NCBI GenBank assembly: GCA_020080175.1
Contig: JAGHQL010000003.1
Span: forward strand, 62,001-126,000
Origin: Glutinoglossum americanum
Taxonomy: Eukaryota; Ascomycota; Geoglossomycetes; Geoglossales; Geoglossaceae
Direction: 5' to 3'
Length of the DNA: 64,000 bases
The notes under the pieces are model-generated. The model did no database searches, was not told the origin of the DNA, and saw nothing but the letters and a program-made list of their open reading frames with translations. Positions 1-64,000 of this stretch are shown one piece after another. The position numbers were made by a program, and so were the translations under genes. The stretch's first letter is position 1, and each line of letters begins with the position of its first letter.

Positions 1-523
1 CAGATTCGCCTTTCCGGCGTTCACGTAATGTTTGTTTTCCTATTCGTGTCGTCATATTGACTACAGTATTCGTGCGGCGAGTTTTTTGGTGGTGCGGGAA
101 TACAATTAAAAAGAGGATAGCATGCAGAGCAGATCTGGTGGTTATGGGGGGAGGGATTCCCTAATTGAAGTTTCCGCCCTAAGGCAACGGAATAGAGCAG
201 ATTATGTATTCGGAAGGGCGTAGGTGACTCGGGCGAGGGCAGTATGTGGAAAGCGAATGGTGACGCATAATAATAACACTCCGATTGAGTCATAAATTTA
301 TTTGAGCTTCCCGAGCTTTATCCCTTGTTCCCTTTACTCGGATCATGCTCGAACCTCAGGTCATTTTTAATTAGGAGTAGATCAAGTCTATTCAGGATCA
401 TCTTTTAGTGGTTCCTCGGGCATCCGAACCGAATGCGCTTGCTCAATAGCACGCTGGTATCTAATATCTTATCCAGCCACCACGACGTCCGGCACAAAGA
501 TTCCCAAGGCTGTTGAAGCGCTA
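1..523. other. Intergenic left edge, no gene seen
   Basis: The left edge up to the LSM3 stop codon. Open frames here are short and show no family resemblance. It presumably holds the 3' UTR of LSM3. Confidence 0.6.
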
Positions 524-1038
524 TCACGAGGTAGCCTGCGGCGATATGAGAACAACGCTGTCTCCTAGGTGAACGAGCAAAACAATCAGCTCCTAGCTTC
601 ATCGCAGGCATTCTACGAAGAATGATGGCGCACCTCTAACGAATAACATCTCGGACTGTTTTCGAATGGTCTGGAAGCTAACATTAGAGGCCTCGCTTTC
701 ACAGCCCCATGGCGAGCTCACCTTCATTGGCTCTTCCTCGTCTTCATCGTCATCGACAACATAGATTGTCTCCTCGACATCTCCCAGCACCAGGTTGCAA
801 TGACTATCATATGCCTGTTCACTAGTTAGAATACGTTTGAGCGCCAACCAGTTATCAATTAGATGAAAGCATTTTTTTGGGGCAATAATTGTGTGAGTTG
901 TGTGAATCATACGTGTAAACGCCCTTTGAGCTCGCGGTCACCTCTGAGCTTCACAAAGACAATCTCATCTAGCGAAAGCCGTACTAGATCTAAAGGCTCC
1001 GAAACTGGAGCTGAAGCTCCTTCGTCAGCATCTGCCAT
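524..1038 (-). CDS. LSM3: U6 snRNA-associated Sm-like protein LSm3
   Basis: LSm3 is a ring subunit of the nuclear LSm2-8 complex that binds the U6 snRNA 3' end, and of the cytoplasmic LSm1-7 decapping activator. Four exons (913-1038, 722-814, 634-670, 524-564) give a 98-residue protein, the usual family length. Exon 1 encodes Sm motif 1 ([20 protein letters not shown]). Exon 2 holds [15 protein letters not shown] followed by an acidic run, and exons 3-4 rebuild Sm motif 2 as [14 protein letters not shown]. All three introns are GT-AG, and the first has a CTAAC branch site. The start is the first ATG before MADADEG, as in relatives. It is head-to-head with the PPR gene, with 192 bp between start codons. 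The family assignment is from recognised conserved sequence; the exon joins are inferred. Confidence 0.95.
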
Positions 1039-1230
1039 AATGTGCGGGCGGATTGTAGCCGTAGAGTCAATCAAGTCGTTGTGTAATGTAAGTCTTATAG
1101 TCTATTGATCCCCTAACGTACTGTATAGCCGAATCGCGGAAGGAGGGTAATGAGGCGTGGCGACATCGCGAAATGTTTTTGATGTTGTGTTCGTCTAGTA
1201 ACTCCAACCTCACATGGAACCCTCCCGCTC

Positions 1231-2943
1231 ATGAACGCTCTCTTTCGAAGGTTCGAGACACTCGAGCCTCATCTCTATGTCCAACCTTGTCTACTGGCGA
1301 CTGCTGGACGAAACCGCTTCCTTCGTCCGCGGCGAACCCAACACATAAAGCACCGCAGGACCCAGACATCTTTCAGCTCTCCAACTACGCAATTTTTTGT
1401 CGAAGTCGATTCTATAAGCAAAGCCATTCTCTCAGATGGGGGTTACCCTAAGGACCTTGCTCCCAGGGACAAAATTCTGCTGGCACTTCGCCGAGGAAAT
1501 CCCCACATGCTGCTTCAATTGCTCCTTAAATTCCAGAAGAAAGTTATTTGCTCGATTCCCCGCACTACTTTTTCGGAAATACTCCAACTATTAGATCCCA
1601 AATATTTTTTTGATACTCCCAAATGCGGCAAATATGGGCTGGACTCAGTGGTTGTCGATATCGTACCAGTTCGGAGGGTGTTCTCTAAGTTCGTCAAAGG
1701 TGTTCCACAGCTAGTTGAAATGCGACGCCTCGACGGGCGTCCATTTGGGCTCAAGGAATACACGTCCTTGCTTAATTGTGCCAGGGCATGCAGAGACCCC
1801 CGCACCGCGACGGCTCTTTGGAGAGATATGAAGATAGACCATGTTGTACCCAATACGACATGCTACAACTACTACATGGCTGTCAAACTGTCACCGTACC
1901 TCAGCCCGGCATCCAAAGCCACCTCGGGGAAGCCCCGCAAACACAAGGCAAGCAATCCTGGGGTCAAGGACCTGGTCCTGCGATTATTTGATGATATGGT
2001 TTTAAATGGTTTGGGTGAGGGGGATTCGAGGACCTTCTGCCTTGTTATGACAGCAATGGGAGAGGAGGGCGATATTGCCGGGGTGAAATCTGTCCTAAAT
2101 AAGGTGTGGGGCGTGAATGTCGATGCCCTACTTAGTAATGAAGAGGAGCCCCTTCACCTCGTCAAGAAGTATTGCGAGGGCTCACCTCTTTTCCCGGATT
2201 CATTCCTTCTCTACACTATCGCCAACGCCTTCGGTTCTAACAACGATATTCCAAGTGCTCTTAGAATCATTGATTTCGTCTCCCGCCAATATTCGGTCAC
2301 TATATCATCGGAGGTGTGGACACGCTTATTGAAGTGGACCTGCATCTGGTCTGCCCGGCAATACCCTCCCCGCTTCTATCGGTATAGGCGGGTCGGTGAG
2401 AGTACCAGCAGACTATCACCGAATAGCGTCCAAAGCCTCTGGGATACCATGGCTGCAGAGCCTTATAACGTCAAACCAGTAATGGCTATGTACAATGAAT
2501 TCATTAGGAGCTTAGTTCTCCGGAAATCTCTGGGGCAGGCTCAGGAAATGATGGAGGAGGGGTTGACATTACTTAACTTGTCTATTGAGCGCTATATGGC
2601 CGAGAAACGACGCTACTTTCTTGCAAGATCCCTCTGGGCACGAGCAACCACCTCTAAGTCCTACCTAAGACCGCTTCAGAGACGAATGGACCTGGCTCGG
2701 GTCGATAATATCTATGCCGCGTTTTCCGTTCGGAAGTGGGTACGCTTACTGATCAGACACAAGAGTTTTGGCAGAGGCCTTGAATGGGAGAGAGTATCAA
2801 TGCCTGATATTATACAAAGGTGGAGAAAATACCTACCCAAGGAGGTCCATTACCTAACAACCGGGGGTATCGTTTCGTTCTCACCTGGGGCTAGATCTGT
2901 CGCAGCCACAGCGGTTGCTAGAATTTCTCGTGCCGGGCAATAA
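1231..2943 (+). CDS. Mitochondrial pentatricopeptide-repeat (PPR) protein
   Basis: A single exon encodes 570 residues. The first 60 residues are rich in Arg, Ser and Thr and poor in acids, as in a mitochondrial presequence. A PPR-like helical stretch is seen near residues 175-215 (YTSLLNCARACRDPRTATA, then ALWRDMKIDHVVPNTTCYN). A second repeat-like part lies near 240-290 (LRLFDDMVLNGLGEGDS, then GDIAGVKSVLNKVWGVNVDA), and a third in the C-terminal half (AMYNEFIRSLVLRKSLGQA). PPR proteins bind organellar RNA and control its processing or translation. The GDIAGVKSVL region recalls fungal PPR proteins of the Neurospora cya-5 type (COX1 expression), but I cannot prove orthology. The start is the first in-frame ATG after the divergent LSM3 promoter. 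Confidence 0.8.
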   Translation: MNALFRRFETLEPHLYVQPCLLATAGRNRFLRPRRTQHIKHRRTQTSFSSPTTQFFVEVDSISKAILSDGGYPKDLAPRDKILLALRRGNPHMLLQLLLKFQKKVICSIPRTTFSEILQLLDPKYFFDTPKCGKYGLDSVVVDIVPVRRVFSKFVKGVPQLVEMRRLDGRPFGLKEYTSLLNCARACRDPRTATALWRDMKIDHVVPNTTCYNYYMAVKLSPYLSPASKATSGKPRKHKASNPGVKDLVLRLFDDMVLNGLGEGDSRTFCLVMTAMGEEGDIAGVKSVLNKVWGVNVDALLSNEEEPLHLVKKYCEGSPLFPDSFLLYTIANAFGSNNDIPSALRIIDFVSRQYSVTISSEVWTRLLKWTCIWSARQYPPRFYRYRRVGESTSRLSPNSVQSLWDTMAAEPYNVKPVMAMYNEFIRSLVLRKSLGQAQEMMEEGLTLLNLSIERYMAEKRRYFLARSLWARATTSKSYLRPLQRRMDLARVDNIYAAFSVRKWVRLLIRHKSFGRGLEWERVSMPDIIQRWRKYLPKEVHYLTTGGIVSFSPGARSVAATAVARISRAGQ

Positions 2944-3274
2944 TTATAAATGTATGTAAAAGTGATATTACTAGGTAATTTTAGCCAAGTCTGAGGGAGG
3001 GGTGCCCCTTTCCCATCTAGGCCGTGTAACACGTTCTTCCAGGCTGACCGTAATTTTGACAGTCAAAATCATAACACGTTATATGACGGCGTTGCCGGAA
3101 TGAAATTTCTGGAAGTCTTGCACGATACATCACTATCTCGCCCGGGTGCCTCCCAAAGACTCTTATAGAAAAGGCTAGAGGTCATGATCACCATGGGTGT
3201 AATGAATCCAAGAGCCATCGTTGGTATGGAGATTTGCTCATCAAAAAGAAAAGAGTTTCTTAGATGCGTATACC
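2944..3274. other. Tail-to-tail spacer, nothing seen
   Basis: A 331-bp space between the stop codons of the convergent PPR and thymine dioxygenase genes. It presumably holds both 3' UTRs; no other feature is seen. Confidence 0.6.
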
Positions 3275-4389
3275 TCAATATGTCGCAGTCAACCTCCGCA
3301 CGAGGTACTCCCCGCTGTTGACACCAGGGTACTTCTTCCCTTCCTTGTCAAATGTCCCTGGTAGCGCGTCGATGAATTTATCAAAGTTCGGATTGCAGAA
3401 GTATGCGATTGAATACCGCGCAGGATATACGCCCGACTCAGGAGACGCCACTGGCTCAACCACACGGTGTCTCGTTGAGCGTATCATACCATTTGACCAT
3501 CGAGCGAGGAGATCTCCTGCATTAATCACGATAGTTCCAGGGATCGGTGTTGCGTTAACGAATGTCCCCTTTGGGCTGAGGACTTGCAGCCCTCCGCACC
3601 CGTCTTGGAATAGAAAGGTGATAGAACCTACCCAGAATTGTCAACTCGAACGGCGAAATGGCTTGAAAGCTCCTACCATAGTCAGAATGATCCCCTGCCC
3701 TAACTTGACTCTTGTTCTTTAAGAAAACTTCTCTGTGTACACTCGGATAGTGCAGAAGTCTGAGGGTATTATCGCCGCCATCAGTATACTGGTCGAAAAA
3801 CCCTTCATCCAGCCCCATTCCCAACCCTATGCTCCGCATTACTATTACATGCAAATTTTTGCAGATCTCGAAGAACTCTTGCATAGTTCCCCTAAACGCC
3901 TCGCCCTCTTTGTCAATCTTGTCCGGCCAACGGTTAGGCAGTCCGGGCTCGTCATCTCTCCCGATCTCCATTGACTCCTTAAGATCCGGGACAGCCGCTC
4001 GCAACTCTTCAACCGCCAATTTATCATTTAAATTTGTCACTTTCTCGCGGCCATGTCCAGTATAGCCGCGATTGGCCTCTGGTGTCGTCCATGCGAGACT
4101 ATCTTTCTGCTCTTGTGGACGTGTGAAGAACTTGGCGGATTCAGAGAAGACTCGAGCTATGATCTCAGCCGGAATGCCATGGTTCTTGATATAGACGAAA
4201 CCAGCATCTTTAAATCCATTGGTCATAGCCTTTGCAACAGAAAGCTTATCACCATCGCTACCGTGGAGAAAGAGCGAGAAGTCAATAAGCTTTATTTTAA
4301 AACGCAGTTAGCACTTTTACCCTCAGTCGACCAATCATTCTTACGGGTATGAAGAGAGAGTCTTCAGATACTGCAGTATTGACCGCCAT
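3275..4389 (-). CDS. Fe(II)/2-oxoglutarate dioxygenase, probable thymine dioxygenase (thymine 7-hydroxylase)
   Basis: Three exons (4345-4389, 3677-4289, 3275-3627) give about 336 residues, close to the ~333 known for fungal thymine 7-hydroxylase. The N-terminal DIOX_N part reads FKDAGFVYIKNHGIP. The core has the iron-binding HxD (GDHSDYG), the distal His (RSTRHRV) and the 2-oxoglutarate RxS (ARYSIAYF), so all catalytic residues are present. The sequence itself only shows the isopenicillin-N-synthase-like superfamily. The thymine assignment rests on the right length and on its divergent neighbour, an isoorotate decarboxylase, the next enzyme of the same salvage route. The proposed reaction is thymine to 5-hydroxymethyl-, 5-formyl- and 5-carboxyuracil, consuming O2 and 2-oxoglutarate. 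An alternative is another small-molecule dioxygenase of the same superfamily. Confidence 0.78.
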
Positions 4390-4722
4390 AGGAGCTAAGT
4401 AGCGATGATATGGGTATAAGGGCCCAGACGAGAGTTCAGTCCCGATAGCAGCCAAGCGCGATCATTAGTGGAGTCAGTACTATGTAGTACGTGTTTTTTT
4501 CTCGTCCACGTGCACTGGAGTACTATATTAGGACAGAATAGTGGAGAAGCCGAGGCAACGCGATAACGGGATTTCTTATCGGGGGACCTGCATGGTTTAG
4601 GTGCGAGCTGGGTGCCTGCATCGGATTGTTGCACCAAGCCACGATCTAATCTGTCATAACTACCGACTCCAACATATCAGACACGTATTTGATAAACTCT
4701 CTTGCGTAAAGCCACTTCAATA
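4390..4722. promoter_or_regulatory. Shared divergent promoter with four HGATAR sites and an E-box
   Basis: These 333 bp separate the start codons of the thymine dioxygenase (minus) and isoorotate decarboxylase (plus). HGATAR motifs, the target of fungal GATA factors such as AreA/NIT2, are at 4443-4448 (CGATAG), 4561-4566 (CGATAA), 4576-4581 (CGATAA on the minus strand) and 4690-4695 (TGATAA). Two of them face each other 9 bp apart. A palindromic CACGTG lies at 4507-4512. The sites are seen directly; nitrogen control is an inference that suits a pyrimidine-salvage pair. Confidence 0.5.
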
Positions 4723-5902
4723 ATGCCTATTGTTGACATTCACACCCATGTCTATCCTCCATCCTTCATGGATCTCCTCCGTTCACGGACTGCGGTTCCC
4801 TACATACGAACCTTTCCTCCAGACACCTCTTCCCGCTTAATCATCTTACCCGGAGAAGACGCTCCTTCAAACCCTTCGACGTCTCGCGGCCGGCCAATTG
4901 GTCCTGACTATTATGACATTTCAAAGAAAATCGAGTTCATGGACAAGCATCATATTGATATTTCAGTTATATCCCTAGCAAACCCCTGGCTAGACTTCTT
5001 GCCTTCAAATGAAGCCGGACCAATTGCGGAAAGGGTCAACAACGAAGTCAACGAGCTCTGCAATCAATACCCCGGTCGACTCTTCGCATTTGGAGCGTTA
5101 CCGCTGTCTGCGAGTAGGGAAGTCATCGTTGAGGAGATTGTACGGCTGTCTGAAATGAAGTATGTGAAAGGTGTGATAATGGGCACGAGTGGACTTGGTC
5201 ATGGTTTAGACGACCTGGGTTTAGATCCCATCTATGAGGCTCTGCAGGAGCACCGATTGACCATCTTCTTACATCCGCATTATGGTTTGCCAAAGGATGT
5301 ATTTGGCCCAAGAGTATCGGATTATGGCCATGTGCTGCCTCTCGCTCTAGGGTTTCCGCTCGAAACAACCATTGCTGTGACAAGGATGCTGCTTTCTGGT
5401 GTTTGGGATCGATTCAAGACACTCAATGTCCTGCTAGCACATAGTGGAGGCGCGTTGCCGTTCCTTGCCGGAAGGATTGAGAGCTGTATCAATCATGACA
5501 GCCACCTGCTGAATGCACGGAAGAGCGGCGGGCAGAGGAGCATTTGGGATATCCTGAAGAATAATATTTATCTGGACGCAGTTATTTACTCACATATTGG
5601 GCTGAAGTCCGCTGTAGATGCTTCGGGGTCAGATAGAGTAATGTTTGGTAGGTCTCAAATGAAAGCAGGATATGGCAAAACTCCGTCCCTGGATATTAGA
5701 ATTCAAAGGCGGCTGGGTCTGATAATCACTTGTTGCAGGGACGGACCACCCTTTCTTCCCACCATTAGACACGCATGGAGATTCTTGGCCGAGCGTCCAG
5801 ATGAACTACCGAGCCATCCAAGATGCATTTGATGGAAATCCCAAGGCTGCAGAGGACGTGTTAGGCGACAACGCGGTACGCATTCTCAAACTATCATTCT
5901 AA
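4723..5902 (+). CDS. Uracil-5-carboxylate (isoorotate) decarboxylase, ACMSD-like amidohydrolase
   Basis: Two exons (4723-5647, 5739-5902) give 362 residues. The protein is an amidohydrolase-fold decarboxylase close to the structurally studied fungal isoorotate decarboxylases of Cordyceps and Metarhizium. Shared landmarks are VDIHTHVYPP at the N terminus (HxH zinc ligands), ISLANPWLDF, the metal His in FLHPHYGLP, PLALGFPLETTIAV, LLAHSGGALPFLAGRIESCI and the metal Asp in FGTDHPFFPP, which the intron splits at its first Gly. It removes CO2 from uracil-5-carboxylate to give uracil, the last step of fungal thymine salvage. The first ATG before PIVDIHTH is used as the start. The partner dioxygenase is divergently transcribed from the same promoter. 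Confidence 0.9.
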
Positions 5903-7556
5903 AAGGATGCTCGCCTCGATTCAGCGCACCCGCGAGTCAAGAGACAATTATATATCCCTCAGAAAATGAGGCAGCATGGAAACCACGGAGATAGAGCGCT
6001 CAGCCGATATTCGCGATGGATGGGAGCGTGATGCCGCTTTGAAAATTTTAAGCTAGTGGAGCACACCAACTGAAGTCAGTGGCGCCCAATAGACACTGAT
6101 CGTCCATGCTGAGATTTCCTGTGCATGTACATCCTTGGCCCGAACCGAACGTGACTTGGTGAAGGGGAAGAATTGGAGTTCTCGTGTTCGGTACCTGACT
6201 CCTGCTTTTGACATTTTACGTAACAGTTCGCGCCCAAAGGGTGCAAAATGGCGATGGTTCGTGGCGACCCTTCCACGTTGGATGCAATGACGCTGTCATG
6301 GCCCCATGTTATTGTTGGATGTCTCCGCGGGCCAAGACCTGAAGTTCCAGGTCAGCCACCACATGCTATGGTTTCCATGGCAAGTTACAAAAACCAAGGA
6401 GATGGAACGGCGCAAGTCTTATGGGCTGCATGCTTCGCCCCGCGCCCACGCATTCCCCCGCATTTTTGACATGCCCTACAGCGCTGACTGTGATGTTGTA
6501 AGAAACACACAAAGAACCACCCAAATGTCTCTCCCTTCGATCCATCCTTCCTCCAGCAGCGCCCAATACTAGAGTTGAACATTTGATCGCCTGATTTTCT
6601 GCCGTCAGCGTCAGGCCAAGTTCCCCTTCTATAGGATAGTTCTTTCGGATTTCTCCTTTCAGCCCTTCGCTCCACCGCTTCTTGAGTGGCGACCGGGGTT
6701 CGATTCGCCCTGTCTGGGAATTTTTCTGAACGAACGCCGCAACCATGCTCAGAATGGCTGGCTGGTGTCGAGTTGCTGGCAGGTTGACGCCTACAGACAG
6801 CTGAGGTGGCGCGTGATGGCAGGTTACTAACCGCTGAATAGAAAATATTCAGCTTCTAGTTAGTAGGCTCTGCATGGACGAATCGCTCTTCCCGGCACCT
6901 TGTTGACTTGAGCTTCTGCGTCTCCCTTTAGAGCAGCGGCACGTGCACACCAACCAGATGGCTTTTTTTTCACTTTACTCTCGACAATGACAAACTGGTA
7001 ACCGAAAACACCGCAGAACCTCCGACATTACCAGTACCTGTGTAAAATAAACTGCCTACGCTAATTACGTACGAAAACTGCTCGAGTCAAGCCCTGATGC
7101 CGCCCTACATTGTCTGCAGTGGCCAGCTGCCCTGGAAATATCCTCACATAAGGCGAGAGGCCACTCCATACGTAACAGTGCATGTGCTCCTTGGATGCAC
7201 TCCCAGCTTAGAGGGCTTTATAAAGGTCCATTCTGTTCGCCCCAGCTTAGATGGGTGAAGGGAAAAGAAAATCCAAGAGCAAAGTGCTATTTGCATCATC
7301 GCTTCCATTCGGATTTCTTCCGAGCAGATCGGATCTCTTTTCAGAACCTCAGAACCACTTTTTCAACAATGGAATTGTTCTCGGATAGTCTTCTTGGCTG
7401 GTAGACCATTGCGTCAAAGATCTCACAGATACTACATAAAACGAAACGATTCACTTTTTCCCTGATTCTTGGAGGCTGCATCTTTAAATTTGTTTCTCGC
7501 GACACCCGAACCTGTCGCCACTTCTCGCACTTTCTTCAAGTAGCAATACGCCCACC
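5903..7556. other. Intergenic, no gene seen
   Basis: A 1.65-kb space upstream of the arrestin gene. Several open frames of 60-126 codons overlap on both strands but show no family resemblance and no splice-linked continuation. The last ~300 bp probably form the arrestin promoter and 5' leader. Confidence 0.5.
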
Positions 7557-8840
7557 ATGCCGGGTAAACTCTCGCTGGCGTCTTTGAGCGGACGCTCGTC
7601 GGCCTCCTCAATCGATTCCGCAACGGGCGAGGTCAGGCAATCTGGACGATCCTCATTTGATCGATCGCATTGTGATCGAGGGCGCCCAAGTACCTCAAGC
7701 AAGAGCTCGGGGGCCAAAGGCAGCAACAAGAGGACGCAAACGAGGATCGGTATAGACATCGAGTCGCCACCACTTGTTCTTTACGGAAATGCGAGCAATT
7801 CCAGCGGTGCGCTACTCTCTGGGCGTCTAAAACTCATGGTAGCTGAGTACCAAGTTCAAATTGACAGAGTCCGAATGTCTTTACTGGCCAAAGTTAGCGC
7901 TAGGAAGCCCGTGTCTTCTCACTGCTCCGATTGCGCAACCAAGGTCAGCGAGCTGAACGTGTGGAACTTCCTAACAGGGGGAGCATTGTTGAGAAGCGGA
8001 ATACATGACTACCCCTTCAGCTATCTGGTTCAAGGACACCTCCCAGCGACAACGCATGGAAGCCTCGGCTCCATCGAATACTATCTGTCGGTCATTGCGA
8101 CGACATTAACCGGCGACGAGATCAAATACGAACACCCAATTAAGATCCAGCGCGCGCTCCACCCAGGGAGCGAGAGAACATCTGTCAGAATCTTCCCGCC
8201 GACCTGCCTGACCGCTAGCGTTATCCTACCCTCAATGGTTCACCCAATTGGAGAGTTTCCGATCCACTTCCGCCTAGAGGGAATCGTACATAAGCAGAAG
8301 CACACAAGATGGAAACTGCGGAAGGTCAGTTGGCGGATTGAGGAACATTTCTCAATGATATCGCCGGCATGCCAACGCCATAGCGCGAAACTGGGAGGTG
8401 AAGGCAAAGGAGTACTTCACGAGGACATCCACACCATCGGAGGTGACGAGTTGAAGAATGGATGGAAAACGGATTTTGGACGCGATAATGGCATTATTGA
8501 GATGGAGTTTCAGGCTACCATTAAGCCAGGGTCGGGTCTCTCGTGTGATGTCGAATCTCCATGCGGTCTCGCGGTCACCCACAACCTTATTATCGAGCTG
8601 ATTGTCGCAGAGGAGCACTGCCCAAACAAGAACACCCGAATCGTAACTCCAACAGGCGCTGCTCGTGTCCTCCGCATGCAATTCAAGAGCATCATCACTG
8701 AGAGGAGCGGGCTCGGAATCTCATGGGATGAAGAGCAACCACCAACGTATGGCGATGTCCCCGAATCCCCCCCGACATACTCGCAGATCAGGGACTACGA
8801 CCTCGCCCACGATGATTTGGAGACCCTCTATATCAATTAG
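7557..8840 (+). CDS. Ldb19/ART1-type alpha-arrestin (ubiquitin-ligase adaptor)
   Basis: An intronless 427-residue protein. After a Ser-rich leader (1-60), residues ~70-330 form an arrestin-like fold with the Ldb19 signature: PPLVLYGNASNSSGALLSG, then HCSDCATKVSELNVWNFLTG and FSYLVQGHLPATTHGSLG. The C terminus carries two PY motifs 9 residues apart (QPPTYGDV and SPPTYSQI), binding sites for WW domains of Rsp5/NEDD4-type ligases. Such arrestins recruit the ligase to plasma-membrane transporters and trigger their ubiquitination and endocytosis. The start ATG sits in a good context (CACCATGC). The gene ends tail-to-tail with the DUF7719 gene. Family membership is clear; cargo cannot be read from the sequence. 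Confidence 0.87.
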   Translation: MPGKLSLASLSGRSSASSIDSATGEVRQSGRSSFDRSHCDRGRPSTSSKSSGAKGSNKRTQTRIGIDIESPPLVLYGNASNSSGALLSGRLKLMVAEYQVQIDRVRMSLLAKVSARKPVSSHCSDCATKVSELNVWNFLTGGALLRSGIHDYPFSYLVQGHLPATTHGSLGSIEYYLSVIATTLTGDEIKYEHPIKIQRALHPGSERTSVRIFPPTCLTASVILPSMVHPIGEFPIHFRLEGIVHKQKHTRWKLRKVSWRIEEHFSMISPACQRHSAKLGGEGKGVLHEDIHTIGGDELKNGWKTDFGRDNGIIEMEFQATIKPGSGLSCDVESPCGLAVTHNLIIELIVAEEHCPNKNTRIVTPTGAARVLRMQFKSIITERSGLGISWDEEQPPTYGDVPESPPTYSQIRDYDLAHDDLETLYIN

Positions 8841-9168
8841 TTTAGGTCTAGTGGGCCTGCTAATTGCACGCGGTGTCGTCGATTTGGTGGCACCATCCCA
8901 GCATTTCCAGGCTGGGCAAAAATCATAGGTTCAGTTTCTCTATTTCTCCAGGAATCATCTAGTTATGGGTTATTGGAGTTCGCGGTCGTCGGTCGTCGGC
9001 CGCCGGTCGTCGGTCTTGGATTGCATAGCAATAGGCAGCATTCTCTTTGTTGTGTCAGCATCTGCCTGACAATCATCTTGTACACTTACTTCACGTATCG
9101 GGACATGGTTCGGTAATTATACATACAATTTCATGCATGCAGTCTTGTGTTATCTCCCCCAAATGGCC
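8841..9168. other. Tail-to-tail spacer with a GTCGTCG-rich tract
   Basis: A 328-bp space between convergent stop codons. Around 8980-9015 it holds a short imperfect tandem tract built on GGTCGTC/GGCCGCC, followed by 3'-UTR-like sequence. Confidence 0.5.
8980..9015. repeat. Imperfect GTCGTCG tandem tract
   Basis: About five degenerate copies of a 7-bp CGGTCGT-like unit lie in the spacer between two convergent genes. It is not coding. Confidence 0.5.
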
Positions 9169-9838
9169 CTAAAAAATCGAGTAGTTGCCCCACTGGAGAA
9201 ATCCGCCGACTAAAGCCAAACTGAGCAAGGCGAGAGGCAGCCTCAATTCGATCACACTCCAGATCCACAAAGTTCCCAATGGTGGTGCCCGTTTCATAAT
9301 GGCAAGATAACCGTACACATTGGCAGCGTGTATAAGGTAACAGCCGGAGAGTGTAGATAATACAAGAAAGAAGGTCTGCGTAATTGCCCAACTAGCCCGA
9401 CCATGAAGAGCGTAGACCAATACGAGGATTACTAGAGATAGCAAACGACATTAGTATCTAATTTTCTAGCCTCTCTCTAGAGACGATGCGGGAGGATAAC
9501 GTACTTGGAATTGCCTGCGCTGTCCTACTGAAGATAGATCTCCACTTTATCTCCTCCCCGTACTGGTTGTACACGAGAACGTCCAGCGTGAAGTGGAGCA
9601 TCGCCAGGGTTATCGTGTACACTATCGCATCACCGAGAGGCCCGATCGGATCATCTTCGTTCAGTTCGCGTTGCCTCTCATCAGCGGCCTTGAAGAGATC
9701 CTTCTGTCTTTCGTCCGCTATCTCCAGGAGAGTCTTGCCTTGCGATCCGCTGCGGTCAGGCTGCTTCAACTTGAAGTACTTGGATTGCTTGCGTCTCTCC
9801 TTGCGATTCCGAAGAATCTGCTCGTCGTTGTCGTCCAT
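9169..9838 (-). CDS. DUF7719 family multi-pass membrane protein
   Basis: Two exons are joined across a ~75-bp intron with a TACTAATG branch site, reading AIP|IILVLVYAL. Residues 1-70 are charged and helical (RNRKERRKQSKYF, LLEIADERQ) and cytosolic in type. Then come DPIGPLGDAIVYTITLAMLHF, a TM segment, and further TM segments around ILVLVYAL, FFLVLSTLSGCYLIHAAN and LPLALLSLALVGGFL. The motif KRAPPLGTLWIWSVIE is the most conserved part of this fungal family. The family has no established function that I know of. It is head-to-head with GPI12, 502 bp between start codons. Confidence 0.85.
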
Positions 9839-10340
9839 TTGCGGGGGTTTGATCCTTGGTCGATCGGTGAATGGTTGATGGATGGCCCAGAGCTGACGGG
9901 ATCCACCACCCTCACTTGATTCGCTGCTTATTCCTGGTGCAGCACAGGAGACGTTTCTGTGTCACGGCGGCTTGAAACCGCAAATCGAGACTGCGAACAA
10001 AACTCAACAAAATACCGGAGATACGATATGGTTCTTCTCCAGATCCCCTACCAATGACTGAGGGCAAATATTATGATGTCGAACGGAATCGTAAAGTCCT
10101 CAGTAATTTCAAGATATATGAAAAAAAAAAAAGACCGGCAAGCTCCGAACCCAACTGTCAGTGCTCGGTTCCATCCCGACCGGGGGGAACTCGGCTCGGC
10201 CACTGACAATAAAGCAGGTACGATGGACATATTATTTTAGGCGGGGGGCTTTAATATAGAAGCCCCCCGACCCAAAAGACTAAGGACTTCATCTCAGAAG
10301 ACTGCACAACATCGCTATTGCGCATAACCGCGCGGTCAAG
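9839..10340. promoter_or_regulatory. Divergent promoter region between DUF7719 gene and GPI12
   Basis: A 502-bp space between two start codons. A short inverted repeat built on GGGGGGCTT...AAGCCCCCC lies near 10241-10269. No clear transcription-factor site is called. Confidence 0.4.
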
Positions 10341-11306
10341 ATGCAATGGGTGACGGCCCTTGCAGTTCCACTCGCCATTGGCATCTCATGGTTTTACACT
10401 CTGCTCGTCCAGCGCAACGTGTTTCCCAAGTTACGGAACAAGCGCATTTGTCTCCTGATCGCACACCCCGATGATGAAGCTATGTTCTTTGCGCCCACCG
10501 TCCTAGCCCTGACCGAACCGCTACTGGGGAATCATGTCAAGATCCTCTGCTTGTCGAGCGGTATGTCTATCATTACATCAGTTCTAGGGAGATATTCTCA
10601 TTCTTTTTACATTTTCAGGGGACGCGGATGGGTTGGGCGAAACGAGGAAAAAGGAACTCGTGAAAAGCGGCCGTTTGCTAGGTTTACGAAATGATGACGA
10701 TGTTTTCGTAGTGGAGAACAAGTGAGTGTGACCATTGGCATTTTCCACGTCGCCGATGCATATTAAACTGTTACGTGTTCTAGGGATCTACCAGATAGCA
10801 TGTCGGCATCGTGGGACCCCAAGCTCATATCAAGCCTCCTTGCCCACGCATTCGCTCCCAAGATCAACAGCACATCCATGAGCCAGAGTCCCGAAGCCAC
10901 TATTGATATCCTCATCACTTTTGACAAACATGGCGTCAGCTCCCATCCAAACCACATCGCCCTCCACCATGGTGCTCGTCACTTCCTCTCAAGCATCATG
11001 AAGTTTCACCCCGGTTATCGCTGCCCCGTCACGCTCTACACGCTCAGGTCAACTTCTCTAATTAGGAAATATATCTCGATCCTCGACGCAGTGATTACCA
11101 TTTTGCAGACCCTGGCTCGCCGTGGAGAACTAGAGAAAGATCCTCCTGCCCCACTACTGTTCGTGAGTTCGCCTGTCGGGTACACAACAGCACAGAGTGC
11201 GATGACCAAGGCTCATAAGAGTCAGATGCGGTGGTTTCGCTGGGGGTGGATTGCACTAAGCCGCTACATGGTTATTAACGATTTAAAGTTAGAGGAAGCG
11301 CTGTGA
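10341..11306 (+). CDS. GPI12: N-acetylglucosaminyl-phosphatidylinositol de-N-acetylase (PIG-L)
   Basis: Three exons (10341-10560, 10619-10721, 10784-11306) give 281 residues. An N-terminal membrane anchor (~1-22, VTALAVPLAIGISWFYTLL) precedes the LmbE-type fold. The zinc/catalytic motif AHPDDEAMFF is near residue 42, and the second metal-binding motif, HGVSSHPNHIALHHG, is in exon 3. The enzyme removes the acetyl group from GlcNAc-PI, the second step of GPI-anchor synthesis, on the cytosolic face of the ER. Exon 2 encodes DADGLGETRKKELVKSG, the conserved stretch after the first strand. Both introns keep phase and are 58 and 62 bp long. All expected catalytic motifs are present. Confidence 0.93.
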
Positions 11307-11629
11307 CTTGTTTCTCGGGGTTGGGGGTTGGCGGGCCATGTTTGCACTTACCTGGTCGGGCAGATATGTGTACGATGAGTTTGTTAGACTGTACAAAAAA
11401 GTCCCACTGTTTGTTTACCAAACTAATATGGCGAGGTTAACATCCTCAATGTAGCAGAGACCCGAGGTCTTGAATGAAAAGGAGAGCCTGATGTGTGAAA
11501 CGGCTTGACTTAGGGCCAGCTATGCCATAGTGCAATCGAAATTCGATCCCGAAAGTGCAATAACAGTCAGATACCAGGAGCACCACCAATGGCCAAGCGA
11601 TAAATTCCTGCCAAGTTTTCAAATTCGCA
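11307..11629. other. Tail-to-tail spacer, nothing seen
   Basis: A 323-bp space between the GPI12 stop and the stop of the convergent coiled-coil gene. No feature is recognised. Confidence 0.5.
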
Positions 11630-13140
11630 TCAAAACAAATCCTCCCCAGCTAGGATTTGCCATCCAATCAGTCTCCAAATCTCTTGCACGAAGAACCCCG
11701 GAGTGCATATGCGCGAGCCTGACTCTTCCCAGTAGTTGTCTACTGGATCATTGCGGCCTCCGTTGGAAAGAGCTGGCATCTTGAGCCCATCGAATTCCTC
11801 CGCATCCTCGCCGAAGATCCCCCTGAGAAAAGTTGATCGGATGCGCGCCTTCGCCTCGTTAAGAAGCGATTGGCATTCATGCCCTTTTGGAGTGTCACTA
11901 GTCCGTCCCAATAACTTACAGGCTGGATTGCTGTCATAAAGGTCCCCCATCACTCGCTCCAGCAACCAAATCAAGTACCAGGCTTCCTCCTGCCTGGAGC
12001 CCTCGTCCTGCTCCTCCGAAAGGTTCTTGCCTTTAGCACTGTCTTTTATCAGGCCATCAAGTGACGAGTTTGCCAATTCTTCACCGAATACAAAGTAGGA
12101 GACTTTTTGGCCAAGGCGTGTGAAAAGGACGAAGTGAAACCCTTCATACAGCTCTGCATGGCCTTTTCGTGTCGGGTCCAAAACGCCGACCATACTTATG
12201 AGAAGCTTTGATAATTGCACACGAATCTCCTCCGTGTGTGGAGTGACGAGCAAAGGGTTGCCACCAGCACCCGCACCATCTTCAGTTTTCTTGGGAGCCG
12301 GCACTGACAGGTCTCTTTTGGGACCACATTCCATCATTGGCTTGAAGCTAAGGCAATCCATCATATCGGCGAAAAGTTTGACAAAACTGTAGATAACATT
12401 TCCTTGCGGGCTGCTTTCCTCGGAACTAGCAACAATATCTAGGCCCTTTAGAAGGTATTTGAAGACCTTGAAAAAGCTCTTAAACACTTCTCCAATTTGC
12501 TGGCCCTTCATTTCCTGAGTGAGAGGCCCGATACGATTTGCACCACGAAACCGGCATGTGTTGGCTGCAAGCGCCTGGTCTTTTCTTCCCTGGATCATAG
12601 CGTGAATAGAGTATAATACTTTTGCCATTGCGGATGAGGCATAGATTAGGGTTTTCGACAACTCAGAGGTATCAGAATTGCTCGACTTCATCAGCCGGCG
12701 AAGACATTGTGTGTGAAATATCAGAGGCACCACTGTGAGCAGTATTAGATGGAGTTTCTTACCTATAAATTGTTAGGAATCAGCTCACCATCTGCAATTG
12801 GACTAAATGTACTAAATGCGGTTTCAAAGACTTCTGCAGTTCCTAGTCCTGAATGCTGCCGCGAACCGGATATCTGGCCAATGCCTTCTGCATCACTCTT
12901 CCTTCGTCTCTTGCGAGGATGCTCAGAGATCTGGCTTAGAGCTCTGATCTGTTCTACCAACGATTCATTTTGCTTCTCTAGCGCATACACCTTCTTTTTC
13001 AACTCCATTTCGCTACATTTAAGTGTATCATATTGCTCCTTCCAGAACTGAAGACCGTCGAGGTGACGATGCTCGCATGTTGCCGAGTCCACTTGACGAC
13101 CTTGCCTAATATGTCGTCTTAAATTGAAGACATAACCTAT
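11630..13140 (-). CDS. Conserved fungal coiled-coil protein of unknown function (5' end unresolved)
   Basis: Two well-supported exons are joined across a ~56-bp intron near 12734-12790 (reading PIAD|VVPLIFHTQ). The N-terminal part has DSATCEHRHLDGLQFWKEQY, then a coiled coil (MELKKKVYALEKQNESLVEQI) and a basic nuclear-signal-like patch (PRKRRRKS). The C-terminal ~370 residues are helical, ending in FFVQEIWRLIGWQIL. A similar layout (CEHRHLDGLxFWK, coiled coil, KRRRK) occurs in many uncharacterised Pezizomycotina proteins; I know no function. No in-frame ATG precedes the conserved part, and the sequence just upstream (GACTAATCAG) looks like a 3' splice site. At least one 5' exon beyond ~13140 is therefore missing from this model. 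Confidence 0.7.
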
Positions 13141-14523
13141 GCACTGATTAGTCGATGCGAAGTGGGTTTGAAAAGGTGTAAGAAATAGTGGCAACGACCT
13201 CGGAGTGTGATTGCCGGCGGCTTGGATTTAAGTAACACAAGCGCAAACCCAAGCCTAAAATCCAAAGATTTTACGCTGGTTATGCTTGGGAAGACCTCCT
13301 TGCGAGTGGCACCGTTACCTTCCATCTCAATTAGTTTTGTTAATAGGCTGTCCCTCACTGGGAAACTGAACCCAGAACCTGACCCCCTATATCTTTAGTG
13401 GCACTTCTAAGTAGACAGGAGCCGCTCGGTCTACTGCACTATAGATTCCGGTTTGTGGCGCGGAAAATTCTGGAAGATCTTGAAGTTTGGTGAGTGCGAG
13501 AGGACGTTATTTTTCGGTAGCTGCTATGCCACTATCCTCCTATCCATGTGGTCGTCTAACGGAGCACATACTGTCGCAAAGTTGTATCGAAGTATATGCT
13601 ACGTAAGATACTTTAGCCCAACGCGAGGGAAATGAAGGATGCCCTTCATTTGTGTCCACGAAGATCTTGCTCGAACAATCCGTCTTGATTACACACGGAA
13701 ACAAAGAAGGGCGTTGTAGTTCGTTGATTGTTTTACCTTAGGAAGCATACCTTATACCTCATACCGATTTAATTTACCTTGCTCGTACACACAATTATCT
13801 TGAGGTCGGCGTTTGAACCAATGCGTGGTACATTGTAGAACAGAGCGGGTTCATATCTCTGCATATTGCTATCCTTGTCTTCATGCACAGACAGTGTATC
13901 CCAAAAGCAGTCACCCCATCGATGTTTAATGAGGGCCTTGCCAAAAGAAGTCCCTATGGGGGTCAGAACAAGGTGTGCCTAAGTCTATGTGTAGATCGGA
14001 GCAGATTGTGGAGTGTGAAGTGTGAAGTGCAGTTGGAACGTTATGTAGAGAACCGTGTCATGTGCAGCGGTTGTTGTATCAAGTCTCTATATCAAATGAC
14101 GGGAGCAGGAACAAGGAACCGATGAGCAATGCGTTCTGGACTTTTCTCAGTTTCGGCTATTCACCTTTGGCGGGCGCTATCATGCTATGCTGCAATCCTT
14201 GCCCGTCCCGCCCTCTCCACGTTTGCTCGCTGAACTTTCTCGTATCACGTCTAATCTCCAACATCTCGGGTCTTGTGAGATGTCCAGCTCTCAATCGCAC
14301 TTCGCAAAGGAGACTGAGCGAGCGAGTCCCTGTCGCATCTGAAATACATAGAGTGCTCGTAATATCTACGGCCTCGCTCAAGGATAGAGTGCCCCTGACC
14401 CTCACCCTTGGATCGAGATTCTTGGCTTGGCACGCCCAAACGGATTCTCTGCAACAGACCATTGCGAACTACAGCACACGCTCTTTGTACCGGACTTGAA
14501 CGTCAATCGGCCGAGGAGACGCA
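13141..14523. other. Head-to-head spacer, probable missing 5' exon and promoters
   Basis: A space of 1.4 kb. Its left part should contain the unfound first exon(s) of the minus-strand coiled-coil gene; its right part is upstream of the ADF-H/PH gene. A 145-codon plus-strand frame at 14062-14499 shows no family resemblance. Confidence 0.4.
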
Positions 14524-17500
14524 ATGTCTCTCAATGGGCTCGATAACCCAAATGTGATTGAGGCATACGAGGCGGCAGCAGCTGAGCCAGGAGGATGGTA
14601 GGTTCAGACCCAGGACTTCGCCTCTAATTGTCGAGCGCTTCCTTTGCTTCGTGCTGAGTCTATGAATGTTAATGGAGTATTTTTCGCCAGGTTCCTTCTA
14701 AAATACGTGTCGAGGGATGAAGTAGAACTGCTGGGTCGTGGAAGCAGCGGCGTCGTAGAAATTAGGGGAATTATTTCACAGTATACCGAAGAGTCTCCTC
14801 TCTATGGCTTCATCCGTTACCGCCGGAGGAGTATCCTTATTAAATACGTGCCTGAAATGACATCTCGACTCGTTCAGGGTGAGTCGCAAATGCTATCTTC
14901 TACATCTGTTTTTCATTTGATATCATTGGTTTACTAACTATCTATTCTACAGCCCGGGTGACTGTCCACTTCCAAGCAATCACCGAGCGGTTTTCACCGT
15001 ACGATACAATATTCCCAATCTCAGTTCCTAGAGAGCTCAATGACACATCCTTATCATCTGCATGTTCGCTACACACAGCGACTGGTTCCACATCATCGTC
15101 TAACAGCTCTCTCCGCCGAAGGAGGCTTGTGGAGATTACCGAGGATGCTGAAGAACATCTAGCTGCGCAACCTAAGAACGCTCCCCCCGCTATGGCTTCT
15201 GCTGCTGAAGAAAGACCGCAGACTGCTGCAGGGCCGGGGCCAATCGTAAAGGAGGATGAGATGAAATCAATTAGAGTTATTGAGCCAGAAGATCGTGGTG
15301 CCATGGATGTGACTGCGTCTTCAAGTCTTTCTCCGAGGTCGGCAAAGCGCCCCAGGTTCGAGAGCTCTCTTTCTCCCCCGCATGGTCACAAGACATCTCC
15401 AACAGCAGACTCTATCCATATCCCTCACTCACGGCGGAATGAAGACCACCGAGCATCCACCAACTCAGTGAGACCGTCGACGCGAGACCTATATAGTAGT
15501 TATTCATATACCTCTAAGCCTAAAATCAAGCTCGGGCCGCGACCCTCCCTGGATACTGGCGGACGGCCATTTACATCCGGGTCAGCCTCACGTCAACATG
15601 AACCGCGACCTGTCTCGACCCTTCCTGCTGGCATTCGTATTCCGCGAAAGAACTCAACTCGGCCGCGATCACAATACTCAAATCCTGTTGCTAGGGATGT
15701 GCCTCCTCTGCCTGCTAATCTCAGCGCCTCTCTTTCACCTATGGATCCACCCACAAGACCGACCACTAGCCCTGGGATAAGTCCGGCAACACCGCCCCCG
15801 CCGATGCCTATAAAGTTGCCTCTAAAGTCGCCGTCCATGACTCCCGAAAAGCAAAAATTGATGAAGGCGTTGCAACTGCGAAAAAAGCAAATGAGCGCAT
15901 CGCCGCAGGAGCCAGTCGCTGCAGATACGGCATCGGAAAAGACTGAGACAGGTCAGTCTCATGCCAATGGTGAACCGGGAGCAACGAGTCAGAACGAAAC
16001 AGTTAGCAACGTGCAGGAAACCGCAATGGACACCGTAATAGCTGAATCCGAGGGAAGCCTTGAGCAGACGTTGGCAGGGCATGTTGCGGAATTGGCTTCT
16101 ATTGGTTCAACTTCCACGCGTGGCTCTGTAGACGAATTGTCGCAATCGACTAAGGGTTCATCTATCTCCAAGGGGACCCAGTCAACAGAAATGGAGGCAG
16201 CCTCTAGCCCAGCCAAGCAACACGCCTTGGAGTCCTTGACGTGTACAGATCCTACCCCGGCAAGCTTAGTACCTATGTCGAACCAAACGAAAGATATCGA
16301 CCCATCGAGGAGGGACGGTAGGCTTTGGCTAGATATTGGAGCGCCGGGCATGGAGGCAAATGGAAGGCGTGATGTCTCCACCTTAACCTCTTTGATGCCC
16401 GAGGCCGTGCCTCTGCCTCTCGCGGAAGAACATGAGATTGTAGATCTCGAAGGTGACTCGAGAAGGGATGAGACACGAGAACCGAGAACTTCGGTGGTAT
16501 ATGCAAACGATTCAGCATTGAAGGAGGAAAGCGGCGTCGGCGGCGTTCAAGACCAACATAGAGTTGATGTGAATAGCTCCTGGCAAGCGCCTGTCGAGTC
16601 AATATGTCCCGATCAAGAAATCGATCCCTCCGAGGATTGTTTTCTCTCAGACGACTCTTTCATTGACGAACTAGATACAGTTACTGTCCAAGAAGCTAAA
16701 CCGATACTGGTCACCAAGTCGCCAGTGACCAAGTCTCCTATTTCGCCAGTTTTCCCGCCTGTTTCACCTGCACTACCAAATCCAATCCCCGACAACCGCA
16801 AGGCAAGAGGCAATCAATCGCACATAACATCTCGAACGGTTTCCAATCCTGTTCGACTGCAAAAACCACCTAAACCCTTGATATCAACAACGGAAATACC
16901 AGTCATAGAGACTGCACGTTCAGTATCAGCATCTTTTTTGAGTAGCGCTCGGTCTAGCCATGCTCCAACGCTCTCAGCCAAAAAGGTCAATGTCTCCTCC
17001 GGAATATCGCAAAGAATCAAAGCCCTGGAACTGCGTTCCGGCAGGCTCAGTGCTCCTGCTACGCCGCCGTTATCTTCCACAGCCGCACCAAATTCTCCAG
17101 GACTTCCCGCAGCCCGGAGACCGAGCATAAAGTCTTCTAATTTAACTCCAGACTCGAAGCCGAATACACCCGCAGGATCGGTTCTTACCCCTTCTTCTTC
17201 CCCATCCCCATCTCCAGAACCGCTCAAAATACAGACTCAGACTCTCCCGCCACCTCAGCAAAGTATCACCAAAGCAACCCCTCACAATCAGCAAAAATCC
17301 CGCCCCGAATCTATTTCGGTTATCGCAAGGATTATCCGTGACGATAGTTCACTATCAGGATCCGACTCTAAGGATAACCCTCCGCATGAGCTTCACCAAA
17401 GTCCTCTCATTATTGAGCATCAACAAGGCTCGTCCTCTCCCTTGAGCGCGAGGGCAGGATCATCAACTATCGAACGACCATCGTCAGTTCTCTCATCTAG

Positions 17501-18388
17501 CCCATCATCGAGACCAAACTCCTCTTCCCCTACTCTTAGCAGACCAGCTTCTATAGTGAGTAAACAATCAACAGGGAGCCGCGGCAGAAGTGAAAAGAGG
17601 TCTTCACAACAGAGGAGAGGCTCATCCGCTAGCGGCAATACAACTAAAGAAGACAAAAGAGAATCCAAGAAGAGTCGCCTTCTTCGTCGGATGTCGTCTC
17701 TTTCGTCATCATCACGCAAAAGCTTTGCTCATGCAATCAGCCCTACCCTCAAAGAGGAACCTCCTTTCGAGCCAGAGCCTGTACCCGAGATAGTGAGGCC
17801 AGCTAATCTTCTCGAGGGTTGGGTGAACGTACAGCTGCCAGACACACTCGTCAGTCTCCCTCTTGTTCTTATCGTCATTTCGAGCGAGTAGCTAATACCC
17901 ACATCCTTCAGTTATGGAGGCGGAGATGCCTCAAGCTTGACTCTCAGGGTTACATTTTCCTAAGCCAGTCCCAAACGAATGAGGTACCATAAACTTTTCA
18001 TTTGCCTACCTCGCTAGCCAAAGCCAGGCTGCTTACAAATTCATCCACCGCCAGAACTCACAGCCAATCCGACAATACCATCTTTCCAACTTCAAAGCCG
18101 TTGTCGTCCCAGATCGCGATATGGAAGAATTGCCCTACAGTAAGTGATTTCAGGAACAGCTAGAGGGCTGGGTGGGCCTAGACTAACCGTACATAGGTGT
18201 TATTCTCGAACTTTGTGATGGTGGATCTCTACAGTGCGCTTGCCAAAACGCCATCGAGCAGGCGCAAGTTCTAAAGAGTAAGATGCATCCACAATTTTCT
18301 TCCTACTACAGACTCTGCTACAATACTAACACAACACAATCCAGAAATGAGAGATTGCTACCAGAACTTGGTTGCGTACGGTCGTTGA
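14524..18388 (+). CDS. ADF-H (cofilin-homology) and PH domain protein with long disordered middle
   Basis: Seven exons (14524-14597, 14691-14878, 14953-17849, 17912-17983, 18028-18139, 18197-18277, 18345-18388) sum to 3468 nt, 1155 residues. Residues ~1-140 form an ADF-H-like domain (GRGSSGVVEIRGII, LYGFIRYRRRSILIKYVPE, ARVTVHFQAITERFSPYD). About 880 residues follow that are rich in Ser, Pro and Thr and look disordered, with repeated SP/TP sites. The last ~120 residues form a PH-like domain (LLEGWVNVQLPDT, LLWRRRCLKLDSQGYIFLS, FKAVVVPDRD, VILELCDGG). ADF-H domains bind actin and PH domains bind phosphoinositides, so an actin-membrane linker is inferred. Intron 3 uses GTCAGT, and without it the frame would stop before the PH domain. 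It is a conserved fungal family without a name I can give. Confidence 0.82.
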
Positions 18389-19513
18389 CCTCGTTCCATT
18401 GTACCTACTATTAATCTATCAATTGCTATAACCTCCCCTAGCTTCGCCTCTTATTTATTACGCCCCGATCTTCAATTCTACAAACTCGACTCGGCTAGAC
18501 CCCTCGGATCAGGATATGATTTCCTTCTGAGTGGATGACATTATATGATAGTACGATTGGTGTTTGGTGGTTTAAATATTTCATTTGTCCTTACTAGCTT
18601 TCCCTTAGATGGATTATTGTCATAAAACCTATTTCCTTATCAGATTCATGGCTTCACGGCCTCACATACCCAACTCGGACTTTTCCCCTAGTGCATCTAG
18701 TCCAGACAAAAACTAGACATCTCTCGCATAGAGCGACAAGCCCACGGATTCACTTCCTCGTTCTTGAATTGTGGGTGTCTATTAAGGTCTCATTCGTTGT
18801 TTGTATAAACAATAAGAGTCATTGTAAACCAATGTTACGATACATGGTTCTCGCCACGCTGATAAATTACCAGTGGTCTAGAGATCTTCCCGATCAGTTA
18901 ACTTTATCAAACACCTAACGGTATGCTCAGCATCGGGCAAAACTACGGTGCGTCTCCTAGTTATATCTAAGCCCCTCACATCGACTAGTCTCAACGAGAA
19001 CTCAGTCATCTAGAATATAATGCGTCCGGATCTTCATTAGAAGTTCTAGACCCGTCTCCCACCTCATATGGGGACGAAGAACCACGGAAGGACCGCGGTG
19101 TGTAATTTATAATACATCCTCAAAAGAAAAAAAAGTAGCTTAAGAAACCTCATTATTTGGAATTTCCCACGTGTATCAGCGGGGTGTGTTGGGGAAAAGA
19201 TGGATAAGATATGTAGAGAGACAGGTGCTGATTATGCAAGGTGGTTTTTTATACAGGTTTTTCATCGGGTGAAGGATATAACACTTCCTTTCCCGTGTTG
19301 GAATGATGACGAAGAGGAAAAGAAACAGGTGGTTGCTGTTCCACGATAGGGGTTAGTGTATATGTCGATCAAGGGGGCCATTCATTTTTCATTATAAGAT
19401 GGGAAAACATCCATCTCGAGTGTCAAAGACCCCTAAGGGGGGATAAGCCATAGGGGCTAATGCTCGCTAAAAGATGCCTTTAGAAGAAAAGAAAAAAAAT
19501 CAGAAAAGACTTA
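18389..19513. other. Tail-to-tail spacer, nothing seen
   Basis: A 1.1-kb AT-leaning space between the ADF-H/PH and tandem-PH genes, which converge. No coding or RNA feature is recognised. Confidence 0.5.
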
Positions 19514-20930
19514 TCAACGAAGTGCCGGAGGGGCCAATGCTCCTTGATGGGCTGCCCGCTTCCGGTCAGCTTCTTTCCTTTTTGCGAGGAGGCTTTTGAG
19601 GGCTCCAAGCCATTTGTCGAGCGACTCCTCGTCTGGCGCGCAGAAGCGGTACCTCTTCTCCTCGGCGATGAGCTCCATGCAGTGGGATTTGCTCTTGGAT
19701 ATCGGGTCGATCTCGACAGCGCTGATGATACTTGGTAGAGGGATGATCAGCTGCGCACTGTATTCCTATTTCGGGTTAAAAACTTAGGTAAGCTTTGTAC
19801 ATTTTACTCAGACGATATTCAGAAACCTACTTCGTCATTCTTATAGAACGTTAGATTTTTAGGTCTGAGGACTACCCATGTCTTCTTCCACTTTCGGACC
19901 TTCGCCTTTGTAGTGAGGCTGAAGAGGTATCCATGCCACACTACGCGCTCTTCCTCCTGGTTAATTTCAAAACCACTGGCTTGGCTCAAGTTTCGTGCTG
20001 CATCTTGCCGTTGTAGGGCATCTTGCTGAGGGAGTGATAACGAAGACGAGCCACGGACACCTCCGGGGGCCACGGTGTCGGAAAGATCGGAATACGATCC
20101 TAGCTCGTTCCCAGAGTATTCTAGGTTCTGGCTTTGCATGCTTGGGACGGTCCTGATACCGGCTCTCTTCGCCGTCGCCCTCGAGCCAATCGGTGGTAGT
20201 TCCGCAGGCTCAGGTGAACTGGAACCCAGCCTCTCCTCCTTCCATCGCCGCTGCTCCTCCACGGCCTTCTCAAAGCCTTTGTCTAAACCGTGCTGCCCCC
20301 CAGGACTAGCAAGAAACATCTCCTCCTCCTCCTCTTCAATCCGAGCTTCGCGCCGTATGAGTTCAGCCCATTCTTGAGCTTCTTTATCAGATGATGCCTG
20401 CAGATGATAATTTCGAGACGGTGAGAAAAGGCCGAACATATGATGGCGCTTTTGTTTCCGGTCCTTGAGAAAGGCGACAGCTGTGAGTTCTGACAGATCG
20501 ATCTGATGTCGCAATTTGCTCTCTTCAGAATTCTTGTAGATGGAGAGCAGATTTGGTCGCAGGACGAGATAGATAGGCTTCCATGTCTGTTATTGGAAAT
20601 TAATGGTCAGCAATCGCTAATTGACGGTGATACTGTCGGCACATGGTATATCGAAGCAGCAAATAAACGAACCTTGGTCTTGCGAGTGCGCTTCTGTACG
20701 ATTCCACACTTCAGGACCCGATCGAATTCGAAACTGCCATTTTGGTTTACAGGCGAGAAAGTGTCGAGGCTAAGGTGTATGTTTCTAGCAGAATTGCCTA
20801 GTTTTGTAAAAGGATGTGGTAAAGCCGCAGAGAGGGACGACGAAAGCTGGAGGCCTGACCATCCAGGCACTTGTCGTGATTTTGGTAGTGCCGAGGAGGC
20901 CTGCGGAGTCTGTAGTAGTATTTCGGTCAT
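19514..20930 (-). CDS. Tandem PH-domain protein (Opy1-like)
   Basis: Three exons (about 20674-20930, 19828-20583, 19514-19765). PH domain 1 spans the first intron: FDRVLKCGIVQKRTRKTK joined to TWKPIYLVLRPNLLSIYK, then LFSPSRNYHLQASSDKEA and QEWAELIRREA. A charged, Ser-rich linker of ~120 residues follows. PH domain 2 runs VVWHGYLFSLTTKAKVRKWK, TWVVLRPKNLTFYKNDE, then YSAQLIIPLPSIISAVEID and YRFCAPDEESLDKWLGALK. Two PH domains with the terminal Trp of each helix are as in yeast Opy1, a PI(4,5)P2-binding regulator at the plasma membrane. Orthology is likely but not proven. The start ATG before TEILLQTPQ is the most upstream reasonable one. Intron 1 has a GTTCGT donor. Confidence 0.82.
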
Positions 20931-21762
20931 CTCGATCGAAGCTATGCGCCGAGATGTAGTGGCCGTCGAGAGATGCGACCCGATTGTCGCTGATTGAACT
21001 GGGCGCCGACTCAATCGACAGGAAGCAATTTGTTGACCGGCAACACTCGAAGGCCAGCTGGCACAAGCTGATGGTATCCTTGCAGGCAATTTGCACCCGT
21101 CAGGTCCGAGGGAGTTGATACGAAAGAGTGAAGGCGAAATTGGAGCTGGAGCAGAGTTGGAGCGGAGCCAGAGTGGAGTTGAAGGGGAGAGATGGCGTGT
21201 TAATAAAACGGACAGCGAGTAATTTGTTTTTTTCGCATGGCCGTTAAAGCGTCGACGATCACCCTCGGCCGCAGGCAACGCACTTAGCAGTATTGAACCC
21301 AGCCTAAAGCCTACAGTAAAGCTAGGCCCAACTACAACTGGTGCAACGCCCCAAGGACCCCAAGTCTCTAGCCTGCAACGTTGAACCGGGTGTACGAGTA
21401 CCATACGAGTACCAAAGCATGTTGTACTTGGTACTGCACGGCTGCCCCGCAACGGTTTCGTGCTCGTTCGCCTGCAACCAACCGTTGCGGGTGCCGTCAC
21501 GAACTTCCACGCACGTTTCACCTGTTGCCCTGCACACACGACCTTCGCGCCCGGACTCCAAAATATCCCAGCGACAAAACTCGTCTCTGACACTTCAGGC
21601 TGTGGTAAAATAATAAAAAATTAGAAAAAAATAATATAGACACCGGCTGCTTGGTTACTTGGCGCATCCCGACTTTCTATTTTGATCTTGCCCATCTTGC
21701 TTCGTTCTCATGTTGCGCATCTGAGTGTTTGGCATTCGGAGCATAAGTGACCACTCGTCGCA
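20931..21762. promoter_or_regulatory. Head-to-head promoter region with a 12-bp inverted repeat
   Basis: An 832-bp space between the start codons of the tandem-PH gene and EFL1. It includes a TACGAGTACCA direct repeat near 21391-21413 and a perfect 12-bp inverted repeat (21446-21457 with 21480-21491). The minus-strand frame stays open through part of it but shows no conserved sequence. Confidence 0.45.
21446..21491. repeat. Perfect 12-bp inverted repeat, 22-nt loop
   Basis: The left arm CCCGCAACGGTT at 21446-21457 is exactly complementary to AACCGTTGCGGG at 21480-21491. It lies about 270 bp before the EFL1 start codon and could be a hairpin or a dimer-factor site; CCGTTG is Myb-like. Confidence 0.6.
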
Positions 21763-24700
21763 ATGCCTGTGGTCAGTCCTGAGAAGTTGATCGCCTTGCA
21801 GCGCAGTCAAGACGATATTCGAAACGTTAGTCCATACAACCCGTCCAAGAAGATACTGTCACTCATTCTTCTGAAGTTTGGCTTGGCATCCGCCAACTGA
21901 TTTATCTTGCGCAGATATGTATTCTCGCCCACGTCGTGAGTGGATCGCCATTTACCTTTTTCGGTCGGAACGAAAGGAGGTTGGAGGTTGGAGGTTGCTT
22001 ACTGCCCAACTCTACTTAGGACCATGGAAAGACATCTCTCTCTGACGCTCTCATCGCCACCAATGGCATCATTTCTCCTAAGCTCGCTGGCAAGGTTCGC
22101 TATCTCGATTCGCGGCCCGATGAGCAGCTGCGAGGCATTACCATGGAGTCCTCTGCTATATCCCTCTACTTTTCCATGTTGCGTCGCTCAGCCCTCGACG
22201 CTGTCCCTTCACAAAAGGAATATCTCATCAACTTAATTGACTCGCCTGGCCATATTGATTTCAGCTCTGAAGTATCTACGGCGTCCCGATTGTGTGACGG
22301 TGCAGTCGTTCTGGTTGATGCCGTGGAAGGCGTATGCAGCCAGACGGTAACCGTTTTGCGGCAGACGTGGATAGAACACCTAAAGCCTTTATTGGTGATT
22401 AACAAAATTGACAGGCTAATTACGGAATTGAAAATGAGTCCAGGAGAGGCATATATACACTTGTGTAAGCTACTAGAACAGGTCAATGCTGTTGTAGGAA
22501 GCTTCTTCCAGGGCGAGAGGATGGAAGAGGACTTGAAATGGAGAGAACGCATTGAAGAGAGAATTGCCGCTGCCGCGGCGGCCAAGGACCAAGAAAAGGC
22601 CGAGGGGAAGACGGTGGGAACGACGGATAGTGCAGTAGATGATCCAGACACCACTGCTGCAAGTACGACGGGGGAATACGAGGAAAAGGATGACGAAGAT
22701 ATCTATTTTGCTCCGGAAAAGAATAATGTCATTTTCAGCAGCGCGCTAGATGGCTGGGCGTTCACGGTCAGGCAGTTTGCAGCATTGTACGAGAAAAAGC
22801 TGGGCATCAAGAGAGGCGCCCTGGAAAAGACCTTGTGGGGGGAATTTTATCTAGACCCTAAGACGAAACGAGTCTTAGGCCAAAAGCACCTCAAGGGTAG
22901 GGCTCTGAAGCCGATGTTCGTCCAGCTAGTTCTAGAGAATATATGGGCAGTCTATGAGGCCACAACCGGTGGAGGTAAAGGTAAAGGGTTCGTGGAATTC
23001 CCCTTTCTCTTGTGCCCCCATAGCAAACAGATTTTTAGATACTCCCGGATGAGAACAAAAGCTCATAAAGAATGATTGTGCAAACTATAGTGACCCAGAG
23101 CTTCTCCAAAAGATCACCAAGTCACTAAATATCACCCTTCCGCCTCACGTACTTCGTTCTAAAGACTCCCGTGTGGTCCTCACAACTCTCTTCACCGCCT
23201 GGCTCCCCCTTTCCACCGCCCTTCTCGTCTCAGTTATCGAATCCCTACCTTCCCCGCCAGTCGCACAAGCTTCTCGGCTCCCCGCCATGATCGAATCCTC
23301 CCCTGGAGCTAGTCATGTGGATACCCGCGTACGAGACGCAATGATAGAGTTCAAGACAGATAGAAAGGAACCCATTGTTGCGTATGTCAGCAAAATGGTA
23401 GCCATACCAGAGAGCGAATTGCCAGAAAACAGACGGCGGGTAGGAGGCCTAAGCACAGAGGAAGCGCGAGAAATTGCACAGCGAAAGAGGGCAGAGGTTT
23501 CCAGAGCCCAGGCGCTTACAGAGATGGCTGCAGTGGGAGTCACGGCTGTTACTGGGACTTTAGGTAATACCCACATCTCTAACGGTAGCGGAAGCCAGAG
23601 CGATAGTGCAGGTTTGGATGATGAAGAGAGGGTGGATCCAGAGCATTTGATTGGGTTTGCTCGACTCTACTCCGGCACGCTCAGCGTCGGTGACTCTATC
23701 TATGTGCTGCCTCCAAAGTTCTCTCCCGCAGCACCGCATGCTCATCCTGAGCTCCAAAAGGTCACCATCACAGCACTGTACCTCCTCATGGGCCGCTCTC
23801 TTGAACCTCTGTCCTCTATCCCAGCTGGTGTTGTATTCGGCATCGCCGGGCTTGAGGGCCACATCCTGAAGTCCGGTACGCTTTGCAGCCAACTCACCGG
23901 TAGTGTGAACCTTGCAGGAATCGCGATGGGTGCCCAACCAATCGTACGCGTTGCCCTCGAGCCCGTCGTCCCTAGCGATCTCGGCAAGATGATAGCAGGA
24001 CTCCGCATGCTCGAACAGGCCGACCCGTGTGCCAAATACGAGGTATTGGAAAGCGGCGAGCACGTTATCGCAACTGCTGGAGAGTTGCATCTTGAGCGCT
24101 GTCTCAAGGACTTGCGGGAACGGTTTGCGCGCTGTGAGATTCAGGCTGGCGAGCCCATCGTGCCATATCGTGAGAGCATCGTGAGCGCAGCGGAAATGGC
24201 GCCGCCGAGGGAGAAGGACCTGCCAAGAGGGACAATCGTGGGTGTTACGACATCTAAGCAAGCAACGCTGAGATTGAGAGTAAGGCCGCTGCCGTCCAAG
24301 GTGACAGATTATCTCGGAGAAAATGGAGCGACAATCAAGCGACTCTATTCAGAGCGGGGTGAGAAACTTAACGGAACTGCGTCCCCACGAAATGGCACAG
24401 TAGAGACAGGGGCGGTATTGTCCTTGGCGGAGTTTAAGCTAAAGCTCGGAGAAGCTTTTAATAGGGTTGAGGCGAAGGGAAACCGGAAAACCTGGGCAAA
24501 TGTGATAGAAAACATAGTGGCATTTGGGCCGAGACGCTCTGGCCCGAACATATTGGTCGACGGTACAAAAGAGCGATTACTGTAAGTTTACCCTAAAGGA
24601 CATTTCTATTATCCTTTCTAGCTAACTGGAATAGCCTTCGTGATACAAACCCCTCTGAATCCGCCAATAGATCCGCAGATCCGACATTCACTTCTCTGAG

Positions 24701-25435
24701 TCCTCACGACCTTTCCGACAAAATATCCTACGCGTTCCAATTAGCCACCTCTCAGGGACCACTATGCAACGAGCCGATGCAGGGCGTTGCCGTCACCCTT
24801 GAAGATGTATCCCTAAATATCCCTTCTGGGGAGGAAGATGCGTCGAGATCGGAGAAGTTGGGTCGTTTAACAGGAGAAATTATCAAAACGATGCGGGATT
24901 CAATTCACCAGGGATTCTTAGATTGGAGCCCACGGCTGCTGCTTGCTATGTATAGCTGCGAGATTCAGGCCTCAGGTATGCCAACCACCCAATTTTTGCT
25001 GTGGTTTAGTCTACGTCCCGTACATATCCCCACTAACTCCTGCCTTGCACAGCCGAGGTTCTAGGCCGGGTCTACGGTGTCATTACCCGCCGTCGCGGGC
25101 ACATCCTTTCCGAATCTCTTAAAGAGGGCACACCATTTTATTCAGTTCTCTCCCTCCTACCTGTTGCCGAATCCTTTGGCTTCAGCGACGAAATCCGCAA
25201 ACGCACGTCGGGGGCGGCGAGTCCGCAGCTCATCTTCCAAGGCTTCGAGATGCTGGACCAAGATCCGTTCTGGGTGCCATTTACGGAGGAGGATCTCGAG
25301 GATCTAGGGGAATTAGCGGACCGGGAGAATGTAGCCAAAAGGTATATGGACCGCCTGAGGGAGCGTAAGGGGCTGTTTGTAAGCGGGAAGAAACTGGTTG
25401 AGAATGCAGAAAAACAAAAGACACTAAAGAGGTGA
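21763..25435 (+). CDS. EFL1: Elongation factor-like GTPase 1, 60S ribosome maturation
   Basis: Six exons (21763-21825, 21915-21935, 22020-22987, 23091-24581, 24635-24975, 25053-25435) give 1088 residues, typical of EFL1/Ria1. EFL1 is an EF-2 paralogue that, with SBDS/Sdo1, releases eIF6/Tif6 from late cytoplasmic pre-60S particles. Visible G motifs are HVDHGKTS (G1), RGITMESS (G2), DSPGHIDF (G3) and NKID (G4). The long insertion in the G domain (MEEDLKWRERIEERIAAAAA and an acidic loop) is EFL1-specific. The C-terminal part has GEPIVPYRES (domain IV), then AEVLGRVYGVITRRRGHI and ESFGFSDEIRKRTSGAAS (domain V). Exon 2 is only 21 nt and encodes ICILAHV, so two introns flank the start of the P-loop. 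Intron 3 uses GTTCGT, the only donor near there that keeps phase. Confidence 0.95.
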
Positions 25436-25926
25436 AAGCAGGAGAAACACAAAACAAGAATTAGAGGGACAAATTGGACAATGGGACGCAATTCTATCTG
25501 TGCAGCAATCGGCGGATACCAGCCCACATCATAGCTGCGCCCAAAGCAGTCTTGGATCAAAATACGAAAAGACGTCCAGCACCCGAGGTTTTTTGTCTGG
25601 TTGGGTTAGAAAAAAAAGATAGAAGGGTCACATACGCGCTATAGATAGGACAGCAAAAAGCAATGCCGATTCCTGCTCGATTCGTAGGGGTAGAGTAAAG
25701 TAAAGGGAATAAAATAGAGGGTAGCATATCCTGTTCTAACTGCTTCATGCTTCTTTGCCCTTCTGTATGCAAAAGAGCAGACTATACCTCTTCGGGAACA
25801 TCGCCAAAAAACCCCCCCAAAGAAAAGAAAAGCGGCCAGAAAAAACATCAACTCTCCCAATCCGCAACACAACGACAACGACAACAACAACGACAAACAA
25901 CCAACAGCTCCGCGAGGGCCCTCAAG
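25436..25926. other. Spacer between EFL1 and IMP1
   Basis: A 491-bp tandem-gene spacer with the EFL1 3' UTR and the IMP1 promoter and leader. The leader just before the IMP1 ATG contains an ACAACGACAACAAC-type tract (about 25868-25900). Confidence 0.5.
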
Positions 25927-26591
25927 ATGCCCCCCCTCCTCACCTCCAAAATCCCAACCCTCTTCGGACCCCTCCCCCTCCGCACCCTCCTCCTCACAAC
26001 CACAAAACTCCTCGCCTTCACACACCTCTTCCTGACGCACTTCCTCTCCCTCAAGCCCACCACGGGCCCCTCCATGCTCCCCACCCTCTCCGTCCACAAC
26101 GACTGGATCCTCATCAGCAATCTGCACGTCCGCGGCCGCGGCGTGCGGGTGGGCGACTGCGTGAGCCTGAGGCACCCGGTGGAGCCGGAGGTAGGGGCTG
26201 TCAAGAGGGTTGTGGGGGTCGGGGGGGATTTCGTGGAGGTCGGGGAGGAGGGGGTGATACAGGTCAGTTAGTTGGCTTGTTTCCTTTTTTTTTTCCTTCC
26301 TATGTTTGCCGTTTGTGTGTTTCCCCCTCTGTTCGCGTCCAAGTTGCCGTCGTTGGGTGGTGCGGAAGGAAAATTAAAAATCCTGGGTGTTTTTCAAGTG
26401 GGCTGAAATAGACTATGGGAAATTAGATTCCAGAGGGGCACTGTTGGGTTGTCGGCGATAACCTGCCACATTCAAGGGACTCGAGAGTGTACGGTCCTAT
26501 TCCGCTGGCCTTGATCAAGGGGAAAGTCATTGGGAGGATCTGGCCTCGGCCAAAGTGGATTACGAACGCCCTTCAAGAGCCTGCTACTTGA
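25927..26591 (+). CDS. IMP1: Mitochondrial inner membrane protease subunit 1
   Basis: Two exons (25927-26262, 26427-26591) give 166 residues, a normal length for Imp1. A hydrophobic anchor lies at ~15-40 (LRTLLLTTTKLLAFTHLFL). The signal-peptidase box with the catalytic Ser is GPSMLPTLS, and the catalytic Lys is in GAVKRVVGVGGDFV. Exon 2 carries the C-terminal box GDNLPHSRDSRVYGPIP and LIKGKVIGRIWP. Imp1, with Imp2, cleaves sorting signals of proteins such as cytochrome b2 and Cox2 on the intermembrane-space side. The 164-bp intron has in-frame stops, so splicing is required. Exon 1 is unusually rich in C-ending codons (CTC, CCC, ACC), unlike exon 2. The start ATG gives a short basic/hydrophobic N terminus as in homologues. 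Confidence 0.93.
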
Positions 26592-26882
26592 GTCGGTCAT
26601 CTTACGACCATCGAGGCATTTATGGCCTCGTTCTGTAATATTCGGAATCGTGGATTTTCCTGGCGACACGAGATATAGGAATTGTTGTTGCATCACACAA
26701 GGCGTTTGGGGTTCTTCTACGGGTAGAATTCTATGAGATGGATCGTTCAGGCCTTTTCTGCCACTTGCATGCTATGTAGATTGTACAGCTGGCATATTTT
26801 ACAACTGAGACGCTAATAAAATAGGGAATGGAACATTTGTTCTTACCCTTGACGGTCCTCTTTCTCAGGAGGGTACCACCCT

Positions 26883-28261
26883 TCACCTAAATTTCCAAAG
26901 AGGCTCGGCCTTCTTTCGCGGTAGAGGCAGAACCGGCTTCTTTAGAGGTTCAACCCTCTTCCGTTTAAATTCCACATCCGCACCCTCAATCCCGGCCCTC
27001 TTCATCACGCTCGCCGTCCCGTCATCCCAGGTGCTCCTGAACATATGTACGCCTACCGGACGCAAGGAATGTTTGTCGCTAAAGCTCCGTAGATTGAACC
27101 CATCCCTCTTTACCTTCTCACGTAGTGACGCGATGTCAATCTCCTTCCCGTCTGGCTGTTGGAGTAAGAATATGGAGTTGCGATGGTATGGGCTTCCTTT
27201 CTGCGCGAACGGCGGTAGCCAAGGCAAGAGAACTTGTGTGTCGCCAGAGAGCTTGGAAAACGCTAGCGAAGGTTCTGCTGGAGAAAGCCGGATGTTGGCT
27301 GCGAGGAAGTGGCAGCGATATTTGAACGAGTCGGATTCGACGTCAGGGACGTCGGGGTCCACGACTACGAGGCTAACCAGCCGCTCTCCTTTATCAAACA
27401 CCTGCACGCGGAGCTTTGGTAGCATCTCACTTACTCTCGAGTCGATAAAGTTGCCCGGCTGTACATTGTGTCGGCCGAATGCAAGACGGATATCCACCAC
27501 AGGATCAAGGTGAGGCAGGATGTCCGGAACCACGGCCATTTGAGTTATGCGTTGCATGAGGAGTGGACGTCGGTACCTTCGCCATTCCTTGTCTGCGAGG
27601 TATCGGTAAATTGGTTTATTCATATCACCTGCAAAGCCATATTAGTAAAGACCAAGACCATTGCGAGGTACCACTATGGAATTTCGGAAGATGGGTTTGA
27701 GGATTCAGCACATCGAAACTCACCCTCGCCATCCTCATACCGCTTCTTAATAACGGGATCGTTGATATCCGCCAGAATTTTTAGCTCTTCCAAGTAGTTC
27801 ATCATGCTGCGTAACCTCGTTTGCTTCTGCTGCTCTCCACCACTAACAGCCGCATCTTGCTCCTTCAGCCTAGCTATCCGCGACCTCTCAACCTCAATCT
27901 CCTCCAGCTTCTCCTCTCGATCCGCGAGCAAGATCTTGCGTGCTTCTTGGAAGCATTGGTAAGGAAGTTGTTCGAAGGGTATATTCGCAGCGGTTTGGAG
28001 GGCAGCACGTCGCCGTCGGGACCCAATTGGCTTGACCCCCATTCTCATGAGGATTTTCTCCTCTTTTGGAGTCGAAACAATGGCCGGATCAAGAGCCATG
28101 GTGGACGGAGAAGCCGGTTCCGAGAGAGCTTCATCTTGGAGAAGGGGGGATGTTGTAAAGCCTCTCGAGAGGGCAAAAGTATGTACGCGTACCTCTTGGA
28201 GCCGGGGCCCTTGACGGCATAGCAGTGAGAGAGGTCGTGAGACCTGCTTGCACCGTGACAT
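26883..28261 (-). CDS. Mitochondrial large-subunit ribosomal protein mL38 (yeast Mrpl35)
   Basis: Two exons (27724-28261, 26883-27628) give 427 residues. The first ~40 residues form an Arg/Ser-rich mitochondrial presequence (VHTFALSRGFTTSPLL). A charged helical region follows (ADREEKLEEIEVERSRIARL), then NKPIYRYLADKEWRRYRRP. From about residue 250 there is a PEBP-like fold: VQVFDKGERLVSLVVVDPDV, YRCHFLAANIRLSP, VLLPWLPPFAQKGSPYHR. mL38 sits in the central protuberance of the mitoribosome. The intron joins EDGEG|DMNKP in phase. It is tail-to-tail with IMP1. Confidence 0.88.
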
Positions 28262-31200
28262 GTTTTGACAAGACGATCTTCTATGTTGATAGCAGCATAT
28301 TTTTTCACAATTGGTAGGTCCACATCTCGCTTAACCAGCTAGTTGAGCCTCACAATCTCTTCCACCAAAGATTTCTTGCCAGCTTGACAGTGATAGGCTT
28401 CACCACACATGTATTAGGATACTCTAGAGGAATTCAACAATCTGCACAGCTTCTCCGGCTTCCCCTACAAAAAGGGCTTCACTTCCGTGCCCTGGTTCGA
28501 TGGCTCATATGACATTCTAACCGCACAAGAGCATATATAATATATACGCTGGAATTCAATCTGTAGCCGCTGGCATTTGAAGGATCCCTTAAACCAATGG
28601 GCGGGAGAGGCTGCTAGAACTCCTGAGTAATATATAGTATTCCCCGATCTCGGAAGTGTAATGGCTAAGCCTAGCCTCATGAGCAAGTCCGCAGTCGCGA
28701 ATTCTTTGTCCCTAGTTATTAGTTTTCCTTAGGAACACTAACCCTCTCTCAGTAGAGATGTTGCAATTCCTAACAGTTCGTTGATGTTATGTTAAGTATT
28801 GGGTTCCATTGGTAGACGCCGTTCCCAGCTTCTGGAACGCAGTAGTTGCGTTCCACGGAGATATCTATTGAATATGGTTTGAATAGCCAAATGTTGTGCC
28901 GGCTTTACCCGCGAGAGATGAAAGGAAAGATGGAGGGTGGCAAACCGGGTAATCCCCGCAGAGGACTTCCGCGTTTGGTCTGGATTTCCCCGTAATAAGA
29001 ACGAATTGATTTGATAGGAGGCCACCTGCGTACTTGCACAAGTAGCAATGAGATGAAAAGCCCTGCTGGCATGCCGCAAAAACGAAAAATCCTTGGTTTT
29101 TAGACCACCTAAACAGCCTCTCTCCGCTGTTATGCCGATTTCGTCTTGTGATTGCGATTAACGATGGTGGAACGAAGAACGATCAAAAGCAAGTCGGATC
29201 GACAAATGCCGATCATGATCGCGCCAAGTGTGGCTTAGGCGCCATCGACCGCAGGGACTTTTTGCCCAAATGCAACGGGTTCTAATGCAATGTATCCCAC
29301 CAGGTATTATAGTTTAACGTAATACCACCGAAAGAACTTCGCTATGGTAGATAGCTCCGCCGATTAGATCCGCCACCGCCAGTATTTTCTCCTGGTCGTT
29401 ACACCAGCCAATGGCAACAGGTCAAATGTATCTTCATGCATATTTGAAAACAGACTGCATAAAACACCTAGCCACAGTGGAGGAAGTTAAAAGACAGCGT
29501 GAGATGCGGGGCCTATCCTAGCGAATCTCTCAAGTTCAAGCAGGTATTCCTAAAGTGGTTGAAATGACGTCTGAGCGCATCCACTTCATCCTAGCCAGAT
29601 CTCAGTGAGGCGCAGCTTCAGGAGATCTGGATGGAGCATTCACTGCTCACGGAGAAGTCGATCTCGCGCCGCTTTGCATGCGGGAGCGGGGTGCTCTCTG
29701 GGTTATATCATCTCGAAAAGAAGCGAGGCTACGATTTGCCTTGGATGCACGATAATATCAAGTTCCAAGGGCAAGCGTCCGTCGTCAAGCGAATGGAACA
29801 TGCAGCAGGTTATAGGGCTTTGGCGCCGCCCTAGCGTACACTAAGAACCCCTGGAACCCCAGCGACGATCCGGTATTAACGATCCAAGCAGAGTTGGAAA
29901 TGACGTCCGGAGAACTCTGAATACTGTGGCGTGGACATTTGCCTCCCACAAGCTGCGGTTTCCCTTTTTCCCACTTTTGCCGGCATTAGCGGCCATGGCC
30001 GCTGGTGTTGAGCCACGGTGGCTAACAGGGTTTGGAAACAAACCACTGCATGTGAGTCGAGTAAAGAACGATTTCTGGCCACAGATGGTGCGAGGAAAAG
30101 AACAAAGGAAAAGTAAAAAATGCGGGAAGATTAATTGTAGGTTGTAAGAAGCACGCTACATTAGACGGTGCAAACCCGAGTAAAGCCCGTTCTACGCTAG
30201 CAGCACTATCCCGGGGCCGGCTCCGGGAGTTGAAAAGTTGGAAACGTAGGACGAAGTACGCAGTAGCATCGCTACCGAGAGGACGGGAACATGGGAGATT
30301 CTTTCGTTCCTATTAGAATGCACCGATTGATTCATGTGAATACCCAAGACTCAGGGTGTAACGGTTGCGACGGGACCTGAGTGAGAAGTTGGGCGGTTCG
30401 GAAAAAACACCCGTCCCACTGTGTGTCTCGCTTGTCGCTTTGTTCGAGCGATGGCACATGCAACATGACGGCGATGAGAGATTGATCTGCAGGCGCGAGT
30501 GAGAACAGCAAGGCGGCAGCCAGGCATCAGGGACAAGGATGGATGGTGGATGCGTGCAGCCGGCGCTCTCTACTTTGTACTGCGGTTGCAAATTGGTTGC
30601 AGCCAGTGCATGGATCCATCGACTTGGGATAACGATGGATTGACGGATTCGTTGGAGGTTTAGGTCTAGCTGATTGGGCCGACACTTGACAATCTCTCCA
30701 ACATTTTTTCCCATCTGCGGGCATTGGAATTCGGACTCGATGGGCCCCTCCATACCTATTTTCCCACTCCCTGCCCTCCCCTCCATCCATCGCCGCCCAT
30801 CGCCGTCCACCGGTCAATCCGTTCAAATTCTGACTCGCCACAGAAACAGAGTTCCACGTCAGAGAGCTACACTCGCCGCAAGCACAGGTTCGTGCCTTCC
30901 TGCATCCGAATCGACGCGTCTGTAGCAGAAAAGAAGCGAGGGCGGAAGAAGCAAGAAGCAAAAAAGGAAAAGCAGGCTAATGCTAGTAATCGCATGCCCC
31001 GCTCTGCGTTGCATTCGCCGGTTTTTGTCCCAGCGTTGCTCGCAACCGAACTGGTCTTGATAGGCGGACCCGCCCACTGCTTGTCCGCCGAGGAAAGCTG
31101 CGAAAGCTGCTAAAGCTGCTAAAACTGCTAAGGCTGCTAAGCTTGCAATTGCCTCTTGGTTTGTTGTACAATCGACTCCCCGAAGAATTTATCAGATACT

Positions 31201-31392
31201 CGCCTCTGTTCCTTCTTTTTTCGTCTTGCACAACCTCATCTCTCTCTCTCTCTCTCTTGGTCGTCGATAAACCCTCTCGCGTACGCTCTAGAGCTCCTCC
31301 TCTTCATACCAACAATATACAGATTATACACATTTACATCTACGTCTTCGTCTTGCGTTCCTATCATATCACAAACAAGCACGCCACTCCGA
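28262..31392. other. 3.1-kb intergenic region and 5' leader of the bZIP gene
   Basis: It runs from the mL38 start (minus) to the bZIP start (plus). No gene-like open frame is found on either strand. TGACGTC half-site-like sequences (CRE-type) occur at 29565-29571 and 29901-29907. The last 400 bp look like a long leader with a candidate upstream ORF (30993-31112), a 9-bp tandem repeat (31094-31146) and a CT-rich tract (~31240-31258). Confidence 0.45.
31094..31146. repeat. Imperfect 9-bp tandem repeat, six copies
   Basis: Six consecutive 9-mers of the form (G/T)AAAGCTGC, slightly diverged, lie about 250 bp before the bZIP start codon. In the frame of the upstream ORF the first two copies read Glu-Ser-Cys and the third begins with TAA. 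Confidence 0.6.
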
Positions 31393-32766
31393 ATGTCTGC
31401 GAGTGCATTGACAGTCGCTGCTACCAGTGGCTTCATGTTAGCTGACACTCTCCCGACGCCGGGCTTTTTCACTTCTGCCATAGCGACTGACGAGAATCAC
31501 AACCTCTTCGATAGCTCATTCAGGGACGGGGGTTCATGCGTTGAACGTAATCGGGATTCGTTAGGAGAGCAAGCCCGAGGTTCACACAACAACGATGTCT
31601 TCCGGAGTTCTTGCGACACACCCTCGAATCCCTTCCTGAATACGATGGCAGATGAGCCCTTCTCGCCCATGTTCGGTTTCTCTTCTGGCGGAGAGAGTCC
31701 AGCTTCAATTGACCTGAACGAGGGTAAAAGAGAAGACGAAGAGAGACAGAAGCACCAACAGCAGCAAGATGCAGCTACGAATTTTGCACCATCGTCCATG
31801 TGGGAAGCTTCAAAGCAAGAAAATCATCTGGATTTGCACAAGAGTCTGATGGGCCATTCTCAAGAACCCTCACCCCCACACTCATCCTCCCATTCCCCCG
31901 AATCATGGCCATATGGGAATCTTCAATCAGCGACGTCACTCCACCAGTTACTCGCCAAGCGTAGCGCGACGGAGACGTGTTCCGTACATGGCCAGATCAC
32001 TCCCCCTACCTGCGGAAGCCCAAATCCTGTCCTTGCCGGTGGAGCAATCAACTATGATACTGCGATCCTCGGTGCGCAGATATCAGCAGCCCGAGTCAAA
32101 TCCCAAAATCTCCAAGGCGCAAGCAAACGGAAACGGAACAGCGACGTGAGTCAGACTGCTGAAGCAACTGAGTCCCCTAAAAAGGAGCGTCGGCGGCGCT
32201 CTAGCACTAAATCGTCCCTCACTCCTGAGGCAAAATCGGCTGGGGCGGATGAGGATGCTAAAAGGTCACGTTTTCTCGAGCGAAACCGCTTGGCAGCCAG
32301 CAAATGTCGCCAAAAGAAAAAGGAGTGGACCAAAGGGTTAGAAGAGAGGGCGCGAAACCTACAGAACGAAAAATTGCAGCTGCAGATGATGGTGGGCTCG
32401 CTGAAGAGCGAGATGATCTATGTGCGAGAGGAGCTTTTGAAGCACGGTAATTGTGGCTGCAAGCGGATCCGTGACTATTTAAATACGGAGGTCAATGCGC
32501 TCGCTCAGAATCAAGGACAGCTCTCCTATTTGATGAGGGACATTCCATCCAGAAACTGCTCCGTGACACCGAGTATCAATGGCAGTCACAAAGACAGCAT
32601 CATAAACCTCAGTTCCAGTGTCGGCTCGCCACTGGGGAGCTCTCACGAGTCCGGCGGACCTGGCGGCTCTCAGACGCGTGACAGCAAGGCTGACGAGGAC
32701 CTACACGCACTATTAGCCGCGCAACTATGCAGTGAAACAGATGAAGATATGTTAATGGAGAGATAA
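31393..32766 (+). CDS. ATF/CREB-family bZIP transcription factor (AtfB-like)
   Basis: One exon encodes 457 residues. Residues ~1-270 are disordered and Ser/Pro-rich (LPTPGFFTS near the N terminus, SPPHSSSHSPESWPYGN). The bZIP starts near residue 295: RSRFLERNRLAASKCRQKKK is the DNA-contact region with the NxxAAxxCR signature. The zipper follows (LEERARNLQNEKLQLQMMV, then LKSEMIYVREELLKHGNC). The 'LLKHGNCGC' end resembles AtfB/Atf21-type factors, which act downstream of the stress MAP kinase and in conidial or oxidative stress. The target set cannot be read from the sequence. The start is the first ATG after a long leader; the upstream open frame lacks an ATG in a plausible position. Confidence 0.88.
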   Translation: MSASALTVAATSGFMLADTLPTPGFFTSAIATDENHNLFDSSFRDGGSCVERNRDSLGEQARGSHNNDVFRSSCDTPSNPFLNTMADEPFSPMFGFSSGGESPASIDLNEGKREDEERQKHQQQQDAATNFAPSSMWEASKQENHLDLHKSLMGHSQEPSPPHSSSHSPESWPYGNLQSATSLHQLLAKRSATETCSVHGQITPPTCGSPNPVLAGGAINYDTAILGAQISAARVKSQNLQGASKRKRNSDVSQTAEATESPKKERRRRSSTKSSLTPEAKSAGADEDAKRSRFLERNRLAASKCRQKKKEWTKGLEERARNLQNEKLQLQMMVGSLKSEMIYVREELLKHGNCGCKRIRDYLNTEVNALAQNQGQLSYLMRDIPSRNCSVTPSINGSHKDSIINLSSSVGSPLGSSHESGGPGGSQTRDSKADEDLHALLAAQLCSETDEDMLMER

Positions 32767-34219
32767 AAAATTCGGGAACGTCTGTTTGGCTAGGCAATGG
32801 GCATGCCGCCAGCCATGGAATTCCCAGTCGCGGTGTTTGGGTGGATTTCGGGCGTTTTGGGACTGCTTGAACTCGGTGGTAAAAATTAATAACTCCGGTG
32901 GGCACCTGCGAGCTGTCGGCAGGGATAACTAAGACTAATGAGAAACACGACATCCCCGGTTGTGGTCTTTCCTTTCTTCTTGGTGGCGGTCTCCGGAAAA
33001 ATCTTTTTGCGTGCGATACGAACGGATTATGAGCGACTCCTGTTGATGACGGCGTTCCTTTTCCCTGAAAACGAAATGGTTTTTTTGCTAAATATCATTA
33101 TCAGACGATAGGTTGTTATCCTACACTACGTCATCCTTTCTACTAGCTCATCTCACGTATATCGATTTCTTCAACCCTTTTTTTTTTTTTAACCTGTTCC
33201 GGGTACTTGACCCTAAAAGCAATCGGGATTAATGATTCTGTCTCGGGTTGGCCGGTTTTGCTTACACGGGCGCTTGGGCGGTCACTCTGAAAATGCTCTC
33301 CGGTAAATGGGAAGGAGGCCTTTCGGGTGTTCTCTTTATATCGATCTCCTATCGTCCGGGTGAGGTAAACGGAAGCTGGATTCTCGTTGGCAGTACATGC
33401 GGTCCGGCCACCCACTTTGTTTGGTTTGGTTTGTGTGCCTTACCACGTTCCCGTCGCTGTGAGATAAATGTATGGCATACAGATGGACTGTAGCTGTGAA
33501 TTGATAACGCGATGATGCGAGAGTCGCTGACGGATTCCAGTGATCATGGCCTGATGATTCTGTAGTCAACATATTAACACTAGAAAGGTTAGAACGGAGG
33601 AGGCTCAGTAGAGTATGATGATATAAAGACGTGTAGTATATAAGCGGTGCGGTTATGGAATTTTCAGAGATAGGATAATGAGGTAGCGGTGACCTAACTC
33701 TGTCACCACAAAAGTTCTTCATTCCTCACCCACTCATTAATCTGTACTCCTAGAGAATGCAGGCGATAATTACGATTGAATAGTATTGACAATAGCGATA
33801 ATGATAATGGAGTCTAGCGCAATAGAGAAGAAGAAACCAACGATAAAAGATCCGCGTTGAGGAGGGTTTATATTCGAGGAAAAATGATAAAAAGCACGAG
33901 GAGAAATGGTGAAGTTTGTTTTACGCCCAGAGAGATGATGTCGATCCGACAACCCAATTTTCCGGAGACGAGGTTCAATGCTATGCTTTATTTATTTATC
34001 CTTCTCGTCGAGAGGAAAATGTGTTGTCATGTTTACGTCCCCCACCTCTGCTCCACTCTTCAATCGAGCGAATCAATCGAGCGAATCGATCGATCGGAAT
34101 GAAAAGATCTTCGGTTGAGCAGAGAGAATATCATTTAAAATTCCCCGATCTTTGGCTAACTTCATGATCTGGGGGGCTTATTATTTGAGGGGGTGATCTT
34201 TCTCCTTCCATCCCCTCCC
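32767..34219. other. Tail-to-tail spacer, nothing coding
   Basis: A 1.45-kb space between the bZIP and HIBCH stops. It is AT-leaning in the right half, with homopolymer runs (poly-T near 33178-33191) and a short CGAGCGAATCAAT direct repeat near 34062-34097. Confidence 0.5.
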
Positions 34220-35821
34220 TCACGAACTGGAGATCCACGCCAGCTTACCTCCGTGATCTTTAGCCGCTCGTGTCTTCCTTGCCAATACCTCCGACACCTT
34301 CTCTCTTACGCCAGCCTTTCCCCGCCGGGTCTCCACAAAGTGCTCGATAACTTCGTCGGCCGTTTTCTGGCCCTCACGAACAACGTATTCGATTTCCTGT
34401 TCCCTTGGCAGTACTAACCAGCGGTGCGGGTACTCATGGTAGTCGCCCACTTCTGAGTTGGAGTTGATGAGCTGAAGTTTTTGCTCACCCTCAACCTTGA
34501 AGAAAGCCTCGGTATCGACATCATTTGTGGACTCGAGACTGGCTGGTTGCCACTTGGGTGTCTCTGCCGGTTTTCGGATCAGCCTTGCGAAAACGCCTTC
34601 GGTGAAATCTGGGTGATCCATAAGCTTGCCGGCGATATGATACTCCCGTTGGAAGGCCTCTGCGATGGACCACCGGCGGCCCAACCGCATCTGGCGGAGA
34701 GTGACACGCACTGAGGTTGGCGACCGCTCGTGCAGAGCTTGGATAGTTCTCTCGGCCCAAGGTGTCCCTTCCTTAGCTAGAGCAGACAAGATATCCTCAA
34801 TAGTATCGTGGCAGAAACACCTGTTGCATGGCATCAGCCTGTGTATTTGGCTGATATGGGTTGGGGATTTTATGTTCCCGTCTCAGGAAATGTACCTATC
34901 AACCGCCTCACGGGTCTCTCCTACCAGTGTCAGTGGTTCGTCGTCTGGGAGTCCGGTAACAAACTCCTCGATTGTGTTGTCGATGATCCGGAAACGTTCT
35001 TGCAGAGAAGCATAGTCTTTGAAAACAAGTTCGGAGAGTCGGGCTTCTAGATCTGGTAGACTTGAGGAGTGAAGATAATGTGTAGCAATCCCAGCAAATC
35101 TGTGGTTCTTCATGTTAGTAATTACTTGATTTCACCCATTTACAGGGACCTACATACAGGGTGTTCACACCCTTTAGCCTCTCGCTCGTGAGCCCTAGGT
35201 AAGTTCCTATCTCGCCGTCCAGTCTAGGTAAGAAAAAGCTCCCACCAACATCCGGGAAAAACCCAATCGTAGTCTCCGGCATGGCAAACACAGTCCTCTC
35301 AGTAGCTATTCTGAACGGCGCATGCACACTTAGCCCTACACCGCCTCCCATCGTGATGCCATCCATGAAAGCAACGTAAGGCTTGGAGTAGGTGGCTACA
35401 GTATGGTCCAGGTTGTATTCGAGAGCGAAATATCCCTTAGACTTCTGCGTACCAGAAGGGCTCTCTGTATTATTCTCAGCCAGTTCCGCAACATCTCCAC
35501 CGGCACAGAAGGCTTTAGGGCCGGCCCCTTTGATGATGATTACATTCGCGAGCTGGGATTTCTCCCATTCCTAGAGAAAACAGAGACCCACTTAGTTAGC
35601 CTGGTTTTTTTTTTTATAGGTCTATCGAGTATGCAGAAACAGATATTAGAGTGCCTTACCTTTAGTCTAGGTATGATCTTCCGGGCCATAGAGGCGTTCA
35701 AGGAATTGAGTTTCTTTGGTCTGTTCAATTCCACGGTTCGCACACCGTAGATGGTGCCGAAAAGCACATCATCAGGCTCATCTCCCGGTAACTCTCGAGG
35801 GATTTCCGGTTCTGTCGACAT
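34220..35821 (-). CDS. 3-hydroxyisobutyryl-CoA hydrolase, mitochondrial (Ehd3/HIBCH type)
   Basis: Four exons, joined at RLK|EWEKSQL, VNT(L)|FAGIATHY and VD(R)|CFCHDTIED, all in phase. It has the crotonase fold: VRTVELNRPKKLNSLN, the oxyanion-hole region VIIIKGAGPKAFCAGGDVAEL, MDGITMGGGVGLSVHAPFRI, and the catalytic Glu region ETTIGFFPDVGGSFFLPRL. The FFPDVGGSFFL motif separates the hydrolase from enoyl-CoA hydratases. It hydrolyses 3-hydroxyisobutyryl-CoA in valine breakdown. In yeast the same protein is also found in the mitoribosome small subunit as mS47, so a second role is possible. No clear presequence is present; the protein starts MSTEPEIPRELP. A missed upstream presequence exon cannot be excluded. 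Confidence 0.9.
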
Positions 35822-36212
35822 CTGTTAGGTGATAGTGGTTAGCCAATTGATCTCAAATTGATCCCCGGGAAGCTGCGAGACCTTTGCATGTCCACCAAAA
35901 ACCTTTGCTCTTAAAGGCATGATCGGACGTAACCGCGAGCAGCTACCCAGGGGGTTCCCTGCTCGCAAGATAAGTGATCTCGAAAACATCAACGGACACA
36001 GCTAGGAGTTGAATTGACCATTGACGCTCTCAAGGTCAAATATTTATGGGTACTTTTTTTCTCTCGGTCGTCTTACCGCGAAATGCCGAGAGGCGCGCGT
36101 AGCGCGCATATGTACCAGGTAATGCGCGGGAATTTATCTTTGAACAATCAGGGAATTTCGCATCAATGAAGCTATATTACATAGTTTTACATTTAGATTT
36201 AGGCAGATGCTA
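35822..36212. other. Spacer between uL4m stop and HIBCH start
   Basis: A 391-bp head-to-tail space. A short palindromic stretch (GAGGCGCGCGTAGCGCGCATA, near 36090-36110) contains a GCGCGC-TA-GCGCGC inverted repeat. No coding is seen. Confidence 0.5.
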
Positions 36213-37206
36213 CTATACATCCAGAGTGGTCCTTTTAACCTTTGATACTAGATCGCTCTGGTGGTCTTTCAATATTCCATCCAATGCCCCCTTCTCGATG
36301 ATGATTCGTCCCATCTCAAGCAGATCCTTTACGTCCACTTCTCTCTCCATAAGTACCCTACCATCCTCTCCCGCATGCCTTAAAGCCCGGAAAAGGTTTG
36401 GCCTGAAAGAACTTGTGATTACTAGAGACCTTCCATTCGGATTTCCCCAGTGATTAAGTGCGAATATGTCTTTGACAAACCGTGTTTTAGGGTAATCAAT
36501 TTCCACACCATCTTCCACAACTATAAGCTCACCCTTCCGATATCGGTAGCTGAGAGCCGTCCTCCAGGCCAAATCATACAACTTCCTCGGAAGTTCTGTT
36601 GAGAAGTCCCTAGGTTTAGGCCCAAACGCGACACCTCCTCCACGGAGCATGGGTGATTTTTTGTCCCCAAGTCTAGCATGACCAGTGCCCTTTTGAGGGC
36701 GTATCTTACGGTTGCTTCCGTGAACCTCTGATCGCCATTTCGTACTGGCCGTCCCCTGTCTAGTGGCATCTCCTTCATAGACGATTGCACGATGGAGGAT
36801 ATCCCGTCGCAGAGGGAGATGGAGATGATTGGAGGGATAGTATTTGAACCGGAGTGGCTCCATTTTTGGAAAGGAATATATTGTAGTAAGCACTTTTGAA
36901 TCTGTTCTGGAGTTAGTTGAGGCTGATGGCTTGGGGGACGAGGTCTACAAACTAATGGAATATGACATATTAGGATCTAACTTTGGATAGGCCAACGGCT
37001 GAGAGGCATCTCTGGTGGGCATGTGCATTTCGGTGGCTATAGATCGCGATAAATGCGGAGAATGGCATTGCTGATTTCATATGTTAGTTGAGACCTCCGA
37101 ACGAGGATGAAGATTAGATTACCCTCAACCCATCTCTTAAAATCCCGCTTGAAAGACCTAATTGCTTGAAAGGTCTTGCTGGACCCAAAATCCCCTTCGA
37201 AGCCAT
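36213..37206 (-). CDS. Mitochondrial large-subunit ribosomal protein uL4m
   Basis: The main exon (36213 to about 36949) encodes the uL4 core: HRAIVYEGDATRQGTASTK, the loop RPQKGTGHARLGDKKSPMLR, GGGVAFGPKPRDFSTELPRK, then LALL-type helices and FVKDIFALNHWGN. uL4 lines the exit tunnel of the mitoribosome. The N terminus is supplied by a short first exon starting at 37206 (MASKGILGPARPFKQLGL), joined over a ~180-bp intron to TSSPKPSASTNSRT in phase. This gives a basic, acid-free presequence. The exon 1 join is less sure than the core. It is head-to-head with MFAP1, 415 bp apart. Confidence 0.87.
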
Positions 37207-37621
37207 GGTGGGTCTATACTCCCCACAGAAGTAGTGAAGATCCCTAGATGTTTGACACTTTGAAAGAGAAAGAGTTACCGAAAAGTTTGATGGATATTTT
37301 AAAGCGGCGACACCTGCTCGAAAAAGAGCTGTTCTCTTACCTAAGCCTCGGCCACTGCGACTTAACCGTCTTAACTGGACTGGCAATGTAAAGCCCAAGT
37401 TAGGCCTAAAAGTGGAGTCTCACAGTACCGGCCTTCCTGCAGTTTGCACCATTAGACATTCGCACTCTCGGCCTAAAGCACTGATCTGACAACTACATAA
37501 CGGTTGTCCGCCTACTGGCCACTTAGACCAGGGCCTCCAGTAAGGAATGGCAATCTCAGATTATCCATAGCGATCTCCAAAGAGAACCATCATCGCACCA
37601 GATACTCTCCAAGTGCTCATC
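37207..37621. promoter_or_regulatory. Divergent promoter region uL4m / MFAP1
   Basis: A 415-bp space between two start codons of informational genes. No specific element is called. Confidence 0.4.
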
Positions 37622-39169
37622 ATGCCTCCGAAACGCATGACCGCAAACCCCGTTCGGCCTGCCCGCTACCGTCCTGGTAAACCGACCGCAGCGGAGTCAG
37701 AATCATCCGGAGATGAATCTTCAGACGAGGACGCAGAAGGTGCCGGACAGGAACCCGTTGTCCCGCTACCACCGAAAGCCGCTTCCTTCCCCTCCGACTC
37801 TACGAGGATCGCAAACAATCTAAAAAAGGTTGATTTGAATGAGAGACGTGAGCAAGCTGCTGCTAGAGAGGCGGCTCGAGTGGAGGCGCAGGCAGCAGAA
37901 CGGGCGAAGGAGGAAGAAGGTTTCGTAACAGAGGAAAGCGAGGATGAGAGCCAGGAGGAAGACGAGTCAGGAAGTGAATCGGAAGAAGAGACTAGCGATG
38001 AGGAAGAGGAACCAAAGAAGGTGTTGCTACGTCCGACCTTTATTAAGAAGGATAAACGTGCTGCAATAGCTACTAAAGCCGTTGCTGCTGGAAAACTAGA
38101 GGAGGAAAAGCGAATGGAGGAAGAGGAGCGGAGAAAGGCAGCCGCTGACGAGATTGTTGAGGAGCAACTTCGCCGCGACGCTGCCGCTAGAGCCGCTGGT
38201 AAAAAGTTCTGGGATGATGACGAGGGCGAGGACGCCGATGCAGTGGATGATACCGACGGTTTAGATCCTGAGACTGAAAGGGCATTATGGAAGCTACGGG
38301 AATTGAAACGGGTGAAACGAGAGAGGGAAACCATCGAGCAGGCGGAAAAAGAGCGCGAGGAGGTGGAGCGTCGGAGAAACCTTAGTAAGGAAGAGCGGGA
38401 GGAGGAAGACCGAGAATTTATGGCAAGGCAAAGAGAAGAAAAGGAGAGCAGGGGCAAGGCAGGTTATCTACAGAAATATTATCACAAGGGAGCCTTCTTC
38501 CAGGACGATCAGAAGGAGATGGGATTGGATAAGCGGGATATTATGGGCAGTCGGTACCAAGATGAGGTTGCGAATCGAGAATTACTGCCACAATATATGC
38601 AGGTAAGAGATATGACGCGGTTGGGAAAGAAAGGCAGGACCAAATATAAGGACCTAAAAGGAGAGGATACGGGGAAGTGGGGTGAATATGATGACCGGGG
38701 GCAAAGGAGAGGTGATGATAGAAAAGGGTTTGGGGGAATGAGAGATGAGCGGTTCATGCCCGATTATGAGCGGGACAGAGAGAGGCGTGCAGAGCGGACG
38801 GGCGCAAATGCCAGTGAGGTGAGGGAAAGGAAGAGGGTTGAAGGGGCACCGGAGGGGCCACGATCCATGAGAGATGGCGGGGGCAATGGAAGAGATAGAG
38901 ATGACAAGACAGACTCGTATCGACCTGGGGGCCCAGATCGCGAGCGGAGGGATCCTCGCGAGGATGATAATAGGCACACTTCCCGCGACTACAGGGGTAG
39001 GGATATGGAATATCATCGAGAGTATAGCCCTCGTAGGCGGTCCAGGTCAAGACATGATCACAGATATCGAGATCGACACGGCGACGACAGAGATCGGAGG
39101 AAGCGGAGTAACTCTCCATATGGCGACCGAGATGATCGCGATAAACGGCGCAAGGTGGATGCCAAATAG
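37622..39169 (+). CDS. MFAP1-family spliceosomal protein
   Basis: One exon encodes 515 residues. The N-terminal half is highly charged, with acidic runs (ESEDESQEEDESGSESEE) and long helices. The Mfap1 C-terminal domain (residues ~215-380) shows DTDGLDPETERALWKLRELK, KAGYLQKYYHKGAFFQDD, RDIMGSRYQDEVANRELLP, QYMQVRDMTRLGKKGRTKYK and LKGEDTGKWGEYDD. MFAP1 joins the spliceosome at the B-complex stage. The last ~130 residues are an RD/RS-like low-complexity tail ending in RDKRRKVDAK, usual for fungal members. The first ATG, at the third of four candidate codons, is used. The gene is tail-to-tail with TRS31. Confidence 0.92.
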   Translation: MPPKRMTANPVRPARYRPGKPTAAESESSGDESSDEDAEGAGQEPVVPLPPKAASFPSDSTRIANNLKKVDLNERREQAAAREAARVEAQAAERAKEEEGFVTEESEDESQEEDESGSESEEETSDEEEEPKKVLLRPTFIKKDKRAAIATKAVAAGKLEEEKRMEEEERRKAAADEIVEEQLRRDAAARAAGKKFWDDDEGEDADAVDDTDGLDPETERALWKLRELKRVKRERETIEQAEKEREEVERRRNLSKEEREEEDREFMARQREEKESRGKAGYLQKYYHKGAFFQDDQKEMGLDKRDIMGSRYQDEVANRELLPQYMQVRDMTRLGKKGRTKYKDLKGEDTGKWGEYDDRGQRRGDDRKGFGGMRDERFMPDYERDRERRAERTGANASEVRERKRVEGAPEGPRSMRDGGGNGRDRDDKTDSYRPGGPDRERRDPREDDNRHTSRDYRGRDMEYHREYSPRRRSRSRHDHRYRDRHGDDRDRRKRSNSPYGDRDDRDKRRKVDAK

Positions 39170-39410
39170 TAATAGAGTCATCTCGGTACATTCCAGACTC
39201 AACTCATGACGGGGAGGGATATATCTTGCTCAGGTCTCGCTTTTACGTTTTTGCAACTTACGACCTGGCACCTTTCTATAGGAGCTCTTCCCATGAGGAG
39301 AAAAATTAAAACTAAAACGCCGTGGATATGCAATTACTAAACGCCATTTCCCATGCAACCTCCGAAAAGACATCGCACCTGCCGTAGAAACCCTCGCCCC
39401 TTCTATCCCC

Positions 39411-40432
39411 CTATGGTTTCTGCAAGAAGCTCTCCCTCTCCAATACTTCCGGCTCAAACTTGATCAAAAAAACTGTCTTCCCAGGCCACATCTCCGTCCC
39501 AACCCCGTGCGCCGTAACCCTAGCCGGAAACCCCGTCCCATCACAAACCCCTTCCACAATCCCCGCGACAAACGCCGCGCAATTCAACTGGCTCATCTCT
39601 TTCGGCACGCTGATGTACTGGTTGACGAGCGGGTCGTTGTCCGAGATCATGTATTCGTCCTCGTTATTCTGGGAGCGCTCGAGCGCGTCGGCGGGGCGGG
39701 CGAAAAGGTGTCGCCAGAGGGTCGTGGTGATGAATTGGAGAAGGGGCAGGATGCGCGTGGGGCGTTGAGCGGAGCGGGCGGGCTCGCGGTAGAGGAGGAG
39801 ATCAAGGAGGCGGAGGCCGATGGGGTGACCTTGGGTGTTGAGCCTGTTGGCGGTGGAGTTAGATAGCTGTACGAGTATTTCCGCAACATATCTTGTGTGT
39901 GTGTGTGTGCGTGTGCGTGCGCCATCTCCGGGCAGTAGGCAAAGGAGACTCGGAGGTGCGGTCGGAGAAATGAAAAGAAAAAAAGGAGACCAAGAAATAG
40001 CCTGTAGACCGTCCGTCCACCCATCCGCTCATGTATCAAACTCGCCTTTTGCCCATCCAGTTATTTTTCTTACCTCTTTTCAAGATCCTGAATCCCCGTC
40101 ACCCGTCTCTGGGCATAGCTCACCATCTCGCCAAAGAGATACGCAAAGCTCGCCCGACTTAGCTCTGCATTGCGGCTGCGGTTGAGATTCCGATCGTATA
40201 TCGTCTTGCGGTTCGTTGGGTACCGTAAGCCACTCTGGTTGCTCGCCTGTTGCAGGGTGCCAGCAGCGGATGCGGAGGTTAATGATTTGGCTTGGGCCGC
40301 CAGGTTCAAGCTTGGGGCGGAGCTCATATCGGCGCTGTTGGTTGGGGAGAAGATAAAGGGGGTGATTGACGAGGGGGTGGTGGTTGTCGGGCGGGATGCG
40401 TGTAAAACGTTAGTTCCTGCGAATAGTGCCAT
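39411..40432 (-). CDS. TRS31: TRAPP complex core subunit Trs31 / TRAPPC5
   Basis: Two exons are split by a ~230-bp intron that contains a (CA)n tract (near 39895-39920). Exon 1 encodes a disordered Ser/Thr-rich leader and RSRNAELSRASFAYLFGEMV; exon 2 continues with TQGHPIGLRLLDLLLYRE. The conserved end is NDPLVNQYISVPKEMSQLNC, AAFVAGIVEGVCDGTGFPA and VTAHGVGTEMWPGKTVFLIKF. Trs31 is a Bet3-family subunit of TRAPP, the exchange factor complex for Rab1/Ypt1 in ER-Golgi traffic. I start at MALFAGTN (40432); another in-frame ATG lies further upstream and one downstream before SSAPSLN, so the true start is uncertain. Exon 2 is C-rich in third positions. Confidence 0.9.
39888..39924. repeat. (TG)n/(CA)n microsatellite inside TRS31 intron
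   Basis: An alternating TG/CG run lies within the single intron of TRS31 and lengthens it to about 230 bp. Confidence 0.7.
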
Positions 40433-40737
40433 CAGCTTATGAAGGCCCCGATTCTTGGTGTGAGGTTGCTGCCACTTTATGGGACACTGCAGAGACCACT
40501 TATGCATTTTTTTAATTGCTATTGCTGCCCCATATTTGAAAGGGATATTCTCTAATTTTCTTGGGTCATGTAATCTCCGAATCAAGCCATCTATCTAGCC
40601 TTCCGATCTCCTAGGCAAGGCGGCAAAGATCCCTATCTATATGTGGAAGAGAATAAATGTGCCGATTGGGTTATCCAGCGGACGTGTGATTGGGTTTCGA
40701 GTCTACTTCAGACGGATTTTCTTCTCATATATTATTT
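40433..40737. other. Spacer between LAS1 stop and TRS31 start
   Basis: A 305-bp head-to-tail space. It holds the TRS31 promoter and leader and the LAS1 3' UTR; no element is recognised. Confidence 0.4.
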
Positions 40738-42451
40738 CTATACAGTTCCGATGGGCTTGGGGATCCAATGTCCCTCGTATCTCCTCCAGCCTGGTGCACC
40801 CCCGTCGGGCTTAGGTGTCCACCCTCCCACGTATTTCCTCTCGCTTTGGCCGATACCGTCCATGCCTTGGAAATCGCTAGGTATAGTCGCTGTCTCCTCC
40901 TCTTCGTTATTTGCTGCGTCTTCACTCATCAAAGATACCGCATCCAAGTGTTCTTCCTCTAGGTATTCGTACGTAGGTGTCTGGTCGAACAACATTTTCA
41001 ACCTGAGGCACTCTGCCTCATATTCCTCGACTTCCCCCCAAACGTGGGAAATCAATTTAGTTTCGGCTCCTTCCATTTGCTCCTTACTAGATTGTCCTAC
41101 TGTAAGGAATTCCGGAAGTTGGAAATCAGTTTTATTCTGGATTTGAGAAAGGAGTGCCATTTCAGCATAATCTTCTTCTAGCGTTTTGTCCTTGGCGAGA
41201 AGCTGGGAAGCAATTTTTAGAGTCCTAATACATTTATAAGTGGAAAAGCCATAGAAAGGTTTTTTGAAAGAAAGACAAACCAGTCAGTGGGGTCCATGAA
41301 ACACTTCTGAAGAACGGATTCGAGGTCAATGTTCTCAACGCTTAGCGTCTCCTTCCACTCTTCAGACGATAGAATGTGAGAGATCCAGAGGCATGCGTTG
41401 TCTTTGTGTGTACTATTGCCAGTGAACGCCGTGGACCGTTCACAAAGGTCATTAAGCAGTCCGCCAAGAAGGGCTGGAAGGAAGGTAGACGTCATGGAGA
41501 TGCTTAATGTCATCAAGATGTCATTCCATAAAGAGAAGCCAATATCCAATGGAACTCTATCCTCGAGTCTATGATCTCGTCAGTGGATAATCCTGCTTCC
41601 GGAGATTGGTTCCTTACGTTCGTCCGTCCGGAATAATGAATCGGGGCTCCAATAAGACCTCTATTAGCACAGAGATTTTGCTTATGCTTCCGCTGCAAGC
41701 GTCTTGGATCCTTTGGGACACTTTTGCCGTCTCATCTCCATCAAACGGCATCTTGTGCTTGGCCCGCATAACGCGAGATTGTTTGTAGGGCCTAAGAATG
41801 CGTCTAACCAAGTCTTTGTGCTCTTCTATCTCAGAAGAGCGATCCGGGTCGGTACCCATCTCTAGGTCCTTAATCTTGACCCAGTAGTTGTCCCAAAGCC
41901 ACTCCAATGATCTTTGAGTCGCTTTTCGTAACACCGGAAGGGACAGCAACTTTTGGTGGGTGGCTGCGTGGCGTAGTTCAACTAAAGCGGTGGGAAGACC
42001 TAGATGCCTGGCTACCTTGTACATAGTTCGGTGATACGCCCCTTTTAGAGCTCTGTCGGTCAGGCCAGTCACAAATCTAGAGGGTGGGGGACGGAATCAG
42101 CCAAGATAATAGATGAATTATGTGACACTACCATACCGGCAAAAGGCGGCAGTGTAGGTGAGACGGACAACCTGCTGGGACACATCGGGAGTGTCACTCA
42201 GGATTGCCTGCGTAAGAAGAGAAGTGGAGTCGATCAGATGGGGGACCGTTCCACGAACAGACCAAGCTCGAACCTGAACAAAGTACTGAGCAAGCCCCTT
42301 CATCACCACGCACGAATAGAAATTGATGCTTCAATACCATATCAACCGCTTCTCGGCGCCTACGATAGTCATCCGGCGAGGAGTAGAAACCAGATCTAAC
42401 GGCTAGCAGCTCGGCGTGGTCTCGCCATAATACCAGTGTTGCGCGCGGCAT
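40738..42451 (-). CDS. LAS1: Las1-type pre-rRNA processing endonuclease
   Basis: Five exons. Joins: AVDM|VRAWSVRGTVPH, AAFC(R)|FVTGLTD, PDGR(T)|LEDRVPLD and DPTD(W)|TLKIASQ. The HEPN domain has the expected landmarks: LLAVRSGFYSSPDDYRRRRE, VPHLIDSTSLLTQAIL, RLTYTAAFCRFVTGL and the catalytic Rx4H-type motif ELRHAATHQKLLSL, followed by WLWDNYWVKI. Las1 cuts ITS2 of pre-rRNA at site C2 together with the Grc3 kinase. The C-terminal half is more divergent and ends in SERKYVGGWTPKPDGGAPG and WRRYEGHWIPKPIG, the short Trp-Pro repeats seen in fungal Las1 tails. The start is ATG before PRATLVLW. Confidence 0.92.
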
Positions 42452-43699
42452 CCCGATCTTTTTTTTCCGGAGATGCAGACGAGATGATAGGTGAGGTGGT
42501 ATATCGGATCAAGTACATGTTATTCCCGGGCGAACCTACAATGCCATCATCTCGCCGTTACGGGAGGATCAGCGTGGAGGAGCTAGAAGGCCAAGTACTA
42601 AGCACTGAGCGCCAGGCGTTGGTGGAGGTTCAGAAGCAGACATTCCTTGGCAACGACCAGTGATCTTTGGTAGCGAGAACGGGCCAAGGAAAAAAAGTAA
42701 AAAGCTTATCTTTGAGCCGCCATCGCACGGTGTTTGCTGCGCGCGTGTCGCATGCAGCGTGTTTGCATCGGGTGCAAACATCACCATTCGCATCTTTAGT
42801 TTTTCGCGGGGAACAGGGATGGACGAATCGGGGCGAGGCCAAGCACCCCCGATGGGGACATTTCGTCGCTCCTACACGCTTCTCGCACTCTCTGCTGCCG
42901 TACGCTGTGCACTCGCACACTGTTATACTCCTGTCTATACATAGCAGTGCAGTATGCACTTTGAACGTACATGCGCACGCACGTATTCCGCATGAGCGGC
43001 GAAGACAGGATTGGGCTGCAGCAAGTCTGGACGCCAGATTTATCCCGTTCCGTGTTCCTACCGCGGTACTCGAATTATGTGACCCGTCTGATCTGCGTTG
43101 GCGTCCTCGTCCATGTCGTGTCTGCGGAGTGCAAGGGGTGGGTTTTGCTTCCGCTCTACTACCAAGTATCCCAGGCGGCTTTACCCTGGAGGAAATCCTC
43201 CCGAAGGAGCTCCGCGCATGTCCCGCATTAAGATGACACCCGAAATTATACCTCCACCAACACGCTTACCCGTGGTCGCGCATTGATACCCAAACGGCAC
43301 AACCATTACATGTACGTACTATATTGTAGATACATTGCACACACATTACATGCACTTTCACCCTGACTTATCGATAGCGATCGACACTTGAGCCCTGTAC
43401 TCCGTAACCAGGCACAGCTGAAACCCACGCTAGGTTTGCAACTTGTATCGTTGAGCAGCGGCATCACCGAGGCGCCCGCCCTTCTGCAGCTATGATAAGG
43501 AGGGGGGCCCCCTGAGGATCTCGCGGGCGGCAAGAGCACCATGTCAAGAGCACCCCGCCTACAGTCTATTTTCGAAATCGAATCCGGGGACACGAGTAGA
43601 TTGTGAGCCCTTGATCATGTGCACTTCATTTTTCGTACAGGTAATCCCCACAGGCGATGCGTATAGCTGGTACTCCCGGTAGATGAAACACGGTCATAC
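42452..43699. other. Intergenic, no gene seen
   Basis: A 1.25-kb GC-rich region between the LAS1 start and the 3' side of the disordered-protein transcript. Open frames in several phases overlap each other and look like chance. Confidence 0.5.
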
Positions 43700-43885
43700 T
43701 CATACACGCTCCGTTCCGACGTGAGCTCTCTTTCGGTAACGCCCAAACAAAATATCCCAGATCAGAATAAATATATATAATAAAATTGCAAAAAATCCCG
43801 TGACCGCCAAAAAGGACGGGTAGCCCCACGCTATGCATAACCCAGAAACGATTGAAACGCCCGCTAAGCCAGTCAGGAAAATCAT
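43700..43885 (-). CDS. Candidate 61-residue two-helix membrane micro-ORF overlapping the upstream stop
   Basis: The ATG at 43885 overlaps the TGA of the 437-residue protein in an ATGA arrangement (43882-43885). The product would be 61 residues with two strongly hydrophobic segments, LTGLAGVSIVSGLCIAWGY and FLAVTGFFAILLYIFILIW, and a basic tail (FGRYRKRAH). I recognise no family. It could be a chance frame in a 3' UTR, a product of reinitiation, or the last exon of an unseen gene. It is listed because of the exact overlap and the clean TM-loop-TM pattern. Confidence 0.3.
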   Translation of the reverse strand: MIFLTGLAGVSIVSGLCIAWGYPSFLAVTGFFAILLYIFILIWDILFGRYRKRAHVGTERV

Positions 43886-45195
43886 ATCCACGAAAGGCCA
43901 TCGAAGCCGACACCCTGCGTCTTCGACTGTGTCAAGAAGGCTGAGGTAGCCAGATAAGTCTCCTCGTCGAACAGCCCGTCAGGGGGTAGAATCATAGAGT
44001 TGTCCACCATGGCATTGCTCAAGCCGTCCTCCTGGTGCCCCACAGTATCGCGTGGGCCATCTTGACTATCATCAATTGAGCTCGACTCTTCGTCATCGTC
44101 ATCATCATCGTCATCGCTTTCAGCTGGTTTCCATGTCTCTTCGAGCTTGAGACCCTTGCCGGGGCAATCTTGGTCCAGATATGACAGCGTAGATATAAAG
44201 CTATTTCGATAATCGTCCGGCTCAAGTGCGGGCGTTGAGGAATCCGGTGCGTCGTAGAGGCCCATTCCAACAAGCTCCTTTGTACCCCCTTGCAATTCGA
44301 AATTTGGCTGCGAGGGAGGGTCGGCTTCCGTTTGAGCTGAAGGAGTCAATGGTTGCACAGGAAAGGGGGTATGTGATTGTGGCTGTGGCGGCGTGGGTGG
44401 AAAGAAAGCACCAGATCCGTAAACAAACTGTGACCAGTCTTGTTGCGAGTTGGCGAGTAAGAGATACTGATCAGAGGGTCCGTCTGGGGTCATTTGAGTG
44501 CCTTGTACCGGAAGAGGAGAAGGTAGAATTTGTGGCGGATATTGTATATCAGAATGCAGATATTCAGCCTCTTGGGTATAGCAAGTGTCTGTTAGTCCAT
44601 AAACTTGCTGGTCGTATAACTGGAAAGGATCATCGGACGGAAGTATTGGCGAGTGTGGAGAGACAGGATTGGAGTATGGGAGTAATGATGACATTTCGGG
44701 CTCTCCTAGATACGTCAAGCCGAAACTTCCGGTTGAGAACCGGTAGTCAGTCAGCATCTCGAGCAATGAGGTGTCGTGAGCTTGGTGTAATGGTGCCCAA
44801 TGACCTTGTCGCGAAGTGGGTTGCCAGCTGACGGGCCTCGTGGCTACAGCTTCCTGTGGGAGTCTATCCTTCGAACTGGTGAGGTTGAACATATTTTCGA
44901 AATGGTTATATAATGTAGACCGAGTCCTACTCGTTGATTCCGGGAGCATTGACTTTCTCCTACCCACGCGTCTTGGGCTGTTTCCGGCACTCGCTGGCTT
45001 CGTGATCCGGGATACCGCACCGTTTTTCTGCCCATAGCTTGCGGAAGGGCTACAAGAATCTCGAAATTGGCGGCGGACTATTTCTGAAAATGCCATCTCC
45101 TTAGCGACATCATCAATTATCGATTCGAGATCTGTGCTAGCCGCCGAAGTCGGCTGGTAAGGGATCGAGTCATTGTAAGTGTTGTTCAAAAGCAT
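43882..45195 (-). CDS. Disordered acidic protein of unknown function
   Basis: One exon encodes 437 residues. Residues ~20-130 are partly helical (DLESIIDDVAKEMAFSEIV, PRRVGRRKSM, RTRSTLYNHFENMFNLTS). The rest is rich in Pro, Ser, Gln and Asp (FFPPTPPQPQSHTPFPVQP), with an eight-Asp run followed by EESSSIDDS. The C terminus is hydrophobic-acidic (LFDEETYLATSAFLTQ, GVGFDGLSWI), like a transactivation region. The combination of a basic N-terminal patch and an acidic/Pro-rich C-terminal half suggests a nuclear regulator, but no DNA-binding fold is visible. A similar N-terminal layout exists in other uncharacterised Pezizomycotina proteins as far as I recall. The coding frame is clean over 1.3 kb. 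Confidence 0.75.
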   Translation of the reverse strand: MLLNNTYNDSIPYQPTSAASTDLESIIDDVAKEMAFSEIVRRQFRDSCSPSASYGQKNGAVSRITKPASAGNSPRRVGRRKSMLPESTSRTRSTLYNHFENMFNLTSSKDRLPQEAVATRPVSWQPTSRQGHWAPLHQAHDTSLLEMLTDYRFSTGSFGLTYLGEPEMSSLLPYSNPVSPHSPILPSDDPFQLYDQQVYGLTDTCYTQEAEYLHSDIQYPPQILPSPLPVQGTQMTPDGPSDQYLLLANSQQDWSQFVYGSGAFFPPTPPQPQSHTPFPVQPLTPSAQTEADPPSQPNFELQGGTKELVGMGLYDAPDSSTPALEPDDYRNSFISTLSYLDQDCPGKGLKLEETWKPAESDDDDDDDDEESSSIDDSQDGPRDTVGHQEDGLSNAMVDNSMILPPDGLFDEETYLATSAFLTQSKTQGVGFDGLSWI

Positions 45196-48100
45196 CAGAT
45201 GTGTGTACGGAACTCGAGAAGTTGTCGTGACTTGAAAATTTATATCCTGTTAAATTGGAGTGAGCGCCTGGAAACTTGTATATGGACTATAAGGGGGGTG
45301 ATGGCGGGATCCTAACACACCTTTTTATGGATTGAACCGACTAACGGCTCTTGACTGCAGCGGTCGGTACCCCCAGACTACTGGGTGGTTAAAAGTTGCC
45401 GGGTCCTGGAACAGAAAAAGCGTGGAGGTATCGCAACCTGGGGCAGATATGCGCTCAGATTGCAGGGACAGACGGGAGGATACCCATTAAGAGCAAAGGT
45501 CTTTGGGTCCGTGCTTTCCGTCCGGGGATGTGGGTTGGTTCGTGTGAGATCCAGCGAAAAGCCACAGGCGGCCATCCCTGGCCTTCCATCCTCCCATGCC
45601 CTGTGTGAGAGGTGAGTGGGAGGGAGAGTCGAGCAGCACGACGCGTGGGTTGGGAGTTGCTCACGTACGGGTGCGTGGGTGTGGAAGCATGGGTCTTTCA
45701 TCATGGCGCAAGCTGGCTAGCCCAGAGCTGTGCCTAGGAAACGGCCGTCACGGTAGAAAAGTTAAATTGTAGCAGCATGGGGTAACATCAAAGTCTCCCA
45801 CGCTTTCTCACTCTATCCCACTCAAGCAGGAGCGGTCATGCACGGCTCACAGAGAAAAGCAAAACAACATTCGCCCAAGCCACCAACTAGGCATCTCGGC
45901 GACCGGATAATGTGAGTTGCGGACTGCGGATGCTTACTGCGTAGTCATGGAATGAATGGCAATGTGGAGTGGCGATCTCCAAGCAGCATGATGGCCGATG
46001 CGCAACAAATGACCCATCCACGCAAGCCGCCGCATACCGCTCTGTCTCACGAAGACATTCTATAGGCTCTTCTTTGGTGGTTGGGGCTTGCTGGAAACCC
46101 TACCTTCCCAAAATATGACAGCGCCTGTTTGGGCGCAGGCAGGTAGTCTCGATCAGCAAAGACAAAGGCTGTGTGTGATCACCGCCAAAGGTCGCTGGGC
46201 TGAGTTTTGCGGGATTACTCCGTCCACTGCTTGCTTGTTGGAAGGGGGAAGTGGAACAACCCTGCCTGCACCTGCACTACCGCCATGGTGCAATGGTCTT
46301 GGCCTTACCACGAGTCCTTGCGGCAAAGTCCTTGCTGCGCACCGCTAACTAACTGGGATATTGAGTGCGGTGAGGGCCACACCTTCAGGGCTAGTGTTCG
46401 GCGACCCTCGTCTCCTTGTTCCCTTTCCGTGGGGCTGGTCCAGATGCTCAGATGCCAAACCCGCAAAAACCGCGAAACCGAACTGGGGGGTCGCACTGCA
46501 AGTAGCCCGACATAAGCCTCGACCGGTCTGGGCCCCAAGGCGTTTGGAAGACCTATCGGGGGTTAGCACGGTTAGCACCATCGAATGGTTGGATGGTATT
46601 CTAATGATTCTAATGCATCATGCATCGATGGATCGAGTAAGTAAAAGCCTGCCATCCTCCACTCTTTGCTCTAGCGTCAACAGGTGCGCTAAGCTATTCA
46701 CATCCTGGCCAAGAAAAGTGCTTTAGAATACAGTTTGCTCGAACCGATGCTAAAAATCGACAGTTCGAAGGCGGGCAGCGGCTTCGGTGCTCTTCCACGC
46801 CGCCGATGCTGCAAATGAACGCGCATGCACGGCTTTCATATTGCCACCGTCTCCTGGAACATCGTCACTATCCCGATGGTTAAACTTTAAGGAAAACAAA
46901 GGAGAAGGAAAAATAAGCCATGAGCTGAAGCCCATCACGAACCAGGACGAGGGCCACAGCTCTGCAAGTTGCAGGCGAACACCCGGAAATACTTCGGCAC
47001 CATGACGGCAAGGCAGCAAATTTGCAATTTTGTGACCAAACAACATGCTCGTACGAGCGACTTCGGTGACTCCCTTACGGGTTACTCTATGCGGATGCGT
47101 TGGTGCGTGTCTCAGCCATAGAGGAATAATCTAGATGGAGTGGCCCCGAACGACCGTTTTTCATTGCTCTTCCTTGCGAGACACTCCAATCAGTGCGTCG
47201 GGCTGGCAAATTCCAAAAACTTTTTGGTCGCAGCCAGGATGGCGATCGCCCTTTACATGTTTCGCCAGCGCTTACCCGTACAACTACATCTGTGTGAACA
47301 TTCCTTCCTGAGATGTGACCAACGGGCCCTACAAACCCTTCCTAAGCCAATCTAACCCTTTCTCCAATAGTTGGTGCTCGGTAAACTGTTACTGTGCAGC
47401 AAGTCGGAACCGTGTCATAGCCCTGCACGAAACCTGCATGGACTGGGGTTCAGTCACGCCGCTTCCCAGCCTAAATGCCTGAATCCCGTATCTGACGGTG
47501 GAGTGGCGTCCAGTCACAAGAGACGCCGCCCAGAGTCTCGCGTGCCTCACCATCGAGTCATCGTGGGATTTTTCCGTTCTTGCAGGATATGCGCTTTCAC
47601 CGAGTCATTCGCTTGGGAGTGGGCATCGAGTGCGCCCTATTGATCCTCATCGAGGCTTCGTGTTCGCGCTTCGCCAGCCGTGTGACCGTACGAGGTAAGA
47701 GTCCACAACATGCACACTATCTACCCGCAAGTGGGCAAGGTCATAACCCAGATCCAATAATTATAATTTAGGAGAGACAGGAAGGCGCCTGCCTCCGGAT
47801 CAGCACGTACACTAGGGCGGAAAAAAGTATGGAGAAACCCCAACACTTTCGACGCGCGTTCGTGGAAGCTTCCGATCACAAAAAAAGCAGGTATGATGTG
47901 CATTTAATAGCCTGGTCCGTCCCACTAGAGGCTGAGGCACGGGACGTTGTCTCTGCTGCTTAACGAAGCATGTGGCGTGCGCTCGGGACTTGGTGGTCCG
48001 GAACACGATGGTCTGTTCGCGCGGCAGTTAGCATCACTCACCCAACCCTTGATGGGGGTCCATGCGTGTTTCGTTTTTCGATGCGGCAGGGTAGAGTTAC

Positions 48101-49818
48101 TACGTACAACATACATAGAAAGCGCAAATAAAGAGGGCCAGTCTAACATACAAGGATGCTGCCTGGATGCCTTACTACGCGGCATGTAAAAATGGCCCGT
48201 GGTCATGAGCCGAGGCAGTATCATACGTTGGTGGCGGGATAAGGGGTGGTGGGTGTTCATGCCGAAAAAAAAGCCTGGTAACTTGGGAATGTCGTCACTC
48301 GACAGCTGCCCCAGCCTGACCGCCTATCTACTCTGCGCGATACGAGAGCCCATTTAAACCCTCTCATTGGCGCATGCGGCCCAACCATTCACAACATCTT
48401 GCTTAAACCAATCGGGGTCGCGCAGAAATTTCGGGTGTGCCCTTGATTCCAAAACAGACTACTGAGAAAACAAAATATCAACAAATAAAATATACCTTGA
48501 CTGTGTTCCCAAATTTGAGGAGTTGGCGATCGGCCAGCCCCTGAAGCCCCGAGATTAGTAACAATCTCAGCCGTTCAGCGAGTACGATGCAGGCCGGCCA
48601 CTACGGAATAAGCAATTTCTCGCTAAGCAGATGGATAGAAGGGGATGCTATCCTGTACTGTACCAACAGCGGGCCGAAAGCCGTCAACATCGTGATGTAG
48701 GTAGAAGCAGCAGCTAACTAACTGTTGCCTGGGTCCCCGCGAAACATCTGATTGCTGGACTGCCTGGTTACCGATTCATCTTCACATGCTTTAATGGATA
48801 TGGGGTTCAGAACCCGTAAAACCTCCCTGGATTTGGAAATTAGGCAGCCTAGCCTAAAGCTATTCCCATCCGCGTCTACTGGCTGTGAAGCTAACCAGCT
48901 GCTTGAGTTATCCAACGAATTACAGATTGCTGCAACAACATAAAACGGAAAACCCCCAACGGGTCCGCCAAGAAAAAATAGTAGCAAAAATATCACGCTG
49001 GAAAGTGGATACCGCCATAGGAATTCAAGTGACAACAAGGGAGGACTAACACCAGCCTCCTCTAGGCTCGGACAAGGTCACATCCCTCACACCAAACAGC
49101 TTACTCTGCGGTCATCGGTGTTCGAACCACCCATGGACTGGCAAATCTTGGATCTTCCTTTTAAGGCGATCGCGGAAGGAGGTGCTGGGCACGACGAAAT
49201 TCCTTTTAGTGAACGTGCTGGCCGAGGCTCATTTGAAAGCACAGGTAATGGCGGAATAAGATTCTCTTAGTTCTAGGCCCACTTAGCTTAGCGCATACAA
49301 GGCTGAAGTCGACTGTTCCGAGGCTCTGCCGCGCCCCGTATTGCAAGAACCTGGTCAACCAGAGCCCATCGTCTAAATAGGGCCATTCTTAAATCGGAAG
49401 AAGGAGAAGAGGCAGAGCTGTGAAATCCTGAGCGGGACTTTTAGATTAAGTAGATTTATTAATCGTCTACTCGATTTCTACTTGGTGTAAATGCGAGCGT
49501 TAGATTGAGGTGGTATGCCAAGTCCCACGCAATCATGAGTTTCTTCCGTCCACCAATCCAGATCGTTTAGACGTAAACATAGTGCAATGGCCTCTCCAGG
49601 AATATCACAGAATATTCTAGATGCACACCGCTCGAAAGAGGCCGATGACGAGGTCTGTCCAGATTAGTAGTTTTCCGATTGATACAAGCTGATCCCTTTT
49701 ACCTAAAGTTTCATGGAGAGTCAAGCGCCAGCGAGTCGGAACAGCAACATGCTCTCGAGGTACAAGCAACTTGAATACTGACGAATGGGCAACTCGCTGA
49801 CGAGTTTCATGGAAGGTA
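45196..49818. other. 4.6-kb gene-empty region
   Basis: The longest space in the window, between the disordered protein and NAD kinase, which are transcribed away from each other. It has average base composition and no supported gene, tRNA or terminal repeats. The longest open frames are about 120 codons and show no family resemblance. The part next to 49818 may contain a non-coding or short coding first exon of NAD kinase. Confidence 0.45.
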
Positions 49819-51358
49819 ATGTTTGACAATGAGTGTCCTCATCGGCGTAAATCATCGCTTGTTTCATCCGATGGGTTGGGTTTGTCGAGACAGCATAAAT
49901 CGACGACTTGTTTTGTACACTCTCTCCTAGAGGTCCAGAAGAAGGAACGAGCTTGTGTGCGTAAAAAAGGCTCAAAGAGCACCCCTACGGCCGCGAGTAC
50001 TTCAGTCGATTTCGCCAAGACCGATTCACGACTTTTGACAAAGAGGCAATTGTCCGATATGGCCTGGGGTGTCCGGGAGCTCTCTAAGAAGTTGGCAAGT
50101 ATTCGACTCAAGATGCAGGTACGGACGGTATTTCTTCTTACGAAGGCGTACGATGAGACACTTCTCGAATTCACAAGGGAGGTTGCCGAGTGGCTCTTGT
50201 CTCCAGAAAGAGATTCTGCATATACGGTGTATGCCACCATTGCTACCATTAAAGATAGTATCACTGCTGAGATGAAAATCCAGATATGTGGAGCAAAAGC
50301 TAGAAAGCAATGAAAAATTCGATGCGAGAGGTGTCATCTCAAAAGATCCGTCGTATCAGGAACGCTTGAAGTATTGGACAAATGAGATGTGTGCTAAAAG
50401 TCCGCACACATTCGACTTGATAGTTACTGTATGCTATCCCACGCACTCACCCCAGCACTGGCTGACATATGATTAGCTCGGAGGCGATGGGACCGTCTTG
50501 TATGCCAGCTGGCTTTTTCAGCGAATTGTCCCACCCGTCCTATCATTTGCTTTAGGGTCTCTAGGATTTTTAACCAAATTCGATTACAACCAATTCCCAG
50601 GGGAACTCACGAAAGTCTTTCGAGATGGAATCACAGTCAGCCTAAGGCTTCGATTTGAGGGCACAGTTATGAGGTCAGTCAAAAGGGACACAGATGACCA
50701 GCGAGATCTGGTCGAGGAGCTTGTTGGGGAAGAGTGCGATGACAACCGGACGCACAAGCCCGATGGAACATACCTAATCCTGAACGAGATTGTTATTGAC
50801 CGAGGACCCAATCCAAGTCAGTCCCTCCACTGCCTCCTGCTGGTGTATTGCCTGATGTTCACGCGGACTAGCAATGTCATCCACCGAGATCTTTGGGGAT
50901 GATGAACATTTCACTTCCGTCCAAGCCGACGGTGTCTGTGTGGCAACTCCAACTGGTTCAACCGCATACAACTTGGCTGCAGGCGGTTCGCTCTGCCATC
51001 CAGAAAATCCTGTCATACTTGTCACTGCAATCTGCGCGCATACATTGTCATTCAGACCCATTATATTGCCTGACACTATTGTTTTACGTGTCGGCGTTCC
51101 TTATAACGCTAGGGCGAGCTCATGGGCAAGCTTTGATGGCAGGGAAAGGTGGCTCCGTGACTCCATACCTAGCAGTCACCAGATACTAACACTAGTAGGA
51201 TTGAGATACACCCTGGAGACTATGTCACCATCTCAGCTTCAAGATACCCCTTTGCAAACGTCTTGCCTATGGGGAGGCGCAGCGAGGACTGGGTTAACAG
51301 CATATCACGCACTCTGCAGTGGAACTCCCGTCAGAGACCAAAGAGTTTCACAAATTAG
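49819..51358 (+). CDS. NAD+ kinase (Utr1/Pos5 family)
   Basis: Five exons, joined at [28 protein letters not shown](T)|MSSTEIFG and DGRE(R)|IEIHPGDYV. The catalytic and NAD-binding motifs are [59 protein letters not shown] and [13 protein letters not shown]. It ends [19 protein letters not shown], as in Utr1 relatives. The N-terminal [13 protein letters not shown] and [13 protein letters not shown] are typical of fungal cytosolic NAD kinases. It makes NADP+ from NAD+ and ATP. The start at 49819 is the first in-frame ATG, but homologues often have longer N termini, so a 5' exon in the empty region upstream is possible. Glyoxalase II follows in the same direction after 279 bp. Confidence 0.9.
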
Positions 51359-51637
51359 CAATAGAGCGAAACAGCAGTTGAATATGGGGCGCTTGACGCC
51401 GCTGCCACTGGAAGGTTCAGACTCGATCACGTGATGATAAGACAACATGCAAGCTGAAACAAGACAACACCCATTATCAATATTCTCTCTAATGAGCCAG
51501 TTGACTCTCACGCGAGTAACTAAATCTCGGCCACCGAATCTAATTATTGCTAGCGTGTGTTTCACCCTCACTCCACCTGTAGGTAGAAATTAGGCTACGA
51601 GAGCTGAGTAGGCCTGCAGCTTGTCGTCGCACGTACT

Positions 51638-52978
51638 ATGCATATCCAGTCGATTCCCATGTGTGAGCGGAAACCTAGCCCCCACCGGAGGTTCCCTGTA
51701 CTGTTGCACCGGGAAAAGGCGCTGATGCCTCGGATTCTACAGGGACGGGGAAAAGTGACAATTATGCATACCTGGTCATTGATGATGGGACGAAAGATGC
51801 GGTCATTATCGACCCCGCGCACCCTGATGAGTAGGTCGACGGATTAGGGCAAATGGTGCCAGTAACTAACGTTTCTTGCCAGGGTTGCACCAGTTTTGCA
51901 AGAACAGATAGATGCTGGGCAGATAAACCTCAAGGGAATCATCAATACTCACCAGTGAGCTCACCAAGAGCTGGTGGATGCATGACGGTACTGACAACCA
52001 GTGGACCAGTCATTGGGATCATGCAGGTGGTAACAAAGAGATGGTCAGTTGTCGGATTTTCTGGTGGAAAGTCCCGTTTACTTACGATGCCATCAGCTTG
52101 CTCGCTTCAAAGGCCTTCCAATCTACGGAGGGAAGAACTGCGAGGCCGTAACAAATCAGTTAAAAGATGGCGATTCCTTCAGGATTGGGCAGGGGGTATT
52201 GGCCAAGGCCTTACACACTCCGTGTCACACTCAGGATAGCATTTGTTATTTCCTCGAGGACGGTGATGATCGAGCTGTTTTTACCGGAGATACCCTTTTC
52301 ATCGGTGGTATGTCAAATATGTCAAATCCCCACGCATGCGTGAGGCGCAGACATTCCTTCGTCGCGGCCCCCACCAACACAATAAACAGAAGAATAGTAG
52401 CTGAGTTACGATAAAAGGCTGCGGCCGCTTTTTCGAAGGTACAGCCGCAGAGATGCATACAGCGCTCAACAAGACGCTTGCCGCTCTCCCAGACGAAACT
52501 AGGGTCTACGTAAGTATATCTCATACATGTTATCATTGCTTTTGTGCATGCGGGATTTTGCTAGTTGGCTGATTGACACGACCACAACAACGATCAGCCT
52601 GGCCACGAGTATACGGCGGCGAACGCCAAATTCGCCATGTCGGTGCTACAGTCGGACCCGATCAAGAAGCTACAAGCGTTTGCGGAAAGCAATAAAGAGA
52701 CGCAGGGGAAATTTACCATTGGAGATGAGAAGGTCAGTTACTTCCTGGCAATTAATTATCAGGGATAAGACGCCCGGCTAAGTTCGTCAACAAAAGCTAC
52801 ATAATGTCTTCATGAGAGTTGAGGTAATAAATTGCCATCCTATCCCCGCCCCTTCGGCGTTCCCGAGCACTAACCCGCCACAATTAAAAAGGATCCCGAG
52901 ATACAGAAAGTAACCGGCCAAACTAACCCCGTTGAAGTAATGGCTAGGCTTAGGGAGTTGAAGAATAACTTCAAGTGA
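51638..52978 (+). CDS. Hydroxyacylglutathione hydrolase (glyoxalase II)
   Basis: Nine small exons give about 255 residues. The protein begins [20 protein letters not shown]. Metallo-beta-lactamase motifs are all present once introns are removed: [11 protein letters not shown] (split after the second His), [33 protein letters not shown] and the metal His in [15 protein letters not shown]. The C-terminal helical domain has VGQ-type [20 protein letters not shown]. It hydrolyses S-lactoylglutathione to D-lactate in methylglyoxal detoxification. No presequence is seen, so the cytosolic form is likely. Eight introns in ~250 codons is the highest density in the window. Its last exon ends at the TGA after ELKNNFK. 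Confidence 0.92.
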
Positions 52979-54859
52979 ATGCGTAGCAATCCCCTCTAAT
53001 GCCTAGCCCAGCCCGCTGATGACGATCTATTTTTCACGGTATTTCTGCCTTCTTTAGCTATGCAATGTAATTTCAGTGGGAAATTCCCAAATAAATACAC
53101 CGTCCCCTAGGCTTACCATTTTCGGGTGACACCCCACGACGGAATTCAACTACACCTTTCATGCCCATGGTTACCCAACAGCTAGGCAATCTCCCGGTGC
53201 GGGGCCGTCGTTGTGACATCAAGCAAATTGTTTCCAAATTGCTTGATGCGCCCTAGCGATTTTCAAAATTAGCCTTTGAAGCTGTAACGGGGGAAACACC
53301 GCGAGTGAGTTTACAAATGATTCCAACAAAAGACGGCGCTCGAAACCGGCGTGGCAATGTCTCAAGATCTCAGTTCCACAAAACAGATCTGTATTAACCC
53401 AAATGTCTTTCATGTCTATCCAGGACGATCTATGGGGTCGAGTCATTCCTGTAGCCACTCGAACGAAGGTTGGTTAGTTAGCATTGGCTGCAACACCATT
53501 TTTTGACATCCCGGTTGTTTCATCAGCGCAGCATTGGAATGACTAAAACTCCCCATGCTAGTTCGATAGTGCCTCATTACTATAGCTCAATCGGCGTCGA
53601 GTATATGATCACAAAGCGTCTCTACGAGAAGTTGTCGGAAGAGCGGTGGCTTTGGCACTCGCATGAGCTCGAAATCAAGGCCGGCCTGCCGGGCTGAACC
53701 TGCCCTCGGACGCCAGATATCCATCCAGGTGGGAGAGCAGTAAACATTGGATATCACTTTAAAGAACCCCACAGCTGATGCTCGATATATGCCGACAGCA
53801 TGTGGGAAAAGAGGTCCAGTGATGAGACGCAAGGAAAAATAGGGTATGGGATTTCACTGCGTTTAGAAGTCGAGACAGTACACGGTGAACAAAACTGTGA
53901 GTAGACACTCCAGGCATTGTCCCAACGGGAATTCTCAATTACAACAGCAGGGAAGCAGCAAAAGCCCAAGAAGTACAGGAATTGGAGACGCTACACTCAA
54001 GTGTCATCCTGAAAACCCCTCTGTCTGGCCAATATGAATGGTCTCAGGCGTCGAACTCAGCTAAGAGTTGAGCGGGACTTGAAGGAAAGAACCCTCCGTC
54101 GAAACGTACGGTCCAACATCAATATTGCTTCTCTGTCCACACTCGCGCGTCCTGGTTAGTGTAGACGGCGAGCTCTAGCAAATTTAGAAGCGCTGAATGA
54201 AAGATACTGCGAAGAAATACATTGGTCCTGCGGATATTCAATGGCATTCAATTCCTGTCTAGGATGGAGTCGTGCCATCTTTTTTCGAGATTTACCGTGC
54301 GACAAATACCTACATGTAGTGGAGATTTAGAGAGAAATGAGATTCCTGGTTAGATCTGACGAAGGAGAGCACTGCTCGACGGCGCTGATGGGGTGGCCTT
54401 TGGTGGACGTCTTGGCAAAGCTCAGGGATGCTACCCGCCTCAAGGCTGACCACTCTCTTCAGCTCTTCCCATTTGGACAACCCTTACCCGAACCTTGACG
54501 CTTCGGGTATCAAGAAAATCTAGATGCGGCGGATGGCCTTATGGGCACAGACATTGGAATTCAGCTGAAACCTTTCTTCCAATGAATGTTGTTCATCACC
54601 GCCACCCATCGCTCTCCGAGCAACCCAAATGCCAGATCCGGATGTCTTCCAGAATAAGCAACTTCAATAGGTAACTCGGGGCAAAGCTTTATCAGTTGGC
54701 CATATACTTGGGGTAAAGGGGTATGTGTATCTACCTCCACCCCAAGGTGCCTTAAATTCACTGAAAGGGCCAACCGCAAATAGCTTAGGATAATCTATCG
54801 TTTCCCACGCCGCCCGCTAGTCAGGAAACAAGGAGGACGTTTCACTGATCTCAGCAGAA
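52979..54859. other. Spacer with gene-relic fragments
   Basis: A 1.9-kb region between GLO2 and the carboxypeptidase. It contains the DUF1264-like fragment listed separately, and a minus-strand 72-codon frame (54561-54779) with protein-like composition that I do not recognise. No intact gene is found. Confidence 0.5.
53583..53735 (+). pseudogene. DUF1264 / oil-body-associated-like gene fragment
   Basis: The stretch IGVEYMITKRLYEKLSEE followed by RWLWHSHELEIKAG matches a conserved block of fungal and plant DUF1264 (OBAP) proteins (the IGVEYMI and LWHSH motifs). The frame then meets a TGA where the family continues with a hydrophobic strand. Downstream, RTPDIHPG in another frame may be a remnant of the same gene. 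The rest of the ~200-residue family is not found upstream or downstream. It is read as a broken host-gene copy. The family match is from memory of the motif. Confidence 0.45.
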
Positions 54860-56551
54860 ATGCGCGCCTTGACATGCCTTGTTGCGCTAAGCGTTGGTTA
54901 CTTGGTTTCCGGAACTAATGGTCAAATTGCTGAGCAGAGGGATCCTCTGCCGCTCCAGCGGCCTCTGGGTGGCCTGCATGAGGAGCAGGACAGCGAGTTC
55001 CAGTATTTGACGCAACAGACGAGGCGTAAGTCGGTCGTGAGCGCCGAGCGCAAAACCCTAGGGCCACCAAGTGACTAACTTGCCCTACCGATGCCGACAG
55101 CATTCCAGGTTGACGGAAAGAAGATTCCTGACGTCGATTTCGATGTCGGCGAGTCCTATGCAGGCCTGATGCCTATCTCCTCGGACCCACACGAATCGCG
55201 TAAGCTCTTCTTCTGGTTCTTCCCGACCAGTGACACCCTCGGCAAGGACGAGATCACCATCTGGCTGAATGGCGGTCCTGGGTGCAGTTCCTTCGAGGGC
55301 TTACTCCAGGAAAACGGTCCATTCCTCTGGCAGCCCGGGACGTTCAAGCCCGTGAAGAACCCGTGGTCGTGGACGAACTTAACGAATATGATCTGGGTCG
55401 AGCAGCCAGTTGGCACAGGCTTCTCCCAGGGAACACCGTCCGCGACCAGCGAGAAGGATGTCGCGGCTCAGTTCCTCGGATTTTTCAAGCAGTTCCTCGA
55501 CACGTTTAAAATGTCCAACAAGAAAATCTATATCACGGGGGAATCGTACGCGGGATACTATGTGCCATACATCGCAGACGCAATGTTCAACGCCAGAAAC
55601 ACCAAGTACTACGACGTCCAATCCACGTTAATCTACGACCCTGTCATCGCTGATGATACGCTCCATACCCAAGTTCCCGCAGTGGCGTTTCTCGATTATT
55701 GGGCGCCGCTGTTCGGGCTCGATTCTTCCTTCATGGCGGATATTCACTTTCGCGCTAATAGGTGCGGGTACACGTCATATTTGAAGGATTTCCTAGTATT
55801 CCCACCCCTTGGCACTCTCCCGTTTCCGCCGGATCCCAGAACTCCAGGTTGTGATGTCTTCGGTGATATCTTCACGGCAGCCACGGTGGCGAACCCCTGC
55901 TTCAACATCTACAATATCGCCACCATGTGTCCACTCCTCTGGGATGTCCTCGGTTTCCCCGGCTCCCTCGCGTACCTCCCTCCCGGCGCCAAGATCTACT
56001 TCAACCGCAAGGACGTTAAGCAGGCAATCCACGCACCACTGAGCGTCCAATGGGCTGAATGCACTGACAATCCCGTCTTCAACCCAGCCGATACTAGTCC
56101 TCCGTCGAGTGTAAGTGTTCTTCCCAGCGTCATCGAACGTAGCAAGCGTACCATCATCAGCCAGGGCATGCTCGACATGAGAATCATCACCAATGGCACC
56201 CTCCTAGCGATCCAGAACATGACATGGCACGGCATGATGGGCTTCCAGAGCGAACCCAAGGATGGCTTCTTCGTCCCCTATCACCCACGGGGCCCACTAG
56301 GTACCATGGCCGGGGCGGGCATAATGGGAGTCACACATACCGAGAGAAACTTGACCTGGGTCACGGTTCAGCTCGCAGGGCACATGTACGGTCTCCTGTC
56401 CTCTCAAACTAGTTGTTCCTTCAACGCCCGTACACGCAATCGGGTTCAGACTAACTAATAGTGGAATGAATTTAGGGTTCCGCAATATGCTCCCTCGGCA
56501 GCTTTCAGGCACTTGGAGTTTTTGTTGGGACGGATTAACAGCTTGACGTAG
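54860..56551 (+). CDS. Secreted serine carboxypeptidase (peptidase S10)
   Basis: Three exons; the joins are TQQT(R)|PFQVDGKKIP and LAGHM|VPQYAPSAAF. Residues 1-21 form a signal peptide (ALTCLVALSVGYLVSG). The oxyanion/substrate motif is WLNGGPGCSSFEG. The catalytic Ser is in TGESYAGYYVPYIAD, the Asp in SQGMLDMRIITNG and the His in QLAGHMVPQ, which is completed only by splicing out an intron with a GTACGG donor. Without that splice the frame runs on for 20 unrelated residues. Several N-x-T/S sites (NLT, NGT, NMT) fit secretion. S10 enzymes remove C-terminal residues from peptides, usually at acid pH. The C terminus FRHLEFLLGRINSLT is the normal end of the family. Confidence 0.92.
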
Positions 56552-58132
56552 TGAAGTTAAGCCAGGATTGAGTCCTCTGGGGTGCCCCTTCAGTAAAAGC
56601 CCCGTTCTTGACACTCATTATTGTTTAATTTCCGAGTGATAACTTCTCACTCATCCTACCGTTGGGCCTACTCGTTTAGCTGCGCCCGGATTAGGATTGA
56701 TTATATAGGAATATACAAGCTCTTCTACGGTCTTCGTCGCAATGCGATCCTGGGTATCGGAGAGAACCAAAAATTTAGAAGCCGTCTGGAAGGTTTGCGG
56801 GATGTTTGGTGGGGGCTTTGGTCAGCGAGCCCGCTGTGGATATATTTCCACTGCTGAGCTAGATGCCGAGCAAGTAACCTGTTTAACTCTCAATAAACAA
56901 ATTTTCTGCCCTTAACCTCCCGTTCAGATAAGACTACCTATGGTTTCGGAGAGATCATCTGTCAGGCAAAAATAAGATACAATCCTATTGCCCCGATACC
57001 TGCCTGCAGTCGTGACCCTTTTTAGCAAGGTAAATAAGATAGGAGTTGGGGAATGCCAGTTTATGCAATCTGCACCCCCCACTCGCAACCATATTGAGCG
57101 TAAGGATACCTGCTCCCGTGTACAAACAAAGACTCGGCACTTCCGGAGGTAATGGTTAATCTCTTGGAAAGTTGAAGTAAAAAAGTAGAAAAATGTATAA
57201 TCTCAGTGTGCGCGCAGTGCAACATGTACTTAGCCAGTTCTTGGCCTGGCCTTATTTCCATGGTGGAATATAACTCCTCCGCCTTCGGGCAACATCGAGG
57301 ATAGAAAACCGAAAACCACAGATGTTTTGTCTCCACAGCTACAGAAATAAGTAAAAACTAGCTCTTACTCTGTTATTAGAACCAAACAATCCCATTGATA
57401 TAAGTGGAGGAGGTAATATACTTTCAAAATATATAAAACAATAGTGTATCTATCTAGCACTAAAAAAACAGCTAATAGCTGAAGTTTCTAATGATAAAAT
57501 TATTGTCAAAAACGATCCATCTAATATTTTCAGTAATCGAAGTTCAATTGGATAATAATGAAATACCGCCTCCCCAATTGGCATATGATGGCGTCTTGCA
57601 CTCTCAAATCCTCGAGGGAAAGTTCACTTGAACGTCTCGGACACCACCATAAAAGTCAGCGTGCAAAGCAATATAGTGTTGTTCACGGGCGGGACTCCCG
57701 TAACTCTGAGGACTACCGATGCGTTATAGAGTATATTTTGAGAGAGGCTCCCACGGCCACAGGCGCTCCTCTAGAAGCCACCGCTGTGTCGCCGCATCGC
57801 GTCGTTGTATCATGGCTCAGGAGGGACTTTAGAGCTACGGTGTAGAAGGGATTCCCGCCATAGCCATACCATCGGAAAATAAAAAAGAGGGGGGGTAGAA
57901 GAAATACCCTCGAAAGGTAATCAGGCAAAAAAAAAAAAACGAAATTGCTGCATTCCAGAAATCCGTCTCGATGGACATTCTTCCAAGTCTTCGTTTTTCA
58001 CGATGTTGCTGGTGGGCAGGTTGTCGAGTCCGCGGTGCTTGGGGACTTCCGCGCCAATCCCATCGAACCTCCCTCCCCACCCCGACCGAGCTGCCATCTC
58101 AGAGGCAGGAGCCGCCGAACAGCGCAGCAGCA
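56552..58132. other. Spacer with an AT-rich relic
   Basis: A 1.6-kb region before the bestrophin-like gene. A sharply AT-rich island (about 57360-57556) with protein-like translation is listed separately. The last ~150 bp are the GC-rich leader of the next gene. Confidence 0.5.
57379..57552 (+). pseudogene. AT-rich coding-like relic, family uncertain
   Basis: In one frame this island reads LEPNNPIDISGGGNILSKY, one TAG, then LALKKQLIAEVSNDKIIVK and NDPSNIFSNRSSIG. The (D/E)PNNPxxDISGG pattern recalls the nucleotidyltransferase-associated block of non-canonical poly(A) polymerases (Trf4/Cid14). The AT bias is far from the flanks. Alternatives are a nuclear insertion of mitochondrial DNA or chance. 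No flanking exons were found. Confidence 0.25.
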
Positions 58133-59576
58133 ATGTCCGAGGTTCTCCCAACGTCCAACGGCTCGTCCCACGGCGGCGTCTTCGGCCACTTCCGTACTCT
58201 GTCTGCGGCCAGCTCCCGCCACCAGCGTCGGCCCACGTTCCCCCTGGCTCACTCTGCGCGCCGCAAGCCCAGACGGTATGATTGATGGTTGCGATGAGAA
58301 TTGGTGTTGTGGATACCCTCCCATCTGACTTTGCGGTGGTAGGTGGCCGCTTGCTTTGAGGTTCATCAAGGGTGCTATTCATACACGTGAGTTTTAATCA
58401 AGCCAGAGGGCGAGGCCGGATGCGAATGTTGACTTGTCGCACCCAGAGATTATTCTGCCGGTCTTCCTCCATGCGCTCTTCACCGTGTTGGTTGTTTATC
58501 TGGATAAGGGTTTGAAGAAGAACATCGGGTTGCCGAGCAGCATTGTAACGACTCTTTGTAGCAACTCACTGCGTATATCTTTTTCCGCTGACGCGTTCAA
58601 GATCCCTAGTCTGTCAATCGTTGTCGGTTTGATGCTGGTAAAGCCCCTTAGAATGCCTGTCAACTGCGCAATAATATACATGGAATTCTGAATTTCCATG
58701 TCCCTAGGTTTTCCGAAATGGAACCTCATACGAACGCTGGTGGACTGGCCGCTCCCATCTCACCACCATATCGACTTCCATACGTAACTTAACCCGCTCG
58801 TTCCTCTGTTGCTTTTACAAAACGGGCGAGACCCCCACCCCTTCAGAAAGGGCAGACACAGAACGCGTCGTCCGGATCCTCATCGCTATTCTCTACGCTA
58901 TCAAGAACCACCTGCGCGCCGAATGGGGAGTGGCGATCCAGCCAGGCACGGCATTGGGCCAGCATGGGGTTCCGACTCAACAGTCTGAGTATTCGGAGCT
59001 CTTACCTGTTGGATTGAAGAGCGGTGAGACAGACGGGCTAGGGTTACCGCTAGAGTTGGCATTCTTCGTCGAGAAGTACATCAGGAATGGCCTTGATAGA
59101 GGCTGGTTCCACCCGCCGCAGGCGAGCCAAATGCAGATGCAATTGAATAACATAGTCGACGCCTATGGAAGGATGGAGACTATTAGGCTAACACCGATAC
59201 CAGTAGCGCATTTGTGAGGCCACCCGTTTTACTGTAGCCGGAGGTTTCCTCTGGTGTTTAGGCTAAAACCCACAAACTAACACAAACCGATAGGATCCAC
59301 CAAAAGCAAGTCCTTGCTCTCTTCGGCTGCATACTTCCATTCGCCATGGTCGACGAGATGGGCTGGTTGGCGGTCCCAATCGTCTGTATTGTGACGTTCA
59401 CGCTCTATGGCATCGAGGGTATCGGGTCGCAGTTGGAGGATCCGTTTGGCTACGACAAGAACGACATTAAGATGGATGCTATTGTGCAGGATTCGCGGCA
59501 GGAAGTCATGGTGATGCTGGAGGAGTGGAAGAAGGGAGGGGAGATGTTCATCATCCCTCAGGCCGCCGTACATTGA
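58133..59576 (+). CDS. Bestrophin-like (UPF0187) anion channel family protein
   Basis: Six exons give about 370 residues. Joins: KPR(R)|WPLALRFIKGAIHT, then QIILPVFLHALFTVLVVYLD, GLPSSI|IPSLSIVVGLML, then VFRNGTSYERWWTGRSHLT and PVAH(L)|IHQKQVLALFG. The family core is the pore-lining helix block SLSIVVGLMLVFRNGTSYxR(W/F)W and the later LPFAMVDEMGWLAVPIVCIV, TLYGIEGIGSQLEDPFG and YDKNDIKMD. These match the fungal/bacterial bestrophin-like membrane proteins, thought to pass chloride or other anions. About four to five membrane segments are visible. The short N-terminal leader is basic and Ser-rich. The first two exon joins are the least certain. Confidence 0.85.
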
Positions 59577-60346
59577 CCTCCTAGGAATTGGCCTGGACAC
59601 ATTCTACCCTCGTGCTATTGTTTGGGTGCCGGGCTTTCTCTCGTGTTTGGCCCCGATTTTCACCTTCACGTGCTCTGAGATACCCATTCGCCTTGCCATC
59701 ACATTTGGTGCACGCCCCGTGGAACTCTTGCGTTCCTTTTGTTTGGTCCCGTTTATATCTTCTGTTTGCACCCGGATACCGATCTGTTTTTGCCGCCATG
59801 ATTTACTTGGCACTGTTGGAACGCTCCTCCTCACACATATTCTTGTATCGCTACCAGCAGACTGGAATATCTCCGTTTACAGCGGCGGTTTTGCATTGAT
59901 GTTTGACAGAATATAAGACGATTCTAGAGGCTAATATTGTCTAAGAACCCGGGCTTTTAGGGACCTGGGCGTGTCTTCACAACGTGTTCTACATGCAGTA
60001 TAGTTTTTACTCGGCGTGGGTCGAAGTGAAGTGGAAGGTGAAGGTGAGATTGCTAGAGCCAACAGAAACCCAAACCTCTAGCATCACTCACAAAAATCGG
60101 TCGGTGAACAGCCAATGGAAAAACCGTATAAACAATCCTTTTTCCGTGTGATTGGGAATGACCCTAAGACCAACTCCAGGCCGACATGACATAAAAAGGG
60201 GCCTGATAAAAACAATTTGAAAGGCTTGGATAGGGGCACTAGAGACATGATATGGGAACCAATTGGCGCGAAAAAAAAGCCTTGTCGTGGTTGCGTCATA
60301 AGACCGTAGCCCAATACGCTATCCAAATGCCAGCATGCTAGCACAT
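59577..60346. other. Tail-to-tail spacer, nothing seen
   Basis: A 770-bp space between the stop codons of the bestrophin-like and eIF4E genes. No feature is recognised besides the presumed 3' UTRs. Confidence 0.5.
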
Positions 60347-61707
60347 CTACTTCCCTTCCGTTGCTGCGGTTGCCGTAGCCTCTGACGTCTCTGTTGTAGT
60401 TGTCGTGGTGGCATTGCCGAATCCCTGGTGGTCACTGTGCTTTTTGTAATAGTAATTTTGGGGAAGAGGCTTCAGGCGTGGGGTCAGCATCTCCAGGACT
60501 CGTTCGAGGACCTTATTGGTCGATGCTTGGTTGCTGCCGTCACGGTTCCAGATCATGATGAGGTGTGAATTAAAGCGTGCTGAAATTGTAACTCCGCAAA
60601 TATCGTCGCCTGAGAAGACGAGGTAGGTTGGTTAAGCTGGGTTCTTAGGCGCAAAGGAAAGCAAAGCGGGATAGACACGAAATACTAACCTTTCTCGACC
60701 ACCTCCTGAAGTTGTTCTCCAACCACGAGGACAAGTACTTCTAGCCAAAAGGCTTCACTAATGCTCTTGTTGACTCTGAACGTCCAGCATCCCCCAGTAA
60801 TATTTCTTGGATCCTCCCAAATTGGCTTTACACCCTTCTTGAAGAAGTGATAGGAGTCCCGAAGATACATGCGGGAAGGATCCACGTTGTTCAGGATCTC
60901 CCAGAACACCTTGATGGTTGAAACGGTCTCGAGAGGCTTTAGGCGCTCCTCATAAGCATTGGACTTGTCGCCAGTATTGGGTGCGTGCCTGGTATGAGAG
61001 ATTAGTGACACAAAGCTTAACGGAAAAGGGGGAGATGTTTCTGACTTATCACTCCAGAACTGCCAGATATGGCGAAGAGGAAGAGGTCGCATAGTCTTGA
61101 ACATATTTTTTGTGGCATCTGCGCGACTAGGAGAGGTGGTGGACGAGGATGGTGAGAAGTCGGGAGGGGCTTGTACGAGCCCATTGACCGCAAGTGTGGG
61201 ACGCGTAGGCCGGCCAGTCTGCTTCTGCGCCGAAGATTCTTCAGCCATAACGTACCAATCTGAGGTGTACGAAACTGAAGTGTTCTCGGCTGTCAGAACT
61301 TGAGGCTTTTCGAAAGATAAGATGGATGGATCAAGCTCAAGTGCCTTCTCGTTGGCGTATGAAATGGAAAGCTCCTGAGGTCTTTCGAAAGATACGATGG
61401 ACGGATCAAGCTCGAGTGCCTTCCTGTAGGCGCATGGAACGAACGCTTTCCGAGGACTTTCGAAAGATACGATAGATGGATCAAGCTCGAATGCTTTCTG
61501 GTTGGCGTATGAGACGAAAGCTTTCTGGGGCTTTCCGAAAGATACGATGGATGGGTCAAGCTCGAATGCTTTCCCGCAGGCGTGCGGAGCGAGGGATTTC
61601 CGGGGCTTTTCGAAAGATACGATGTATGGGTCAAGCTCGAGTGCTTTACTGCAGGCAAGCCTTTTTGTCCACTCTTGGGCAAGGTTTCGCAGCTGAGAGT
61701 GGTCCAT
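60347..61707 (-). CDS. 4EHP-class eIF4E with N-terminal 25-residue tandem repeats
   Basis: Three exons, joined at FWSD(K)|HAPNTGDKSN and VVEK(G)|DDICGVTIS. The C-terminal ~190 residues form an eIF4E fold: PLRHIWQFWSDK, VSTIKVFWEILNNVDPS, FFKKGVKPIWEDPRN, ITGGCWTFRV, GEQL and LIMIWNRDGSNQ. The Trp of PIWED is kept, while Tyr in KSNAYEERL stands at the usual first cap-stacking Trp; this Tyr is typical of class II (4EHP) proteins, which compete with eIF4E and repress translation. Residues ~18-145 are five in-frame copies of a 25-residue unit, KA(L/F)ELDPSIVSFxxP, not known to me in any eIF4E. A Thr/Ala-rich tail (ATTTTTTETSEATATAAT) ends the protein. The start ATG precedes DHSQLRNLAQEW. Confidence 0.9.
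61313..61687 (-). repeat. Five 75-bp in-frame tandem repeats in the eIF4E gene
   Basis: The anchor TCAAGCTC(G/A)A recurs at 61331, 61406, 61481, 61556 and 61631 on the plus strand, exactly 75 bp apart. The copies differ by substitutions only, with no length change, and each encodes 25 residues with the core ELDPSIVSF. The most conserved half of the unit covers the ELDPSIVSF codons; the other half is freer. Confidence 0.93.
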
Positions 61708-62650
61708 CTTAGCGAATTGAAAAGTGCCAGCGAACGTTTAACGGTGGAAAGAGGGAAAGAATTGAAAAAGATCAAAGGAAAAACTACGTTCCAGCTTATG
61801 CTCGAACGTTGTAGAAAGAACGAATTGAAGGAAAGCCGATACAGAGAAGCGGATGGAAACAAGAAAAGCGAGGTAAGGAATTCATGGATGAGGTCTAGCG
61901 ATTGCGCGAACATGATCGGGTGGCTGGTATCAGGGCAAGAGAGCGTGCTCCCTGAGTGAGGTGTTAATGAGACTTACAAGTTTGTTGTCCCAAAGCGGCT
62001 ACCGCCAGGGATTGTGAGGCCACGCTCCGATCCACGGAAGGAGAGAAAGCACACGATCTTGACTTCGACCTCAACCACTCAAAGCTCAGCCGGGGCAACA
62101 GCAACAGCAACAGCAGCTCGAATGCTGGAGGAAGAGGGAAGGCGGAGGTGGTGGAGGAGAAGGAGGAGGAGGAGGAGGAGGAGGGGGAGGAGGCGAGCGG
62201 CCGGGCAAAGTCCTTTGTAATATATAGGGGATGTGGGGCGTATGTACGTGTATGATTACGGGGATGCGTGATTGTTTCGACGCATGTGGTCGGTGAAGGG
62301 GGTTTTGTGGTGCCGGGACAGTTTCATTGCGGCTCAAACGTTCCAGAATGGCATCGACCCTCGACCCTCGACCCTCTAACCGCCGTCACATCTTGCTGCT
62401 CTTCGCTCGCTTCGCGCTCCACGTCCTGTTGATGCGGGTGCCGCTTCTCTTGTTTCTGGTTGGTGCGTCGTGTGCACGGACCAACCAATTGCTTGCTCTT
62501 ATCGGCAATCGCTTCGAGTCTCTTGGCGCGCACTCTCTGCATTGGGGAAAATTAAAATTCGCTGCCCATGTCGCACAACTCTCCACACCCTCTCAGAATT
62601 CCCCCGCTCGGCGCTCTTCACAACCCCCAGCTCCGCCGTCATCCATACCA
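61708..62650. promoter_or_regulatory. Head-to-head spacer with CAACAG and GGA tracts
   Basis: A 943-bp space between the eIF4E and NOPCHAP1-like start codons. It contains a CAACAG triplet tract (about 62096-62115) and a purine-rich GGA/GGC tract (about 62130-62200). These produce spurious poly-Pro and poly-Arg frames. Confidence 0.5.
62096..62205. repeat. CAACAG tract and GGA-rich low-complexity tract
   Basis: (CAACAG)n is followed by a ~70-bp GGAGGA/GGAGGC run. They lie in a promoter or leader region and are not supported as coding. Confidence 0.65.
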
Positions 62651-63509
62651 ATGGCCATGACGGTGGCGTTTAGGAAGCGCGCACTGTCCGATAGCGATAC
62701 TGGTGCCTCTGCCACTTATGTCAAGCGTAAGAAATTGGTGGAGTTGATACCAATTCTGGTGAATCGAGAGAGTGTCGACGAGACGGAAGACGACGAGTCT
62801 TCGTCGTGTTCGGAGTCCAGTTCGTCTGACGGTTCGGATGGCTCGGGTGACCTGAGCTCGAGTGAAGGAGGAGTTAGTGAGGAAGACGAGCCAGCATCGC
62901 CGTCTTCGTCCTCTTCTTCGTCCTCGTCCTCTTCATCCTCGTCGTCGTCATCCTCCTCGGAAGATGACGTCGAGATAACACCCCTTCCACGAACTCGCAA
63001 ACCCAATATCTCTCTCTCAGCTGTGGCTCCAGAGAGCGGCAGTCTCCTCTCTCGCCTCAATTCTTTGCTGCCAGCTTTGGAGGCCGCCAATGCCCAGCTA
63101 GAGCGAGATCGCCTGGCGGGAACCCTGAAAGATAAGCAGATTGAAAACGTGGACGAGAATGCGGAAGGTGGATATATTGAGATGGTGTGTTGCTGGCTCC
63201 GCTTCTGTACACTCAAACGGTCTTTGGTTAGACAATTGGCTGATATACCCTTCATGTTCCCAGGATCTCGGCCTTGGTGTTCTAGAGGAGCGGAACAATG
63301 ACGACACGACCACCTGTAGTGATACTAGCGATGACACCAGCAGTAGCGACAGCGACGGAGTCGAGATCCAGAACTCCAAATCTCAAAAGCAATTCGGCAA
63401 AAAATCGGGTGGAGAGAGAAACGTCCTTGGGCGGCTGATGGGTCAGAAGAAGCGCAACCTTAGACGGTCAAAAGCGAAGCCAATGATTGTTGAAATTGGT
63501 GGTAGTTAG
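62651..63509 (+). CDS. NOPCHAP1-like protein (DUF4598)
   Basis: Two exons (62651 to about 63183, then about 63265-63509) joined as GGYIEM|DLGLGVLEE. The conserved core is SGSLLSRLNSLLPALEAANA followed by the YIEMDLGLGVLE motif, as in human NOPCHAP1 (C12orf45), a client adaptor that hands box C/D snoRNP proteins to the R2TP chaperone. Before the core there are acidic/Ser clusters and a run of about 20 Ser followed by EDD, good casein-kinase-2 targets. The C terminus is basic (GQKKRNLRRSKAKP). The start MAMTVAFRKRALSD is preferred; the upstream open frame has no well-placed ATG. The intron has an in-frame stop after the join, so splicing is needed. Confidence 0.78.
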
Positions 63510-64000
63510 ATCAATTTGTTTACCGTTGCCAGGCGTTAAAACCATGGGAGTAATTATTTTGTTATTAACAGTCCTTTTGAGATAGCTTGGGTGGCTTCTT
63601 TCTTATTTTTGAATCTGATTTGAGCGAGCTGCAGAGGATTCGTGCCAGAGCCCCAACTTCTATTGTTGTTTAGCGTGATCCAGTTTTCATGTCGCCATAG
63701 CGCGGAATGATGTTACGGTCGTGTATGATAGCGTGATATTTCCTCATGGTCACCTTGGGATCCAGTCCCAACGGACCCATGATAATGGTAAAAATTGGTC
63801 TATAGTCGTCATGAAAATGCCACCCTTGTATAACGTTACCACCAGAGACAGAGGGTCATTGTACATCCTCCAATGGCCAATCTCAAGCAGCATTAGTCAA
63901 ACGATTACCATTACAAACTCCCTTCTATGCATATTAACATGCGAGTGTATAATTTACAATTGAAGACAGCCGCACGCCCTCCTTCCGCTCACTATTAGTA
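63510..64000. other. Right edge, no gene seen
   Basis: The last 491 bp hold the 3' UTR of the NOPCHAP1-like gene and AT-leaning spacer. An 80-codon frame at 63721-63963 shows no family resemblance. Confidence 0.5.

What the first reader, a model, noticed from the sequence alone, without database searches (positions are those of the whole stretch)
61313..61687. A cap-binding protein carrying five 25-residue tandem repeats
The eIF4E-like gene has an N-terminal extension made of five exact-period (75 bp) copies centred on ELDPSIVSF. Copies differ only by substitutions and keep the ELDPSIVSF core, which suggests selection on the peptide rather than a fresh slippage product. Canonical eIF4E N termini are short and disordered. 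The repeats could be a docking array that multiplies partner binding on a translational repressor.
Basis: partly seen in the sequence, partly recalled or inferred. Interest (0 to 1): 0.75.

Follow-up and report, generated by a model that had tools for sequence, protein, structure and literature searches.

The report
Repeat-extended fungal cap-binding protein gene
A fungal gene for an mRNA cap-binding protein has five old 25-amino-acid repeats in frame at its start, perhaps translated as an extra tail; the protein is probably not the repressor type first proposed, and no function of the repeats is shown.

Summary
Five copies of a 75-bp unit lie on the minus strand at 61273-61647, in the frame of an eIF4E-family gene. 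Copies 1-4 differ only by substitutions; copy 5 has a diverged tail with a probable in-frame 15-nt insertion. Searches found the array once in the 25.8-Mb genome. It is old: pooled pS between copies is 0.33.

It is more likely translated than not. Codon usage fits the eIF4E frame, moderately so against non-ORF sequence, and the upstream ATG follows a strong pyrimidine tract. Against this, a consensus splice donor at 61977 could remove the array from the leader. Peptide selection is only suggestive: dN/dS 0.58 overall, 0.31 in the core, permutation P 0.115 and 0.068.

"4EHP-class repressor" is not supported: cap-pocket residues fit fungal F-Class IV, whose tested member rescued yeast lacking eIF4E (PMC11791286). 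The genome's better 4EHP match is another gene.

Best reading: an old coding minisatellite translated as a mostly tolerated N-terminal extension. Docking is possible but unshown; PAM2 membership was not met.

The parts
61046..61707 (-). Predicted exon 1 of the eIF4E-family gene if ATG 61707 is used: head (20 aa), five-copy array, short linker, N-terminal tail and start of the eIF4E domain
   Evidence: Open frame of 340 aa from ATG 61707; exon end chosen by reading phase, intron 1 = 60989-61045, weak donor GTCAGA
61273..61647 (-). Array of five 75-bp (25-residue) units, core KA[LF]ELDPSIVSFExP
   Evidence: TRF; units in register; codon usage in frame 0
61258..61299 (-). Diverged tail of copy 5 (VLTAENTSVSYTSD), with a probable in-frame 15-nt insertion (VLTAE)
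   Evidence: my alignment; coordinates; TRF array ends at 61308
61246..61248 (-). Internal ATG (MAEESS...), start of a 254-aa form without the extension
   Evidence: F-Class IV is reported without extensions (PMC11791286)
60690..60988 (-). Predicted exon 2, most of the IF4E domain
   Evidence: Pfam PF01652, 138.7 bits on the spliced protein; splice sites by phase
60347..60609 (-). Predicted exon 3, end of the IF4E domain and Thr/Ala-rich C-terminus
61708..61807 (-). Pyrimidine-rich 100 nt upstream of ATG 61707 (best 25-nt window 92% C+T), possible transcription start region
   Evidence: best window reached by 1.45% of 4,000 random positions; reached by 0 of 38 other ORF starts
61972..61977 (-). 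Consensus splice donor GTAAGT in the leader or promoter region; with acceptors at 61275 or 61260 it would remove the array, with those at 61924, 61895 or 61784 it would leave ATG 61707 in place
   Evidence: use not shown

Best explanation
The array is an old coding minisatellite. A 75-bp unit was duplicated in tandem (by unequal crossing-over or replication slippage: inferred) at the 5' end of a fungal F-Class IV-like eIF4E gene. It is translated from ATG 61707 as a 153-residue N-terminal extension in front of an otherwise complete cap-binding protein of 254 residues. Because the period is a multiple of three, copies can be gained without breaking the frame; because the eIF4E N-terminal tail is dispensable for cap binding in other species (PMC1260017, passages), the extension is tolerated. 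The cap-binding domain would work as an initiation factor. Shown here: the array, its frame, its age, coding-type codon usage, the cap-pocket residues. Inferred: translation from the upstream ATG, the mechanism of gain, and that the extension is mainly tolerated, with at most weak constraint on the LDPSIVSF core.
For: Frame continuous from ATG 61707 through the array into the IF4E domain. Codon-usage score of the array in frame 0 is 0.081, above 74% of 179 real coding windows and reached by 0.2% of 895 wrong-frame windows; each copy is positive in frame 0 and negative in the other two sense frames. No non-ORF window of 125 codons (0 of 162, or 0.25% of 406 with a looser mask) reaches it as best of three frames. 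ATG 61707 has A at -3 and G at +4 and a strong C+T tract before it. No stop plus the synonymous count is reached by 3.2% of 20,000 random re-placements of the same mutations. Only one locus found in the genome. Two AlphaFold runs without an alignment gave pLDDT 36 and 35, so no fold is indicated.
Against: No transcript, proteome or related-species data. F-Class IV proteins are reported without extensions (PMC11791286). The copies are one observation repeated: taken singly, 2.6 to 29% of 1,129 stop-free non-ORF frames of 25 codons score as high as a copy. A GTAAGT donor at 61977, with a CTGAC site at 61296 and acceptors at 61275 and 61260, could splice the array out of the leader. The 20-residue head scores as neither coding nor non-coding (-0.019). 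Against mere tolerance: core amino acids vary less than the flanks (pN 0.089 against 0.386), and the array is richer in order-promoting residues than the tail after it (0.35 against 0.15).
Confidence: 0.48

Rival explanations
1. The array is not translated: translation starts at the internal ATG 61248 and the repeats lie in a leader intron, a 5' leader or the promoter.
For: F-Class IV proteins are reported without extensions (PMC11791286). Consensus donor GTAAGT at 61977 and, before the internal ATG, CTGAC at 61296 and acceptors at 61275 and 61260, which would make an intron of about 700 nt. The unit is nearly stop-free in a second sense frame too (1 stop in frame 1), so an open frame alone is weak evidence. 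The internal ATG has G at -3 and +4.
Against: Codon usage favours frame 0. An intron of about 700 nt would be long beside the two predicted in this gene (57 and 80 nt). No GTNAG donor lies within 61256-61950 (the narrower pattern would have missed both introns of this gene). The C+T tract before the internal ATG is ordinary (8 of 38 other ORF starts reach its value).
Confidence: 0.28
2. Docking array: the extension is translated and each unit is a short linear motif (core LDPSIVSF) that binds an unknown partner, so that five copies raise avidity.
For: Core nonsynonymous divergence is far below that of the flank (0.089 against 0.386) and dN/dS in the core is 0.31; 10 of 25 unit positions are invariant; the copies are old yet in register.
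Against: Permutation P for the core is only 0.068, and core and flank do not differ in N:S (Fisher P 0.21); synonymous divergence is also lower in the core (0.255 against 0.428). 4E-BP pattern 0 and strict PAM2 0 in the array. No Pfam family reaches its cut-off on the array.
Confidence: 0.18
3. The units are PAM2-like motifs that bind the MLLE domain of poly(A)-binding protein, bridging cap and tail as in Leishmania eIF4E4.
For: 5 of 5 copies have L-x-P-x4-F with the PAM2 spacing, and a P three residues after F, the FxxP spacing of PAM2L (PMC9249222). L.P....[FW] occurs 13 times in 36,178 residues of this genome's ORFs, about 0.9% per 25-aa unit. The genome has an MLLE match with KITGMLLE. Leishmania eIF4E4 binds PABP1 by a PAM2 in its N-terminal extension (PMC6379680).
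Against: The consensus LNxxAxEFxP is missed at N (D in 5 of 5), A (I in 5 of 5), E (S in 5 of 5) and FxP (FxxP in 5 of 5). Better PAM2 matches in this genome keep A. The Pfam PAM2 model did not hit the array or its unit peptides. The Ustilago Pab1 MLLE did not bind PAM2L. Found after the fact among several motifs compared.
Confidence: 0.04
4. Assembly artefact or very recent slippage.
For: Tandem arrays are error-prone in assemblies (general knowledge).
Against: Copies differ at 14-31 of 75 nt, so they can be told apart and are not recent.
Confidence: 0.01

Closest known systems
Fungal F-Class IV eIF4E (Hernandez et al. 2024, PMC11791286)
   Same: W56Y, R/K112C, K/R162L, with W102, E103, R157 and W166 kept
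   Different: F-Class IV is described as lacking amino-acid extensions; this gene has a 153-residue in-frame extension if ATG 61707 is used
4EHP / Class II eIF4E
   Same: W56Y and a hydrophobic residue at 162; human 4EHP is the top PDB match, 110.3 bits, closely followed by eIF4E type 3 (4b6u), 108.9 bits
   Different: R112C; the genome has another gene (C284) scoring 156.6 bits to human 4EHP
Leishmania eIF4E4
   Same: N-terminally extended eIF4E; its extension is disordered and binds PABP1 (PMC6379680, abstract and passages)
   Different: Its PAM2 is canonical (MNPNATEFMP); no such motif here, and it is a different lineage
Intragenic coding repeats of fungi
   Same: Repeat-bearing fungal proteins, such as Ustilago Rsp3 and Podospora hnwd genes (PMC5923269, PMC2873952; search listing only)
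   Different: Those are an effector and recognition proteins; here it is a translation-factor gene

Membership tests
F-Class IV eIF4E | W56 to Y | tested here: met
   Y80 of the 254-aa form aligns with the wheat eIF4E Trp
F-Class IV eIF4E | R/K112 to C | tested here: met
   GGCW against GGKW
F-Class IV eIF4E | K/R162 to L | tested here: met
   L184, four residues before W188
F-Class IV eIF4E | Clade position in a tree of fungal eIF4Es | not testable with these tools
   No fungal protein set available
F-Class IV eIF4E | No extensions (reported property, not used to define the class) | tested here: inconclusive
   An extension is present if ATG 61707 is used and the array is not spliced out
4EHP / Class II | W56Y/F and R/K162 I/V/L | tested here: met
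   Y and L; the same changes are also part of the F-Class IV signature
4EHP / Class II | Best 4EHP match of the genome | tested here: not met
   C284 gene 156.6 bits against 110.3 bits for this one
M-Class III (eIF4E3) | W43 kept, W56 to C/Y | tested here: met
   W62 and Y80; but the fungal survey found no Class III in fungi
PAM2 motif | Consensus LNxxAxEFxP or Pfam PF07145 | tested here: not met
   0 in the array by strict pattern; PF07145 gave 2 hits elsewhere, both below its cut-off; none in the 8 unit peptides
TPR | 34-residue helical repeat over the Pfam cut-off | tested here: not met
   Period 25; TPR_1 22.1 bits against a cut-off of 27.8, 11 residues matched
4E-BP / eIF4G motif | Y-x4-L-hydrophobic (pattern recalled) | tested here: not met
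   0 in the array

The most novel reading that the evidence does not exclude
A fungal initiation factor carries five MLLE-binding (PAM2-like) units on its own N-terminus, so that the cap-binding protein holds several poly(A)-binding proteins directly, a multivalent cap-to-tail bridge without eIF4G; copy number could tune it between strains.
Probability: 0.04. Interest if true: 0.75.

Novelty: new variant of a known kind. Interest (0 to 1): 0.28.

Why it matters
If translated, it is a repeat-bearing N-terminal extension in an eIF4E class reported to have none (PMC11791286), in a core translation factor. It would allow a direct test of whether eIF4E tails are free to grow or recruit partners. 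If not translated, it is an ordinary minisatellite in front of a housekeeping-type gene. I saw no report of tandem repeats in an eIF4E N-terminus in the held library (searches, listings of the best rows only, plus the passages and sections named in the full report); subscription journals are mostly not held.

Tried and rejected
Dispersed copies or a parent gene of the unit in the same genome: none found by DNA or protein. Relatives in IMG/VR with the 340-aa ORF and in GTDB contigs with the array alone: none. TPR: resemblance is 11 residues, below Pfam cut-offs; a composite unit matches designed TPR proteins in the PDB (E down to 4e-7, by summing many short matches), which I treat as chance because the period is 25. 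ABC-transporter match in the PDB: E 0.17-1.5, treated as chance. PAM2: examined at length, not met. Kinship of the second 25-residue array (C260) with this one: hhalign probability 0.3%, rejected. Structure: both AlphaFold runs had pLDDT about 35 and were neither interpreted nor searched. Higher-order 150-bp duplication: the tree with cherries 1+3 and 2+4 needs 50 steps, the best tree 49, so it is neither shown nor excluded. NCBIfam: no match.

Full report
What is there. The window is G000:C222:62001-126000 of an unnamed 25.8-Mb genome in 317 contigs; gene content and introns look like a filamentous ascomycete (my judgement, no test). On the minus strand an open frame of 340 aa runs from ATG 61707 to 60685. 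Residues 21-145 are five units of 25 residues, exactly 25 apart. TRF finds the array at 61308-61647. Predicted exons are 61707-61046, 60988-60690 and 60609-60347, giving 407 aa from the upstream ATG or 254 aa from the internal ATG at 61248. Intron 1 has a weak donor (GTCAGA) and was chosen by reading phase.

Is the array coding? A codon-usage score was trained on 40 ORFs of at least 300 aa (24,939 codons) from 21 stretches of this genome. Frame 0 of the array scores 0.081, above 74% of 179 real coding windows; 0.2% of 895 wrong-frame windows reach it. Single copies score 0.050, 0.095, 0.021, 0.106 and 0.133; the shares of 4,885 wrong-frame windows reaching them are 4.5, 1.8, 7.9, 1.5 and 0.7%. 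The real windows come from ORFs that also trained the model. A second control with sequence outside ORFs is less favourable: 16, 6.5, 29, 4.7 and 2.6% of 1,129 stop-free 25-codon frames reach the five copy scores, and since the copies are related they count as little more than one observation. For 125 codons, 0 of 162 strand-windows (0.25% of 406 with a looser mask) reach 0.081 as best of three frames. So coding is favoured, moderately.

Start and splicing. The 100 nt before ATG 61707 are 65% C+T with a best 25-nt window of 92%; among 38 other ORF starts the median is 50%, 3 reach 65% and none reaches 92% (the median of 39 had included this gene). Two further ATGs lie upstream at 61913 and 61885. 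My first donor scan used a pattern that would have missed both introns of this gene (GTCAGA, GTTAGT) and stopped at 61950. The wider scan finds no GTNAG in 61256-61950 but a consensus GTAAGT at 61977. Joined to acceptors at 61275 or 61260, behind CTGAC at 61296, it would remove the array in an intron of about 700 nt and leave the internal ATG. Joined to 61784 it would remove both upstream ATGs and leave ATG 61707 first. Sequence alone cannot decide. Because of this and I lowered my own best reading from 0.55 to 0.48 and docking from 0.20 to 0.18, raised 'not translated' from 0.20 to 0.28, and lowered interest from 0.30 to 0.28.

Selection. Pooled over the ten pairs, pS is 0.333 and pN 0.218 (dN/dS 0.58); in codons 1-14 0.255 and 0.089 (0.31); in codons 15-25 0.428 and 0.386 (0.85). 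Random re-placement of the same 54 changes from the consensus gives as many synonymous changes in 11.5% (whole), 6.8% (core) and 41% (flank) of 5,000 trials each; 77% of whole-unit trials create a stop. With 20,000 trials, no stop and at least the observed synonymous count occur together in 3.2%. This assumes a star tree. Core and flank N:S do not differ significantly (Fisher P 0.21 on rounded counts). The synonymous divergence shows that the array is not recent; gene conversion would make it older still.

What the gene is. Pfam IF4E scores 138.7 bits on the spliced protein. Hernandez et al. (PMC11791286; parts 1-3 of 4 of the text read) place ascomycete proteins with W56Y, R/K112C and K/R162L in F-Class IV. 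Here these positions are Y80, C135 and L184 of the 254-aa form; W125, E126, R179 and W188 are kept (mapping by eye). The genome has three eIF4E-family loci among the matches: this one, C251 (class I by W at 56, read by eye, and K at 112) and C284, which scores 156.6 bits to human 4EHP against 110.3 for this protein. The paper reports that a F-Class IV protein (Uncinocarpus reesii) rescued yeast lacking eIF4E, less efficiently than the control, while the two Class II proteins tested did not; expression levels were not compared. So a repressor role should not be assumed. The residues alone also satisfy the Class II definition and the older Class III one, so the assignment rests on R112C and on the presence of C284; no tree of fungal proteins could be made. 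A study of Magnaporthe eIF4E3 (PMC8244596, passages) reports that deletion reduces growth and conidiation; I could not establish that it is the same class.

Origin and context. The searches found the array only here by DNA and protein (the tool calls its counts lower bounds). Among 251,545 unmasked bases examined (not a random sample), five loci have tandem periods of 75 or more: this one, three that read as 33-residue ankyrin-like repeats by eye, and a second 25-residue array on C260. The C260 units (core LRPSAFNWAD) are not detectably related.

Partner motifs. The unit core has L-x-P-x4-F in 5 of 5 copies, the spacing of L and F in PAM2 (LNxxAxEFxP; PMC7356810, passages). Chance per unit for L.P....[FW] is about 0.9% from 13 hits in 36,178 residues; that background includes two loci fetched with the PAM2 model. 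It was noticed after several motifs had been compared. The conserved A is I in 5 of 5 copies, E is S, N is D, and the P is one residue too far, a spacing reported for PAM2L, which the Ustilago Pab1 MLLE did not bind (PMC9249222, passages; also PMC4466420, passages). Better PAM2 matches in this genome keep A: LNVEAPEF, LNVKAPTFTP and FHPDAPAFTP on C61, LKPDAPEFVP on C261; the two places scored are below Pfam's cut-off as well (17.1 and 15.4 against 20 bits). PAM2 membership is therefore not met. The ELM pattern used comes from memory.

Verdict. A real, old, in-frame repeat array at the start of an F-Class IV-like eIF4E gene, more likely than not translated; ordinary in mechanism, unusual in place. 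The repressor label is not supported and docking is open. Relatives, the decisive evidence, were out of reach: no fungal genome collection was available here. PMC7139794 (passages) states that it leaves Pezizomycotina out.

Noticed in passing
L025:2638-2868 (G000:C260), minus strand: A second 25-residue tandem array, three acidic units with core ELLRPSAFNWADD (EVLRPSAFNWADE in one), resembling a PAM2w register (L-x-P-x-A-x-x-W), in a 236-aa ORF; the search found only this locus.
   Followed up: partly
L032 (G000:C61, match at 59454-59486): A long open frame (2110 aa) with several PAM2-like motifs (LNVEAPEF, LNVKAPTFTP, FHPDAPAFTP, LSADAKPF), perhaps a multi-PAM2 scaffold; not identified by family.
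   Followed up: partly
L033 (G000:C261, match at 144997-145026): A near-canonical PAM2 (LKPDAPEFVP) in an ORF that begins like the end of an ABC-transporter ATPase, by eye.
   Followed up: no
L011, L017, L021: Arrays of 99-bp period, ankyrin-like by eye; two of them with 12-14 copies.
   Followed up: no
window 61293-61913 (-): A second, overlapping open frame of 206 aa (ATG 61913) runs through most of the array; its codon usage is not coding-like over the array.
   Followed up: partly
window 62127-62193: GGA-rich repeat (about 22 triplets) upstream of this gene.
   Followed up: no
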